Positions 1 through 64,000 of a stretch of DNA of 64,000 nucleotides are shown in pieces; positions within the stretch are counted from its first letter, which is position 1; every line of letters begins with the position of its first letter. Under the pieces are notes generated by a model. It made no database searches and had not been told where the DNA came from. It worked only from the letters and a program-made list of their open reading frames with translations. The translations under genes and the position numbers were made by a program. The stretch covers positions 1 through 64,000 of the forward strand of contig CATOOV010000008.1 in assembly GCA_951801955.1 (NCBI GenBank). The letters are read 5' to 3'. The stretch comes from an uncultured Lachnospiraceae bacterium (GTDB lineage: Bacteria; Bacillota; Clostridia; Lachnospirales; Lachnospiraceae).

Positions 1-335
1 TTGCCGCGCTGAGCACAATTGCGTAGCAATATTTTCCTCTTGTGCAGGTATACATATTTATTTTTTATATCATAGGAAATGCAAAACAGTCTCCTATGAT
101 GATTCGGGCGCCATTTCCAAACACAATGTTTGGAAACGGCTGATCCCCGCCATGGATGGAGAATATCAGCCGATTGCGTAAAGATTCCGTTTCTATCATC
201 AGAACACTTAGAAATTCTTCTGTCCCTAACACTTGGAACAACGTTTGCATTTCTTTGTGTAATTTGCCAAAAATGTCTTATGGAACTACCTTTTGACACC
301 TGAATCCTCTGAGATAAATAACAGGAAAACATTCT

Positions 336-1280
336 TTACAACACCATATCCACTGCAATCCCCTTAATATCTTCAATCAGCAATTTCTGTTCGTCCAAAA
401 TTCTCTCCGTATTTCGGGCAATCTCTTCTTGCGCCTGCAAAAGTTCATCAGCTGAAGGCGGATCTACATGGTTCTTGGCACGCTGTTTTTCTTCCTCCAC
501 CTTTTCTTCTACTTTCTGTGCCTGTTTCTCCCGTTCGGCACGAATCTTCTCCCGCTCGGCTTCCGCCTTTACGTTTTCTTCTTTTGTTTCCTTTGCTTCC
601 TCTACTACTTCTTCCAAATCTTCATCTATCTTATCAATCGCTTCATCCTTCAGCATCCCTACGATCTCATCACTGGAAGCTTTCAATGATTTTTCAGCCG
701 CCTCAGTCGCATCCTCCATGCCATGATGCTTCAAAGCCTCCTGCTTAATGGATTTGATTCCCTGGGTAGTTGCTGAAATCGCCCTATGTGCTTCGTTATA
801 CTGCTTTTTCCACTCAGAGGCAACAGCATTTAACTCACTCAGACGAGCCTTATATTCCGGATCTTCCTCATTGGTATACATCTCTTTCAACTCGTCCTTC
901 TCTTTGTTGACCTCTGCCAATTCCTGGGAAGCTTCCTCCGCTAAAGCCTTATTTTTGTTAATATCTTCCCGGAACTCTCCCAAAATATCATCCACCATTC
1001 CATCCGATGAAAACTGCTTTTTAATAAAGTCCATTGCCTCTTCCATCGCCTTTTTCTTTTTCTCCTCGATCGGATCCTGAAAAAGATTCAAGTCAGCGGC
1101 TTTCACATTTCCATTCTTTACCCGCCCCTGCTCCTGCTGCTGCCTGCCATTTTTTTCTACCTGGTCCCTGGCTTTTTGATTGACAATATTTTCTGTGCTT
1201 GATAAATTATTTATCTTCATAATCCAGCTCCTTTCTGCTGCATGTGATTTATTGGCAATTGCGCAACCTGATACTCTCAT
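336..1280 (-). CDS. Hypothetical coiled-coil, Glu/Lys-rich protein; true start probably the internal Met of MKINNLSST (about 1220)
   Basis: Long ORF with strong charged coiled-coil composition. Confidence 0.7.
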   Translation of the reverse strand: MRVSGCAIANKSHAAERSWIMKINNLSSTENIVNQKARDQVEKNGRQQQEQGRVKNGNVKAADLNLFQDPIEEKKKKAMEEAMDFIKKQFSSDGMVDDILGEFREDINKNKALAEEASQELAEVNKEKDELKEMYTNEEDPEYKARLSELNAVASEWKKQYNEAHRAISATTQGIKSIKQEALKHHGMEDATEAAEKSLKASSDEIVGMLKDEAIDKIDEDLEEVVEEAKETKEENVKAEAEREKIRAEREKQAQKVEEKVEEEKQRAKNHVDPPSADELLQAQEEIARNTERILDEQKLLIEDIKGIAVDMVL

Positions 1281-1620
1281 GAATTTATAAAAAAATTAAA
1301 ACATTTATACATAATTATACCTTATGAACGACCGAATGACCATAATGGGGCGCCCTTGGGTATCCCTTATGACACACCGAATGGCGCAACGGGCGGCACT
1401 TGGGTATATAAATTGCATATTAAATTTTCATCATTCCGTCGATTCGCAATTGTCAGGAATAATCTCCCATCCCGCCACTGATATAGCTTTGTTACCACCA
1501 CTTATCGAAGCAGGAGTGATCTCCCATCTGATATATTTATCGGCTTTCTAAAATATTTCATTAAATTTGAGCATAAAAAAAACATTTTTTGATGTGAACA
1601 ATAATTTGCCTAGGAATTTT

Positions 1621-2058
1621 TCAAATCACATAATCTAACGTCCCGTTTATTTCCTGGTCCCATTGCACCATATCGGCAAGTGTTATTTTATCTACTACAT
1701 CATTGATGGCTTCATAGAGCATTTTCCAAACACGCAGTGTGGAGCATTTTTCCTGGCGGAGACAATCATTCACTTCTCCTTCCAGACATGGTACAGGCGC
1801 CAGGCTGCCCTCAATCTGGCGCAAAATCATACCCACCGTATATTCCTCCGGCTTCTTTGCTAACATATATCCCCCGCCAGGTCCCCGGATACTTTTTACA
1901 TAACCGCATTTCTGCAGTACCGAAATAATTTGTTCCAAATACTTTACGGATATATCCTGCCTGTCTGCCACATCTTTTAAGCGCACCACCTGGTTTCCCG
2001 CCAGGGCAAGATCCAGCATAAGCCGCAGCGCATACCGCCCTTTGGTAGAAATTCTCAT
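1621..2058 (-). CDS. Rrf2 family transcriptional regulator
   Basis: MRISTKGRYALRLMLDLA...YLEQIISVLQKCGYVKSIRGPGGGYMLAK is the typical Rrf2 wHTH. Confidence 0.9.
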   Translation of the reverse strand: MRISTKGRYALRLMLDLALAGNQVVRLKDVADRQDISVKYLEQIISVLQKCGYVKSIRGPGGGYMLAKKPEEYTVGMILRQIEGSLAPVPCLEGEVNDCLRQEKCSTLRVWKMLYEAINDVVDKITLADMVQWDQEINGTLDYVI

Positions 2059-2177
2059 AACGCTTCCTTCCTAATCTATATTTACCAGCAAATCCTGGGC
2101 AAATCCCGTACCCAAATTCAAAAACGTCGTTGGCGTTCTTGCTGCGGAGTGCGGGTCAGCCCTGCTGACTTTTTGCC

Positions 2178-3287
2178 CTATTCTTTCTTTTTTCCATGTT
2201 CCTGTTCTGTAAGGCTTTTCTGATAATTCATATGGGAAATAACCATCAAAGCTATTTTGAATAACATGGCGTCTTCAAAAGTACGGATGTCAAGCCCCAA
2301 TATCTTTTGTATACGTTCCAGCCGATAAACCAGTGTATTTCGATGCACATAAAGTTGTCTTGCCGTCTCTGAAATATTCAAATTATTTTCGAAAAACTTA
2401 TGAATGGTTATCATAGTTTCTTCATCAAAAACGTTTGGAACTTTATCCCCAAACACTTCCTTCAAAAACATTTCACAAAGACTTGCCGGAATCTGGTAAA
2501 TAAGTCGTCCAATCCCTAATTTACTGTAGGAAACCGTATCATTTTCTACATAGAAAATACGTCCTACCTCTAAAGCCATTCTTGCCTCCTGGTAAGAACG
2601 TGCGATATCCTGTAACAATTCTACTTGGTTGCCATATCCCACCCGCACTTTTACCATTGCCTCTGTCTGAATGTTATCCACCAGCATCTGCGCAAAATGT
2701 TCCATCTCGCGATTGGAAGAAAAATCCCGGACATCTTTCACCAGTATGACTGATTTTTCATCTACCTCTGTCACAAAATCCCTGGTTTTCACCGCAAATA
2801 GATTCTTTACCGTCTCTATCACCAAACTATCCCTTTTTCCAGATACCTCAATAATAAAGACAACCCTTTTTGCCGGCTCGATATGCAGTTTCTTTGCTTT
2901 ATTATACATGTCGACAACCAGCATATTCCCCAACAGCACATTCTGCATAAAACTATTTCGGTCAAACTGTTCCTGATATGTGCTTACCATATTTCTGATC
3001 TGGCACACAGCAAGCCGCCCAACCATATAGGCTTCCTCATTGCCAGCACTGGCAAGCAGGACATATTCCAGTTCATTTTCAATCATCACTTTAAAGTAAT
3101 GGTGCCCCGACAGCATTTGGCTCTCAGCCATAGATTCCGCAAACAATCGGGTCATATCTTCCATATCTTCTTCTATTTGGTAAGTAGATGCCAACAACTT
3201 GCCTTTGTCACTGAAAAGCGCCAGGTCAACTCTGGAAATATCCTTGATTTCCCCCAAGGTAACTTGCAATTTATGATTTGATAACAT
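2178..3287 (-). CDS. PucR/CdaR-type helix-turn-helix regulator; start taken at MLSNHKLQV, because the ORF-track extension to 3506 runs into an intergenic repeat
   Basis: C-terminal NLNISETARQLYVHRNTLVYRLERIQKILGLD is a PucR C-terminal HTH; the extension MCAARNKRCV... is also seen in the unrelated ORF 18359-18697. Confidence 0.85.
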   Translation of the reverse strand: MLSNHKLQVTLGEIKDISRVDLALFSDKGKLLASTYQIEEDMEDMTRLFAESMAESQMLSGHHYFKVMIENELEYVLLASAGNEEAYMVGRLAVCQIRNMVSTYQEQFDRNSFMQNVLLGNMLVVDMYNKAKKLHIEPAKRVVFIIEVSGKRDSLVIETVKNLFAVKTRDFVTEVDEKSVILVKDVRDFSSNREMEHFAQMLVDNIQTEAMVKVRVGYGNQVELLQDIARSYQEARMALEVGRIFYVENDTVSYSKLGIGRLIYQIPASLCEMFLKEVFGDKVPNVFDEETMITIHKFFENNLNISETARQLYVHRNTLVYRLERIQKILGLDIRTFEDAMLFKIALMVISHMNYQKSLTEQEHGKKKE

Positions 3288-3325
3288 AGTAACTTCCTCA
3301 CTGTGATCATTAAGAATAAAAGTGC

Positions 3326-3480
3326 GTTTCACGCACTCCCGCGAACAACTTCTTTTGCTAACGCATCTTTTGTTCCGCGCCGCGCACATTTGCGTAGCAA
3401 TCATTTCCTTTTGTGCGCGTGCGCATAGTAGTTTTCTCATATAGGAAATTTGTCGGAATTTCCTATATGAGAAAACAGGA
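3326..3480 (+). repeat. Family-A intergenic repeat, long copy with a perfect 20-bp terminal hairpin
   Basis: aagtgcgtttcacgcactccc...gttttctcatataggaaatt-tgtcgg-aatttcctatatgagaaaac. Confidence 0.85.
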
Positions 3481-3536
3481 GTAACACATTCCTGTGCTAC
3501 TCCCATACCTTTGTGCTATACAATTATAGTAACCAA

Positions 3537-4649
3537 TTAGTGGGTAATTGTCAATTCTGTTTCCTTATCAAACACATGCATTTTATTAATATCCATTGCA
3601 ATCTTGATCGGATCCCCAAGGCGTGCTGGCGTACTGGAATCCACCTTTGCTGTCATATTGGCGCCATTGATTGTGTAATACAACAATACTTCCGAGCCAA
3701 GCAGTTCATATCCCGTTACTTTGGTATCAAATACGCAGTCTTTGTGTGCCTCAAGAGCCATCTTGGAATCGTCAATATCCTCTGGACGGATGCCAAGTAC
3801 CACTGTCTTACCATTGTACTTGCCTTCGATCAGCTTCTTGCCCTTTGAAGGAGGCAGTACAATTGTGTTCTTTCCAACTTTCATAGAAACTTTATCTCCC
3901 TCAATCACGCAAACTCCATCCAAGAAATTCATCTGGGGTGATCCGATAAATCCAGCTACAAACAGATTATCTGGCTCATTATATAATTTCTGGGGTGAAT
4001 CTACCTGCTGGATAATACCATCCTTCAATACAACAATCCGGGTTCCAAGGGTCATAGCCTCTGTCTGGTCATGTGTTACATAGATAATGGTTGCGCCAAG
4101 TCTCTGGTGCAGGGAAGCAATCTCTGCACGCATCTGCACACGCAGTTTTGCATCCAGGTTGGATAACGGTTCATCCATTAAAAATACCTTTGGCTCACGC
4201 ACGATAGCACGTCCCATAGCAACACGCTGTCTCTGTCCACCAGACAATGCTTTCGGCTTGCGATCTAATAATTTTTCCAGATCCAAAATCCTTGCAGCTT
4301 CCTCAACTTTTTTCTTAATTTCGTCCTTTGGAACCTTTCTCAATTTTAATCCAAATGCCATATTGTCAAATACCGTCATATGGGGATATAATGCATAATT
4401 CTGAAATACCATGGCAATATCCCTGTCTTTCGGCTCAACATCATTGACAATTCTGCCATCAATGGAAAGCTCTCCAGAAGAAATTTCTTCCAAACCTGCT
4501 ACCATACGAAGCGTGGTTGATTTCCCACATCCTGACGGACCTACAAAAATAATAAATTCCTTATCTTTAATCTCAAGGTTAAAATCTTTTACAGCTTCAA
4601 ATCCATTGGGATATTTTTTACAAATATTTTTTAATGATAAACTTGCCAT
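3537..4649 (-). CDS. Sugar ABC transporter ATP-binding protein, UgpC/MsmX family
   Basis: Walker A GPSGCGKSTTLRMVAG, signature LSGGQRQRVAMGRAIVREPKVFLMDEPLSNLDAKLR, TOBE-like C-terminus. Confidence 0.95.
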   Translation of the reverse strand: MASLSLKNICKKYPNGFEAVKDFNLEIKDKEFIIFVGPSGCGKSTTLRMVAGLEEISSGELSIDGRIVNDVEPKDRDIAMVFQNYALYPHMTVFDNMAFGLKLRKVPKDEIKKKVEEAARILDLEKLLDRKPKALSGGQRQRVAMGRAIVREPKVFLMDEPLSNLDAKLRVQMRAEIASLHQRLGATIIYVTHDQTEAMTLGTRIVVLKDGIIQQVDSPQKLYNEPDNLFVAGFIGSPQMNFLDGVCVIEGDKVSMKVGKNTIVLPPSKGKKLIEGKYNGKTVVLGIRPEDIDDSKMALEAHKDCVFDTKVTGYELLGSEVLLYYTINGANMTAKVDSSTPARLGDPIKIAMDINKMHVFDKETELTITH

Positions 4650-4745
4650 CTTTTCATTACCTCCTGTATTGCTCTGTCCAGCAGAAATTTTTCATGTATA
4701 TATAGTACCAAATTTCATTGAAAAATACTATCGCTAACTATACAA

Positions 4746-4794
4746 AAAGCAATATCCTTTCTTGTCATATCCAACAAGAAAAAATATTGCTTCT
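4746..4794 (-). terminator. Rho-independent terminator downstream of the phosphoribosyltransferase gene
   Basis: Minus strand AAGCAATAT...CTTGTTGGATATGACAAG...ATATTGCTTTTTG hairpin plus T tract. Confidence 0.65.
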
Positions 4795-4849
4795 TCGTTA
4801 CTTCGTCACTTTAACGAAATTTTCTTAATTTTCTATACAACTTGACGAA

Positions 4850-5506
4850 CTATAATTTGGAATACCCAAAACCGTTTACCATTGCTTCCAATTTGTGCCC
4901 GTTTCTGCAATATGGACATTCTCCAGGCTGATATGCGGTATATCCTGGAATATCATCCTCATCAAAAACGCCCTCAATGGGAAATCCCTCAATCTGCTTG
5001 ATCGTACTAAACACAGACGCCACTCCCACCGATATTCCTCCATAGTATTGGACACATTCCAAACTGCGCCGGATTGTAGCTCCAGTGGTAGTGGTTGCCA
5101 ACAACAACAGCACATGTTTCCCTGCAATCGCCGGCTTTATATTATCCCGGAAAATCATCTGGTTATTTGTATCAATCTCTGGCGATACCACATAAACGGT
5201 CTTATGCTGATTGATCGTAGTCATAATGTTTCTTCTTTCCATTTCTTCTGACAGAAAAGCCCCGATAATGTCCGTCCCATCCATACATACAATGGTATCC
5301 ACCGTGATATGGCTGGTAAATCTTCCTGCCAGGACTTTTGCAACTTCCTTTGCCTCTTTTACACGTGTTTTCAAGCTTGTAATATCAATATAATAATTGA
5401 TATGTGAATTACTGGTAGCAAAATGCCCTGGAAGAGCATGAATTGCTACGGCATTACTGTCCTTGGCATAAAATTTTACTTGACGTTTTTCCATAATATC
5501 CTCCAT
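4850..5506 (-). CDS. Phosphoribosyltransferase (orotate PRT-like)
   Basis: PRPP-loop-like VDTIVCMDGTDIIGAFL and LLLATTTTGATIRRSLE. Confidence 0.75.
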   Translation of the reverse strand: MEDIMEKRQVKFYAKDSNAVAIHALPGHFATSNSHINYYIDITSLKTRVKEAKEVAKVLAGRFTSHITVDTIVCMDGTDIIGAFLSEEMERRNIMTTINQHKTVYVVSPEIDTNNQMIFRDNIKPAIAGKHVLLLLATTTTGATIRRSLECVQYYGGISVGVASVFSTIKQIEGFPIEGVFDEDDIPGYTAYQPGECPYCRNGHKLEAMVNGFGYSKL

Positions 5507-5539
5507 TCTGCGATGTTTACAAAATAACCAAATTAAATC

Positions 5540-6067
5540 TTAACTGACGCCAGTCGTCCCAAATCCCCCCCTGTTCTGATTGTCCAGGGAAGACGTCTCA
5601 TCAAAAACAATATGGGGCTGATTCTTCATAATACGGAATTGGCAGATCCTGTCATTTTTCTGAATAATGGTATCTCTGGTGGCGTACACTGGCATCCGCC
5701 ACATATCCCCATCCCCGCAGTAGCTTCCATCTATAACACCACAGCTATTGACCTGCAAAATGCCATAATTTTTAAAGGTAGAACTCCGCGGCACCACATG
5801 TGCCTCATAGCCTGCCGGAAGCTCCATCGCAACGCCCAAAGGAATGAGCTTGAATTCCCCCGCCTGAAGCTCCACCGTCTCACTTGCCCTTAGATCAATC
5901 CAATCCGACTTTCCATCTATATAGGCAAGTTTATCAATATCCTGGGTAAAATATTTTATCTTAATTGTTTCCATCTCTGTCTCCTGATAATACACAGATT
6001 TCATCATACCACTGTATTTAAGCCCCTGGGAAACAAATGTTCTTTTTGGCTTTCTGCCTAATCCCAC
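5540..6067 (-). CDS. dut: dUTP diphosphatase
   Basis: [37 protein letters not shown] and RGGFGTTG dUTPase motifs. Confidence 0.9.
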
Positions 6068-6099
6068 AAGGAACAGCTTGTGATGGTTTTTATACAGCC

Positions 6100-7008
6100 T
6101 TACAATTTAATTCCTGCCAGCAAATCTCCCAGGCTGGTTGATGCATTTTCTTTCGAAATATATTCTTCCACTTTTTCAGTCTTGTCCACATCCACCATTT
6201 CTTCTTCCAATGCTTTCATGCTGAGGCTGACCTTATTGTCATTGGTATTCAAAACCTTTACTTTAACTTTCTGCCCTACACTTAAAACCTCGGAAGGCTT
6301 TCCAATCCGCTTCTGGGAAATCTGGGAAATATGCACCAGACCGCTGATTCCATCACCCAAATCCACAAAAGCCCCATAAGGCATCAGGGATTCCACGGTG
6401 CCCTCTAACACACTGCCTGGAACCATTCGAGCAATTTTGCGGTCATGCTCTTCCTGTTGCCTCTCCTTTAAAATCACTTTTGCAGAGAGAACCAGCTTCT
6501 TCTTTGATTCCTCTACGGTAATCACGCGGACCTGGACCTCTCTCCCAAGCCATTCCTCCGTGGCTTCCACATAAGACAAATCTAACTGGGATGCAGGAAT
6601 AAAACCGCGTATTCCCTCTACATAAGCAACCACGCCGCTGGGCACTATCCCTGCCACCTTTACAGAAAGCTCCGTCCCATCTTCCAAATAAGTATTTAAC
6701 TTTTCCCAGGCAAGTACATCATTTGCTTCTTTCTTGGACAATTGAATATTTCCTTCTCCATCATCCGTCTTTACAACCGTGGCTTCTATCACATCTCCTG
6801 GATGTACTTCTTCCATTGCCTGGAAATTCGGGTCATTGCTTAAATCTTCCACTTTTATAATCCCCTGGGTATAATATTTTAAATCCAGAGTTACTTCCTC
6901 TTCTGTCACACCAATCACGGTACCTGAAATAATGTCGCCTTCCCTGATTTTGCGGAATGACGCTTCCAATTCATCCTTATAATCTTCCATAGATTCTGAC
7001 ATAACCAA
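6100..7008 (-). CDS. S1 RNA-binding domain protein (short ribosomal protein S1-like)
   Basis: Repeated S1 domains, e.g. [34 protein letters not shown]. Confidence 0.9.
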
Positions 7009-7207
7009 CTCTCCTTTTCTGACATATACTACATAATTATATTTATTTTAACAGAAATACACAAAAAAAGCCAGAAAAATATACGCAAAAAAATTTGGGG
7101 CAGCAGAACTGCCGCCTTTTATCCAAAATATGGATCATTCAAACAATCAAAACCGTTATACTGAGGGAAAACAAGGAATCATACTGTGCACAACATTTTC
7201 AAAGATA

Positions 7208-7777
7208 TTACGCAATGTCTAACGATCGTTTCACATAGATCAATTCTGCAAACTGAGCATACTTTTTTACATCCTTCAGAAAAAAACGTTTTAGTGCTTC
7301 TTTCTGTGCAAACAATGGGATTCCATCCCCCAACAAAACAGGTGCGATCTGGATAATCAGATAGTCAACCATATCAAAATCCAACAAAGGGGATAATATC
7401 ATATTACCGCCGATAATCCAGATATTTTTATTTTCTCCCATCCGCTTTACAAATTCCACAACATCACCATTTACAGGTATAAATCCCTTTAGAGATAGAT
7501 TTTTAGAATGTGTAAAAACATAATTTTGTGTCGTTGGATAGACCAATTCTGCATCTGCTGTCTTTTCTATCTCATGAAAAGTCCGTTTTCCCATTATGGT
7601 AATATCGATTTCTTTATAAAATTCTGCATAACTTGTTTCTTCCGTAGCTCCAGTCTGATAAAGCCAGTCCAAATTGTAATTTTTATCTGCTAGATAACCG
7701 TCCATAGTCATACAACCATAAAAATAAATACTCATTTTCATTACTCTCCTGATTTCCCTTTTGTTTCCAAAAAACAA
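7208..7777 (-). CDS. Dihydrofolate reductase / RibD C-terminal family protein
   Basis: MSIYFYGCMTMDGYLADKNYNLDWL...IWIIGGNMILSPLL. Confidence 0.85.
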   Translation of the reverse strand: MFFGNKREIRRVMKMSIYFYGCMTMDGYLADKNYNLDWLYQTGATEETSYAEFYKEIDITIMGKRTFHEIEKTADAELVYPTTQNYVFTHSKNLSLKGFIPVNGDVVEFVKRMGENKNIWIIGGNMILSPLLDFDMVDYLIIQIAPVLLGDGIPLFAQKEALKRFFLKDVKKYAQFAELIYVKRSLDIA

Positions 7778-7778
7778 A

Positions 7779-7806
7779 AGAACCTTGATTTCTCAAGGTT
7801 CAAAAA
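7779..7806 (-). terminator. Terminator of the tRNA-Thr gene
   Basis: Minus strand GAACCTTGAGAAATCAAGGTTCTTTTGTTTTTT. Confidence 0.6.
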
Positions 7807-7879
7807 AGCTGCTGACGGGAATCGGACCCGTGACCTCCGCACTACCAATGCGACGCTCTACCGACTGAGCCACAGCAGC
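7807..7879 (-). tRNA. tRNA-Thr (anticodon GGT)
   Basis: GCTGCTGTGGCTCAGTCGGTAGAGCGTCGCATTGGTAGTGCGGAGGTCACGGGTCCGATTCCCGTCAGCAGC folds as a cloverleaf. Confidence 0.95.
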
Positions 7880-8150
7880 AACTTGTCCAAAGTTGTATTA
7901 CCAACCGACTTGACTAGTATACTATGAATGTCCGCGATTGTCAATATATTTTTATTATTTTTTATTATTTGGGATATACCATTCAAGAACGTCGCCAGCG
8001 TTCTTGCTGTGAAGCGCATGACAAGTTTCTATCAAGACGCGAGTCATCCCTTATCTGATACAAATATGCTATCCACTACCTACAGCGGCAACTGCCGTCC
8101 CACATCTAAAATAATTGATATACCTTTTGAAAACTTCGAATCCCCTTCCT

Positions 8151-8771
8151 CTAAGAAGCAAACGACTGGATCATTAATGCTTTTCCCCGAATACGCTGCA
8201 GGGCATTGTCGATTGCCTTGGGTTCCTTTTCAAGCTGCTTGGCAATCTGCCTGTAATTCATTCCCTGAAGATAAAGCTGCAGCACCTGGCGCTCAAACCT
8301 GCTAAGGTTTTTTTTCAGTTTTTCTTCCATTGCATGGGTATTCTCCCGATCAATGATAAGCTGCTCTGGATTGAGATTTTCAATGGATTCCAAAAGATCC
8401 AAAAACGTGCCGTCCCCCTCCTGCCCCATCTGCGCATTGAGGGAAATATAGGTATTTAAAGGCTGGTGCTTTTTTCGTTGAGATGCCTCTACCGCATGAT
8501 AAATCTGCCTTGTAATACAAAGATCTGCAAAATGGGAAAAGGAAGAATCCTTTTCCCTCCTGAAATCCCGAATTGCCTTAAACAACCCAATCATACCCTC
8601 CTGAATCAGATCATCTGTATCTCCCCCGATCAAAAACATGGCGTTTGCCCGCTTACGAACCAGATTTTTATATTTATCTAAAATATAATCCATAATTTCT
8701 TCTTGTCCGCTGCGAATTTGTTCTATTAATGTTTCATCTGTCTGATTCTGATAGTCCATTACTTTGTACAC
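8151..8771 (-). CDS. sigH: RNA polymerase sigma factor SigH (sporulation/transition sigma factor)
   Basis: DDLIQEGMIGLFKAIRDF region 2 and LQGMNYRQIAKQLEKEPKAIDNALQRIRGKA; located beside rlmB/mrnC/cysS as in many Firmicutes. Confidence 0.9.
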   Translation of the reverse strand: MYKVMDYQNQTDETLIEQIRSGQEEIMDYILDKYKNLVRKRANAMFLIGGDTDDLIQEGMIGLFKAIRDFRREKDSSFSHFADLCITRQIYHAVEASQRKKHQPLNTYISLNAQMGQEGDGTFLDLLESIENLNPEQLIIDRENTHAMEEKLKKNLSRFERQVLQLYLQGMNYRQIAKQLEKEPKAIDNALQRIRGKALMIQSFAS

Positions 8772-8880
8772 TTATTTTTCCCCTGTTCTTTTATCACTTT
8801 CTGCTTTATGGGATTCTCCGCCTGCGGTGGGCTGCGTTCGAACCTTTTTGTCCCAGCGTGCTGCAAAGCACATGAAGCAA

Positions 8881-9627
8881 TTATTGCCCTATGTTTCTCT
8901 GCCGCAGGATTTCATAGGCAAGCACCCCTGCTGCAACAGATGCATTGAGGGAATCAATCTCTCCTGCCATGGGAATGGATGCGATATAATCACAATTTTC
9001 CCTTACCAACTTGCTGACTCCCTCTCCTTCGCTTCCCACCACCAGACCAATGGGACCTTTCAAGTCAAGCTGGTACATAGAAGTCCCTCCCATATCAGCA
9101 CACACAAACCATATGCCCTGCTTTTTCAATTCCTGAATGGTCTTGGAAAGATTTGTAACCTTTGCCACCGGGGTATAATTCAGCGCCCCGGCAGAAGACT
9201 TTGCCACAGTAGAGGTCAGCCCCACTGCACGGCGTTTGGGGATAATCACCCCATGGGCACCCACAGTATTTGCCGTACGGATAATGGCGCCCAGATTATG
9301 AGGGTCTTCGATATTATCCAAAAGAATGAGAAATGGATCTTCCTTTTTCTCCTGTGCTGCTTTTAGAATATCCTCCACCTGGGCATATTCATATGCCGCC
9401 GCAACAGCGATGACTCCTTGATGCTTCTTTGTCTCAGAAAGCTGGTCCAACCGTTCCTTTGTCACATAATTGATAATTGTATCATGTTTTTTTGCCTCTC
9501 TGGTGATAGTTCTGACAGGTCCGTCCTGGCAGCCAGACAACACAAACAGCTTGTCTATCGTTTTCCCAGAGCGAAATGCCTCAAGTACAGCATTTCTTCC
9601 CTCAATTTTCATTTCTTCGTAACTCAA
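8881..9627 (-). CDS. rlmB: 23S rRNA (guanosine-2'-O)-methyltransferase RlmB (SpoU/TrmH family)
   Basis: LLDNIEDPHNLGAIIRTA and GSEGEGVSKLVRENCDYIASIPMAGEIDSLNASVAAGVLAYE. Confidence 0.95.
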   Translation of the reverse strand: MSYEEMKIEGRNAVLEAFRSGKTIDKLFVLSGCQDGPVRTITREAKKHDTIINYVTKERLDQLSETKKHQGVIAVAAAYEYAQVEDILKAAQEKKEDPFLILLDNIEDPHNLGAIIRTANTVGAHGVIIPKRRAVGLTSTVAKSSAGALNYTPVAKVTNLSKTIQELKKQGIWFVCADMGGTSMYQLDLKGPIGLVVGSEGEGVSKLVRENCDYIASIPMAGEIDSLNASVAAGVLAYEILRQRNIGQ

Positions 9628-10064
9628 CCCTGTACTCCTTTTCCAATTTTATCAAGCCCAATTAGTATCAATTCCATAATACGGTCCATACGGTCCTCCA
9701 AGTACAAATAGCCCATCAAGGCTTCAAAACCGGTAGCCCTCCGGTAATCCATGATCGTTGCATTTTTCGCAGTGGTAGGAGAATTGGCATTTCTGCCCCT
9801 CTTGTAAATCGTGATTTCCTCTTCTGTCAAATCCTGCTGCAATACCCCTATCATTTCTGACTGGGTATGCGCTTTTACAATCTGGCTGGTTTGACGGTGG
9901 AGCGAATTTACATTGCTATTCCCCTTTCCAACGATCATGGAGCGGATAACCAGGTCATAAATTCCATCTCCGATATAGGCGAGTACCAACGGAGAATAGC
10001 TGCGGATATCTCTGGGCGATATACCGGATTTCTCCAGAATAAATGTATTTAAACCCGTTTCCAT
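9624..10064 (-). CDS. mrnC: Mini-ribonuclease III
   Basis: [18 protein letters not shown]...[34 protein letters not shown]. Confidence 0.92.
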
Positions 10065-11455
10065 TTTACTCCTTCTCTGGTATCTTCCAAAACAATACCT
10101 TTCTCTGACAGTATCGTGCGAATTTCATCAGCGCGGGCAAAATTTTTCTCTTTTCTAGCCGCCTGACGCTCTTTAATCAGATTCTCTATCTCCTCATCCA
10201 GTAATTCCTCGGTTTGTTCCAAAATGATTCCCAAAATATCACAGAGTTGATTCAAACGAGAATAAAACTTCTCCAAAAACTCACTGGAACTTTTTTCAGT
10301 TACATTCGTATTGATATATTTCACCAATTCAAAGATCGCTGTAATCGCATCTGCAGTATTAAAATCATCTTCCATTACAGTTTCAAATTTCAGAACAAAT
10401 TTATCACTGTCATTCCATATCCTGGTTTCTTCTTCCGTCATGTGCTGTTGGCTGGCATTCTTGATCAAATGCTTTAAATTCATGCCTGCATTCCAAATAC
10501 GCTCCAGACCATTCTTCGCTGCTTCCATCAATTCCTCACTGAAATTCAGGGGACTTCTATAATGGGCGCTTAGCATAAAGAAACGAAGCACTTGTAAATT
10601 ATATTTCTCTCCAATTTCCCGCACAGTAAAAAAATTTCCTGCAGACTTTGACATTTTTTTATTGTCAATATTTAAAAAACCATTGTGGAGCCAATATCTG
10701 GCAAAAATTTTTCCGCTGCATGCCTCACTCTGGGCAATTTCATTTTCATGGTGGGGAAAGATCAAATCCTCGCCGCCTGCATGGATATCAATTTCTTCCC
10801 CCAGATATTTTCGTGCCATAACAGAACACTCAATATGCCAGCCTGGTCTGCCCTGGCACCAGGGTGACTCCCAATAAGGCTCCCCTTCCTTTTTTGGTTT
10901 CCAAAGTACAAAATCCAAGGAATCCTCCTTCTCTTCCCCAGACACTTTGATATCCCGATGCCCCGCCTGCAGGTCATCCAGATTCTTATGGGAAAGTTTT
11001 CCATATTCCCCAAATTTCCGGGTACGGAAATAAACGGTTCCATCTTTTACAGGATAAGCATATCCCTTTTCAATCAAAATAGAAATCATCTCCAGCATCC
11101 CGTCAATTTCCTCTGTCGCCAATGGATGTACCGTTGCTGGTTTCACGTTCATATCCGCCATATCCTGTTTGCACTCCCTCATGTAGCGTTCTGCAATTTC
11201 TTGTGCCGAAACGCCTTCCTCCACAGCTTTTTTAATTATTTTATCATCTACATCGGTAAAATTGGAAACAAAATTTACCTCATACCCTTTGTATTCCATA
11301 AACCGACGGACCGTATCAAATACAATCATTGGTCTGGCATTTCCAATATGGATATAATTATATACGGTAGGTCCGCACACATACATTTTTACTTTCCCTT
11401 CTTCCAAAGGGACAAACGTCTCTTTTTTTCTGCTTAACGTATTATAAACTTTCAT
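10049..11455 (-). CDS. cysS: Cysteinyl-tRNA synthetase
   Basis: [43 protein letters not shown]. Confidence 0.98.
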
Positions 11456-11464
11456 GTATTCCTC

Positions 11465-12154
11465 CTATTTACACTGTTCTTCTTTGCAGTTTTTGCAACG
11501 CAGTTCTTTTACTTGTTTCTCTAGATCAATGATTTTATTGCAGAGGGCGGAATTTTCATGCTGTAATACTGTGATATCCTCCATCACCGGATCTGGCAGA
11601 TGAACCTGGTCCATATCACTCCTTGGCACTTTGATGTTATCCCTCTTTACAATCCTGCCAGGAACCCCTACCACCGTACAGTTTGGAGGAACCTCTTCTA
11701 GTACCACGCTTCCAGCGCCAATTTTACTGTTCTCACCGATCGTAAAAGATCCAATCACTTTCGCCCCTGCGCTCACCATAACATTGTCGCAAAGGGTAGG
11801 ATGGCGTTTTCCGGTTTCTTTTCCTGTCCCGCCCAGGGTAACCCCCTGATACAATGTCACATTGTCTCCAATAATCGTAGTCTCCCCAATAATTACGCCA
11901 CTGCCATGGTCAATAAAAAAACCCCTTCCGATCACGGCGCCTGGATGAATTTCAATCCCAGTTTTGCGTGCCGCTTTCTGGGAAATCCTCCTGGCTCGAA
12001 AATAGTGTCCTTTTAAATATTGTTTGTGTGCCTTCCGGTAACTAAGCATTACCCGAAAGCTCGGATATAACAGGACTTCCAGAGGAGACTTAATGGACGG
12101 ATCCCGCTCCCGGATAATCTCATATTCTTCCTTTATCTGCTGAAACACGCCCAA
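11465..12154 (-). CDS. cysE: Serine O-acetyltransferase
   Basis: Hexapeptide repeats GAVIGRGFFIDHGSGVIIGETTIIGDNVTLYQGVTLGGTGKETGKRHPTL. Confidence 0.95.
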   Translation of the reverse strand: MGVFQQIKEEYEIIRERDPSIKSPLEVLLYPSFRVMLSYRKAHKQYLKGHYFRARRISQKAARKTGIEIHPGAVIGRGFFIDHGSGVIIGETTIIGDNVTLYQGVTLGGTGKETGKRHPTLCDNVMVSAGAKVIGSFTIGENSKIGAGSVVLEEVPPNCTVVGVPGRIVKRDNIKVPRSDMDQVHLPDPVMEDITVLQHENSALCNKIIDLEKQVKELRCKNCKEEQCK

Positions 12155-12254
12155 CTTTTAGCACTTCCTTTCTGGCAGGCTTTCCTCTCTGCGATCTATG
12201 GACCATACAGGACCATCTTGCATAGGTACCCATGGATTCGGTGTTCAAGAACGC

Positions 12255-12345
12255 CATATTTGCGCAGCAATCATTTCCACTTGTGCGCGTGCGCATATTT
12301 ATTTTCTCATATAGGAAATTCGGAAGAATTGCCTATATGGTAAAA
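12255..12345 (-). repeat. Family-A intergenic palindromic repeat, between the T-box terminator and cysE
   Basis: ttgcgcagcaatcatttccacttgtgcgcgtgcgcatatttattttctcatataggaaatt...aattgcctatatgg, matching copies at 3326-3480 and 18597-18760. Confidence 0.75.
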
Positions 12346-12600
12346 AAACTCCGTCTCAAAATATAGAGACGAAGTTATCCGCGGTTCCACTCTAAGTAGA
12401 TACCCATAGGTATCCCCTCAAAACATGTAACGAATGTCCAACGTACCAGAATACTTAAATTCTTCTGATCAGCTCACAGAGGCACTTCGAAATCATCTCC
12501 TGTTCAAAACTGCTTCCAGCCACGGCAGCTTCTCTCTGGGACAGACAGATACCTACTCTCTCTGATCTTCGCCTTTTTCCAATCTTCTTATGATAGTTTA
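12346..12600 (-). promoter_or_regulatory. T-box leader, probably Cys-specific, controlling cysE-cysS
   Basis: Minus strand has CTTAGAGTGGAACCGCGG (T-box) followed by the GACGAAGT...terminator; TGC in GAAGTGCCTCTGTG is a candidate specifier; T-box TGGA would pair with the UCCA end expected for tRNA-Cys. Confidence 0.92.
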
Positions 12601-12877
12601 TGCACAAATTCCCAATTTGTCAATAGGAATAAAACATTTTGCGTTTCCTGATTTTGTGAATCAACAATACCAAAAGGTTCACAACATAAAGTAATGGAAA
12701 CGCCTCGCACATTTGCTCAGCAATCTTTTCCTTTTGTGCGCATATTATTTTTTGTTCAATAGGAAAACACTTTCACGTTTTAACGTGAAAAGGTCTTTCC
12801 TAATTTAAATAAAATTCAAAAATGCCATCGGCATTCTTGCTGCGGGGTGCGGGCCAGCTCTGCTGACAAATACAAAT

Positions 12878-14122
12878 TCACACCCATTCATTTAAATAGA
12901 CAGAGGTTCTTTCCAGCAATTCTTCTGCTAATTCAGAGATATCCCGTTCTTGTCCTGTCCCTGTGCCCATAATTCTTTGAATCCTTCCTCCCTCATGATC
13001 GGTTTCAATCAGAAACGTCCCATTGTTTGCTTCAATGATCGAATCTTTCACTTTCACATAAAAGGAATGACGCCCCTCACTTCTCATAAGGGAAACAAAT
13101 GCAGGAAGGTTGATAATACGAACCATCATGTTTGGAATCATAAACGCTATTTGCAAGGATTCCTCCTGCTTCCATTTTGGATGGATACCTGCCAAAGCGA
13201 TTTGGCAAAGTTTTTTTGCATCCTCCCTTGAAACAACAGATTCCAACAAAAGTTCTTTTACCTCTGCCGTCCATGGCTTTCTTCTGTCTGCTTGTTCTGC
13301 CACGCCATATACCATCAGCCCATACAGCTCTCCTTCTAACTGCAAGAGCAGTACCCCGCCATTTTCCGCCGCTGTTTCAGCAAATAAACGTTCATAATAA
13401 GCAGCATCCCTGTTTATAAAAATATCGTCTCTCTGTTCCAAGACCTTATTGGAGAAAGATACCATTGCCGGAATATCTTCTGTATCTGCCCGTTTCCATT
13501 GCAGCCCTGATGCGAGCACATCTCCTTCCAAATAATAATGATCCGCCGTAGCGGCACTGATTTCACGGTTCTGAAAAGTCTGCTGGGACTCTGTGTCCCC
13601 CCTGTTCGCAGGATACAAACAATCCTTTCTCCTGGAATCTTCCATACAAATTCCAGGATCCTGACAGGGGAAAAATACAAATCCCTGTCCTTTATAGTAT
13701 GCGGGATCCGCTGGCAAAAGAAAGGAAAACGGTATCTGCTTTTGTTCCATATCCCTTAAGGCAAATCTCATAACCTGCCCCATCCGCCCCTGCCTGCGGC
13801 AAGCCGCATATGTCGCCACCGCCACAATATAAGGAATATCCAGGAGTGTTCCATTGATGCAAAGGGTATAGGGGTTAAAATGAATCATAACAGAAAAAGA
13901 GCCTTCTTCGAAAACGTCATCTTGTTCCATTACAAGGATCTCATTATCTTTCGTTTTCCATTTATAATAATAATCTACAAACTTATGGGAATCTTCTGGA
14001 AATATAGCCTGATACATGGGTTTGGTTTTCTGTTTTTCCCATTGCTCCAAATAACGTACCTTCCTAACTTCCGTCTTTCCTGCCTGGTCACCTCTTATCT
14101 GTTCCACCCCCTGCCCTCTCAA
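12878..14122 (-). CDS. GNAT family N-acetyltransferase, Eis-like with sterol-carrier-type C-terminus
   Basis: [53 protein letters not shown]. Confidence 0.8.
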
Positions 14123-14679
14123 GCCTTGTCAAATTCATTTTGTTTTGCACACCCACTGCAGTTGCTGCAATTTCTTTCACTGTGGCATATAGCCATACTT
14201 CCCTCATAAAAGCCTGTAATTGAACAAACTGCCTGCGCAGAAATGCCTTCCTGCCTGCCAGTAAAACCAAGCCCCTCTTCCGTGGTTGCCTTGATATTCA
14301 CCTGGCTCACCGCAAGATTCAGCACACGCGCTGTATTTGCCACCATCTGTTCGATATAAGGGCGCAGTTTGGGCTGCTGGGCAATGATAGTAGCGTCAAT
14401 ATTTTCAATCACATACCCTTCCTGCTCAAGAAGCCCTTTCACATGTGCAAGAAGTTCCATACTGGAAATTCCTTTATATGCTGGATCTGTGTCTGGAAAA
14501 TGCTTTCCAATATCTCCCAGCGCTGCCGCTCCCAACAATGCGTCCATTATGGCATGAATCACAACATCTGCATCAGAATGCCCTTCCAGTCCCAACGGAT
14601 AAGGTATTTCCAATCCACCTAAAATTAATTTTCGGTTTTCTGCCAGCTTATGAACATCATATCCAATTCCAACTCTCAT
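14119..14679 (-). CDS. ispF: 2-C-methyl-D-erythritol 2,4-cyclodiphosphate synthase
   Basis: [65 protein letters not shown]. Confidence 0.97.
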
Positions 14680-14684
14680 TTTCC

Positions 14685-15209
14685 CTAGTTACCTTCATAC
14701 GTAATAATACTGTCCACATTGTAGCCTGAAAGCTTCTCTCTTCCCTTAAGCCCGGCAAGCTCCATGACAAAACAAATCTTTACCACCTCGCCGCCAAGCT
14801 GTTCAATCAGCCCAACAATTGCTTCAATGGTTCCTCCAGTTGCAATCAAGTCATCTATAATAACAACTTTCTGCCCTTTTAAAATTGCATCCTTATGTAT
14901 CTCAATCACTGCACTGCCATATTCCAGGTCATATTCTGCTGAAATAACTTCACAAGGCAATTTTCCCTTTTTTCGTACAGGAACAAAACTTTTATGTGCT
15001 TCATATGCCACAGGCACTCCAAAAATAAATCCCCTGGACTCTGGTCCAACCACCACATCATAATCTACATCTTTTAGACGCTCCAATAATCCATCAATGG
15101 CAAGGTGCAGTCCATCTGCATCCTGCAAAATACTAGTTACATCCCGAAAAATAATTCCTGGCTCTGGAAAATCTGGAATACTTCTTACATACTCTTCTAA
15201 TTTTTTCAT
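14685..15209 (-). CDS. apt: Adenine phosphoribosyltransferase (start at [18 protein letters not shown])
   Basis: PRPP motif [16 protein letters not shown]; upstream extension of the ORF is the tandem repeat region. Confidence 0.95.
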
Positions 15210-15240
15210 GACTTTTCCTCCATAACTGTAATTTTCAACC

Positions 15241-15385
15241 TGCTTTATCTTTTGGTTTTCTTCGTTTTCTATGATACTTTCTAAATGCACTGTAAATTTC
15301 CAATTCTGCTTTATCTTTTGGCTTTCTACAATGTTTCTGTATACACTGTAAATATTCGATTACGTTTTATTCTTTCGTTTTCTTA
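15241..15385. repeat. About 2.5 degenerate tandem repeats (~60 bp) resembling the 3' end of glf
   Basis: tgctttatcttttgg(t/c)tttct...(a)cactgtaaat repeated at ~15241, ~15308 and ~15365; tttctacaatgtttctgtatacactgtaaat resembles tttctacaatacttcctgtacacattgcaat at the glf end. Confidence 0.6.
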
Positions 15386-15390
15386 TTTTG

Positions 15391-15563
15391 TAACTATTCA
15401 GAACCCCAAGCCACAGACATGCCAGCAAAGCTGTCATTCGCCTCTAACGAGGCTTCTGTCTGTGGCTGAGGGGATGATCACCTCCCTGGAAATAGCAATT
15501 CATCCCTTTTCAAATAAATTTGAACGTTCTGAATTGCTATTTTCAGGGGGTTCTGAATCGTTA
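15391..15563. other. Compact ~173-bp multi-stem palindromic element (structured RNA or MITE candidate)
   Basis: Outer arms TAACTATTCAGAACCCC / GGGGTTCTGAATCGTTA; inner arms AGCCACAGACA/TGTCTGTGGCT and CCCTGGAAATAGCAATTCA/TGAATTGCTATTTTCAGGG, plus small hairpins. Confidence 0.75.
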
Positions 15564-15572
15564 CCTTATTTT

Positions 15573-16673
15573 CTACAATACTTCCTGTACACATTGCAAT
15601 GCCGCTTCTATGGTATCATCCATATCGTAATACTTATATTGTCCCAATCTGCCGCCAAAAATTACATTTCCTTCTTTTTGGGCAAGCTCCTGGTACTTCC
15701 CATAAAGCGCCGCATTTTTTTCATCATTCATAGGATAGTAAGGTTCATCCCCCTTTGTCCATGTCTGAGGATATTCCCGCGTGATAACAGTTTTCGGCTG
15801 TTTGCCAAATTCAAAATGCTTGTGTTCAATAATCCGGGTATATGGCACTTCATATTCGGTATAATTTACCACTGCATTTCCCTGATAATTCTCCTGTTCC
15901 AGCAATTCCGTCTCAAACCGCAGCGAACGGTATTCCAGTTCCCCAAAACAATAATCAAAATATTCATCAATCATTCCTGTATAGACAATCCTGTCCGCAG
16001 CTTCTTTATATTCTTCCCGCTTTTCCAAAAAATTTTCATTTAATTTTACTTTCGTACCTTTCAGCATATTTTCTACCATCTTGGTATAACCGCCTAATGG
16101 AATTCCCTGGTAATTATCGTCAAAATAGTTATTGTCATAGGTAAAACGCACAGGAAGGCGTTTGATAATAAATGCTGGGAGATCCGTGGCACGTTTTCCC
16201 CATTGCTTCTCTGTATATCCTTTTACCAGTTTGGTATATACGTCTGGTCCAACCAAATTAATTGCCTGTTCTTCCAAATTTCTTGGATTCTCCACAGAAT
16301 ATTCCTGTTTCTGCTGCTGAATCTTTGCCTGTGCCTCCTGGGGTGTCACAACCCCCCACAATTTATTGAATGTATTCATATTAAACGGCATATTATAGAT
16401 CTCACCTTTATAATTCGCCACAGGGGAGTTAGTGTAACGGTTAAAAGCTGTAAATTGGTTGATATAATCCCATACTTCCTTATTAGAGGTATGGAAAATA
16501 TGAGCGCCATATACATGTACCTGGATTCCTTCCATCTCTTTGGTGTATATATTTCCAGCGATATGGTTCCGTTTGTCTATCACAAGGCACTTTTTTCCCG
16601 CCTTTTTTGCTTCTTGGGCAAAAACTGCGCCAAACAGCCCTGCGCCAACAATTAAATAATCATATGTCTTCAT
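15573..16673 (-). CDS. glf: UDP-galactopyranose mutase
   Basis: YDYLIVGAGLFGAVFAQEAKKAGKKCLVIDKRNHIAGNIYTKEMEGIQVHVYGAHIFHTSN. Confidence 0.97.
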   Translation of the reverse strand: MKTYDYLIVGAGLFGAVFAQEAKKAGKKCLVIDKRNHIAGNIYTKEMEGIQVHVYGAHIFHTSNKEVWDYINQFTAFNRYTNSPVANYKGEIYNMPFNMNTFNKLWGVVTPQEAQAKIQQQKQEYSVENPRNLEEQAINLVGPDVYTKLVKGYTEKQWGKRATDLPAFIIKRLPVRFTYDNNYFDDNYQGIPLGGYTKMVENMLKGTKVKLNENFLEKREEYKEAADRIVYTGMIDEYFDYCFGELEYRSLRFETELLEQENYQGNAVVNYTEYEVPYTRIIEHKHFEFGKQPKTVITREYPQTWTKGDEPYYPMNDEKNAALYGKYQELAQKEGNVIFGGRLGQYKYYDMDDTIEAALQCVQEVL

Positions 16674-16686
16674 TTCCGACTCCTTA

Positions 16687-16785
16687 CTTATACCTTATGA
16701 CACGCCGAATGGCATGATGGGGCGCCCTTTGGGTATCCCTTTTGAAACGACCGAAGGTCATACTGGGTGCCCTTGGATATGCTTT
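16687..16785 (+). repeat. Family-B intergenic repeat, two tandem copies
   Basis: accttatgacacgccgaatggcatgatggggcgccctttgggtatccc followed by a degenerate copy; also at 1318-1405, 18868-18917, 27062-27110, 34636-34681 (inverted), 49634-49676. Confidence 0.75.
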
Positions 16786-17116
16786 TATTACTCCAGCGGT
16801 TAAATATCATCGTACATCCCTTTATAGTATAGTATAACCGCTTTTCTTATACAAGCAATTTTTCTAAAAGATCTTTTCATGTTACTGTGGCGGTTAAATA
16901 TATTATCCTAACTTTATAAGGTTTCAAACATCGCCAGAGTTTTAACGATGCCCTTGACAGATCTGCAACAATTGCAAACTGGCAGGCTGACTTTTCCTAT
17001 TTCGACGGCAGACTGCCCCATTCTACATAAACTGCCAGCATTCCTTCTTGTTTCTTTACATTTTCTTAGCACCCGATTTTTCGTGATTCTGCTATAATAT
17101 TATTGAGGTGATAAAG

Positions 17117-17281
17117 ATGACAGTTAGCGATATTTTAGAAAGCAAAGATATTGATTTACTTGAAAGATTACGAACAGAAAATGTACTCCTGCTGGAAGAG
17201 AATAGAAAACTAACTGAAACGGTAGATTGGATGCATGATACCATTTGGCGCCTTGTGCGTATACAACGGTCAGAAAGTTGA
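17117..17281 (+). CDS. Small 54-aa coiled-coil hypothetical protein (absent from the ORF track)
   Basis: MTVSDILESKDIDLLERLRTENVLLLEENRKLTETVDWMHDTIWRLVRIQRSES; RBS-like gaggtg and TATAAT upstream. Confidence 0.6.
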   Translation: MTVSDILESKDIDLLERLRTENVLLLEENRKLTETVDWMHDTIWRLVRIQRSES

Positions 17282-17371
17282 CTCCTCAAACCTTCTACCA
17301 AATATTTTTCAAAAAAATATCGGCGGGATTATCCTGCCGGTTATTTTTTATCATACCCAAAGTGCCGATCA

Positions 17372-17474
17372 CCATTCGGGAGGACGGCAAACCCTTTGCT
17401 TATTCCTCTATTCTATGATGGGGAATTTTCTAAAGCGCCATTCGGGAAGATGGCAAACCCTTTGCTTATTCCTC
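17372..17474. repeat. Two direct copies of ccattcggga(g/a)ga(c/t)ggcaaaccctttgcttattcctc
   Basis: Copies at 17372-17408 and 17438-17474; the second overlaps the NYN gene stop. Confidence 0.85.
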
Positions 17475-18254
17475 CCGCCTGCGCACCAGGACAATTTTTG
17501 TAATCCCATTACTGGAATCATCTTTTCTGGTCTGCAGCTCAGGAAAAGATTCGATCAGTTTTCCAAATTTATGAAATCCATAATTTCTACAGTCAAAATC
17601 TGAATACAATTTTTGAATCATATTGCCCAACTCTGATAAATACATCCAGCCATCCTCATCCGAGTTTTCTTCCAACAGTGAAATCACAGTCGCCTTGATG
17701 GCATGGAGGTTTGTGATTGGCTGTGCCTCTTTTGGCAAGGCTTTTTCCGGCGTCACACATTTTATATTCTGTTTCCTTACCCGTTCCGGCAGGCTGCTCT
17801 TTTGCTCTGAATGATGGTTTTTGTACAGCACATCCAATGTTTTAAACTGTTCACATGCCCTTACAAACGGTGTTGGGGTTTTACTCTCTCCCATTCCAAT
17901 CACCCGCTTGCCAGATTCCCTCAGCCTCATTGCCAATTTTGTAAAGTCACTATCAGAAGACACAATAATAAATCCATCTACATCATTGGTATATAAAATA
18001 TCCATAGCATCAATGATCATGGCAGAATCCGAGGAATTTTTTCCAACTGTATAGCTATATTGCTGGATAGGGGACAATGAGTTTTCCAAAAGGGAATCCT
18101 TCCAGGAATTTTTTGCACTTGCCGTCCAATCACCATAAATTCTTCGGATCGTAACATTCCCCAATGTCTGCGCCTCCTTTGTAACAATCTCAATATATTT
18201 AGAAGACACATTTTCCGCATCAATTAGTAACGCATACTTATTTTCATCTTTCAT
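17466..18254 (-). CDS. NYN domain (LabA/DUF88-type) protein with C-terminal OST-HTH/LOTUS-like domain
   Basis: YALLIDAENVSSKYIEIV..., VDGFIIVSSDSDFTKLAMRLRESGKRVIGMGE; C-terminal YLSELGNMIQKLYSDFDCRNYGFHKFGKLIES. Confidence 0.9.
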   Translation of the reverse strand: MKDENKYALLIDAENVSSKYIEIVTKEAQTLGNVTIRRIYGDWTASAKNSWKDSLLENSLSPIQQYSYTVGKNSSDSAMIIDAMDILYTNDVDGFIIVSSDSDFTKLAMRLRESGKRVIGMGESKTPTPFVRACEQFKTLDVLYKNHHSEQKSSLPERVRKQNIKCVTPEKALPKEAQPITNLHAIKATVISLLEENSDEDGWMYLSELGNMIQKLYSDFDCRNYGFHKFGKLIESFPELQTRKDDSSNGITKIVLVRRREE

Positions 18255-18438
18255 CTTATTGCTCCTTTCCTTTACACAATTTCATAAGCAGTTGCGAAAC
18301 TGCTAAATTGTCATAATTTCATATATACTCTCACATTCGGAAACAATTATAATACTTTCTATCTTGGAATACAAGCATACTTCCTTCCTACATACATAAT
18401 CTCACCATTTTTTTCACATACTATACCGAGGTGATTAT

Positions 18439-18591
18439 ATGGCATCCTATGTAGCTCCCGCCTTACGGGACAAATTTGAAACATTGTCATCAGAACTGAA
18501 GGACTGTATTTTGGAGCGGAATGTTCGCCTGAACACCCTTCAAGATCTGATTTGCGTTCTGGAAGAAATCGTAAAAGAAGGGGAATCTTAA
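18439..18591 (+). CDS. Small 50-aa hypothetical protein (absent from the ORF track)
   Basis: MASYVAPALRDKFETLSSELKDCILERNVRLNTLQDLICVLEEIVKEGES; gaggtg RBS 8 nt upstream. Confidence 0.65.
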   Translation: MASYVAPALRDKFETLSSELKDCILERNVRLNTLQDLICVLEEIVKEGES

Positions 18592-18596
18592 TCCTT

Positions 18597-18760
18597 TCTG
18601 GAACAAAAGTGCGTTTCACGCACCTCCATGACCAATTATTTTTTCCAACGCATCTTTTGTTCCGCGCCGCGCACATTTGCACAATAATCGTTTCCACTTG
18701 TGCGCGTGTGTATATTTATTTTGTCATATAGGAAATTTGAAGGAATTTCCTATATGATAA
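18597..18760 (+). repeat. Family-A intergenic repeat, long copy
   Basis: aacaaaagtgcgtttcacgcacctcc...ttttgttccgcgccgcgcacatttg...tgtgcgcgtg...catataggaaatttgaaggaatttcctatatg. Confidence 0.8.
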
Positions 18761-19135
18761 GCCAAATGCCCTGCCACAAACTGACGGGGCATAAAACTCA
18801 GCAAAACTTTGCGTTATGATTGTTTTATAATTGGCAGTTTCCTACCTGATTCGTTTTTAGAAGTGTATACCTTATGACATACCGAATGGCATCATGGGGC
18901 GCCCTTTGGGCATGCTTTAGAAAAACACTTCCGTCAGCACACCGAAACCAAACATAGATAATAGAATTCCAAAAACCCTGTTCACTTTTTTCAGTTCTAT
19001 GGGGTGTTCCTTCTTCTTGAATATCTGTGTCCCGACTGTCAGTATCCCACACCAAAAAAAGCCCATAACCAAAAGAATTAAATACCTTTCGTCACAGACT
19101 TCACATATATATTCTAATATTCAACTTTTTTCGAG

Positions 19136-19209
19136 TAGCGGAAGAGGGATTTGAACCCCCGACACCACGGGTATGAACCGTGTGCTCTCGCCAACTGAGC
19201 TATTCCGCC
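19136..19209 (-). tRNA. tRNA-Met (anticodon CAT)
   Basis: GGCGGAATAGCTCAGTTGGCGAGAGCACACGGTTCATACCCGTGGTGTCGGGGGTTCAAATCCCTCTTCCGCTA. Confidence 0.93.
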
Positions 19210-19233
19210 ATATCAATTATTTTAAAATAGAAA

Positions 19234-19306
19234 TGGGACCTACAGGGCTCGAACCTGTGACCCTCTGCTTGTAAGGCAGATGCTCTCCCAGCTGAGCTAA
19301 GATCCC
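19234..19306 (-). tRNA. tRNA-Val (anticodon TAC)
   Basis: GGGATCTTAGCTCAGCTGGGAGAGCATCTGCCTTACAAGCAGAGGGTCACAGGTTCGAGCCCTGTAGGTCCCA. Confidence 0.95.
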
Positions 19307-19717
19307 ATGTTCCATATCTTACAGCCTCTGCATAACTCATTCCTCGCTCGACTGCTTGACCATTATACAACTATTTCACATGAAATGTCAATACTTTTTT
19401 CAAAATTTTTCTATTTTTTTGTAACAGTCCGTTACTGTTCACATGGCGACCAACAAATAAAGTACATCTGCCATATATCCAGCCCTCACGAATGCCACTA
19501 AAAATGGGCTGGATACTGTTACTGTTCAGCCATCGCCGATATTATAGGCGAATTATGCCAGCATAAATAAGCACATAATATTGACGATAAGTGGAATCAT
19601 AGAATTTCCTACCATAAAAATAAGAAATCGACATTGACATAACTATGTCCTGGTGGTAAATTAATAAGGAAATAATTTTTTCGACACCATTTATAAAGAA
19701 AGAGAGGAACATGTGTT

Positions 19718-20584
19718 ATGAAAATGGAAAGCAAAAAACGTTTCCGCAAAATTGTAAGCCTTATGCTTGCAGCAATCATGATGGTTTCTGTATTCTCTGT
19801 GTCAGTACCACAGACAGCAGAAGCTGCGACTCCCAGTTTGAAGGGTTCTGGGAGTTCCAGTGTTAAAATCACGGATAGCAACTGTTATGGAATGACTAAA
19901 AAAGCAAACTACATCAAGTTTAAATCCAACGTAACCGGATATGTAACCCTGAAATTCTCCAACAACTCCAGAATAATGAATGCCTGGGGGCATGTAACCT
20001 TCTGCAACAGCAAAAAGAAAGCTTTGGGTGTTCGTGAATTTTTTAATACCGCCTCTTCAAATTCTGCTATTAAAATGAGAACTTACGGCGTAAAAAAAGG
20101 CTCTACCTACATGATCAAGGTAGAGAGCGAGGGCGGCGTTAAAGTATCTGCATCTGTAGTTTCTGTCAAGAAAAGCGCAGGAGCCTCACGAGGCAAGGCA
20201 AAGAGCTTGGGAAAGAACAAGACTGTAAAAGGCGTTATGATTGCCGGAAGCAAGGCTGGTGACTGGTACAAAATTAAATTGACCAAGAAACAGAAACTGC
20301 ACATCAGCTATTCTGTAAAGACCAATGGTCTTACTCAGAACGGATACTGCACAGGCGGCATTAAATTTACATTATATAAGAGCAATGGGACAAAGTTTAC
20401 CAATGATTTTGACTATGCAAACCTGGCAACTCCAAAGAACGGAAGCATTTATTGTCTGAGAAACCGCTACACTGGAGCAGAGACCGGACTGAATCCAGGA
20501 ACTTACTATATTAAAGTAGAGCCCCACAGAGCTTCCTCTTCTTACAAAACTTCTTCTGGATATTATACCTTGAAGTGGAAATAA
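19718..20584 (+). CDS. Secreted protein with signal peptide; PPC-like beta domains, function unknown
   Basis: MKMESKKRFRKIVSLMLAAIMMVSVFSVSVPQTAEA signal peptide; ...GTYYIKVEPH. Confidence 0.8.
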   Translation: MKMESKKRFRKIVSLMLAAIMMVSVFSVSVPQTAEAATPSLKGSGSSSVKITDSNCYGMTKKANYIKFKSNVTGYVTLKFSNNSRIMNAWGHVTFCNSKKKALGVREFFNTASSNSAIKMRTYGVKKGSTYMIKVESEGGVKVSASVVSVKKSAGASRGKAKSLGKNKTVKGVMIAGSKAGDWYKIKLTKKQKLHISYSVKTNGLTQNGYCTGGIKFTLYKSNGTKFTNDFDYANLATPKNGSIYCLRNRYTGAETGLNPGTYYIKVEPHRASSSYKTSSGYYTLKWK

Positions 20585-20628
20585 GATCATAAAAATTTTA
20601 ACCAGACATATTTTTTGATTGATTACAT

Positions 20629-20660
20629 AAAAAAGAATCTCCCAAGGGAGATTCTTTTTT
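20629..20660. terminator. Rho-independent terminator
   Basis: aaaaaagaatctcccaagggagattctttttt. Confidence 0.85.
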
Positions 20661-20666
20661 CATGGA

Positions 20667-20762
20667 ACTGTTGCAAAATGCAGGGATTCCACAACATATC
20701 GTAACAATACTACAAATATCTGTACTATATGTTGTGGAATTTCTCATTTTGCGACAACCCCA
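20667..20762. repeat. ~95-bp inverted-repeat element, MITE candidate
   Basis: gttgcaaaatgcagggattccacaacatat...atatgttgtggaatttctcattttgcgacaac. Confidence 0.65.
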
Positions 20763-20944
20763 CAAAAAATAATTATGCGCACTCGTACAAGAGGTAAATA
20801 TTTCTTCGCAATCGCTCGGCACGGAACAAAAGATGCGTTAGAAAAAGCAATTGGTCGTGGGAATGCATGAAACGCACTGCTGTCCATCCAGAATCATCAT
20901 TCACAAATGTATAAAGTGCACTTCATTATGTCCTTACAGCCTAT

Positions 20945-23900
20945 TTATTTAAAATATTCCACGCCGCTCTCAAACAGTTTCATATCCTGCTCCCCATAAA
21001 TGTTGACTGCCACTCCGTCCCCCCGGCGTTCTGAGTGTGCCATCTTGCCTAAGATACGCCCATCCGGGCTGGTGATTCCCTCAACGGCAAGATAGGATCC
21101 ATTGATGTTCCACTCCTCATCCATGGTAGGCTGCCCCTGCTCATTGACATACTGAGTTGCCACCTGGCCATTGGCAAAGAGTTTGTCAAGCCATTCTTTC
21201 GGCGCAACAAAACGTCCCTCTCCATGGGAAGCTGGATTGCAATAAGTCTTTCCCAGTTCGGCATACGCCAGCCAGGGGGATTTGTTGGTCACTACTTTCG
21301 TATACACCATCTTGGATATATGGCGTCCAATGGTATTGTAAGTCAGTGTTGGGGAATCTTCACTCTGCTGGCGAATTTCACCATATGGCACCAACCCCAG
21401 CTTAATTAACGCCTGGAACCCATTACAGATCCCCAACATCAAACCGTCCCGCTCTCCAAGAAGCTTATTTACAGCCTCTGCCATTTTCTCATTGCGGAAC
21501 GCAGTAGCAAAGAATTTCGCGCTTCCTTCTGGCTCATCCCCTGCGGAAAACCCTCCTGGGAACATAATAATCTGGGACTTCTCAATTGCTTCCACAAACA
21601 CTTCAACAGAATCCCGGATATCCTCAGCGCTCAAATTTTGAAATACCTTGACAATGGTATCTGCCCCTGCACGCTCAAATGCCTTGGCGCTGTCATATTC
21701 ACAGTTTGTTCCTGGAAAGACCGGAATAAATACGGTAGGCTTTGCCACTTTATGCCGGCACACATAAATGCTGCCAGCATCAAAGACGCCTGTTTCTACT
21801 TCCTCTTTCCCATCCACGGCAATGGTAGGAAATACTTTTTCCAACGTGCCTGTCCATGCGTTCACTGCTTCCTCCATGGAGATTTCCACAGCGCCATAGA
21901 TAAACTTCTTCTGGTCATTTACCTCGCCAATCACCCTGCAGTATGCCTGATTGCCGCACCTGCTGTTTTCTTTTGCCGCCTTTTCCGCATATACTTCCAT
22001 AGCTGACGCAATCGTTTCTTCCACCAAAGAAACCTGACCTGCGGGAACCTCTGCAACCAATTTTCCAAAATGTGGAGAGAACATACAGTCTGTGCATACA
22101 TCTTCCTCGATGGTAACACCGAATTGATTGCCAAATGCCATCTTGCTCAATGCCGCCGCGATTCCTTTTCCATCCAATGCATATGCAGACACAATCGCTT
22201 TCATTTGAATCAGCGCATGAATGGCATCGTATAATCCCATTACCTGGGCATAGACTGGCAGTTCATACTGATCTGTGGCGATCTTAAAGATCATGATTTT
22301 ATTTCCAATCCCTTTCAATTCAGGTGTGATAATCTCCTGCTGCCTTGCCACATCCACCGCAAAAGATACTAAAGTTGGGGGAACATCTATCTCATTAAAT
22401 GTTCCAGACATGGAATCTTTTCCTCCAATGGAAGGAAGCCCAAATCCAATCTGCGCACTGTAAGCGCCCAAAAGAGCTGCAAAAGGCTGGCTCCACCGGC
22501 TTGGTTCCTGGCTCATCCTGCGGAAATATTCCTGGAAGGTAAAACGGATTTTCTTATAATCACCGCCTGCGGCAACAATCCTTGCCACAGATTCCAGCAC
22601 TGCATAAACCGCGCCATGGAATGGGCTCCAGGAAGAAAGATAGGGATCAAACCCATAGGACATCATGGTAACCGCATCACAGGTTCCCTTAGCAACGGGA
22701 AGTTTTGCTACCATGCTCTGGGTCTCTGTCAACTGATACTTTCCGCCGTAAGGCATAAAGACACTTCCTGCACCAATGGAACCGTCAAACATTTCCACCA
22801 GTCCTTTTTGGGAACACACATTCAAATCTGCAAGGGTCGCAAGCCATGCTGCCTTTACATCCCCCTGTTCCAATGCCTTAGCAGCCTCTGGAATTTCCTT
22901 TTTCCCAAAGAAACTCTCATCCTTTGAGGGAATTTCCACAGAAACAGTTGTCTCCTGGTGGGCGCCGTTGGTATCTAAAAAAGCTCTGGAAATATTTACA
23001 ATTTCCTTCCCCCTCCACTCCAACACAAGCCTTGGTTCTTCTGTCACCACTGCGACCTCGACCGCTTCTAAATTTTCTTCCTTGGCAAAAGCAAGGAACT
23101 GCTGCACATCCTGGGGTGCAACTACCACTGCCATACGCTCTTGGGATTCGGAAATGGCAATCTCCGTCCCATCCAAACCTGCATATTTCTTAGGAACCTT
23201 GTCAAGCTGCACCCGCAACCCCGGCGCCAGCTCTCCAATCGCCACAGACACGCCCCCCGCTCCAAAATCATTACATTTCTTAATGATATGCGCCACTTCT
23301 TCTCTGCGGAACAGCCTCTGGATCTTGCGCTCTGTAGGCGGATTCCCTTTTTGGACTTCCGCGCCGCACACAGCGGTAGATTCCGTATTATGCGCCTTGG
23401 AACTTCCAGTCGCTCCGCCGATACCATCCCGCCCAGTACGTCCCCCAAGCAATATAATAATATCCCCCGGATCGGAAGTAAGACGCTGCACCGCACGTCT
23501 GGGCGCCGCTCCCATGACAGCCCCAATTTCCATACGTTTTGCCACATAATCTGGATGGTAAATTTCCTTTACATAGCCTGTGGCAAGCCCAATTTGGTTG
23601 CCATAAGAACTATATCCCGAAGCCGCGCCCCGCACCAGTTTCTTCTGGGGAAGCTTTCCTTCTAATGTTTCTTTTACTGACACAGTGGGATCTGCCGCCC
23701 CTGTCACACGCATTGCCTGATATACATAGGTGCGCCCAGACAATGGGTCACGGATTGCCCCTCCAAGGCAAGTTGCCGCGCCGCCGAAAGGCTCGATTTC
23801 CGTGGGATGGTTATGGGTTTCATTTTTGAAATTCACCAGCCATTCTTCTGTCTTTCCATCCACCTCTACCGGAACCACAATGGAACATGCATTGATCTCA

Positions 23901-24793
23901 TCAGATTCCTCCTGATCCTCTAATTTTCCTTCCTTTTTCAGCCTTTTCATTGCCATCAGCGCCAGATCCATCAGGCACACAAACTTATCTTCACGCCCTT
24001 TGTATAATTCCTGATACGTAGCCAGGTAATCCTGATAGGCCTCTTCCATGGGCTGGCGATAATAACCTTCCTGAAACGTTACCTCCTTTAATTCTGTGGA
24101 AAACGTGGTATGGCGGCAATGGTCAGACCAGTAGGTATCCAGCACACGAATTTCTGTCATGGAAGGATCACGTTTTTCTTCCTTTTTAAAATAATTCTGG
24201 ATATGCAGAAAATCCTGGAACGTCATGGCAAGCCCTAAGGAGTCATACAATTCTTTCAGCTCTTCTTTTGGCTTGCCCTGAAAGCCGTCAAATATCTTCA
24301 CGTCCTCTGGTTCATCAAAATCATCCACCAAAGTCTGAGGTTTTTCCAAGCCCGTCTCCCTGGAATCCACCGGATTGATACAGTGTGCTTTGATCGCTGT
24401 AAACTGTGTCTTGTCCACTTCTCCTTCAATTACATAAGTAACCGCAGAACGAATAATGGGTTCTTCATTCTCATTTAACAATTTTACACATTGTTCTGCA
24501 GAATCTGCCCGCTGGTCATACTGCCCTGGCAGATACTCCACACTGAACACCTTTCCCCCTTTTGCGTCAAAAGATTCCTCATACACCTTATCTACTGGAG
24601 GCTCCGAAAATACGGTTACCAATGCTTTCTGATAAGTTTCGTCCGAAATATTCTCCATGTCATAACGGATCAGCACACGTACATGGCTTACAGTCTTAAT
24701 CCCCAAATAACTTCGGATCTCCGATTGAAGTTCCTTCGCCTGGATCGCAAAATCAGGCTTTTTTTCCACAAAAATACGTCTTACACTGCTCAT
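20945..24793 (-). CDS. purL: Phosphoribosylformylglycinamidine synthase
   Basis: 1282-aa fusion-type PurL; VLDTYWSDHCRHTTF, FKNETHNHPTEIEPFGGAATCLGGAIRDP, C-terminal amidotransferase FPGTNCEYDSAKAFERAGAD. Confidence 0.98.
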   Translation of the reverse strand: MSSVRRIFVEKKPDFAIQAKELQSEIRSYLGIKTVSHVRVLIRYDMENISDETYQKALVTVFSEPPVDKVYEESFDAKGGKVFSVEYLPGQYDQRADSAEQCVKLLNENEEPIIRSAVTYVIEGEVDKTQFTAIKAHCINPVDSRETGLEKPQTLVDDFDEPEDVKIFDGFQGKPKEELKELYDSLGLAMTFQDFLHIQNYFKKEEKRDPSMTEIRVLDTYWSDHCRHTTFSTELKEVTFQEGYYRQPMEEAYQDYLATYQELYKGREDKFVCLMDLALMAMKRLKKEGKLEDQEESDEINACSIVVPVEVDGKTEEWLVNFKNETHNHPTEIEPFGGAATCLGGAIRDPLSGRTYVYQAMRVTGAADPTVSVKETLEGKLPQKKLVRGAASGYSSYGNQIGLATGYVKEIYHPDYVAKRMEIGAVMGAAPRRAVQRLTSDPGDIIILLGGRTGRDGIGGATGSSKAHNTESTAVCGAEVQKGNPPTERKIQRLFRREEVAHIIKKCNDFGAGGVSVAIGELAPGLRVQLDKVPKKYAGLDGTEIAISESQERMAVVVAPQDVQQFLAFAKEENLEAVEVAVVTEEPRLVLEWRGKEIVNISRAFLDTNGAHQETTVSVEIPSKDESFFGKKEIPEAAKALEQGDVKAAWLATLADLNVCSQKGLVEMFDGSIGAGSVFMPYGGKYQLTETQSMVAKLPVAKGTCDAVTMMSYGFDPYLSSWSPFHGAVYAVLESVARIVAAGGDYKKIRFTFQEYFRRMSQEPSRWSQPFAALLGAYSAQIGFGLPSIGGKDSMSGTFNEIDVPPTLVSFAVDVARQQEIITPELKGIGNKIMIFKIATDQYELPVYAQVMGLYDAIHALIQMKAIVSAYALDGKGIAAALSKMAFGNQFGVTIEEDVCTDCMFSPHFGKLVAEVPAGQVSLVEETIASAMEVYAEKAAKENSRCGNQAYCRVIGEVNDQKKFIYGAVEISMEEAVNAWTGTLEKVFPTIAVDGKEEVETGVFDAGSIYVCRHKVAKPTVFIPVFPGTNCEYDSAKAFERAGADTIVKVFQNLSAEDIRDSVEVFVEAIEKSQIIMFPGGFSAGDEPEGSAKFFATAFRNEKMAEAVNKLLGERDGLMLGICNGFQALIKLGLVPYGEIRQQSEDSPTLTYNTIGRHISKMVYTKVVTNKSPWLAYAELGKTYCNPASHGEGRFVAPKEWLDKLFANGQVATQYVNEQGQPTMDEEWNINGSYLAVEGITSPDGRILGKMAHSERRGDGVAVNIYGEQDMKLFESGVEYFK

Positions 24794-24826
24794 AGCTACC
24801 TCCTGTAATTCTTTTTATCCCTGATA

Positions 24827-24845
24827 GTACCTAGGTAATACCTAG
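24827..24845. promoter_or_regulatory. Candidate operator: palindrome upstream of purL
   Basis: ctaggtaAtacctag perfect 7-bp arms (24831-24845), overlapping tacctaggta. Confidence 0.35.
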
Positions 24846-24907
24846 TATATCACACGGATTTAGATAAGTATAATTAATATATCTAATCCTTTTTATAAGA
24901 AAATTTC

Positions 24908-27019
24908 TTATTCCTTTCTGACAGCCTTCTTTTCGGTTTTCTCCCGATACATCATTTCATCCGCCTCATTCACATAATCCTCCAGTTTTTTTTCAGTATT
25001 GCAATCTGTAACCACATACCCTGCGCTGATACTCAACTGGCAAATTCCCACTTTTTCTCCAGCTCTTTTTACCTTTGTCCGTATTTTTTCAATCATTGTC
25101 CAAATTTCTTCTGCCGGCAATTCTTCCCGGATAACCAGAAATTCATCCCCTCCCAGCCTTACGGGAATCGCCCCTTCCTCCAATGTGCTGGCAATCGCAT
25201 CTGAAACGGCACGGATTGCAAGATCTCCCATATCATGCCCAAAATTATCATTGATGTATTTCAGGCGGTCTAAGTCTATAAATAAGATCAGCAAATTCTT
25301 TTTTCTCTCCTGGTCGGCAAACATCTTTTCTGCATACTTGCGATACCCCATCCGGTTATACATGCCAGTCAGTGTGTCCCGCACATACAATACAGACAAC
25401 TGCTGATTCATCCATTCCAGCTTCTCCTGCCTGTGAAGGTTTTCCATTGCTTTGGTCAAGGCGCCCATGACATGGTGTAGATACTGTTTTTCCATCAGAT
25501 ACACTGCATTGCGTATCACAAGGTAACCTACCGTCCACTGCCTAAAATGCAAAGGCAAAAATAACAGGTTTACCCCTGGCTTATTATTCTCAAATGCAGG
25601 AAAAATCCCTTGTATCTCTGTTTTTAATTCTTTGCCGTTTCTTATTTGAGGGCTGCTTCCTACTTCCTCCTGGCTTCCTCGATCTTGCCTATAGGATGCT
25701 GTTCCACTCTGGCTCTCCCTTGCTTGCCCACTGGTCACTCCTTCTTTCTGGCTTTCCCTTTCTTGTCCCCAGGCTGCTGCTCCTTTCGGGCTTTTTCTAT
25801 CATCTTTCAAACCTTCCTGCTCCAACCGCCCTTCTGTTTTCTCATAAGAAAATTCCAGTTTCATTTTTTCTGGATACCCTTTGATAAAATATCCTTCTTC
25901 TTCTGTGAGAATCAGTTCTGGATTGCCAATCTGTTCTTTGTATGCATTTAATTTCGGATCCAGCACCAGGTACATAGCATCACATTTCAGCAACGGCAGG
26001 CATTTTGGAATGCAGTTGACCATTTCTGCAAATGTACTGCATTTCAAAAGTTCATACTCCAAAAAAAGGACGTCTTCCAGAAAACGGTCTGTCTCAATCT
26101 GATAAATAATTTGATTCTTCAAATAATCCCGTTCCTGCCGCTGATGCCCGTCCCCACATCCGCAGCTTTCCCCAAATTTACATTCATAATTTGTATATTG
26201 AAGCTTGGGCACCTTTTCTCCCTGCCAAATCCTCAATAAAAGATCTCCGCATCGATACCCCACCTCTTCCCTGACATGGCTGACAGTTGTAATTCTCGGA
26301 GTATAAAAAGCCGCTTTATCAAAATTGTCAAAACCAGTAATCAAAAAATCTTCCGGCGCGTGATATCCATATTTTGCCGCCTCTTCACAGACGCCCACCG
26401 CAATGTTATCATTAGCACAGACAATGGCGTCTGGAAGACTCTTTTTTTTCTGTAAAAATTTACGAAAACCATTGACGCCGCATTGGTACTCATAATTCTC
26501 ATAGTAAAAATCCGATTCCTCCCAAGCAATCCCCTGCTGGTCGAGATATGCCTGAATGCCATTCACCCGACCATAGTTTTCATAATTCTTCTCAGGTCCC
26601 ATCACAAACCAAAAACTTCTACAGCCATGCCCCACTACTAGGTGCCCCATAATCTCTTCCATTGCCTTTTCATTGTGGAGCCCTACATAATAAAAACCTT
26701 CCCATTCACTTCCAATGGAAATCACTGGCACACCTGACTCTTTTGCCCGCTTGACAACTTCCTCTGTTACCGTATGGATTTCTACATTGTTTAAATCCAG
26801 AATAATTCCGTCAAATTCTCTTAAATCTGGAAGCCGGAAAATATTGTACTCCCCCTGGTTATACTTTTCGTCTTGGCTCCAATTTCCAGAACTGTTAAAA
26901 ATATAGAGATTCACCTGCTCTTTGGTCTCCTGAATCCGCTGTAAAAGTCCGGCAGGCCATGCAAAGGTAAAATACCGTTTCCAGCCGTCCATCAATAACG
27001 CAATCTTTTTCATGCGCAT
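24908..27019 (-). CDS. LacI-type periplasmic-binding-like sensor domain fused to a GGDEF diguanylate cyclase, no HTH
   Basis: N-terminal PBP-like fold (KKIALLMDGWKRYFTFAW...DAIVCANDNIAVGVCEEA), C-terminal LFIDLDRLKYINDNFGHDMGD...RLGGDEFLVI. Confidence 0.88.
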   Translation of the reverse strand: MRMKKIALLMDGWKRYFTFAWPAGLLQRIQETKEQVNLYIFNSSGNWSQDEKYNQGEYNIFRLPDLREFDGIILDLNNVEIHTVTEEVVKRAKESGVPVISIGSEWEGFYYVGLHNEKAMEEIMGHLVVGHGCRSFWFVMGPEKNYENYGRVNGIQAYLDQQGIAWEESDFYYENYEYQCGVNGFRKFLQKKKSLPDAIVCANDNIAVGVCEEAAKYGYHAPEDFLITGFDNFDKAAFYTPRITTVSHVREEVGYRCGDLLLRIWQGEKVPKLQYTNYECKFGESCGCGDGHQRQERDYLKNQIIYQIETDRFLEDVLFLEYELLKCSTFAEMVNCIPKCLPLLKCDAMYLVLDPKLNAYKEQIGNPELILTEEEGYFIKGYPEKMKLEFSYEKTEGRLEQEGLKDDRKSPKGAAAWGQERESQKEGVTSGQARESQSGTASYRQDRGSQEEVGSSPQIRNGKELKTEIQGIFPAFENNKPGVNLLFLPLHFRQWTVGYLVIRNAVYLMEKQYLHHVMGALTKAMENLHRQEKLEWMNQQLSVLYVRDTLTGMYNRMGYRKYAEKMFADQERKKNLLILFIDLDRLKYINDNFGHDMGDLAIRAVSDAIASTLEEGAIPVRLGGDEFLVIREELPAEEIWTMIEKIRTKVKRAGEKVGICQLSISAGYVVTDCNTEKKLEDYVNEADEMMYREKTEKKAVRKE

Positions 27020-27363
27020 CCTCCCACTTTATCTGTGCTATCTTTCAAGACTCGCTTACGAGCATACCTTATGGCACGCCGAATGGTACATGGGGCGCCA
27101 TAAGGTATGGCTCAAGTCACAAGTATTCTGTGTCAAATCATAAATTACAGATATTTTCTCTGCCCTTTGCATATATCTTATCATATCTTTTGTCAATTCT
27201 AAAGAAGAATATACAGAAATCCCATTGACATATTTATAATCAGTTCTTATAATTGTAGTAATTTAAATTAATGAACATCCAAGAGAATTTAGATTAATGT
27301 ATCAATTATTTTGTTCCACGCTTCACAGGCTCCGCTGCTCGCGGGAATAGAAAGGAGGCACTT

Positions 27364-28254
27364 ATGGATATCAACTATGAATTGTATAAAGTTTTCTACT
27401 ATGTAGCCTCTTCCCTGAGTTTTTCCGAGGCATCCAAGAAATTGTTTATCTCCCAGTCTGCGGTAAGCCAGTCTATTAAAACACTGGAACGGAAGTTAGA
27501 ACAGCCGCTTTTTATCCGCAGCACCAAAAAAGTACAACTTACCCCGGCTGGCAAAGTCCTTCTGAAACACATAGAACCTGCCATCAATCTGATACAAAAG
27601 GGGGAAAGCCAGCTTTTAGATTCCAATACGCTGGGATTGGGACAGCTTCATATTGGCGCCAGCGACACCATCTGCCGCTATTTTCTGGTTCCATACTTGC
27701 AACAGTTCCACAAACAATTTCCCAACGTGCCTATAAAGGTCACAAATGCAACTTCCTTAAGCTGCGTAGAACTGCTGTCACAAGGAAAAGTGGATTTGAT
27801 TGTGACGAACTATCCAAATTCCCGAATGAACCATTCTTACCTCCAAAAAACAGTCGCCACTTTTTCAGACGTATTTATTGCAAACCCTGCTTATTTTGAC
27901 TTAAAACAGCAGGAAATAACCTTTGTAGAGCTAAAACAATACCCTATTCTGATGTTGGACCGCAAAAGCACTACCAGCGAATTTCTACATAATTTATTTT
28001 TACAATATCAACTGGAACTGATTCCAGAGATAGAATTGAGCAGCAACGATCTTCTGATTGACCTTGCAAAGATCGGTCTTGGAATTGCCTTTATTCCAGA
28101 TTATTGTCTGTCCCAGGAGGAAGAAGATCTATTTATACTCAAAACAATTGAACAGATGCCAAAGCGCCAAATGGTCGCCGCCATTAATCCCGCGCTTCCA
28201 ATCTCCCCTTCTACGAACGAATTTTTAAAACTTCTTCCAGAGGATAGAGGATAA
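27364..28254 (+). CDS. LysR family transcriptional regulator
   Basis: YELYKVFYYVASSLSFSEASKKLFISQSAVSQSIKTLERKLEQPLFIR. Confidence 0.93.
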   Translation: MDINYELYKVFYYVASSLSFSEASKKLFISQSAVSQSIKTLERKLEQPLFIRSTKKVQLTPAGKVLLKHIEPAINLIQKGESQLLDSNTLGLGQLHIGASDTICRYFLVPYLQQFHKQFPNVPIKVTNATSLSCVELLSQGKVDLIVTNYPNSRMNHSYLQKTVATFSDVFIANPAYFDLKQQEITFVELKQYPILMLDRKSTTSEFLHNLFLQYQLELIPEIELSSNDLLIDLAKIGLGIAFIPDYCLSQEEEDLFILKTIEQMPKRQMVAAINPALPISPSTNEFLKLLPEDRG

Positions 28255-28309
28255 GATTCTGTCAAAAGGCGGACCAACAAGACATATCAATGAAAAGGAG
28301 GAGTTTTCA

Positions 28310-28678
28310 ATGTCATTCAAAATGGTACATGAAAATTATAATGTGCAAGATCTGCAGAAATCTCTGGCTTTTTATAAGGAAGCCTTTGGTTTGACGGAAA
28401 TTCGCCGAAAGGAAGCCCCTGACGGCAGCTATATTATCGTGTATGTTGCCAATCAGGAAAGTGATTTCCAACTAGAGCTTACCTGGTTAAAGGACAAAGA
28501 AGGTCCCTATGATTTAGGTGACTGTGAATTTCATCTTGCTTTTGAAACAGATGACTATGACGCAGCCCATACCAAACATCAAGCCATGGGCTGTATCTGT
28601 TATGAAAATCCTGCCATGGGTATTTATTTTGTGGCAGATCCTGACGGGTACTGGCTGGAAGTAGTCCCTGCCAAGTAA
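28310..28678 (+). CDS. VOC family protein / lactoylglutathione lyase-like
   Basis: ENYNVQDLQKSLAFYKEAFGLTEIRR...YFVADPDGYWLEVV. Confidence 0.9.
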   Translation: MSFKMVHENYNVQDLQKSLAFYKEAFGLTEIRRKEAPDGSYIIVYVANQESDFQLELTWLKDKEGPYDLGDCEFHLAFETDDYDAAHTKHQAMGCICYENPAMGIYFVADPDGYWLEVVPAK

Positions 28679-28805
28679 GGTTTGTTCCGGCTGAATGGAA
28701 CAAAACACTTGGCAATGCACATATTTCAAGAACGCCATCGGCATTCTTGTTGCGGGCTGCATCCCCTAACCATATATCATTTCAAAATGAAAGGAGCATG
28801 ATATT

Positions 28806-29069
28806 ATGAAACTTTATAACATCAAAGACACAGAAGAATTTTTCAAGGTAATTGATCAGTGTAAAGGAACCGTGGAACTGGTCTCCACCCAAGGCGACCG
28901 CCTGAACCTGAAATCCCAGCTTACAAAATACATCACCGTTACAAATCTTTTCAGTGACGAGTCTATGATTAATGAGCTGGAATTGGTGGCTTATGACCCA
29001 GAAGACGCAGAACGTCTGATGCAGTATATGTTTGGCACTGACAAGTTCCCTGGACCGACTACGCCATAA
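28806..29069 (+). CDS. Small conserved hypothetical protein
   Basis: 87-aa ORF with RBS aaaggagc upstream. Confidence 0.7.
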   Translation: MKLYNIKDTEEFFKVIDQCKGTVELVSTQGDRLNLKSQLTKYITVTNLFSDESMINELELVAYDPEDAERLMQYMFGTDKFPGPTTP

Positions 29070-29149
29070 CAAAGGTTTCTTCCATATCACGATGATACAT
29101 TTGGGAGAAATAGAAAAGCACCCATGTATTTTGGTATTCATTCCCCTGT

Positions 29150-31561
29150 CTATGTTGGAGGTATCATATCATTTTGCATGGGCGCTTTTTTTCGGTTCGT
29201 TCTTTTTCCAGGTTCCTGTTTCCCCCAGAAATCCTCTACTATTCCTCCAACTTGTGGCAATGCGACTGTCTGAAACCCTTCCCATTCTCTTGGAAATAAA
29301 TTCTGATAATTTTGCTGCAAAAAACGTTCATCCAAAAGTAAAATCACTCCCCGGTCTTCTACAGTACGAATGACACGCCCTGCTGCCTGAAGCACCTTGT
29401 TCATTCCTGGATAAAGAAATGCATATTCGAATCCTAATCCTTCCTGCTTATCATAGAAATCTTTTAATATCTCACGTTCATTGCTGACCTGGGGCATCCC
29501 AGTTCCCACCACAATGGCTCCAATCAACGCCCCTCCCTTCAAATCAATTCCCTCTGAAAAAATCCCCCCCATAACGCAGAAACCAATTAACGTTTTTTCC
29601 AGATTTTCTGAAAAGTGATCTAAAAATTTTTCCCGCTGCTGCTCACTCATCCCACTTTCCTGACAAATACAGTCAATGTCCTCGAAAACTCCTTCCCTCT
29701 CACGAAAGCACTCAAACACCTGCTCCATCATTTTATAAGAAGGAAAAAATACCATATAATTTCCCTTTTTCCCCCTTGCAGCCTCCAAGATATAAGATGC
29801 AATCCTTTCAAATTCCTGCTGGTTTCTTCTTGTGTACTTACTGCTTACATCCCTTGCCACTGCCAAAAGGCGCTGCTCCTTTTCGAAAACCGTCTGGGCA
29901 TAAACTGCATAATTATCCTGACAAGTACTCAGAAATTTTTTATAATATTGAATCGGCAAAAGGGTAGCAGAGAAAAAAATAGTAGCCCTGCCCTTATCCA
30001 GACATGACTGCAGATTTACTGCCGGGTTGACACAGTACAGCTTCAATTTAAATCTGCCTGCAGATTCATGTTCTGTATAAACCACATAATTCTCATCCAC
30101 AAAATCATATATATTCAAAAAATGCCTAAGATTCAGATAAAACTCCATCAATTCTTTCTTCTTTGGAATATTGATATCCTTCTGGAAAAACTCTTCCAGG
30201 GCAGAACCCAACTGCATCAATGCGAAGACCAACTCCCCTATACTTTCCAATACCTGATAATTTTCACAACTACGCTTCATCTTTAGAAGGTGTTTGTTGC
30301 AGCGTTCCATTGCCATGGTACATTTCTTACTGTGCTCCTTGAGTACTTTTTTATATGTTAGAAAATCTTCCTTGTACAACACAGCACTGTACATCTCCCT
30401 GCCACGGTCTACCAAATTATGCGCTTCATCCACTAAAAACAGATAATCCCCCTTGATGTTCTCTGCAAAAAAACGTTTCAGATATACATTGGGATCGAAT
30501 ACATAATTATAGTCACAGATAATATTATCTACCCAGAGCGCTGCATCCAGGCACAATTCAAATGGACACACTTTAAATTTTTCTGCCTGGTCGATTAGAA
30601 TATCCCTGGTAATATCCAGATTATTCTCAAGCAAATCAAAAACTGCATTATTTACCCTGTCATAATGTCCCTTGGCATAAGGGCATTGTAGCGGATTACA
30701 TTCCATCTCCTCACAAAGACAGAGCTTTTCTTTTGCCATAATCATCAAAACACGCCCCACATAACCATTTTTCCGCAGCAAATCAAAAGATTCTTTTGCT
30801 GCAAGCCTGGTAATGGTGCGTGCTGTTAAATAAAAAATCTTATCTGCCAATCCCTCCCCCACAGCTTTTACTGCCGGAAACACGGCAGAAAGTGTTTTTC
30901 CACTCCCTGTAGACGCCTGAATAAACAAATTTTTCTTACGGCTTATGGTACGGTATACACCCACAACAAGTTCTTTCTGCCCCTTCCGATAAGGAAAGGG
31001 AAATTCCAGCCCAGCAATGGATTGGTCCCGTTTACGCTTTGCTTCAAACTGAAAATCTGCCCATTTCTCATAGGCTGAAATGACAGATAAAAACCATTGT
31101 TCGATTTCCTCAAAAGAATATGTCTCAAGAAATCTTTTTATCTCCTCTGTATCAAGGTTGCAGTAAGTCATCTGCACAGAAATCTCCGAAAGCCCCTGCT
31201 GCAATGCAAAAATATAAGCATAACATTTTGCTTGTGCCAGATGTATACGAACAGGCATATCCAAAAAATTTACATCTTGATAAATTCCCTTGATTTCATC
31301 CACAACCACCTGATCTTGTTTTGATATTATCCCGTCTGCCCTGCCTTCTATAATCAGCACATACCGTTCCCGGTATAACTCTATTTTTAGAGGAACCTCT
31401 GACTGATAATCCGCTCCCATTCTTCTCTGGATTTTTCGATGAATCCTGCTTCCTTCCTGCATGGCTTCTTTTTGCGCCGCCCTTCCGTAACGGTTATCAA
31501 TATCACCAGAACGTAAAATAAATTCCACCAGGTTTCTCACAGACATTTTGATCTGCTCCAT
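29150..31561 (-). CDS. Rad3/DinG-type ATP-dependent DNA helicase
   Basis: QASTGSGKTLSAVFPAVKA; LVDEAHNLVDRGREMYSA; four-Cys FeS-like spacing CLCEEMECNPLQCPYAKGHYD; QAAGRVIRTVEDRGVILLLDERF. Confidence 0.9.
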   Translation of the reverse strand: MEQIKMSVRNLVEFILRSGDIDNRYGRAAQKEAMQEGSRIHRKIQRRMGADYQSEVPLKIELYRERYVLIIEGRADGIISKQDQVVVDEIKGIYQDVNFLDMPVRIHLAQAKCYAYIFALQQGLSEISVQMTYCNLDTEEIKRFLETYSFEEIEQWFLSVISAYEKWADFQFEAKRKRDQSIAGLEFPFPYRKGQKELVVGVYRTISRKKNLFIQASTGSGKTLSAVFPAVKAVGEGLADKIFYLTARTITRLAAKESFDLLRKNGYVGRVLMIMAKEKLCLCEEMECNPLQCPYAKGHYDRVNNAVFDLLENNLDITRDILIDQAEKFKVCPFELCLDAALWVDNIICDYNYVFDPNVYLKRFFAENIKGDYLFLVDEAHNLVDRGREMYSAVLYKEDFLTYKKVLKEHSKKCTMAMERCNKHLLKMKRSCENYQVLESIGELVFALMQLGSALEEFFQKDINIPKKKELMEFYLNLRHFLNIYDFVDENYVVYTEHESAGRFKLKLYCVNPAVNLQSCLDKGRATIFFSATLLPIQYYKKFLSTCQDNYAVYAQTVFEKEQRLLAVARDVSSKYTRRNQQEFERIASYILEAARGKKGNYMVFFPSYKMMEQVFECFREREGVFEDIDCICQESGMSEQQREKFLDHFSENLEKTLIGFCVMGGIFSEGIDLKGGALIGAIVVGTGMPQVSNEREILKDFYDKQEGLGFEYAFLYPGMNKVLQAAGRVIRTVEDRGVILLLDERFLQQNYQNLFPREWEGFQTVALPQVGGIVEDFWGKQEPGKRTNRKKAPMQNDMIPPT

Positions 31562-31634
31562 AATAATCTCCTCATTTTGTGCGCGTGCGCATCTTTATTT
31601 TTTCATATAGGGAATTTTACGAAATCTACTATAT

Positions 31635-31669
31635 AAAAAAAGATGCATAATTAATTATGCATCTTTTTT
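31635..31669. terminator. Bidirectional terminator
   Basis: aaaaaagatgcataattaattatgcatctttttt, perfect palindrome. Confidence 0.85.
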
Positions 31670-31709
31670 CTCTTCCTGTCTATCCTTGAATGTCATTAAA
31701 TTTCTAAAT

Positions 31710-31937
31710 TTACGCAACTGTGTATTTGCTCAATACATTTTCAAAGCTCAGATTTTCACCGCCATACTTTACAGTAAGTTCCTTTTCTACTCCCAGTCCC
31801 ATCACTCCTAATATAGACTTGGCATCAATGACCATGCGCTGGTAGGAAATATCAATATCGAAATCGCACTTGCCAGCCGCACTTACAAATTCGCATACAT
31901 CATCTACATCTGATAATTTAATTACTCTTTCATTCAT
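31710..31937 (-). CDS. HPr-like domain protein lacking histidine
   Basis: MNERVIKLSDVDDVCEFVSAAGKCDFDIDISYQRMVIDAKSILGVMGLGVEKELTVKYGGENLSFENVLSKYTVA; HPr Ser46-region motif DAKSILGVMGLG kept, no His15. Confidence 0.75.
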   Translation of the reverse strand: MNERVIKLSDVDDVCEFVSAAGKCDFDIDISYQRMVIDAKSILGVMGLGVEKELTVKYGGENLSFENVLSKYTVA

Positions 31938-32417
31938 AACTATCATCCTTTCTACCTTGCGTTTGCATCTGAACTTGTGGGAAATTATGCCACCTTTTTT
32001 TCCATTTGTCAAATTCCACGTTTTCCAAAACTTCCCCCAAAACGCACAAAACTGACGATTATTTGCGAAAAATTTGGCTGTTTTACCTATTAAGAGACAA
32101 GTTACCATCCTTAATCCTGCAAATTCTTCTTTTTTACTTTGTAGGATTTTCCATTTTCCTTCTTTATATTTCAAAATAATTGTCAGTTTCACCAATCTTT
32201 TAAGAAATATAGGGCATACTTAAATTAAATTTTTTCACACACACTTTCTTAAAAATGAATACCCGCAAACCGTAAATCATATGTTAAAAATTTCCATAAG
32301 GCTTCCGCAACATTTAAAAATGAGTTTTTGCTTTCTTGACTATTTTGTGGGAAAATCCTATAATTATTCATAACAATTGAAAAAATGCAGAACATTTTCT
32401 GCGGAAAAGAGGATAGG

Positions 32418-33179
32418 ATGGAATCACAGCATATGTTATCTGTCTTAAAGCAGGTACAAGATGGAACCCTTGACATCCATACTGCTTACGAAAAATTAAA
32501 AATCAGTCCTTTTGAGGATTTGGGCTATGCAAAAATTGACCACCACCGGAAAATCCGCCAAGGCACGCCAGAAGTCATCTATGGCGCTGGAAAAACTGCC
32601 GGACAAATGGAAGGGATTATTCGTTCCCTGCTTTCCCATTGCCCCAAAAACATTCTGATTACACGGCTCTCTGAAGAATCTGCCTCTTATCTGGCAGAAC
32701 GTTTTTCCCTGACTTACGATAAACTTTCCCATATTGGGATTATCAACCGCACGGAACTTCTTACCGCTTCCGGCACGATTATAGTCGCCACTGGAGGCAC
32801 CAGTGACATCCCAGTAGCAGAGGAAGCAGCCCTTACTGCCGAGGTACTTGGAAACAAAGTAGAACGGTTATATGATGTAGGTGTCTCTGGAATCCATCGT
32901 CTCCTTTCCCATATAGACAGTATTTCCACAGCCACTGTCATTGTTGCCGTGGCGGGAATGGAAGGCGCCCTTGCCAGCGTAATCGGCGGACTTTCTGACT
33001 GTCCAGTTATTGCAGTTCCCACCAGCGTGGGCTATGGCGCTAATTTCCAAGGACTTTCTGCATTGCTTTCCATGCTGAATTCCTGTGCCAGCGGGGTCAG
33101 TGTGGTAAACATCGACAACGGTTTTGGCGCTGGCTATCTTGCCAGCATGATCAATCATATAGGAGGTAATGAAGAATGA
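32418..33179 (+). CDS. larB: Nickel pincer cofactor biosynthesis protein LarB
   Basis: PEVIYGAGKTAGQMEGII...ATGGTSDIPVAEEAALTAEVLG...VAVPTSVGYGANFQGLSALLSMLNSCASGVSVVNIDNGFGAGYLA. Confidence 0.95.
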   Translation: MESQHMLSVLKQVQDGTLDIHTAYEKLKISPFEDLGYAKIDHHRKIRQGTPEVIYGAGKTAGQMEGIIRSLLSHCPKNILITRLSEESASYLAERFSLTYDKLSHIGIINRTELLTASGTIIVATGGTSDIPVAEEAALTAEVLGNKVERLYDVGVSGIHRLLSHIDSISTATVIVAVAGMEGALASVIGGLSDCPVIAVPTSVGYGANFQGLSALLSMLNSCASGVSVVNIDNGFGAGYLASMINHIGGNEE

Positions 33180-34489
33180 AAACACTTTACATTGAATGCA
33201 ACATGGGCGCCGCCGGCGATATGCTGATGGGCGCCCTCTACGAATTGTTAGAGGATCCTCAAAAGGAAAGCTTTCTGAAAACCATGAACGGCATGTTTCC
33301 AGGTCAAATCATGTTAAATGCTGTTCCCTCTGAAAAATGCGGTATCTGGGGCACAAAAATGAATGTGGTAATTCTGGGACATGACGAAAAGGATTCCCCC
33401 GAATCTGCCCATGACCACTCCAAACATCTTCACACAAGTTACCCAGAAATGCTTGCCCAAATTGATGATCTGCCAGTTTCTTCCCAAGTAAAAGAACAGG
33501 CAAAAGCAGTATACACCTTAATCGGCAACGCAGAAAGCACTGCCCACCATACAGACATTTCCCAGATTCATTTCCACGAGGTAGGCACATTGGATGCAGT
33601 GATGGATGTGGTGGGCTGCTGTGTCCTGTTGGAACTGCTGAACCCGGAACAAATCCTTGCATCCCCGATTCATGTGGGCAGCGGCAGCGTTCGCTGCGCG
33701 CATGGAGTGCTTCCTGTCCCTGCCCCTGCGACAGCAGAAATCCTCAAAGACATCCCCATTTACGGTGGGACGATAGATGGGGAATTATGCACTCCTACAG
33801 GCGCTGCGCTGTTAAAGCATTTTGTCAGCCAGTTTACCACCATGCCGCCTTTATCTGTAGAACAAACCGGCTATGGCATGGGAACAAAGGATTTTCCTAC
33901 CGCAAACTGCCTTCGGGTATTTCTTGGAACTTTAAGCATTCTCCCTGTTCCATCCCCCCGACAGCTTCCCAGCCCTTTTTCTCCTGGAGCATTGAAAGTA
34001 GCCATGGAAGGGGAAACCCATCCTGATTATTATACAGAACATTTCCACAGCCTGGACCAAATTTTGGAATTGTCCTGTAATCTGGATGATATGTCACCGG
34101 AAGCAGTTTCTTACGCTGTAACGCTTTTGCGGGAAGCTGGAGCGCTGGACGTTTACACCACCCCCATCTATATGAAGAAAAACCGCTCTGGCTTACTGCT
34201 GACAGTTTTATGCAATGTCACAGAAGAAAGCCGCTTCAGCCGCATCATTTTAAACCATACCACTACCCGCGGCATCCGCATCCAGCCTTGTTACCGCAGA
34301 ACCTTAGATGCACATTTCCGTAAGGTTTCCACAGTTTATGGAGAAATTACTATAAAAATCAGTACCGGATATGGCATCCGTAAATGCAAACCAGAATATG
34401 ACGATGTTTCCGAAGCTGCCAAACAATGCAAAGTTCCATTCCAGACCGTATATGATGCAGCTATGGAAGCCTGCAGGAAAGAACTTTAA
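33176..34489 (+). CDS. larC: Nickel pincer cofactor biosynthesis protein LarC
   Basis: TLYIECNMGAAGDMLMGALYEL...IHFHEVGTLDAVMDVVG...CNLDDMSPEAVSYAV. Confidence 0.95.
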   Translation: MKTLYIECNMGAAGDMLMGALYELLEDPQKESFLKTMNGMFPGQIMLNAVPSEKCGIWGTKMNVVILGHDEKDSPESAHDHSKHLHTSYPEMLAQIDDLPVSSQVKEQAKAVYTLIGNAESTAHHTDISQIHFHEVGTLDAVMDVVGCCVLLELLNPEQILASPIHVGSGSVRCAHGVLPVPAPATAEILKDIPIYGGTIDGELCTPTGAALLKHFVSQFTTMPPLSVEQTGYGMGTKDFPTANCLRVFLGTLSILPVPSPRQLPSPFSPGALKVAMEGETHPDYYTEHFHSLDQILELSCNLDDMSPEAVSYAVTLLREAGALDVYTTPIYMKKNRSGLLLTVLCNVTEESRFSRIILNHTTTRGIRIQPCYRRTLDAHFRKVSTVYGEITIKISTGYGIRKCKPEYDDVSEAAKQCKVPFQTVYDAAMEACRKEL

Positions 34490-34500
34490 GAAATCAAATG

Positions 34501-34545
34501 GGCTTGTTCTCTGCCGTTTTCTCAGCGGTGAGTAACAAGCCTTTA
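34501..34545 (+). terminator. Terminator after larC
   Basis: ggcttgtt...gccg...gcgg...aacaagcctttat. Confidence 0.6.
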
Positions 34546-34698
34546 TCAGTGGAGGGATTCAATCCCCATAGAATAAAACTGTCTGTGTAAAAATTGAATC
34601 ATTTATAATTTAACGCACAATACGCGTGACTTTCTCCATACCCAAGCGCACCCCATGATCCATTCGGCGTGTCATAAGGAATCTTTGCCATCCAAATA

Positions 34699-35097
34699 TT
34701 AAAATTGCCTGGTCGGATGAATTTCCTGCAAATCCAAATCCGCCAAATCATGGAATGGAATCCGGGTATGGCCAATATTCAACATTCTGCTGTTTCTGTC
34801 TATTTTTGACACTCGTCCTGTCACTTTACTATATTCCCCATTCTGGTAATATTCTGCCATAACCAGGTCCATTTCCTGAATATGGCACAGTTTCTCATTT
34901 AATGCTTCCTTCCAATCCTCTGGCAGCTCTTTTCTTGAAACTATCATACGTTCCTTTTCTGCCAAAGCTTCCTGAAATCCTTTTAACGCGTCAAAAGGCA
35001 TAAACTGTTTTGCACGGTTTGCCCGATCCATCGGAGGGAATAGGGATTCTTTTTTATTCTCCACTTTTGTGCCCTCCAATTTGTTTATTTCTCTCAA
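34699..35097 (-). CDS. YolD-like protein adjacent to a Y-family polymerase
   Basis: FPPMDRANRAKQFMPFDALKGFQEAL; overlaps the polymerase gene. Confidence 0.75.
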   Translation of the reverse strand: MREINKLEGTKVENKKESLFPPMDRANRAKQFMPFDALKGFQEALAEKERMIVSRKELPEDWKEALNEKLCHIQEMDLVMAEYYQNGEYSKVTGRVSKIDRNSRMLNIGHTRIPFHDLADLDLQEIHPTRQF

Positions 35098-36319
35098 TTG
35101 CGGTTCCTGCTTTCTGCAGATCCATCCCTCTTACAATTGCATTTTTCCCAAATCTCTGCCTGATCGAAAGAACCGCCTTTTGCATTTTTCGCTCTTTTTC
35201 CACTGCTGCTTCCTCTGTAAAAAGGCGATATTGTCTCCAAGCATCCTCCACAACACTGTTGCAGGTCATGCGGACTCTGCGGATTGGTTTTTCCCTCTGA
35301 ACAATCCGCTCATACAATGCAAGGATTGACGGGATGATTTGTTGATAAGAATTACTTTGCTGTTCCAAGGATGCTGTCCCCACCGCCGGGCTTATCCCAA
35401 GTTCATTGGAATAACCAACATTTAAAGAAATAGAACTTGCCGCCAGCCCCTTTTCTGCCAGGTCAACGCAGAGAGAATCTGCCATTTCTTTTACGATAAG
35501 TTTTCCCTCGCCATAAGAATAATTTCTTGGCAGGACTTGGCTGCTGGACAGGGAATTACTTTTTGGCTTATAAGACTTAATATCTTCCATCATCGTACTT
35601 TCCCTGCCCCACGCATGGTCAATCAAAAGCTCTGCGTCTACTCCAAACAAACGGTAAAGCATCTTTTCATCCGCATGTGCCAAATCCCCCATTGTTAAAA
35701 TCCCTACATGTTGAAGACGCTTTTCGATTCCTGTTCCGATACGCCAGAAATCTGTCAAAGGCTGGTGATCCCACAGATTTTTCTGATAGGATTCCTCATC
35801 CAGACAGCCAATATTATCAAAAGAATGTTTTGCCATAATATCCAATGCAACCTTTGCCAGATACAGGTTGGTACCGATTCCCGCCGTCGCCGTAATACCG
35901 ATGTTTTCTTTGATATCTTCCATAATTTTTACTGCAAGTTCGCTTGCCGTAAGCTGATACAATGAGAGATATTGCGTTACATCCAAAAACACTTCATCTA
36001 TGGAATATACATGGATATCTTCTTTTGCTATATATTTCAGATATATTCCATAGACATCGGCGGAATAATTCAGATACAGCTTCATCCTGGGCGGCGCCAT
36101 AATATACGTTATCCCTTTGGGTATCTGAAATACCCTGCAGCGGTTTTTAATCCCAAGCCTTTTCATAGACGGAGAAACGGCAAGGCATATCGTTTGTTCA
36201 CTTCGCTCTGGATCCGCTACCACAAGATTTGTAGTCATGGGATCCAGCCCACGTTGCACACACTCCACAGATGCATAAAATGATTTTAAATCAATACATA
36301 CATATACATGCTGCCCCAC
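35054..36319 (-). CDS. Y-family DNA polymerase (UmuC/DinB-like)
   Basis: VYVCIDLKSFYASVECVQRGLDPMTTNLVVADPERS...VYSIDEVFLDVTQYL...TATAGIGTNLYLAKVALD. Confidence 0.92.
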   Translation of the reverse strand: MGQHVYVCIDLKSFYASVECVQRGLDPMTTNLVVADPERSEQTICLAVSPSMKRLGIKNRCRVFQIPKGITYIMAPPRMKLYLNYSADVYGIYLKYIAKEDIHVYSIDEVFLDVTQYLSLYQLTASELAVKIMEDIKENIGITATAGIGTNLYLAKVALDIMAKHSFDNIGCLDEESYQKNLWDHQPLTDFWRIGTGIEKRLQHVGILTMGDLAHADEKMLYRLFGVDAELLIDHAWGRESTMMEDIKSYKPKSNSLSSSQVLPRNYSYGEGKLIVKEMADSLCVDLAEKGLAASSISLNVGYSNELGISPAVGTASLEQQSNSYQQIIPSILALYERIVQREKPIRRVRMTCNSVVEDAWRQYRLFTEEAAVEKERKMQKAVLSIRQRFGKNAIVRGMDLQKAGTAIERNKQIGGHKSGE

Positions 36320-36541
36320 TTTCCAGTTGCCTCCTATTCTAGTACATGTACTAAATAGTATTCCTGCTTGCAGAATAATTATGAGCCACTGTCCATTCCT
36401 TCACAGGAATTAGAAACACATTTTATTCCCATGGAAATGGGTCTTAAAAATAGTGGAAGTGTAACATGAAAAACCATTTCAAAAATTTTTCCTTGCAATT
36501 CCAAAACAAGCATAGTATAATCAAGGACGGAAAATTATATA

Positions 36542-36633
36542 AGACAGTTCGTGACCATCCTGTCTCTAAACAAAACTAGGGATTTGTGAAACGGTTAAAT
36601 TCCGTGCCTTTGTGCCGGAGTATGCCGTTTTTT
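36542..36633 (+). promoter_or_regulatory. preQ1-I riboswitch aptamer (36542-36581) with downstream terminator-like hairpin
   Basis: AGACAGTTCGTGACCATCCTGTCTCTAAACAAAACTAGGG: P1 GACAG/CTGTC plus A-rich tail as in class I preQ1 aptamers; then AACGG...CCGTTTTTT; upstream of a YhhQ gene. Confidence 0.8.
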
Positions 36634-36857
36634 GTATTATAGGATTCACATGTTAAAAAGCGGTTAGATAAAAGTTTGGATATTGCTGTTCCAAAAACTG
36701 AACACAAAAAATTCTAACTGTGGGGACAAGCCGTAACTTTTTGCACCCATCTACGCAAATTGCCAACACCCTTTTCGAAAACCATCTTTTGGTACCGGAA
36801 TCCATCAATACAAAAAACCTTACAGGCAGGTTCACACTGTAACAGAAAGGAAAAAAA

Positions 36858-37592
36858 ATGGAAGAATTTAACCCAAACCGCTATGCGGTAATTACAGAAA
36901 AAAACCCCAGGGAGATTGTTATGCTCCGGGGAACTGGATGCTGTTGGCACCGGTGCCGGTTCTGCGACTATCATCTGGATTCCTCTAAGGATGAAGCTGA
37001 AAATTTTACATTAAACCGGGAACAGTTATTGAAAGTTACCGGAATTTACCAAAAACTGGAGGTCATTAACTCCGGCAGTTTTGTAGACTTGGATGCCCCC
37101 ACCGTAGAGCTCATTATTAAGATCTGTACAGAACATCAAATCAACCAGGTACATTTTGAATGTCATTGGCTGCACCGCAATGCAATCCAGGCATTCCGAA
37201 AGCGTTTTTTTAATTATGGAATTGAGCTGAAAATCAAGACTGGTGTGGAAACTTTTGACACACTTTTTCGTGAAAGTTACCTAGATAAAGGAATTGACGC
37301 AGACAATCCACAAGAAATTGCAGAATATTTCGACGAGGTCTGCTTATTACAGGGAATCCCTGGGCAGACTGTTGAGGGCATGGATCAGGATATCCAGACG
37401 GGGCTTGCATATTTTGAACGGGTATGTGTAAATATTATGCAGGAAAACCGAAAACCAATCAAACCAGATCCCAAGGTCATTGCAGCATTTGCAAAAGAAA
37501 TTTATCCAAAATACATAGATAACTGCCGGGTAGATATTTTAATGGAAAACACGGCATTCGGCGTAGGGGGTGTTGTAGAACATGCAGAATGA
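36858..37592 (+). CDS. Radical SAM protein linked to queuosine salvage (QueL-like candidate)
   Basis: GCCWHRCRFCDYHLD CX3CX2C cluster motif; translationally coupled to YhhQ; preQ1-I riboswitch upstream. Confidence 0.7.
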   Translation: MEEFNPNRYAVITEKNPREIVMLRGTGCCWHRCRFCDYHLDSSKDEAENFTLNREQLLKVTGIYQKLEVINSGSFVDLDAPTVELIIKICTEHQINQVHFECHWLHRNAIQAFRKRFFNYGIELKIKTGVETFDTLFRESYLDKGIDADNPQEIAEYFDEVCLLQGIPGQTVEGMDQDIQTGLAYFERVCVNIMQENRKPIKPDPKVIAAFAKEIYPKYIDNCRVDILMENTAFGVGGVVEHAE

Positions 37593-38271
37593 AATACTGT
37601 TAATTTTATCACTCCTTCTCACTTACTCTGTTGTTTTGCTTTTATTTAAACTCTTTCACGAGCAGGGATTATATCTGTGGACGGTGGTCGCGACCATCTC
37701 GGCAAATATTGAAGTGTTGATTATGGTGGATGCCTTCGGCATGGAAATGACTTTGGGAAACATCCTCTTTGCCTCTACCTTCCTAGTGACTGATATCTTA
37801 AGTGAGCTGTACGGGAAAAAAGCAGCACAGACTGCCGTCTGGCTTGGGATTGCAACTTCTGTAACTTTTGTCCTGATCAGCCAGTCCTGGATGCTTTACA
37901 TTCCAAATGAAAATGATTTCGCAACCCCAGCCATCCGCACAGTATTCTCCAATACTCCACGGCTGATGATTGTAGGAATTGCAGTGTATGTAATTGTGCA
38001 ACTCTTTGACGTATGGGCTTATCATAAGTGGTGGGAATTTACCAGTAAAAAATTCGGGGACCGAAAAAAATATTTGTGGCTGCGCAACAACGGTTCCACA
38101 CTGGTCTCCCAGCTCCTAAACACCATTCTATTTACCTGGGGGGCTTTCCTTGGCACACACAACACAAAAACCCTGGTTTCCATTGCGCTGGCAAGTTATG
38201 TTATCTTCATTATCACAAGCCTTGCCGATACGCCCTTTGTATATCTGGCACGCTATATCATCAAACGCTGA
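37582..38271 (+). CDS. Queuosine precursor transporter, YhhQ family
   Basis: FGMEMTLGNILFASTFLVTDILSELYGKKAAQTAVWLG. Confidence 0.92.
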   Translation: MQNEILLILSLLLTYSVVLLLFKLFHEQGLYLWTVVATISANIEVLIMVDAFGMEMTLGNILFASTFLVTDILSELYGKKAAQTAVWLGIATSVTFVLISQSWMLYIPNENDFATPAIRTVFSNTPRLMIVGIAVYVIVQLFDVWAYHKWWEFTSKKFGDRKKYLWLRNNGSTLVSQLLNTILFTWGAFLGTHNTKTLVSIALASYVIFIITSLADTPFVYLARYIIKR

Positions 38272-38463
38272 CCTGCCTTGCAGACAAATATCCAGAAGCC
38301 AGGTTTAAACTCAAAGGGACATCCCCCTGGACGCTTACCTAAATTACAAGCAAGCATTCCAGGGGGAACGAACCTGGAAAACAAAAGTGCGTTTCTCTCC
38401 GCAGTATGGCTATACATCTTCTATTTTATAAGAAAAACAATACATCTCCCACACGATTTTCCT

Positions 38464-39396
38464 TTACTTTCCCAATTCCAGCATCCGCTCCAATGGCTGA
38501 TTTGCACGTTGGCGCATTTCTTCTTCTATTTCAATCGTATTGTTCATTTTCTCGAGAGCATCTGCTATTTTTTCCAAGGTAATACACTTCATATCAGCAC
38601 AAACAGCATGGTTTCCAACAGGATAAAACCGTTTTCCTGGATTTTTTTGTCTCAGTTCATACAGTACCCCCATCTCCGTTGCAATAATAAATTCCTCTGC
38701 TTCGCTTGCCGTGGCATAATCAATAATGCCTGATGTGCTTCCAATATAATCCGCCAGTCCTGTCACATCCATAGTACATTCTGGATGAACCAAAACCTTG
38801 GCATTGGGATGCTCTTCCTTTGCTTTTTTTACCTCCTGCCTAGTCATGCCTTTATGGACATGGCAATAACCGTCATTCAAAATTATATGTTTTTCTGGAA
38901 CCTGGGATGCCACATAACGACCCAGGTTTTCATCTGGAATAAAGAAAATATGCTGGTTAGGCAGCGCACGCACAATTTTTAAGGCATTGGAAGAGGTAAC
39001 GCACACATCGGAATATGTCTTTAACTTTGCAGTGGAATTGATATAACATACAACCGCTAAATCCTCATATTCCCTGCGCATTTTTTCAATCTTTCCTATA
39101 TCTGCCATATGCGCCATGGGACAGTCCGCCAGCATGTCTGGCATAATAACTGTTTTTGTTGGATTGAGGATTTTTGCGCTCTCTCCCATAAAAGACACGC
39201 CGCAAAACAAAATCGTCTTTGCCTCCGTCTTTGCTGCAACTTTACTGAGATAAAAGGAATCCCCCACATAATCCGCAATTGCCTGTACCTCGTCATTTAC
39301 ATAATAATGGGCTAATATAACGGCGTCCCGTTCTTTTTTTAATTGTTTGATTTTATCTATGGTTGACATATCTGCTCCCGCTTTCTTTTTGATCAA
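38464..39396 (-). CDS. nadA: Quinolinate synthase
   Basis: ILAHYYVNDEVQAIADYVGDSFYLSKVAA; MPDMLADCPMAHMAD; VHPECTMDVTGLADYIGSTSGII. Confidence 0.97.
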   Translation of the reverse strand: MIKKKAGADMSTIDKIKQLKKERDAVILAHYYVNDEVQAIADYVGDSFYLSKVAAKTEAKTILFCGVSFMGESAKILNPTKTVIMPDMLADCPMAHMADIGKIEKMRREYEDLAVVCYINSTAKLKTYSDVCVTSSNALKIVRALPNQHIFFIPDENLGRYVASQVPEKHIILNDGYCHVHKGMTRQEVKKAKEEHPNAKVLVHPECTMDVTGLADYIGSTSGIIDYATASEAEEFIIATEMGVLYELRQKNPGKRFYPVGNHAVCADMKCITLEKIADALEKMNNTIEIEEEMRQRANQPLERMLELGK

Positions 39397-39575
39397 TTTG
39401 ACTATATAAGGAAAATCATATGCCGTCTTCGGGCAGCGCCAGCATTCCAGGCACGCCTTTCCTGTGGCCTAGTCTAACATCTGCCTATTCGACAATAAGA
39501 CAATACATTTGTACTATCCCGCCAATCCTGCGGCACTTTCTTTTCTGCTTACTATCTCACAAGATTTGCCCCCTG

Positions 39576-40709
39576 TCAATCCCCAACCCATTTACAAAAC
39601 CGTTCTTTTAGAGAGGCATTCAGTTTGACGCCAAGTTTCTCCATCGTCAAATCCAGCGCTTCCATGGTTTCTGACATATCTTTGACATTGGCATTGCTTC
39701 CCATATGCCCAATCCGAATCACCTGCCCGTCAAGTTCCTCCAAGGAACCTGCCAGCATAATCTTGTGTTCTTCCCTCATTATGTCCAAAATATTCCTTGC
39801 AGTAATCCCTTCTGGCACCTCAAACACAGTCACCGTGTTGGAATATCCGCTTTCCAGATACAGCTTAAGCCCAGCTTCTTGTAAAGCGCTTCGACATGCC
39901 TTGCCGATCTTTGCATGACGTGTGAGCATCCCGCCATCCATGGCAATATTATCAAATGCAGTCCGCAGACCGTATATATCACTGATTGGCATAGTATAAG
40001 GAAACCATTTTGTCTCATAATATCCTTCAAATACCCTCAAATTTGCATAAAAGGAAGCGATTGGTGTTTTTCGGTCTGCCATCACTTTTTTTGCCCTGTC
40101 ACTGATTGTAACAAACGTTAATCCAGGAGGCGCAGAAACCGCTTTCTGGGAACCGCCGCAAAGAATATCGACTTGGGCATCATCCACGCGGACTTCCTCC
40201 CCAAACATTGCCGACACGGAATCCACCACGGTCAAAATACCATATCTTGCAAGCAGAGGACATAATACGCTGATATCATTTAAAATTCCGCTGGGCGTAT
40301 CGCAATGTACCAAAGTCGCATACTTATAATCGTGGTCCTTTTCAAGGAACATTTCCAATGCCTGTGGGGCAATTGGATTTTTTCCATCCACCGTATAAAG
40401 CCTTGGCACCCCTCCATACATCGACACAAAATCTCCAAACCCCCTTCCGAAAATACCATTATCCAACACCAGCACCCGGTCCCCCGGCTCTGTCAGGGAA
40501 GCGCATGCAGCTTCCAAACCGAGAATCCCTTCTCCCCCCAGAATCAATGTCTCATTTTCTGTACAGAGAAGGCGGCTGACCAATTGGCAGGTCTCTTTAT
40601 AAAACTCTGTAAATGTTTCGTCCAGATCTGGATTGGTGCATGCTTCTGCACGCGCCAAACGGATATTTTCTTTCACCTGGGTAGGCCCAGGAGTCATAAT
40701 TTTATACAT
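39576..40709 (-). CDS. PLP-dependent aminotransferase, class V (alanine-glyoxylate / serine-pyruvate type)
   Basis: MTPGPTQVKENIRLARAEACTNPDLDETF...VDSVSAMFGEEVRVDDAQVDILCGGSQKAVSAPPGL. Confidence 0.9.
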   Translation of the reverse strand: MYKIMTPGPTQVKENIRLARAEACTNPDLDETFTEFYKETCQLVSRLLCTENETLILGGEGILGLEAACASLTEPGDRVLVLDNGIFGRGFGDFVSMYGGVPRLYTVDGKNPIAPQALEMFLEKDHDYKYATLVHCDTPSGILNDISVLCPLLARYGILTVVDSVSAMFGEEVRVDDAQVDILCGGSQKAVSAPPGLTFVTISDRAKKVMADRKTPIASFYANLRVFEGYYETKWFPYTMPISDIYGLRTAFDNIAMDGGMLTRHAKIGKACRSALQEAGLKLYLESGYSNTVTVFEVPEGITARNILDIMREEHKIMLAGSLEELDGQVIRIGHMGSNANVKDMSETMEALDLTMEKLGVKLNASLKERFCKWVGD

Positions 40710-40770
40710 CTCTTTCCTCCTGTTTTCGTGGATATTTAACTTGGCACCTTATTTTATCGATCTGATATAG

Positions 40771-41817
40771 TCAATCATTCCCCAACTCCTGTTTTGCTTT
40801 CTGCACGCTCTCCCGTATGATCAATGTGGAAGGAACAGAAATACACAATGGAATGCTGTCTTTCCCTCGAACATTCCTTACCAGCAAATCCACCGCACAG
40901 TCCACCATCTCCTCCATATGAATCCGTATTCCTGACAAATGCGGCTGTGTCAGTGTTGCAAGTATTGTATCATTGTAGCTTAAAATACTGAAATCCTCCG
41001 GCACCTGAAAGCCTAAAATCTGCAGTGCACGAAGCACGCCCATTGCAGTTGTCTCATTAAAAGCAAAAAATGCCGTAGGTTTGGGATGCCCTTTTTTCAT
41101 ATAATTTAAAATCTGTTCAGATATATCACACTCCAGCCAATCTGTATCAATCAAGATTCCTTCTATTTTGTTATCCCCATATCGTTCCAGATAATCACAA
41201 AAAAATTTTCTTCTAAGTTCCAATGCCTGCCTGTTGATAGAATCGGTAGAATATTCCGGTCCTACAAAGGCAATCCTGCGATGCCCCTGTTCCACAAGAT
41301 ACTTCATCCCCTGCCGGATCCCAACCTCATAATTCGGCACTACGGAACAAAATTCCTCTGGACGCGGCGATGAGTCCAAAAATACAATGTGAGGAGCAGA
41401 TTTCTTCATAGCTGCAATCTGCTCCTCCCGAAACTGTCCAATTGCCAGAATCCCATCCAATTCTCTGGACACGGCACTCCGATAACATGCTTCTTCTGAA
41501 TTGTATTGCATGACAAAGGTCTCCATCTCCCTAGAAAAGCAGCACTTTTCCACATTACTTTTGAGATAGAGGTAATAGGGATCCTTTTCCGATTCCTGGG
41601 TAATCTCCATCTGGACAATCCCAATTTTCAAGTGTTCTCCTGGGCTGCCCTTTTTATTGCCGCCATGCTTGTTGGCATAATCCATACTGCCTGCTGCGTC
41701 CAATATCATCTTGCGCGTACTGTCTGTTACCTTTAAGGTTTCATCTTCATTTAGCACCCTGGAAATAGTGGCTATAGAATAACCTGTGATTTCTGATATT
41801 TCTCTTAATGTCGCCAT
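40771..41817 (-). CDS. LacI family transcriptional regulator
   Basis: MATLREISEITGYSIATISRVLNEDETLKVTDSTRKMI. Confidence 0.95.
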   Translation of the reverse strand: MATLREISEITGYSIATISRVLNEDETLKVTDSTRKMILDAAGSMDYANKHGGNKKGSPGEHLKIGIVQMEITQESEKDPYYLYLKSNVEKCCFSREMETFVMQYNSEEACYRSAVSRELDGILAIGQFREEQIAAMKKSAPHIVFLDSSPRPEEFCSVVPNYEVGIRQGMKYLVEQGHRRIAFVGPEYSTDSINRQALELRRKFFCDYLERYGDNKIEGILIDTDWLECDISEQILNYMKKGHPKPTAFFAFNETTAMGVLRALQILGFQVPEDFSILSYNDTILATLTQPHLSGIRIHMEEMVDCAVDLLVRNVRGKDSIPLCISVPSTLIIRESVQKAKQELGND

Positions 41818-42325
41818 ATATCGTTACACTCCGCTGTTTTTCGATCTATAATAAAGAATCCTATCACAAATCCACCATAAATACAATACGAAATATCATA
41901 GCATGGATTTATCTGAATTCTTCCCAGACCCTCATAAGGATTTTGCCCAATTGGTTTTGTCTTGTGCCATTTACAGTCCCCCAAATCCTGTCCCCCAGTG
42001 ATTGCCCTCCTCCATTTACACGATTGATGGCATTGCGGCGATGGGAAACTATCCTGGAAGCACCCCATTTTTATCTGCCCAATATAGTACCGCTATCAGA
42101 AATCCTTTTGCCTTAATAGCAATAGCACAATCAGCACATCCTTTTTCCCTGAATGTAACTATAATCAAACAACCATTTTTCTGCGCCTCTTGCGAAGTTT
42201 GTCCAGTGCGGCCTAATGTGCCGCAGCCAAGGCTTTAAAGGCATCTGGAAAATCTGGACTATCCACAACAGTAAGCGTATGTTCTGGATTCACATAGAGG
42301 CTTCCAGTACCGTCCTGATATACTG

Positions 42326-42637
42326 TCAATAGTTATATCCAATTTCCCTCTCTGCAACTTCTACTGTGACAAAAACGATATCTCCTGGTTGTTTTCCAAT
42401 TTTGTTTTGAATGTCTTTACGGATTCCAATAATATAACAGATAGAGCCGTCTGCATTCTTCACACCCATATTTACGATACTTCCTGAATATGGCTCACTG
42501 TCAAAAGTAACATTTGCTTTCACCCTTCCTTTTCCGAATTCTTTTCTAATATCATATGGAAAACGGATATATGCGCCGCCCTTATCGGGAACAGCTTCTA
42601 CTTTTGCCTGAAACTTATAAATGTTTTCATTTCCCAT
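42326..42637 (-). CDS. DUF1905-type small protein
   Basis: YKFQAKVEAVPDKGGAYIRFPYDIRKEFGKGRVKANVTFDSEPYSGSIVNMG...GKQPGDIVFVTVE. Confidence 0.85.
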   Translation of the reverse strand: MGNENIYKFQAKVEAVPDKGGAYIRFPYDIRKEFGKGRVKANVTFDSEPYSGSIVNMGVKNADGSICYIIGIRKDIQNKIGKQPGDIVFVTVEVAEREIGYNY

Positions 42638-42855
42638 GGATTGTTCCTTTTTATATTTTTGATATATTGCCTATTTTGTTCCATCCTCATCAGGAATATT
42701 CTCTTCTTCCTCCAGCGATCCATAAATTTTATACATAGAAAGTATATTTGTCAGCAAGATTGACCAGAGCCCTATAGTAAGAACGCCGATAGCATACTTG
42801 AACTTCTACCGCTTAACCTGCCGCCCTGTGCTGCCAAAAACAGAACGTGACCAAT

Positions 42856-43035
42856 TCACGCTGTTTTAAATCCCTCTTTGTAGGTATCTATCCCCTGGCA
42901 GCCTAAAAGTGTGGCAAGGATTGCCATATAGCGCGTGTCTTTCGGCAGTTCCATCCCTGGTTCCTGAACCACTTCCTCCGAGATAAAATATGTAAGCCGT
43001 TCTATAAATTCTGGATCTGTCTCATAATAACTCAT
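42856..43035 (-). pseudogene. Truncated carboxymuconolactone decarboxylase family gene (N-terminal 59 aa)
   Basis: MSYYETDPEFIERLTYFISEEVVQEPGMELPKDTRYMAILATLLGCQGIDTYKEGFKTA*; stops after the GCQGID motif. Confidence 0.65.
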
Positions 43036-43130
43036 TTGAATGACCTCCTGAAAAAATCACAGTTTTCTTATTATTTTTCGTGTATATTGCGAACTCCCCA
43101 TTGTGTAAAGCCAAAAGGATTGCCGTTGCC

Positions 43131-43655
43131 CTATTTCAATTTGCTGTAGGCTGCATCATCTACTGGTTCACACCATTCGTTACTCGTTTCTTCACCAGGA
43201 ACCTCCACTGCAATATGAGAAAACCAACTGTCTGACTTGGCGCCATGCCAATGTTTTACTTCCGCTGGAATTGTAATGACCATCCCTGGCTCCAAGCTGA
43301 CCGCTTCTTTTCCTTCTTCCTGGTACCATCCGCTTCCGGCTGTACAAATCAAAAGCTGTCCGCCGCCATGTTTTGCATGATGGATATGCCAATTATTCCT
43401 GCAGCCTGGCTCAAAAGTAACGTTCGCCAAAAATACTGCTGTTTCTCCTGGAACAGTCAAGGGATTGAGATAGGAATTGCCTAAAAAATACTCTGCAAAA
43501 GCGGTGTTCTCCTGTCCCAGTCCAAATACATTCTGTTTCGAAAATTCTTCTTTGTTGTCAATCTTCATCCGAAAACCCTCCTTTTCAATTCTAAATGATA
43601 TACACAAATAATGGAATGTTCTAATTGCCTGCTGGAATCTTGAACATCCTGCCAT
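43131..43655 (-). CDS. Cupin domain protein (start probably MKIDNKEEFSKQNVFG, near 43567)
   Basis: PGCRNNWHIHHAKHGGGQLLICTAGSGWYQEEGKEAVSLEPGMVITIPAEVKHWHGA. Confidence 0.9.
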   Translation of the reverse strand: MAGCSRFQQAIRTFHYLCISFRIEKEGFRMKIDNKEEFSKQNVFGLGQENTAFAEYFLGNSYLNPLTVPGETAVFLANVTFEPGCRNNWHIHHAKHGGGQLLICTAGSGWYQEEGKEAVSLEPGMVITIPAEVKHWHGAKSDSWFSHIAVEVPGEETSNEWCEPVDDAAYSKLK

Positions 43656-43727
43656 ATTGATTATAAATCCATTTCAATAAAATGTCTAATTCCCATATTG
43701 TATTGTAAGAAATGCCTATTTTGAATG

Positions 43728-44195
43728 TTACATTCCCTCTGATCCTGCCAAATATTGTTTGGCATGTTCTATAAACCGCGTCATCAGTGGCGAAAGCACC
43801 TGATTCTTTTTCCAAACCAAAACGCAGCCGCTTAGAATCTCTGGTTCCATTGGCCACAGGCACAACGTATCACAATTACAGGAAAACTCCATCACCACAG
43901 CCATACCAATCCTGCTTTCCACCATGACAGACTGGTTATTGTGGGAGAGATTGCAAGCTGACGCAACATGAAGTTTCTTTTTCTTATCTGAGAACCAATT
44001 TTAAAGCCCATTTCGTACCGACTGGCGTTTTGCCACGATTAAAGGGATTCCTTCTAAATCTTCTGGAGTAATTTTTTCTTTTCTTGCCAAAGGGGAATCC
44101 TTGCGCATCAAAATCTGCCACTTTTCTTTCCGCGGCATCCGTATAGAATGGTATCTGCTGATTTCCACAGGCTCACCTGAAGGGCAGGAAGTCAA
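43728..44195 (-). pseudogene. LysR substrate-binding-domain remnant: N-terminus missing, one in-frame stop
   Basis: GEPVEISRYHSIRMPRKEKWQILMRKDSPLARKEKITPEDLEGIPLIVAKRQSVRNGL*NWFSDKKKKLHVASACNLSHNNQSVMVESRIGMAVVMEF...; abuts the helicase gene stop. Confidence 0.75.
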
Positions 44196-46636
44196 CTCTT
44201 GGCTGATATAAGTGCAATATGATATTCCGTTATCCCATGTCTGAGCAATTGCATAATTTTCAATTCATCCAGTGCATCTAACACAGCATTGTGTGTCTCA
44301 TGATATCCCTTGTCCCCGCTCAGCATTTTCAATATCTTTTCCACGCCATATCCCCGTTTCAATCTTCCCGTCTTATAACAGTCCGCAGAATCTGATATCG
44401 CCCTATTATATTGTCGATATGCAGCCAAACGCATAATGTCATACCATTCATACTCTGAAAACTCTGGCAAATGTTTCTTATCAAAAGACGCGTTATAAGC
44501 AAAAAGTTTTTGAACGCCATAAGTATCCAACCACTGTTTGATTTCCTTTAAAGCCTGCATTCTGTTTGTAACACAAGCTTTTTTTTCATCAAGCTGCAAT
44601 TCATCGGAATACATTCCACCTAATCTGTATTCTGGATCAATTATGTAATATATGGAATCAATTTCTTTCTTAGTCTTTGAATCGGCAACTACTATACCGA
44701 TTGACATTACTTCATTATTCCAGTTTGTCTCTGTATCAATGACTGCAAATTTATCTGTAATATTGTTTTCCATCCTTTTTCCAGATGGATACCCTATGGA
44801 TTTTTTCTGTGACGCCACTCGTTTTGTGGCAGGTTCATAATATTTTTCAATCATTCCTTTGGTAATTGCTTTTGTTACGGCATCCAAAAACGCTTTTCTA
44901 TCCGGCACTTCTATTTCATAGGATGTATTATCTCTTGTATTCCATAAAATTCCCTTTGAAAGATTCATTGCAACCATATAGCTGGCACACTGTAAAAAAT
45001 GTTCATGGGTTAATTCTGATACAAATTTTAATTCATATACCACATCATCCTTGACTACATCTGCAAAGCCTTTAGCCGAAAACGCAGCTTTTCCATTTTC
45101 CCGATCAGAAAAATCAATCTGACACCTGACCTGTGCTCTCTCATCCCTATGGAATCGTGTTTCTAACCGTGCCTTTATCAACTTACTTTGCTGTTCATTG
45201 ACAAATGGAATTACTACTTGTGTGCGATATCTATTCTGTTTCGTCTCAAGGGACACCAAAAATAATATTTTTTGATCTAATAGACTGTCCTGCAGTTCTT
45301 TCGTATACAATCTCGATAATTTGGAATCCAGGTCGATCCTTAGTTCTATATCCGCCTCTATTTGATAATTATCAAAAAAAATTGCCTCTTGGTATATTCC
45401 AATACAAGGGGATAAATCTATTAAATAATCTTTATTTTTTATATCAATGGATGAATGATCTTTTGTAGTAAGCTTACGTAATTTTAACTGGGAAAAACAC
45501 TTCTCAACATCTTCTTTATACTTAAATTCAAACATTTCACTGATATTTACATCATCAAATTTTTGATTCGTCTCTACATATGTGGAAAGGGTTTTTTCAG
45601 ACAACATCGCCTCATCTGGTTTTACAAAAATAATGCGGTTTTTCCCCCTGCTGGCTGCAACACAAAAAATATTTCTTAAAATAAGATAAGACTGTTGGGG
45701 TTTTTCTATCCTTACATGCCAATAACTTTCTGTAAAATCAAAAATCACACAGATTTTTCTTTCCAACCCTTTACTGCTGTCATAAGTGGTAAATATTGCA
45801 GATTCTTCTTTGGGTCCCGTCCTTCCCATTGAATCATAATCCGCGATCGTTGCATACACCGTCTTCTTATTAAATTTATGCGGATATGTTTCTTCTAAGG
45901 AGTTTAGCGTATCGGACATTGTTCCTGTTCTTGCTCCTAAACACAAAATATCTGCAGGATCCTGCTCTGACAAAAACGGTACCACCTCTTCCTTCGTCAT
46001 TTCTTCCACGCTGCAACAATCATTTACCCCTTTTATTTCCTTCTTCCAAACCCTTCCAAGCATTACAGCCAAATCATTGGACAAACGAAAACATTGGGTG
46101 AATTTCAACCTAAGATGTTCTTCCAGAAATTCTTTCATAAATGATTCCACATTCAATGTGGTTTTATCATATATTTTCTGTTCCATATCTCCAACTGCAA
46201 TAATCTGTATATCTGGATTGCAAGATTTCACCCATAGCAATAACTCTGCTAATTCCTGTTCAATATCCTGATATTCATCAATCATTAAAATATCATACTT
46301 TGTGATGGGTAGTTTTTTTTGGATAAACGTCTGTATAAGATCCGGGATCGCTGCAGATACACCGTTTCTTTTTAAAACCATAGATGCGAATCCATGATAA
46401 TTTGTCACCGTAACATTTCTTTTTCTTATCTTAGATTTGGCATCTAATTTCAAAAGCTTATTATAAGTCAAGTACAAAATTTTTTTGCTGCTTGGCAATT
46501 TATTACATAAATTCTGAATAGCTGTAGTTTTCCCACTGCCAATGCATGCATCTACAAGAATATTCTTCCCCTGCAATGCCTTCTCTATAAATAACTGCTG
46601 CTCACTTGATAACTGTAAACTTGATTTAATACCCAT
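44192..46636 (-). CDS. SF1 (UvrD-like) helicase with PD-(D/E)XK-like segment and C-terminal DEDDh exonuclease domain
   Basis: Walker A VDACIGSGKTTAIQ; Walker B ILMIDEYQDIEQE; IIAVGDMEQKIYD; CVAASRGKNRIIFV; DVVYELKFVSELTHEHFLQCASYMVA; FAVIDTETNWNNEVMSIGIVVAD...FAYNASFDKKHLPEF...HNAVLDALDEL. Confidence 0.85.
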   Translation of the reverse strand: MGIKSSLQLSSEQQLFIEKALQGKNILVDACIGSGKTTAIQNLCNKLPSSKKILYLTYNKLLKLDAKSKIRKRNVTVTNYHGFASMVLKRNGVSAAIPDLIQTFIQKKLPITKYDILMIDEYQDIEQELAELLLWVKSCNPDIQIIAVGDMEQKIYDKTTLNVESFMKEFLEEHLRLKFTQCFRLSNDLAVMLGRVWKKEIKGVNDCCSVEEMTKEEVVPFLSEQDPADILCLGARTGTMSDTLNSLEETYPHKFNKKTVYATIADYDSMGRTGPKEESAIFTTYDSSKGLERKICVIFDFTESYWHVRIEKPQQSYLILRNIFCVAASRGKNRIIFVKPDEAMLSEKTLSTYVETNQKFDDVNISEMFEFKYKEDVEKCFSQLKLRKLTTKDHSSIDIKNKDYLIDLSPCIGIYQEAIFFDNYQIEADIELRIDLDSKLSRLYTKELQDSLLDQKILFLVSLETKQNRYRTQVVIPFVNEQQSKLIKARLETRFHRDERAQVRCQIDFSDRENGKAAFSAKGFADVVKDDVVYELKFVSELTHEHFLQCASYMVAMNLSKGILWNTRDNTSYEIEVPDRKAFLDAVTKAITKGMIEKYYEPATKRVASQKKSIGYPSGKRMENNITDKFAVIDTETNWNNEVMSIGIVVADSKTKKEIDSIYYIIDPEYRLGGMYSDELQLDEKKACVTNRMQALKEIKQWLDTYGVQKLFAYNASFDKKHLPEFSEYEWYDIMRLAAYRQYNRAISDSADCYKTGRLKRGYGVEKILKMLSGDKGYHETHNAVLDALDELKIMQLLRHGITEYHIALISAKS

Positions 46637-46672
46637 ACCAAGTTCCCCCCTTTCTTAATTTGTTTTGCCAGG

Positions 46673-46722
46673 GAACTGACCTGCACCCCGCAACAAGAAC
46701 GCCGATGGCGTCCTTAAAAATT
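46673..46722 (-). repeat. Family-C palindromic repeat
   Basis: tgacctgcaccccgcaacaagaacgccgatggcgtccttaaaaat, inverted relative to 2118-2173, 7980-8030, 12807-12868, 28728-28766. Confidence 0.7.
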
Positions 46723-47138
46723 CATAGGCATTAAAGATTAAAATAACCGCAACCCGCCAAGCAATATCTGTGTTATTAATTCCAATCTGACATGGTATGT
46801 TTTGAATCGAATTGTTCCTGTTTTTTTACGATTTCAGAAAAATCCTCCTTCACAACTTCATATTTGGAAGGATCCCGCAGGTTTGATAGGTAAATACAAA
46901 ACTACAAATTTACCAAAATTTCCGATATTAATGATTGAATTTGACAATATTATACACACATACCATTGAAAAATCAAAGTGTTTAACGTCATTTTTTCTC
47001 TGTTTAAGACTTCCTTTTGCGACCCTTGGTATCAGATTCAGGTCAGTTTATTGTAATATCCGCCTTACCTATCTGGGATTCCCGGTGTCGCTTATTTCGA
47101 TTTCCGCCTTACCTATCTGGGATTCTTAGCGCCGCTTT

Positions 47139-48029
47139 TTATATGGTACCATTCCCGTTTTTCCATCTCCGCGCCAGAGAGACAAATTTTTTTACCAAAG
47201 GATTGGTGGAATTTTCTTTATAAGAAAAGCCAAAAGAAGTGTTCCCTACGCCTGCAAAGGGAATGGCACAGAGCTGATAATCATTGTTCTTTATTTCCGG
47301 TAAAATACCAAATCCATACCCTGCCCTCACCAATGCCAGCATGGCATTGAGATTATCGCAGTAATAGACGCACCCCAAGGGAAAATTCCTCTCCATGCGG
47401 TTCTGCAAAACGGCGGCTTGCGCTGGAAGGGAATAAGAATTGCAGATAATGATATTTTCTGAATAAAGCTCCTGCTCCAAAATTTCTTCCTTTCCTGCAT
47501 ACTTATGTTCCGCGGCAATTGTACAGCAAATCGGAGCCTGGAATATCTCTTCATAAATAATTCCTTCCCTGGAAGGCACATCGTTCTGAAACCCGAATAT
47601 GATGTCTATCTCATCTTGGAGAAACAGGTTGAGTATGGAGCGGTGTGGAATAACCCTCAAAAATGGATGCAGCTCAGGAAGATGTACGCGGCACTCTTTC
47701 AAAAGCCCTGCTGACAATTGGCAGTCTATATCATTGCCGAATCCAAGGGAAAGAATCTGAGCATTGGCTGCACTGTGACGTTTTATTTTTTCCTTGGCTA
47801 TCCGCAGCCCACCCATAAAGTTCTTAGCGTCTTCATAAAAGCTGATTCCAGCAGGGGTCAGCGCTACGCTGCGGGATGTTCGATGGAATAACCTAGTCTC
47901 CAATTCGTTTTCTAAGGAATGGATCTGTCTGGATACGGCAGACTGGGTTATATTTAATTCTTCTGCAGCCCTTGCAAAGCTAAGGTTCTCTGCGACTGCA
48001 AGAAAGCTCTCTAATTGCTGTGTATGCAT
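47139..48029 (-). CDS. LysR family transcriptional regulator
   Basis: MHTQQLESFLAVAENLSFARAAEELNITQSAVSRQIHSLENELETRLFHR. Confidence 0.95.
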   Translation of the reverse strand: MHTQQLESFLAVAENLSFARAAEELNITQSAVSRQIHSLENELETRLFHRTSRSVALTPAGISFYEDAKNFMGGLRIAKEKIKRHSAANAQILSLGFGNDIDCQLSAGLLKECRVHLPELHPFLRVIPHRSILNLFLQDEIDIIFGFQNDVPSREGIIYEEIFQAPICCTIAAEHKYAGKEEILEQELYSENIIICNSYSLPAQAAVLQNRMERNFPLGCVYYCDNLNAMLALVRAGYGFGILPEIKNNDYQLCAIPFAGVGNTSFGFSYKENSTNPLVKKFVSLARRWKNGNGTI

Positions 48030-48149
48030 AATCCCTCCTTCTATTATTGCATTTTTTTCATTGATAATACCATTTTTTCACTTCACATTCAATTGGTTTT
48101 ATGATTTAATCAATATTAGCACTCGATCTTACAGAGTGCTGATACCAAT

Positions 48150-48215
48150 TTGTGCGCGTGCGCATATTTATTTTTTATATCATTAGGAAAGCCAAACAGT
48201 TTCCTATGATACAAG
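48150..48215 (+). repeat. Family-A repeat, short copy
   Basis: tgtgcgcgtgcgcatatttattttttatatcattaggaaagccaaacagtttcctatgata. Confidence 0.7.
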
Positions 48216-48228
48216 AAAGGAGTGTATT

Positions 48229-49638
48229 ATGAATCGTACTACTATCGCCGCAAATCCTCTAGAGACAGAAAAAATTGGGAAGCTTACCATTCAATATGCA
48301 GTTCCCAGCGTCATCTCCCTTGTAATCAATTCACTTTATAATATGGTTGACCAGGTATTTATCGGGCAGGGCGTCGGCTATCTCGGCAATGCTGCAACAA
48401 ACGTAATCATGCCTATGACGTTGATTGTGATGGCAATTGCTATCATGCTTGGAAATGGCGCCTCTGCTTTTATGAGCTTACACTTAGGAAAAAAGAAACC
48501 CAAAGAAGCTGCCGACGGCGTGGGCAATATGGTAACGCTGAGCATGGCTGCAAGCGTGTTCTTCCTTATTTTATTTGAAATTTTTTTAAAACCTCTGTGC
48601 CGCTTGTTCGGCGCCACTGCCGACGTAATGCCCTACGCCCTTGAATATGGAAGGATTATCGTGCTAGGCTTCCCCCTCTTTGTCATCGGCGTTGGATTCA
48701 GCAATGTTATCCGCGCAGACGGACGTCCTAAATCCAGTATGACGGGCATGTTGATTGGATGCATAACCAATATCATTCTGGATCCTATATTTATCTTTGT
48801 ATTCCAGTGGGGTGTAAAGGGCGCTGCCTTAGCCACGGTTATCGGGCAATTTTTGAATGCTGTTTTCTTTATCTGCTGTATGTTTCGTTTCCAGACAATC
48901 AGGCTGGGGAAAGCAAATTTTCCCATAAAAGGGCAGATTGCCAAAAACATTATTTCCCTTGGCATGTCTTCCTTTTTCAGCCAAATTGCTGCCACTGTAG
49001 TAATTGCCATCCAGAATAATTTGCTTGTAAAATATGGTGCAGAATCAAAATATGGCTCTGACATCGCCTTGGCAGCACTGGGAATCACCATGAAAACCAG
49101 CCAGTTAATTACAAGCATTGCTATGGGAATTGCCACTGGGATCCAGCCTATCCTTGGCTATAATTACGGCAGCGGCAAATATGACAGGGTCAAAAAGACC
49201 TTTTGGCTTTCCCTGGTTTCCTGCACCGCTATCATGGTGTTTGCCTTGTTTGTATTCCAGGTTTTCCCAGAGGAAATTATCAGTATCTTTGGACAGGAAT
49301 CAGAACTCTACATGGAATTTGCCGTGAAATGTTTCCGAATCTACCTATTATTCTGCTTTATGATTCCAAGCGGAATGGTGGTGAGTATCTTTTTCCAGTC
49401 AATCGGAAAACCCATCCCTGCCATGGTGATTTCACTCTCCAGGCAGATAATTTTCCTGATTCCTGCCATGTTCCTGCTTGGCTCCCTGTTGAGAGTGGAT
49501 GGGCTGCTATATGCCGGTCCGGCGGCCGACTTGCTGTCTGGGATTGTCTCATTGGTTTTGATAAAAGTTTATTGGAAAAAGATTTTTACGGAAAATCCTC
49601 CCCTTTTTGCCGACGCCAAAAAAGTTATACCCCTCTGA
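48229..49638 (+). CDS. MATE family efflux transporter
   Basis: LGKLTIQYAVPSVISLVINSLYNMVDQVFIGQGVGYLGNAATNVIMPM; twelve-TM-like hydrophobicity. Confidence 0.95.
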   Translation: MNRTTIAANPLETEKIGKLTIQYAVPSVISLVINSLYNMVDQVFIGQGVGYLGNAATNVIMPMTLIVMAIAIMLGNGASAFMSLHLGKKKPKEAADGVGNMVTLSMAASVFFLILFEIFLKPLCRLFGATADVMPYALEYGRIIVLGFPLFVIGVGFSNVIRADGRPKSSMTGMLIGCITNIILDPIFIFVFQWGVKGAALATVIGQFLNAVFFICCMFRFQTIRLGKANFPIKGQIAKNIISLGMSSFFSQIAATVVIAIQNNLLVKYGAESKYGSDIALAALGITMKTSQLITSIAMGIATGIQPILGYNYGSGKYDRVKKTFWLSLVSCTAIMVFALFVFQVFPEEIISIFGQESELYMEFAVKCFRIYLLFCFMIPSGMVVSIFFQSIGKPIPAMVISLSRQIIFLIPAMFLLGSLLRVDGLLYAGPAADLLSGIVSLVLIKVYWKKIFTENPPLFADAKKVIPL

Positions 49639-49898
49639 TACACCAGACGGCATAATAGGCGGCACTTTGGGTACGCAATATTGGTACAGCGTTATCTTTT
49701 TTATACGAGGTTTGCCTATTCCACTGCCCTCGTATATTCCACCAAAGCTCCTGCCAGCCTAAAGAACATAAAAACATGCCCCCTTCTAGACAACAAGTTT
49801 TTGTTATTTCACCTGTCTATTTGGAAGGGAGCATATCTGTCATTTATTTAGACCGTTTGCAACGCCCCATATTTTAGTTATTTGTGTCTCTTTTGCTG

Positions 49899-50815
49899 TT
49901 ATTTTGTAATCAACTCTACTTCTACAGGCAAGGATTTTTCTACTTCTTCCCCAGCAATCAGGCGGATTGCCGTAAGGATTGCCGTTTCACCCATCAATTC
50001 CGGCTTCTGTGCCACTGTAGCTATCATTCTTCCACCTTTGACTTCATTTACTGCATCATCTGTTGCGTCAAAGCCTACAACTTTAATATCCTTTCCGGTT
50101 GCTGCAATTGCCTGAAGCACTCCTAATGCCATCTCATCATTATGGGCAAATACGCCTTTGATGGAACCGTCTGATTGGAGCACATTTTCCATAACCGTCA
50201 TGCCCTCTGCGCGATCGAAATTAGCGCTCTGGCTTGCCCCACATCCAGAGCTTCGTCTGCTGCTTCGTGGAAACCAGCGCCCCGGTCAATGGTCGCGGAC
50301 GCGCCAGGAACACCTTGCAGTTCCGCTACCTTTGCGCCTTCACCAATCTGTTCAATCAGATATTCCGTAGCCATTCTTGCGCCAGCTACATTATCAGATG
50401 CAATCTGGCAATCCACATCAACGCCATTCACCACACGGTCAACAGAAATAACCTTGATCCCTTGGGAAATTGCGTTCTGCACTGCGGGAGCCACTGCGTC
50501 AGAATCTACCGGATTCACAATCAACACACTTACATTTTTTGATATCAAATCCTCAATGTCATTCTGTTGCTTTGCACTGTCATCCCCTGCATCTGCAACT
50601 ACCAAATTTACGCCTTTTTCTTTTGCTGTGGCTTTTGCACCTTCTGCAAGAGACACGAAAAATGGATTGTTCAGTGTGGAGACAGAAAGCTCAACGGAAC
50701 CATTTCCAGTGCTTTCCATAACCTCCCCCTTGCCATCAATCGTGATTGCGTTACACCCTGTGAGACCAAATGCCATACACAATACCAACACAATACTTGT
50801 TATTCTTTTCATCAT
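49899..50815 (-). pseudogene. rbsB: Ribose/sugar ABC transporter substrate-binding protein, frameshifted
   Basis: ORFs 50198-50815 and 49899-50201 join across a frameshift near the CCCC run 50236-50239 (GALDV.../ASQSANFDRAEGMTVMENVLQSDG...). Confidence 0.85.
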
Positions 50816-50857
50816 CTCTTTTCTCCTTTCCCTATCTGTACCAAATTGCCGCGCAAA

Positions 50858-51787
50858 TTATCTCTTCCGATCTGATAATACGGCAATCAGGATTACAAAT
50901 CCTTTGATTACATCCTGATAGTAAGAAGACACGCCAAGGATGTTAAGCCCATTGTTCAATACTGCGATAATCAGTACGCCGATTAAGGTTCCATAAATCT
51001 TTCCCCGACCGCCGCTCATACTTGTTCCGCCCAAAGCTACGGCTGCGATTGCATCAAGCTCGTATCCAGATCCAAGCGTGGGCTGTGCAGAACCGGACCT
51101 GGACAGCAGAATCAAACCAGCAAATGCAGACATAAATCCAGAGATCGCATATACGATAATCTTTGTCTTATTGATATTAATACCTGCAAGTTTGGCGCAT
51201 TTCCAGTTGCATAGACCGCACGCCCGAAAGTAGTCTTGTTCAGCAAGAAATAGAATCCGACAAAAATTAAAATCAACAGGATTACCGGAATAGGGATACG
51301 ATAGAAGTTCCCTCTTCCCACCAGCTTCAGCACAAAGCTGTCTCCAGGTTAGAAATTGGTTTCCCACCAGTAAAGATCATCGTTGCACCACGGTAAACAG
51401 TCATCGTAATCAATGTTGCGATGAATGCCTGCAGCCTTCCTTTTGTTACCAGAAAACCACTGACAGCTCCAAGCATCGTTCCGATCACCAGCGCCAAAAG
51501 CATTGCAAGCCCTGCCGGAACCCCGGCTGTAATCATGCCTGCGCAGAGTACCGTACTCAAGGCAAGAACCGAGCCGACAGATAAGTCAATGGCATCGGTC
51601 AAGATTACACAGGTTATGCCAAATGCAACCAGCCCGTTAATTGAAGACTGATGGAGCAGGGATAAAAAGTTACTTCCCGTCCTGAATTCAGGACTTATGA
51701 TACTGATTCCGACAACCAGCAGTAACAGCGCGATAAGGGCGCCCAGATCCTGAATATGATCCGTAATTTTTTTTATTTGCTTCCATT
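50858..51787 (-). pseudogene. rbsC: Ribose/sugar ABC transporter permease, frameshifted at least twice
   Basis: ORFs 50858-51367 and 51327-51602 are RbsC parts (ILTDAIDLSVGSVLALS; ALGGTSMSGGRGKIYGTLIGVLIIAVLNNGLNILGVSSYYQDVIKG); initiation region out of frame across an A8 run. Confidence 0.85.
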
Positions 51788-51878
51788 AAATCATACCTCC
51801 TGTCGCTAATGTCATGATAGTATGTCTCATATAGGACAATACCCTTGAAATATCTGAATTTATGATACCGTTCTTTTT
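51785..51878 (-). pseudogene. rbsA: Apparent rbsA C-terminal remnant
   Basis: MKKNGIINSDISRVLSYMRHTIMTLATGGMI*; the ending IMTLATGG resembles RbsA C-termini and sits directly before rbsC. Confidence 0.45.
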
Positions 51879-51884
51879 CATCCT

Positions 51885-52775
51885 TTACTCCTCCATTGCT
51901 TTTTTTACTTCATCGCGGGACGGCATTCCTCCCTGCGCTCCAAATTTCTCTGTAGACAGCCCAGCCGCTGTATTGGCAAAAGCAAGGGCTTTTGCAATAT
52001 CCATCCCTTCTGTAACCGCTACCGTAAAGGCTCCATTCAAAGTGTCCCCAGCACCAGTGGTATCTACAACATTTGCTTTTCTCGCAGGCACCAGAATCAC
52101 TTCTCCGCTCTTAAGACATGTACTAACCCCCCTGGCTCCTTGTGTAATCACCAGTTTTTCAGGATATTTTTTCATCATTTCCTCAAAAAAAATGTTCTCG
52201 CCAAACAAAATTACGGCTTCATGTTCATTCGGCGTCAAATATGTTACTTTCTCCAAAATCTCTGGTTTTACCGGTCGTGCAGGTCCTGGATTCAAAACCA
52301 CCTTCACGCCATTTTCTGCACACAATCCAACCACATACTCAACCGTCTCTTGTGGTATTTCGTGCTGCAGCAGGACAATTTCACATTCCAGAAGGGAATC
52401 TTTTACTCCATTTACATAGTCTATGCCTACATAGTCATTGGTTCCTGCAACAACGATAATCGTATTGTCATTGTCTCCAACTGTGATCATTGCCAGTCCG
52501 GTTGGCGTCCCTGGAATTGTCTGAATACATTTTGTCTCAACGCCTGTTTCCTGCAGATTTTTTACGAGGCTTGCACCTGCAGCATCATCCCCTACGCATC
52601 CGAACATCTCAACTTGGGCGCCAAGTTTTGCCATGGCTACAGCCTGGTTCGCTCCCTTCCCCCCTGGAATGTACTTCAGATCTTCACCTTTTACCGTTTC
52701 TCCTTTGAGTGGAATCCGTTCTGCTTTTACCGTCATATCCATATTGATACTTCCGACTACCCCAATTTTTCCCAT
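51885..52775 (-). CDS. rbsK: Ribokinase
   Basis: GSINMDMTVKAERIPLKGETVKGEDLKYIPGGKGANQAVAMAKLGAQVEMFGCVGDD...DTTGAGDTLNGAFTVAV. Confidence 0.95.
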   Translation of the reverse strand: MGKIGVVGSINMDMTVKAERIPLKGETVKGEDLKYIPGGKGANQAVAMAKLGAQVEMFGCVGDDAAGASLVKNLQETGVETKCIQTIPGTPTGLAMITVGDNDNTIIVVAGTNDYVGIDYVNGVKDSLLECEIVLLQHEIPQETVEYVVGLCAENGVKVVLNPGPARPVKPEILEKVTYLTPNEHEAVILFGENIFFEEMMKKYPEKLVITQGARGVSTCLKSGEVILVPARKANVVDTTGAGDTLNGAFTVAVTEGMDIAKALAFANTAAGLSTEKFGAQGGMPSRDEVKKAMEE

Positions 52776-53354
52776 AGCTCTTCATCTCCTTTATCAATCT
52801 TGTAATTTATATTATAAACATTTATATAAAATTTTCAATATTTTTTTGTATTTAATTTATATACCACCTATAATTCGTATATATTATACAGTTTTTAATT
52901 TATATTTTTATCTAATTTTACCATAATATATTTTTATTTCTAAGTTAATATTTGTTTATCCGCTTTCTAGGATTATCATTTTTATATAAATTTTTTATAA
53001 TATTTTATATAACCAGTTAATACAGCCAAATACCACACAGCAAGCTGACAGGACATGTCTTAGCTTGTTTTTCGCAAGTTCTCCCTAAGGAGCGGGAGAT
53101 TTGCTCCCAAAGGGCGCTTACCCTCGCGGCTGTCTGCACTCCGTTTCGGTCCATGCTTCACATACGCCGCTGGCGCATAGCACCGTCAAATATCTATGGA
53201 AACATTGCCATGTTCCTAAATGCCCTTTGGGTACATTGCTCGCGGAAATAAACGCTTTAGCAATTCACATTACTAAAGCGTTTCAATGTAAAAAAATAGA
53301 ACCTCTGTATCCTTTTTCATACATCAGTCCTATATCACACTATAACTTCCTGTA

Positions 53355-54371
53355 TTAAGGCACACATCCTTTTTTTATTTCTTTTACGCTTTTGCGTTCT
53401 ATAAATTCCGCACAAACTTGAATTTTTACCTTTGCCTCACTAGTTTTGCCTTCCGCAGACAACAGCTCCCGAACCGCCCTTGCCCCCAGCTCCTGCTTAT
53501 ATACATGGACCGTAGACAGCGGCGGATCTGACACGATTCCATAAGCGATATCATCAAAACCTATCATGGAAATGTCTTCTGGTATCTGATAGCCATATTC
53601 CTTGATCGCCTGCATACTCCCAATTGCAATCACATCATTATCTGCAAAAAATGCCGTTGGCACCTCTTTTGTCCTTCCAAGGTATTCCTTCATCTTTTGA
53701 TATGCCGTCTCAATTCTGGTTCCAAGCGTTACAATGTATTCTGCCTGGACTGGATATCCATATTGGTTCATCACCTGATAATATCCCTTTTCACGAGACC
53801 GAAATGCCTGTATCCGAAATTCCCCTCGTAAATAACCGATTCTTGTATGTCCCTTTTGGACCAGATAGTCCATGGCTTCTATTGCCGCCTCTGTATCGTT
53901 GATTAATACGCTGTCAAATGCATACTTATCACTGCGCCCATCCAATAATACAATTCTGTTTTTTGCACTGGCATAGGGTTCATAATCTTCTTCAAGCATC
54001 TCCGTCCCCAAAAGTATTACTGCACCCTGCATATCTGTCAAAATATCAGAAAGCTGTTCCTGGTAATCTGGATCACTAATGTCCACATAACAGAATACCA
54101 TCTCATATCCCATAAGCTTTGCTTGGCGTTCCACTCCCTCAATCACAGCCGGATGAAAAAAGCTTTCGTCAATAATCAGCCCATTCCTTCGAAATATCAC
54201 AAAGCGGATTTTTGTAATTTCCTCTTCCATGCGATAGCCAAGTTCCTGTGCAGCTTTCAGAATCTTTTTTGCGGTTTCTTTATTTACTCCCTTTTTGCGG
54301 TTCAGCGCATTTGATACCGTAGACATTGAAAAACCGGTATCTTCACTGATTTTACGAATATTTACCTTCAT
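53355..54371 (-). CDS. LacI family regulator (probable ribose operon regulator)
   Basis: MKVNIRKISEDTGFSMSTVSNALNRKKGVNKETAKKILKAAQELGY. Confidence 0.93.
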   Translation of the reverse strand: MKVNIRKISEDTGFSMSTVSNALNRKKGVNKETAKKILKAAQELGYRMEEEITKIRFVIFRRNGLIIDESFFHPAVIEGVERQAKLMGYEMVFCYVDISDPDYQEQLSDILTDMQGAVILLGTEMLEEDYEPYASAKNRIVLLDGRSDKYAFDSVLINDTEAAIEAMDYLVQKGHTRIGYLRGEFRIQAFRSREKGYYQVMNQYGYPVQAEYIVTLGTRIETAYQKMKEYLGRTKEVPTAFFADNDVIAIGSMQAIKEYGYQIPEDISMIGFDDIAYGIVSDPPLSTVHVYKQELGARAVRELLSAEGKTSEAKVKIQVCAEFIERKSVKEIKKGCVP

Positions 54372-54710
54372 AACTTTTCAATCCTCTCATCTATTGACCA
54401 AAACATCAAATCATAAAAACCTGTCTGGCACATTTATGATTGGTGTAGTAAATATTATTATATCATATCTAAAAATTTTTAGAGTATAAAAATAAAAATT
54501 TTTGTAAATTATTTCGATATGCACAGATTGCCAACTTAGACGGCTGCCCATGCTATGAGCCTACCACCCCCGCTGGTGGACAGCCTGATTTCCCTTGGCA
54601 GCCGCATCTGTTTAAAAAAATATTCTGACGATTACAAGCAATATAGTAAAAATCAAGTTTATGGCAGTGCGTCTCACCTTATATGGAGAAAGGTTCCCCC
54701 TTCGTTCTTT

Positions 54711-55162
54711 TCATCTTTGGATTGACTTTGCCGTCTTCTTCACAGATTTATTCAATTGCTGGTACTGTTTTACCGCTTCCTTTGTCGCGCCTGCAAATTG
54801 TATATCCGTAGGAAATACCGCCACATAAGAAATCCCGTTCCACTTGCCAATCAGTTCATATTGTGGCAACTCCATATAAGTATCGTCTTTATATCTCATA
54901 ATGGAAAAAATCCATCCCTTACCGGTTTCCATATGGCACTTTTTTGAAGAAAATGCCACATAGGAACCATGTTTTTTATTTTTGTTTCTTTTTATCACAT
55001 AGTTGTTTTTCCAATTTGCCGGCAGCCTTACTGTAAAGTCAGAAGCGGCTTTGATTGTAATTTTCTTATCTTTGGATGCTGCCGTCCCCTTTCATAGACA
55101 GGGGGTACCCTGCCACAAGTGACAGGGCGATAACAACCGCCAGAAAAAAACGGAACTTTTTC
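54711..55162 (-). pseudogene. Frameshifted small secreted protein
   Basis: Signal peptide MKKFRFFLAVVIALSLVAGYPLS then a frameshift near GAAAGGGGACGG into TAASKDKKITIKAASDFTVRLPANWKNNYVIKRNKNKKHGSYVAFSSKK. Confidence 0.65.
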
Positions 55163-55300
55163 ATAAAATCCTCCATTTCCTTTTTTGTTTTCACCGTAAA
55201 TCATGTCTGCTATTTTTTAATGTGAATGCTCTTTGCCGTGCTCCAAGCGCTTGTCAGCTTTTTTCCTTCCTCAAGCTTGTATGCCCTGATACACACATAA

Positions 55301-56048
55301 CTATTTCTTATTCTTTTTCAGTCCTTTTATGGTCGCTTTCGCACCTTTGGCATCCACAATCTTAGCACCTTTTTGAAACTTACTGTCCAAAGCATACTGG
55401 ACCTCATATCCTTTTGCGCCAGAAACTTTTTTGCTGGTAATCTGCGCTTTCTTTCCCTTGATGTTGGTAAGTTTGGAAATGGACGGTCTTTTGATTGTAG
55501 TAATTTTGAGATTCACCACACCCATATTTTTGTATTGATTGCCAACCAGCTTCGTCTTCTCCCACCAATCATAAGACTCGTTACCACTCACTGCAAGATA
55601 ATAAGTTCCTGTCGAAAGCATGGTATTGGAAGAAGACGCCTTCTGATAATATGTCTGACCTGTCACGTTAAAGGACGTGATATATTTATGGCTTGATTTA
55701 TACAGTGTCACCCCTGCAGCGCTAAGCGGAAATTTTCCGACTCCCAACGGATTTTCCAAGGACACCGAAATTTTTGCCCCAGTTCCTTCTGTTACCGAAA
55801 ATTTATACCAGCTTGTCCTAGTTGCGCTGCTCAAAAATCCACTCACTTTCTTGTCTGTGGAAATAGCTTTTGCCCTTGCCCAAAAGCCGTTCCATGGCGT
55901 CATCTCCTGGAAGCATCATCCGCTTTTTCCTGATTTTCAATGCCTCATTTTTCGTAATCGTTGTAATCCAAGGCTTAAACTTATGTACATTCCTCAGTTG
56001 ATTCAAATTTTCGTATGCTTTCAAAAGGAATATTGGCAAATTGCACAA
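55301..56048 (-). pseudogene. Fusion of an ECF sigma-factor fragment to a truncated secreted PPC/Fn3-like protein
   Basis: 55818-56048 encodes AYENLNQLRNVHKFKPWITTITKNEALKIRKKR (sigma region 2-like); 55301-55903 in another frame encodes KAISTDKKVSGFLSSATRTSWYKFSV...GTYYLAVSG. Confidence 0.6.
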
Positions 56049-56269
56049 ATGAGTGTAAAACGTTGTGACTTGTCCTGACAGTTCGAATTTCTTTGTGTTC
56101 TGTTTTTAAAGCGACAGCCCTATTTGAGGCGCAAACACAAAGGGTGGAAGATGTGTGTTTGCATTTTTCTTTCTTTCACCCTTTCCCACTTATCTTATAA
56201 CGAAAAAGAAACCAGAACTATATCTGTCTGGCATCTTTATATTTCTATTCTCTATTCATATCTTAAAAT

Positions 56270-57900
56270 TTATCTTGATTTTTTCTTAGTCGGAGTTTCT
56301 ATTCCCTTTTGACGTTCCAATTTACATATTACATCAGTTACCCGACTGTATACTTCAATAAAATCCGGTTTATTTTTTATGCCCTTCATTTTATTATAAG
56401 CTTCACCCAACTTGGCGATCTGAGTTTTATATGTTTCTAAATCCCCCCATTCCCTACCTGTTTCAGTCCATATTTGATACAATTCTTCTATTCATATCCC
56501 GAATATTCCGGTAAATGTTTCTTATCAAAACACGCATTGTAAGCAAAAAGCTTCCGCACACCATAAGTATCTAGCCACTCTTTAACCTCTTTTAAAGCCT
56601 GTCTTCTGCTTGTAACACAAGCCTTCTTTTCGTCAAATTGTAATGCATTTGAATATCTTCCACCTACTCTATATTCAGGAACAATTATATAATATACCGA
56701 GTCAATTTTTTTCTTAGTTTCTGAATCAGCAACTACTACACCTATCGACATTACCTCATCATTCCAATTTGTTTCAGTATCAATTACTGCAAATTTCCCC
56801 ATAGTATTTCTAGCTGACTTTTTCCAAGATAATTTATTTGTGGAATCTAATGGTATTCCGATTGGTTCATAATAGTTTTCAACTTTATATCTTCATCTAT
56901 TTGATAATTGTCAAAATAAACCGCCTCCTGATATATTCCAATACAGGGGGATAAATCTATTAAACCGTCTGTACTTTTTATTTCTATTATTGAATCATCT
57001 GTTTGTTCAAGCTTGTTAATTTTTAACAGTGAATAAGACCTTTCTACATCCTCTTTATATTTGAAATCAAACATTCCGCTTATATCCAAATCATCAAATT
57101 TCTCATTGGTTGGCAAAAAGGTTGAAAGCGTTTTTTCAGACAGCATAGCTTCATCCGGTTTCACAAAAATTATATGATTTTTTCCTCTGCTGGCTGCGAC
57201 ACAAAAAATATTTCTCAGAATAATATACGACTGCTGTGGTTTTGATATCCTTGTACTCCAATAACTTTCCGTAAAATCAAAAACAACGCAGATTTTTCAT
57301 TCCAACCCTTTACTGCTGTCATAAGTTGTAAATATTGCAGAATCTTCTCTTGGTACCGTCTTTCCCATCGAATCATTATCTGATATCGATGCATACACTG
57401 TATTCTTATTATATTTATTTGGATACCTTTCTTCTAAAATATTTAATGTGTCAGACATCGTTCCTGTTCTTGCTCCTAAACACAGAATATCCGCCGGAGT
57501 TTGATCTGACAAAAATGGTATCACATCTTCTTTTGACATTTCTGCCACCTTGCAGGAATTATTTACTCCGATGATTTGTTTTTTCCACACCCTTCCAAGC
57601 ATAGATGCTAAATTATTTGACAATCGGAAACATTGTGTAAACTTCAATCTAAGGTGTTCTTCCAGAAATTCCTTCATAAATGATTCAACATTTAATGTTG
57701 TTTTATCATATATTTTCTGCTCCATATCACCAACTGCAATAATCTGGATATCTGGATTGCAAGATTTCACCCATAGCAATAACTCTGCTAATTCCTGTTC
57801 AATATCCTGATACTCATCAATAATCAGAATATCATATTTTTTAACGAGCGGTTTTATCTGAATAACTTTCTGTATCAGATCCGAAACCCCAACTGATATA
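56270..57900 (-). pseudogene. Degraded second copy of the helicase/DEDDh exonuclease gene
   Basis: ORFs 57297-57779, 56847-57164 and 56488-56802 are near-identical in parts to the 44192-46636 protein; the Walker A region (~80 aa) and the nuclease middle are missing. Confidence 0.9.
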
Positions 57901-58178
57901 CCACGTTCCCATAAAATTTTATAACTGAAAATCTAAAGGTGTACCCATATCAAGCTCTCCTGTTTCTCATCTTTGTATTTATCAATCTCATTGTAAAATC
58001 CGAACCATATGCTGCACCATTAAGTAGTATCTAAACTTATAAGATATTTTGATACCATACTATTATATCTTCAATTACTGAAAATTCCTACATATTTTAT
58101 ATAGATCAACAAAATTTTTTCAAAAGGAACAAAAAACATAGTAAATGATAAGGCATATATCATTTCATTCCAAAAACA

Positions 58179-58219
58179 GGAAAAGAAAGTATCATCGCCT
58201 CACATGATACTTCCTTTCC
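58179..58219 (-). terminator. Terminator downstream of the S8 peptidase remnant
   Basis: Minus strand GGAAAGGAAGTATCATGTGAGGCGATGATACTTTCTTTTCC. Confidence 0.6.
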
Positions 58220-58248
58220 ATTCTTAGCCTAAATCCATTTGCCTAACC

Positions 58249-58380
58249 TCACCCCGGCAAACTATCCCTCAGACACAGCACGCCCCAGCCAAGCTGTGGA
58301 TTGGGATATTCCAGCAGAATCGGCAGATGCCTTGCCCCCCGCAAGAGATATGCCTTCACTTTCTCCCCGTATGGTGCTGT
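58249..58380 (-). pseudogene. 3' end (44 codons) of an S8 (subtilase-like) peptidase gene, cut by the recombinase element
   Basis: LTAPYGEKVKAYLLRGARHLPILLEYPNPQLGWGVLCLRDSLPG*; resembles clostridial S8 peptidase C-termini; open reading is interrupted at the recombinase gene end. Confidence 0.6.
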
Positions 58381-58390
58381 CAAGTAAGGA

Positions 58391-60010
58391 CTAACAATTT
58401 TTTATACTTTTTTTAGATTTTTTCATTTTTTCTTTATAAACTATATCAAAGTGCGATTTCCCATATACATATATAGCTTCAATCCATTCATCCGCTACTT
58501 CTCTGGTAAGGCTTTCCATTCTCCCAGTGTATTCAACCTCTTCCTGATGTAAACTGCTTTCTTCTTCACGCCGCCCTCTTTCTTCCTGTATCTTTTGAAG
58601 CTGCTCACTTAATCTGCTTTCTTCCTCTCTCAATGCCTCCACCCTGTTCAGATATGTTCTCCGCTCCATCTGATCCAGTTTATATCGTTCATAAAGATAC
58701 TGCTTTTCTCTCTTTAATGAATCCTGTTTCTGCTCCAACACCATGCACACTTTTTTTATCTCTTTTACCGAATGGAATTTTGACTGATTATCGTCTGTCA
58801 TCAAAAAACCTGCATCAGGTTTCTGATCTTTTCTATCCAAAATTCCTTGCTCTAACTCCTGATTGATACGTTCCAGAACAGCCGCTTCCAGTTCCGGCTC
58901 CCTTAGCCGTTCACCGATACATCTGCTTTCCTGTTCATATGCCGCCTTTTGACAGGTAAAGCATGGCGTACTCTTGCATCTGATCCGCACCAAACTTCTT
59001 TTACAATGCCCACACCGCAGTTTGCCCAACAATATGCTCTCCTCTTTCCGGTTGTGCTTTTTCCCTTTCTGCCATCCATTGTTCTTTATCACTTCTGACG
59101 CCAGCAAAAACTCCTGCTCTGTAACGATAGCCTCATGCATATCCGGGACACATATCTGTTTTGCATCCGGCACCTGCCAAAAATGACTGCCGCCTACCTC
59201 TGTCACTTTGGTTCTTCCATTTACGATAGTTCCAAGATAAACCTTGTTCTGAAGAATTTTCCGAACCTTCCCACAATTCCAGTACCCTTCTTCATCCATG
59301 ATATGATACTGCTGTTTCTTCTGATTTTTATACCATCCTGGCGTTGGTATTTTTTCTTTATTTAATATTTGTGCTATTTTTCCAGTCCTGTATCCCTCAC
59401 AGGCCAGTTCGAAAATCCGTTTGACATACTGCGCCGCCACTTCATCCACGGCCAGGACTTTCTTATTCTCGGAAAACTGATAGCCAAACGGCGCCCTGGG
59501 ACCAATGAAATCGCCCCTCTTTCTCCTTACCAGCAATGAAGAACGCATTTTTTCAGACAAATCCTTGCTATACATGTCATAGAGAAGACTCTTGAAAGCA
59601 ATCTCAATCCCTCCGGTTGTTCCTACGTGATCGTTACTGTCGTATCCATCGTTGATCGCAATAAACCGGACTCCCATAAAAGGAAATATCTGTTCTAAGT
59701 AATCCCCCACTTCCAAATAATTTCTCCCAAACCTGGAAAGGTCTTTCACAATGATGCAGCATATTTTCCCTTCCCTGGCTAGCGACAGCATCTCTCTTAC
59801 TGCAGGTCGGTCAAAGTTTGTTCCACTGTATCCATCATCCACAAACTCCAACGGCTGTACAGCGGGATAAAGCTGTTTGTCACGGACATACCGTGCGATC
59901 AATTCTCTTTGATGGCTGATACTGTCACTCTCTGCTTTCGTATCATCCAATATTACGTCCCCATCTTCCACGGAAAGCCTGAAATATTCAGCCAGAAATT
60001 TCTCTGCCAT
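58391..60010 (-). CDS. Large serine recombinase 1
   Basis: AEYFRLSVEDGD...QRELIARYVRDK...DDGYSGTNFDRPAVREMLSLAREGKICCIIVKDLSRFGRNYLEVGDYLEQIFP; zinc ribbon CGHCKRSLVRIRCKSTPCFTC. Confidence 0.95.
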   Translation of the reverse strand: MAEKFLAEYFRLSVEDGDVILDDTKAESDSISHQRELIARYVRDKQLYPAVQPLEFVDDGYSGTNFDRPAVREMLSLAREGKICCIIVKDLSRFGRNYLEVGDYLEQIFPFMGVRFIAINDGYDSNDHVGTTGGIEIAFKSLLYDMYSKDLSEKMRSSLLVRRKRGDFIGPRAPFGYQFSENKKVLAVDEVAAQYVKRIFELACEGYRTGKIAQILNKEKIPTPGWYKNQKKQQYHIMDEEGYWNCGKVRKILQNKVYLGTIVNGRTKVTEVGGSHFWQVPDAKQICVPDMHEAIVTEQEFLLASEVIKNNGWQKGKKHNRKEESILLGKLRCGHCKRSLVRIRCKSTPCFTCQKAAYEQESRCIGERLREPELEAAVLERINQELEQGILDRKDQKPDAGFLMTDDNQSKFHSVKEIKKVCMVLEQKQDSLKREKQYLYERYKLDQMERRTYLNRVEALREEESRLSEQLQKIQEERGRREEESSLHQEEVEYTGRMESLTREVADEWIEAIYVYGKSHFDIVYKEKMKKSKKSIKNC

Positions 60011-61802
60011 AATCCTCACCTCTTTCCGCTGGCTGGTCAGCCAAAGATATCCGCAACGCCTGATCATATGGGGCATGTTTTCCACCATGCTCCTTGCCCA
60101 TAACTTCACTGCTGCTCTGCAGCAGCGAAGTTAAATACTCATACTCACTGCGAAAACGAAACCTGATATGGATTCTTTTATCCTCATATACTTCCACCTT
60201 TTCCAACAGGCTTACCGCCATATCCCTTGTAAGCTCTTTTGCATCCCGAAAATTCAGAAAGGCTTTCAGCCAGCGGTTTTCTCCACTCATACATTGCTTA
60301 AGATTATCCAGTTCGGTTTGTTTATTGTCCAATTCTGTTTCCAATTCAGAAATCTTTCCTGTATATCTTTCTTTCGCAGTTAAATATTCGTCTTTTGTCA
60401 AAATACCCTGTTTCAAATCTTCATAAATACTGGTTTTCAAATATACATATCTTTGAAGTTCACCCCTTGCCTGCTCCGTTTCCTTCTTTTTCATCCTGTA
60501 AACCGCAGACTGTCTATCCGATTTTTTCATTCGTTCCAGCGCGCTGCCGGCTTCTACGGACAATTCTATCTGCATCTTTATCTGTTTCAGCACCAGATCA
60601 AAAATTTTATAATCTACAATGGAGGATGTATTGCACTTTGCCTGGGAATGACCATAGACCAAGCCGCAGTAAAAATAGTACCATACCTTTCCATTCCTCA
60701 CATCTTTATTCCTCCACATCGCATGATGGCAGATTCCGCACACCAGAATCCCTTCCAGTACATTTCCATATCCCGGTCCGCCCTGCCTGTCCTTCCATAC
60801 TTTCCGGTTCTTTTCCCGGATTTCCTGTACTTTTTGGAATGCCTCCCTGTCAATGATTGCCGGATGTGCATTTTCTATGACTTCCCATGCAGCTTCTTCT
60901 TTTTTACCCCGCTTTTCCCTGGAATAAATGGAACGGTTATATTTCCCCTGCACCAAATCCCCGGCATACGCCCTGTTATATAGAATCCGGCTGACTGCTT
61001 CCGGCTGCCATAAAATATGGCTGCAGTCCTTATACTTTTTCAAGCCCTGTTCCCCCGCATATCTGCTGGGGGACGGGATGCCCTCCTGGTTCAGTATGCG
61101 GGCAATTTTATAAGCGCTTATCCCGTCTGTCTTCATTTCAAAAATCCACCTGACAACCTCTGCCGCCGATTCATCTATCACATAATGATTATGTTTCAAG
61201 ACATACCCATATGGAGCCTTCCCGCCTATGAACTGCCCCTGTTCCTTTTTCACACGGAACGCTGACATGACTTTATTCGATATATCTTTTGAATAGTAAT
61301 CGTTTGCCAGGTTTTTAAATTCTGTAATCAATTCTTTCGGGGGAAAAATCTCTCCTGCGCTGTCAAAACGGTCATTGACTGCAATGAAACGGATGCCCAG
61401 GAATGGAAATATTTTCTCCAGATAATCCCCTGCTTCCAGATAGTTCCTTGCAAACCGGGAAAGATCTTTCACAATAATGCAGTTAATCTTACCGCATTTT
61501 GCGTCCTCCATCATCCGTTCCCATCCCGGCCTTTCGAAATCAGTCCCTGTCTGCCCATTATCCATATAAGTTTCAACCACTTTCATCTTTTCAAATTGTT
61601 TTACAAATTCCAATAAAAACTCAAGCTGGTTATCTATCCCGTCTGCACTTCTGCCTCCATTATCTTCATCTGACAAACGGACATACAGCCCTGCTTCCAC
61701 GGCAGGCGGTTTAAGCTGGTCTGCCGCTTTTCCTTCTTCCTGCCGGATGGCATCAAGATATCCCCGAAGGGGATTCCCCTGCTTTCTACTCGTCCTTGCC
61801 AT
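59988..61802 (-). CDS. Large serine recombinase 2
   Basis: AGLYVRLSDEDNGGRSADGIDNQ...DNGQTGTDFERPGWERMMEDAKCGKINCIIVKDLSRFARNYLEAGDYLE; CGICHHAMWRNKDVRNGKVWYYFYC. Confidence 0.95.
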   Translation of the reverse strand: MARTSRKQGNPLRGYLDAIRQEEGKAADQLKPPAVEAGLYVRLSDEDNGGRSADGIDNQLEFLLEFVKQFEKMKVVETYMDNGQTGTDFERPGWERMMEDAKCGKINCIIVKDLSRFARNYLEAGDYLEKIFPFLGIRFIAVNDRFDSAGEIFPPKELITEFKNLANDYYSKDISNKVMSAFRVKKEQGQFIGGKAPYGYVLKHNHYVIDESAAEVVRWIFEMKTDGISAYKIARILNQEGIPSPSRYAGEQGLKKYKDCSHILWQPEAVSRILYNRAYAGDLVQGKYNRSIYSREKRGKKEEAAWEVIENAHPAIIDREAFQKVQEIREKNRKVWKDRQGGPGYGNVLEGILVCGICHHAMWRNKDVRNGKVWYYFYCGLVYGHSQAKCNTSSIVDYKIFDLVLKQIKMQIELSVEAGSALERMKKSDRQSAVYRMKKKETEQARGELQRYVYLKTSIYEDLKQGILTKDEYLTAKERYTGKISELETELDNKQTELDNLKQCMSGENRWLKAFLNFRDAKELTRDMAVSLLEKVEVYEDKRIHIRFRFRSEYEYLTSLLQSSSEVMGKEHGGKHAPYDQALRISLADQPAERGEDYGREISG

Positions 61803-63549
61803 ATGTACCCTCCTTTTTCCCATCACTGGCAGACACACCGCCTGTATATCCTGTGAAAGTTTCCCCATGCAATTCTTCCAACATGTTTACAGATGTCTGA
61901 AATTCATCCTCATATTTGAAATGTATTTCTATCCTCGGATAGCGCTCCCCTTCCTTCTTTTCATAAACCAATATCTGCTCAATCAGAGAAACGACAACTT
62001 CTCTGGACAGGCATTCCAAATATCCATATTTCTTAAACTCATTGATCCAACCGCATGTATCTTTCTCTCCATCGGCAAAAAACGCCATCTCCACTTCCAT
62101 TGCTTCCAGCGACTGTTCTGCTGCCCTGGTACGTTTTTCATAGATTTCTTTTAACTCCAGATATTCTTCCTTCGTAATCAGCCCATCTTTGTAATCCTCA
62201 TATAAACCCAGGCGCAAATGGTTATATTTCTGCACTTCTTCCTTTTTCTTTGTAATCTGGCGGTTCCTTTTTTCCTCTTTTCTGCCGAATGGCATAGAGG
62301 TATCCTTTAGGGTTTCTATCTCTCCTTTCTTGATCTGCGCTTCTTCCAGCTTATCCAGAATCCGTCCTAAATCCGCCACATTCTTAATCTGATAATTTAA
62401 CAGCTTCAGTACGCTTTCCTCCAAAGCCTCCGCATTGATGCTGTGGGAACTGCAAATATCCTTATTTCCTTTATGGCTCCCACATACATAATAAATAAAT
62501 TTCCTTTTTCCGGATGGAACCGTCTTTCTGACCATGTTTGCGCCGCAATCGCCGCACTTTACAACACCGGACAGATAATATACTTTCTCTTTTGCGGTTC
62601 CTGTCCTCGTATCCATCTGTAATTGCTCCTGTGCATTCTGGAAATCAACGGACGGTATGATCGCTTCATGGGTATTTTCCACCTGGCTCCATTTGCTCTG
62701 GTCACGCTTCACTTTCTTTTTCACTTTATAATTTGGCGTGGTTTCCTTCCCCTGAACCAGCGTCCCGGTATAAACGGGATTCCCTAAAATGCGAAGTACA
62801 TGCATATGTGTCCACTGGCTTTTCAGGTTCTTCTTAAAGCCGGTATAAAACGCACTGCCATTCTCTTTCTTATAGTCCATTGGCGTAAGGATGTTCTTCT
62901 TATTCAGCTTCTCCGCTATTTTATACGCATTGCTGCCCTGCAGATACATCCGGAAGATAGACCGCACCACTTCTGCAGCTTCTTCATCAATCTCCAGCTT
63001 ATTTTTATCTTCTTCTGTCTTCCGGTAGCCGTAAGGGGCAAAGGGACCTACAAAATCCCCCCGTTTCCTTTTCACTTCCAGGCTGCTCCGGATTTTAATG
63101 CTGATGTCTCTGCAGTATGCGTCATTGATCAGATTTTTGAATGGAATGATAATGTTATTTGTCTGTGCATCATTGGTTATACTGTCATAGTTATCATTGA
63201 CTGCAATAAAACGGACACCCAGGTATGGGAATATTTTTTCAATATATTTCCCTACCTCGATGTGGTTCCTCCCAAAGCGCGATAAATCCTTCGTTACCAC
63301 GCAGTTCACTTTCCCTGCTTTAATATCCTCTAACATCTGCTGGAATGCCGGACGCTCGAAATCCACCCCGGAATAGCCATCGTCCACCCTGACGGCATGG
63401 ATTCTGATGTCCTCCCTGGATTTTAGAAATTCTAAGATAAGCTCTCTTTGATTCGTAATGCTGTCGCTTTCCTCCTTATCCCCATCTTCTTTTGACAGGC
63501 GCAGATAAACGTCAGCATCATATACATCAGTATTCAGATTTGTATTCAT
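61786..63549 (-). CDS. Large serine recombinase 3
   Basis: DVYLRLSKEDGDKEESDSITNQRELI...DDGYSGVDFERPAFQQMLEDIKAGKVNCVVTKDLSRFGRNHIEVGKYIEKIFP; CGDCGANMVRKTVPSGKRKFIYYVC. Confidence 0.95.
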   Translation of the reverse strand: MNTNLNTDVYDADVYLRLSKEDGDKEESDSITNQRELILEFLKSREDIRIHAVRVDDGYSGVDFERPAFQQMLEDIKAGKVNCVVTKDLSRFGRNHIEVGKYIEKIFPYLGVRFIAVNDNYDSITNDAQTNNIIIPFKNLINDAYCRDISIKIRSSLEVKRKRGDFVGPFAPYGYRKTEEDKNKLEIDEEAAEVVRSIFRMYLQGSNAYKIAEKLNKKNILTPMDYKKENGSAFYTGFKKNLKSQWTHMHVLRILGNPVYTGTLVQGKETTPNYKVKKKVKRDQSKWSQVENTHEAIIPSVDFQNAQEQLQMDTRTGTAKEKVYYLSGVVKCGDCGANMVRKTVPSGKRKFIYYVCGSHKGNKDICSSHSINAEALEESVLKLLNYQIKNVADLGRILDKLEEAQIKKGEIETLKDTSMPFGRKEEKRNRQITKKKEEVQKYNHLRLGLYEDYKDGLITKEEYLELKEIYEKRTRAAEQSLEAMEVEMAFFADGEKDTCGWINEFKKYGYLECLSREVVVSLIEQILVYEKKEGERYPRIEIHFKYEDEFQTSVNMLEELHGETFTGYTGGVSASDGKKEGTYGKDE

Positions 63550-63656
63550 TTCATCACCTCAAATAGTCTTGTCTGTTGTCAAACCTTTCCTATTTGGGGT
63601 TCTGCTTCGTCCATAATCATTGTACCATCCCAAATCGCAAATGTCCATAGAAAGCC

Positions 63657-63923
63657 CTAACAAAAACTCTGCCCTTCCATACTCATGCATAGCTGAACCA
63701 TTTTGTTTTCAAGGCTCTCTTTTGCCTCGGAGTAGGAAATCTTTACAACCATGCCGTTACAGATAAAACAAAACGGATTCTTAATCTTCTCTGCAAAATC
63801 CATCCATCTCTCCCTGGCTGAAAGGGAACTGTCAATCTCTATTTTCTCTATATCTTCTAAAGCGGAAACATCCACTGTACGGACATCCACCTTTTTCCAT
63901 TCTTCTAATTCTGCCCAATCCAT
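63657..63923 (-). CDS. Small accessory protein of the element (DUF6870-like by memory)
   Basis: MDWAELEEWKKVDVRTVDVSALEDIEKIEIDSSLSARERWMDFAEKIKNPFCFICNGMVVKISYSEAKESLENKM. Confidence 0.6.
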   Translation of the reverse strand: MDWAELEEWKKVDVRTVDVSALEDIEKIEIDSSLSARERWMDFAEKIKNPFCFICNGMVVKISYSEAKESLENKMVQLCMSMEGQSFC

Positions 63924-64000
63924 CTTAAATTCCTCAACTTTCCTTTATTCACTATATTATCCTTTGATTGTCCATTATGTTCCTTTTCTAAATCCTGCAG

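What the first reader, a model, noticed from the sequence alone, without database searches (positions are those of the whole stretch)
15391..15563. Compact five-stem palindromic element between glf and apt
Outer arms TAACTATTCAGAACCCC/GGGGTTCTGAATCGTTA (one mismatch) enclose two domains. One is AGCCACAGACA/TGTCTGTGGCT, itself holding CAGCaaaGCTG and GCCTCtaacGAGGC. The other is CCCTGGAAATAGCAATTCA/TGAATTGCTATTTTCAGGG, capped by TTCAAATaaATTTGAA. The only imperfect pair in the last stem is a G-U if transcribed on the + strand. It is too elaborate for a simple terminator; a structured ncRNA or a non-autonomous transposable element with RNA-like folding both fit.
Basis: seen in the sequence. Interest (0 to 1): 0.6.

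Follow-up and report, generated by a model that had tools for sequence, protein, structure and literature searches.

The report
IS66-mobilised folded mini-transposon (MITE)
The palindromic element after glf is one of many copies of a 175-bp non-coding mini-transposon, probably moved by the enzyme of a larger IS66-type insertion sequence with the same ends; this is a known kind of element, in a family I did not find described.

Summary
The palindromes are real and far beyond chance (fold z about -10 on both strands). The element is a transposable one. Its exact ends are GTAACTATTC...GAATCGTTAC (15390-15564, 175 bp), flanked by a perfect 8-bp target duplication CTTATTTT, the right copy abutting the glf stop codon. 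About a dozen copies lie in the same genome and up to 52 matches in a sister species; 12 of 46 full-length copies have perfect 8-bp duplications and none lies inside a gene. At this locus 21 relatives have apt and glf side by side without it. The 18-bp terminal repeat is identical to that of 1.8-2.0 kb insertion sequences of the ISBst12 group of IS66 (single-ORF transposase, 8-bp duplications), found intact in other bacteria and in at least ten copies in a sister species, but not in the window's own assembly. So it is a MITE, very likely mobilised in trans by such a transposase. Its folding is evolutionarily maintained (28 of 62 pairs with two-sided changes; 13 in shuffles), but G-U and A-C mismatches are equally common, so there is no sign of selection on an RNA of one strand.

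The parts
15382..15389 (.). left copy of the 8-bp target-site duplication CTTATTTT
   Evidence: sequence; identical to 15565-15572
15390..15407 (.). left terminal inverted repeat GTAACTATTCAGAACCCC
   Evidence: I2; 18/18 identical to an end of eight ISBst12-type IS66 elements
15409..15467 (.). interior domain A: stem AGCCACAGACA/TGTCTGTGGCT holding CAGCaaaGCTG (15423-15433) and GCCTCtaacGAGGC (15440-15453)
   Evidence: helix 4 has two-sided changes in 4 of 5 pairs
15484..15548 (.). interior domain B: long stem CCCTGGAAATAGCAATTCA/TGAATTGCTATTTTCAGGG with inner cap hairpin at 15509-15524
   Evidence: 12 of 17 stem pairs have two-sided changes across 43 copies
15547..15564 (.). right terminal inverted repeat GGGGTTCTGAATCGTTAC
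15565..15572 (.). right copy of the 8-bp target-site duplication CTTATTTT, directly next to the glf stop codon
   Evidence: sequence
15390..15564 (.). complete 175-bp MITE (orientation arbitrary)
15573..16673 (-). glf, UDP-galactopyranose mutase (neighbour; its stop codon abuts the insertion)
   Evidence: TIGR00031, 446 bits
14685..15209 (-). apt, adenine phosphoribosyltransferase (neighbour on the other side)
   Evidence: TIGR01090, 226 bits

Best explanation
[quoted passage not shown] Shown: multicopy state, precise ends, 8-bp duplications, absence at the orthologous locus in relatives, identity of the terminal repeats with those of autonomous IS66 elements, and maintained base pairing. Inferred: that this transposase does the moving, and that the palindromic interior was kept while the source copies were active, at the DNA level or by arm-to-arm repair, because mismatches are strand-symmetric; host effects are incidental.
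For: Copies: 21 matches in about 13 places in the own genome; 44 and 52 matches in two sister species, 17 of 61 genomes with a match, all of one genus. Ends and target duplication: of 46 distinct copies, 12 have 8/8 and 30 at least 6/8 identical flanks; swapped flanks average 3.1 and none of 5,000 reaches 8. Locus without it: 21 relatives have apt and glf 11-129 bp apart. Parent: elements of 1,796-1,988 bp with these terminal repeats, perfect 8-bp duplications in 6 of 8, and IS66 transposases; in sister species G027 ten right and nine left ends at contig ends, eight pairs sharing identical 8-bp flanks. Similarity between MITE and IS is confined to the last 16-20 bp. The active ISBst12-group element ISDge4 has ends GTGACTACTCAGCA / GTAACTGCTCAGCA and an 8-bp repeat (PMC12898284). 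No copy lies inside an ORF.
Against: No IS66 transposase of this type is found in the own assembly (88.8% complete) or in G004, which has 44 matches; the mover must have been lost, or be unassembled. No transposition was observed. Flanks at the glf-apt locus are too diverged between species to show a base-exact empty site.
Confidence: 0.9

Rival explanations
1. A structured non-coding RNA or cis-acting RNA that the host uses, spread as a repeat and kept for its RNA fold (for example an mRNA stability or RNase III processing element).
For: Strong fold on both strands; base pairing maintained by two-sided changes; the copy lies between two genes read in the same direction and would be in any glf read-through transcript. 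bcr elements of Bacillus cereus are often part of mRNAs (PMC3446304).
Against: No Rfam match above threshold. Single-side mismatches in stems are G-U 128 and A-C 118, and 15/16 on internal and 67/64 on terminal branches, so no strand is favoured; on terminal branches this is a weak test because copies lie in both orientations. Neighbouring genes: 16 divergent, 15 antisense tandem, 7 sense tandem, 4 convergent, 4 unknown. At glf-apt the relatives lack the element.
Confidence: 0.12
2. A bidirectional transcription terminator that evolved in place after glf.
For: Located directly after the glf stop codon; one weak terminator-like hairpin inside domain A.
Against: No clear T-run follows the outer stem on either strand; terminal repeats, 8-bp duplication and multicopy state are not explained; 16 of 46 copies lie between divergent genes.
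Confidence: 0.03
3. A MITE, but mobilised by a transposase of another family that also makes 8-bp duplications.
For: No mover was found in the own genome; several insertion-sequence families duplicate 8 bp (own knowledge).
Against: All eight full elements over 1.7 kb examined with these ends code for IS66 transposases, and IS66 transposase matches occur at about 22 loci that carry the terminal repeat. IS66 elements with TnpB in the genus do not carry these ends.
Confidence: 0.06

Closest known systems
ISBst12 group of the IS66 family (for example ISDge4 of Deinococcus geothermalis, PMC12898284)
   Same: Terminal repeats of the type GTAACT..TCAG.A, 8-bp duplications; the autonomous elements found here have one transposase ORF (PF03050, NF033517).
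   Different: The window element has no transposase ORF and is 175 bp; it shares only the terminal repeats with the insertion sequences.
QMITE2 of Coxiella burnetii (PMC5896051; review PMC10969869)
   Same: MITE of 150-190 bp with 7-11 bp duplications, intergenic, very stable multi-stem fold.
   Different: Different sequence and terminal repeats; carries a GTAG REP; no IS66 link reported in the passages read.
bcr1-bcr3 repeats of the Bacillus cereus group (PMC3446304)
   Same: MITE-like intergenic repeats; about half of all bcr repeats were transcribed in one strain.
   Different: Other bacteria and other sequence; expression of the present element is untested.

Membership tests
MITE (bacterial miniature inverted-repeat transposable element) | short, non-coding, inverted terminal repeats | tested here: met
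   175 bp, 18-bp repeats 17/18 complementary; no transposase ORF
MITE (bacterial miniature inverted-repeat transposable element) | many dispersed copies with target-site duplications | tested here: met
MITE (bacterial miniature inverted-repeat transposable element) | ends shared with an autonomous element that can act in trans | tested here: met
   18-bp identity with eight IS66 elements; action in trans itself not testable here
MITE (bacterial miniature inverted-repeat transposable element) | AT-rich intergenic targets | tested here: met
   83% A+T in duplications, 0 of 46 copies inside an ORF
MITE (bacterial miniature inverted-repeat transposable element) | observed mobility | not testable with these tools
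   needs a transposition assay
IS66 family, ISBst12 group (the proposed mover) | single DDE transposase ORF of the IS66 type, without TnpA/TnpB | tested here: met
   L276 ORF of 491 aa and L288 ORF of 507 aa: PF03050, NF033517 above cut-off; one main ORF in elements of 1.8-2.0 kb
IS66 family, ISBst12 group (the proposed mover) | 8-bp direct repeats and ends of the GTAACT type | tested here: met
   six elements with perfect 8-bp repeats, eight matched end pairs in G027; compare ISDge4
IS66 family, ISBst12 group (the proposed mover) | present in the window's own genome (needed for present-day mobility, not for the origin) | tested here: not met
   no match in G000; assembly is 88.8% complete
Known structured RNA family (Rfam) | match at the curated threshold | tested here: not met
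   only MIR447 at 20.8 bits against a threshold of 200
Intrinsic terminator | G+C-rich stem followed by a T-run at the end of the element | tested here: not met
   only a 5-bp hairpin inside domain A scores

The most novel reading that the evidence does not exclude
IS66-type MITEs of Lachnospiraceae form a class whose fully palindromic, modular interior (unrelated in sequence between families) is kept by strand-symmetric selection because the folded DNA itself helps transposition or survival of the element.
Probability: 0.2. Interest if true: 0.6.

Novelty: new member of a known kind. Interest (0 to 1): 0.36.

Why it matters
It explains a conspicuous repeat in gut Lachnospiraceae and links it to a specific mover. 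The same 18-bp end marks short folded elements and IS66 insertion sequences in 18 of 334 sampled genera of the family, so it is a ready key for annotating them, and it sets up a test of why bacterial MITEs are so strongly folded: here pairing is maintained without a strand preference.

Tried and rejected
IS66 elements with TnpB in the genus as parents: none carries the ends. Long elements around unpaired ends in the genus: none found in 20 regions of about 4-8.5 kb. Phage and plasmid collections: no match to the element. Base-exact empty site: searched among held loci; the only candidate was one diverged copy without a clear duplication, matching its own neighbourhood, not counted. Papers naming an IS66-derived MITE or a MITE of Lachnospiraceae: none found in the searches made, which cover open-licence papers only.

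Full report
What is there. Folded alone the segment reaches -82.7 kcal/mol on + and -81.6 on -, against shuffle means near -40 (z -9.6 and -10.0). The neighbours are glf (UDP-galactopyranose mutase, TIGR00031) and apt (adenine phosphoribosyltransferase, TIGR01090), both on the minus strand.

It is a mobile element. The segment has about 13 places in the same genome, seven of them at 93-100% identity over the full length. Two sister species have 44 and 52 matches; 17 of 61 genomes (the own one included) have a match and all 17 belong to the same genus. Among 46 distinct full-length copies, 12 have a perfect 8-bp repeat and 30 at least 6 of 8; flanks swapped among copies match at 3.1 of 8 on average and never at 8 in 5,000 draws. 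Several insertions are shared with the same flanks by G004 and G027, so copies are inherited after insertion. At the glf-apt locus, 21 relatives have the two genes 11-129 bp apart on one contig, too close for the element (four intervals read directly). None of 46 copies lies inside an ORF (a simple ORF-based gene call).

The mover. The 17-base end pattern occurs in 19 of 397 genomes of the family (18 of 334 genera), while its reversed control occurs in none. Many of these ends pair at 134-197 bp with 8-bp repeats. One viral contig (L213) and contigs of several bacteria hold 1.8-2.0 kb elements with the same ends. Six of eight such elements have perfect 8-bp repeats. Their ORFs are IS66 transposases: PF03050 in L213, L276 and L288, NF033517 in L276 and L288 at 267 and 223 bits against a cut-off of 180, and strong tblastn matches to these in the others. 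They have one main ORF and no TnpB, as in the ISBst12 group. PMC12898284 describes an active member of that group, ISDge4, with ends GTGACTACTCAGCA / GTAACTGCTCAGCA and an 8-bp direct repeat. In G027 the assembly breaks at ten right and nine left ends of one such element, and eight left/right pairs have identical 8-bp flanks, which shows at least eight insertions young enough to keep perfect duplications, in a species that also has 52 matches to the MITE. The MITE shares only the terminal 16-20 bp with these insertion sequences. IS66 elements with TnpB in the genus do not have these ends. The own assembly (88.8% complete) holds no such transposase. The inference is mobilisation in trans, with the mover lost or unassembled here.

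The fold. On an alignment of 43 copies, the reference structure has 91.8% of cells paired; 28 of 62 pairs have two-sided changes (shuffles 13.0 +/- 2.4) and 99 cells (shuffles 34.1 +/- 4.2); partners slid by 1-3 columns pair in 36-43% of cells. Domain B carries most of this, with 12 of 17 pairs. A second permutation gives 108 two-sided cells against 22 +/- 4. The structure came from one of the sequences, and the alignment carries relatedness, so these numbers are supportive rather than exact probabilities. Stem mismatches are as often A-C as G-U (118 and 128; similar on inner and outer branches). A structure kept for an RNA of fixed strand would be expected to tolerate G-U rather than A-C on that strand. 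I therefore read the pairing as kept at the DNA level, or by repair between arms, in the source copies; this is inference. Diverged copies lose much of their fold (several at -35 to -60 kcal/mol), which fits decay after insertion.

A wider class. 77 short elements with these ends and at least 7/8 duplications fall into 11 sequence clusters. In every cluster the interior without the ends folds better than dinucleotide shuffles (z -2.9 to -19.5), while the 155-166 bp ends of the insertion sequence in G027 fold at only -36 to -39 kcal/mol. Strong folding is described as typical of prokaryotic MITEs (PMC10969869), so this is not in itself new.

Names. 

Verdict. It is a new family of a known kind of element, with an unusually clear link to its likely mover. 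The remaining uncertainty is whether the transposase really acts on it and what, if anything, the folded interior does.

Noticed in passing
window 15278-15383: Two imperfect 50-nt T-rich direct repeats (74% identical, spacing 56) lie upstream of apt, next to the insertion.
   Followed up: no
L032, L076, L078, L079 (genomes G012 and G002): Longer versions (248-258 bp) carry an extra block of about 80-90 bp with its own hairpins within domain A; three of the four have perfect 8-bp duplications: the interior is modular.
   Followed up: partly
L034:1243-1607: A 365-bp version with a further large nested hairpin module inside domain B.
   Followed up: no
L309:7509-7958: A 450-bp element in a Magnetococcales metagenome assembly with the same terminal repeats, a perfect 8-bp duplication CGCACTTT and an almost fully palindromic interior (z -19.5). 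Another Magnetococcales assembly has an IS66 transposase next to this end (L334).
   Followed up: partly
L266, L282, L307, L334: The same 18-bp end next to IS66 transposases in assemblies labelled Victivallales, Lentisphaerae, Chloroflexi and Magnetococcales, so the end type is not confined to Lachnospiraceae. Mis-binned contigs are not excluded.
   Followed up: partly
L213:645-2440: An IS66 element with a frameshifted transposase sits in a contig classed as viral (IMGVR_UViG_3300006217_000018), with a perfect 8-bp duplication.
   Followed up: no
L187, L193, L196, L197, L203, L211: MITEs of 142-197 bp in other genera share a hairpin cap of the type CATGCAAGCATG, although most of their sequence differs.
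   Followed up: no
L300, L331, L381: Eubacterium plexicaudatum ASF492 holds three copies of the autonomous element with perfect 8-bp duplications, but the longest transposase reading frames (388, 426 and 392 aa) are shorter than that of L276 and appear interrupted.
   Followed up: no
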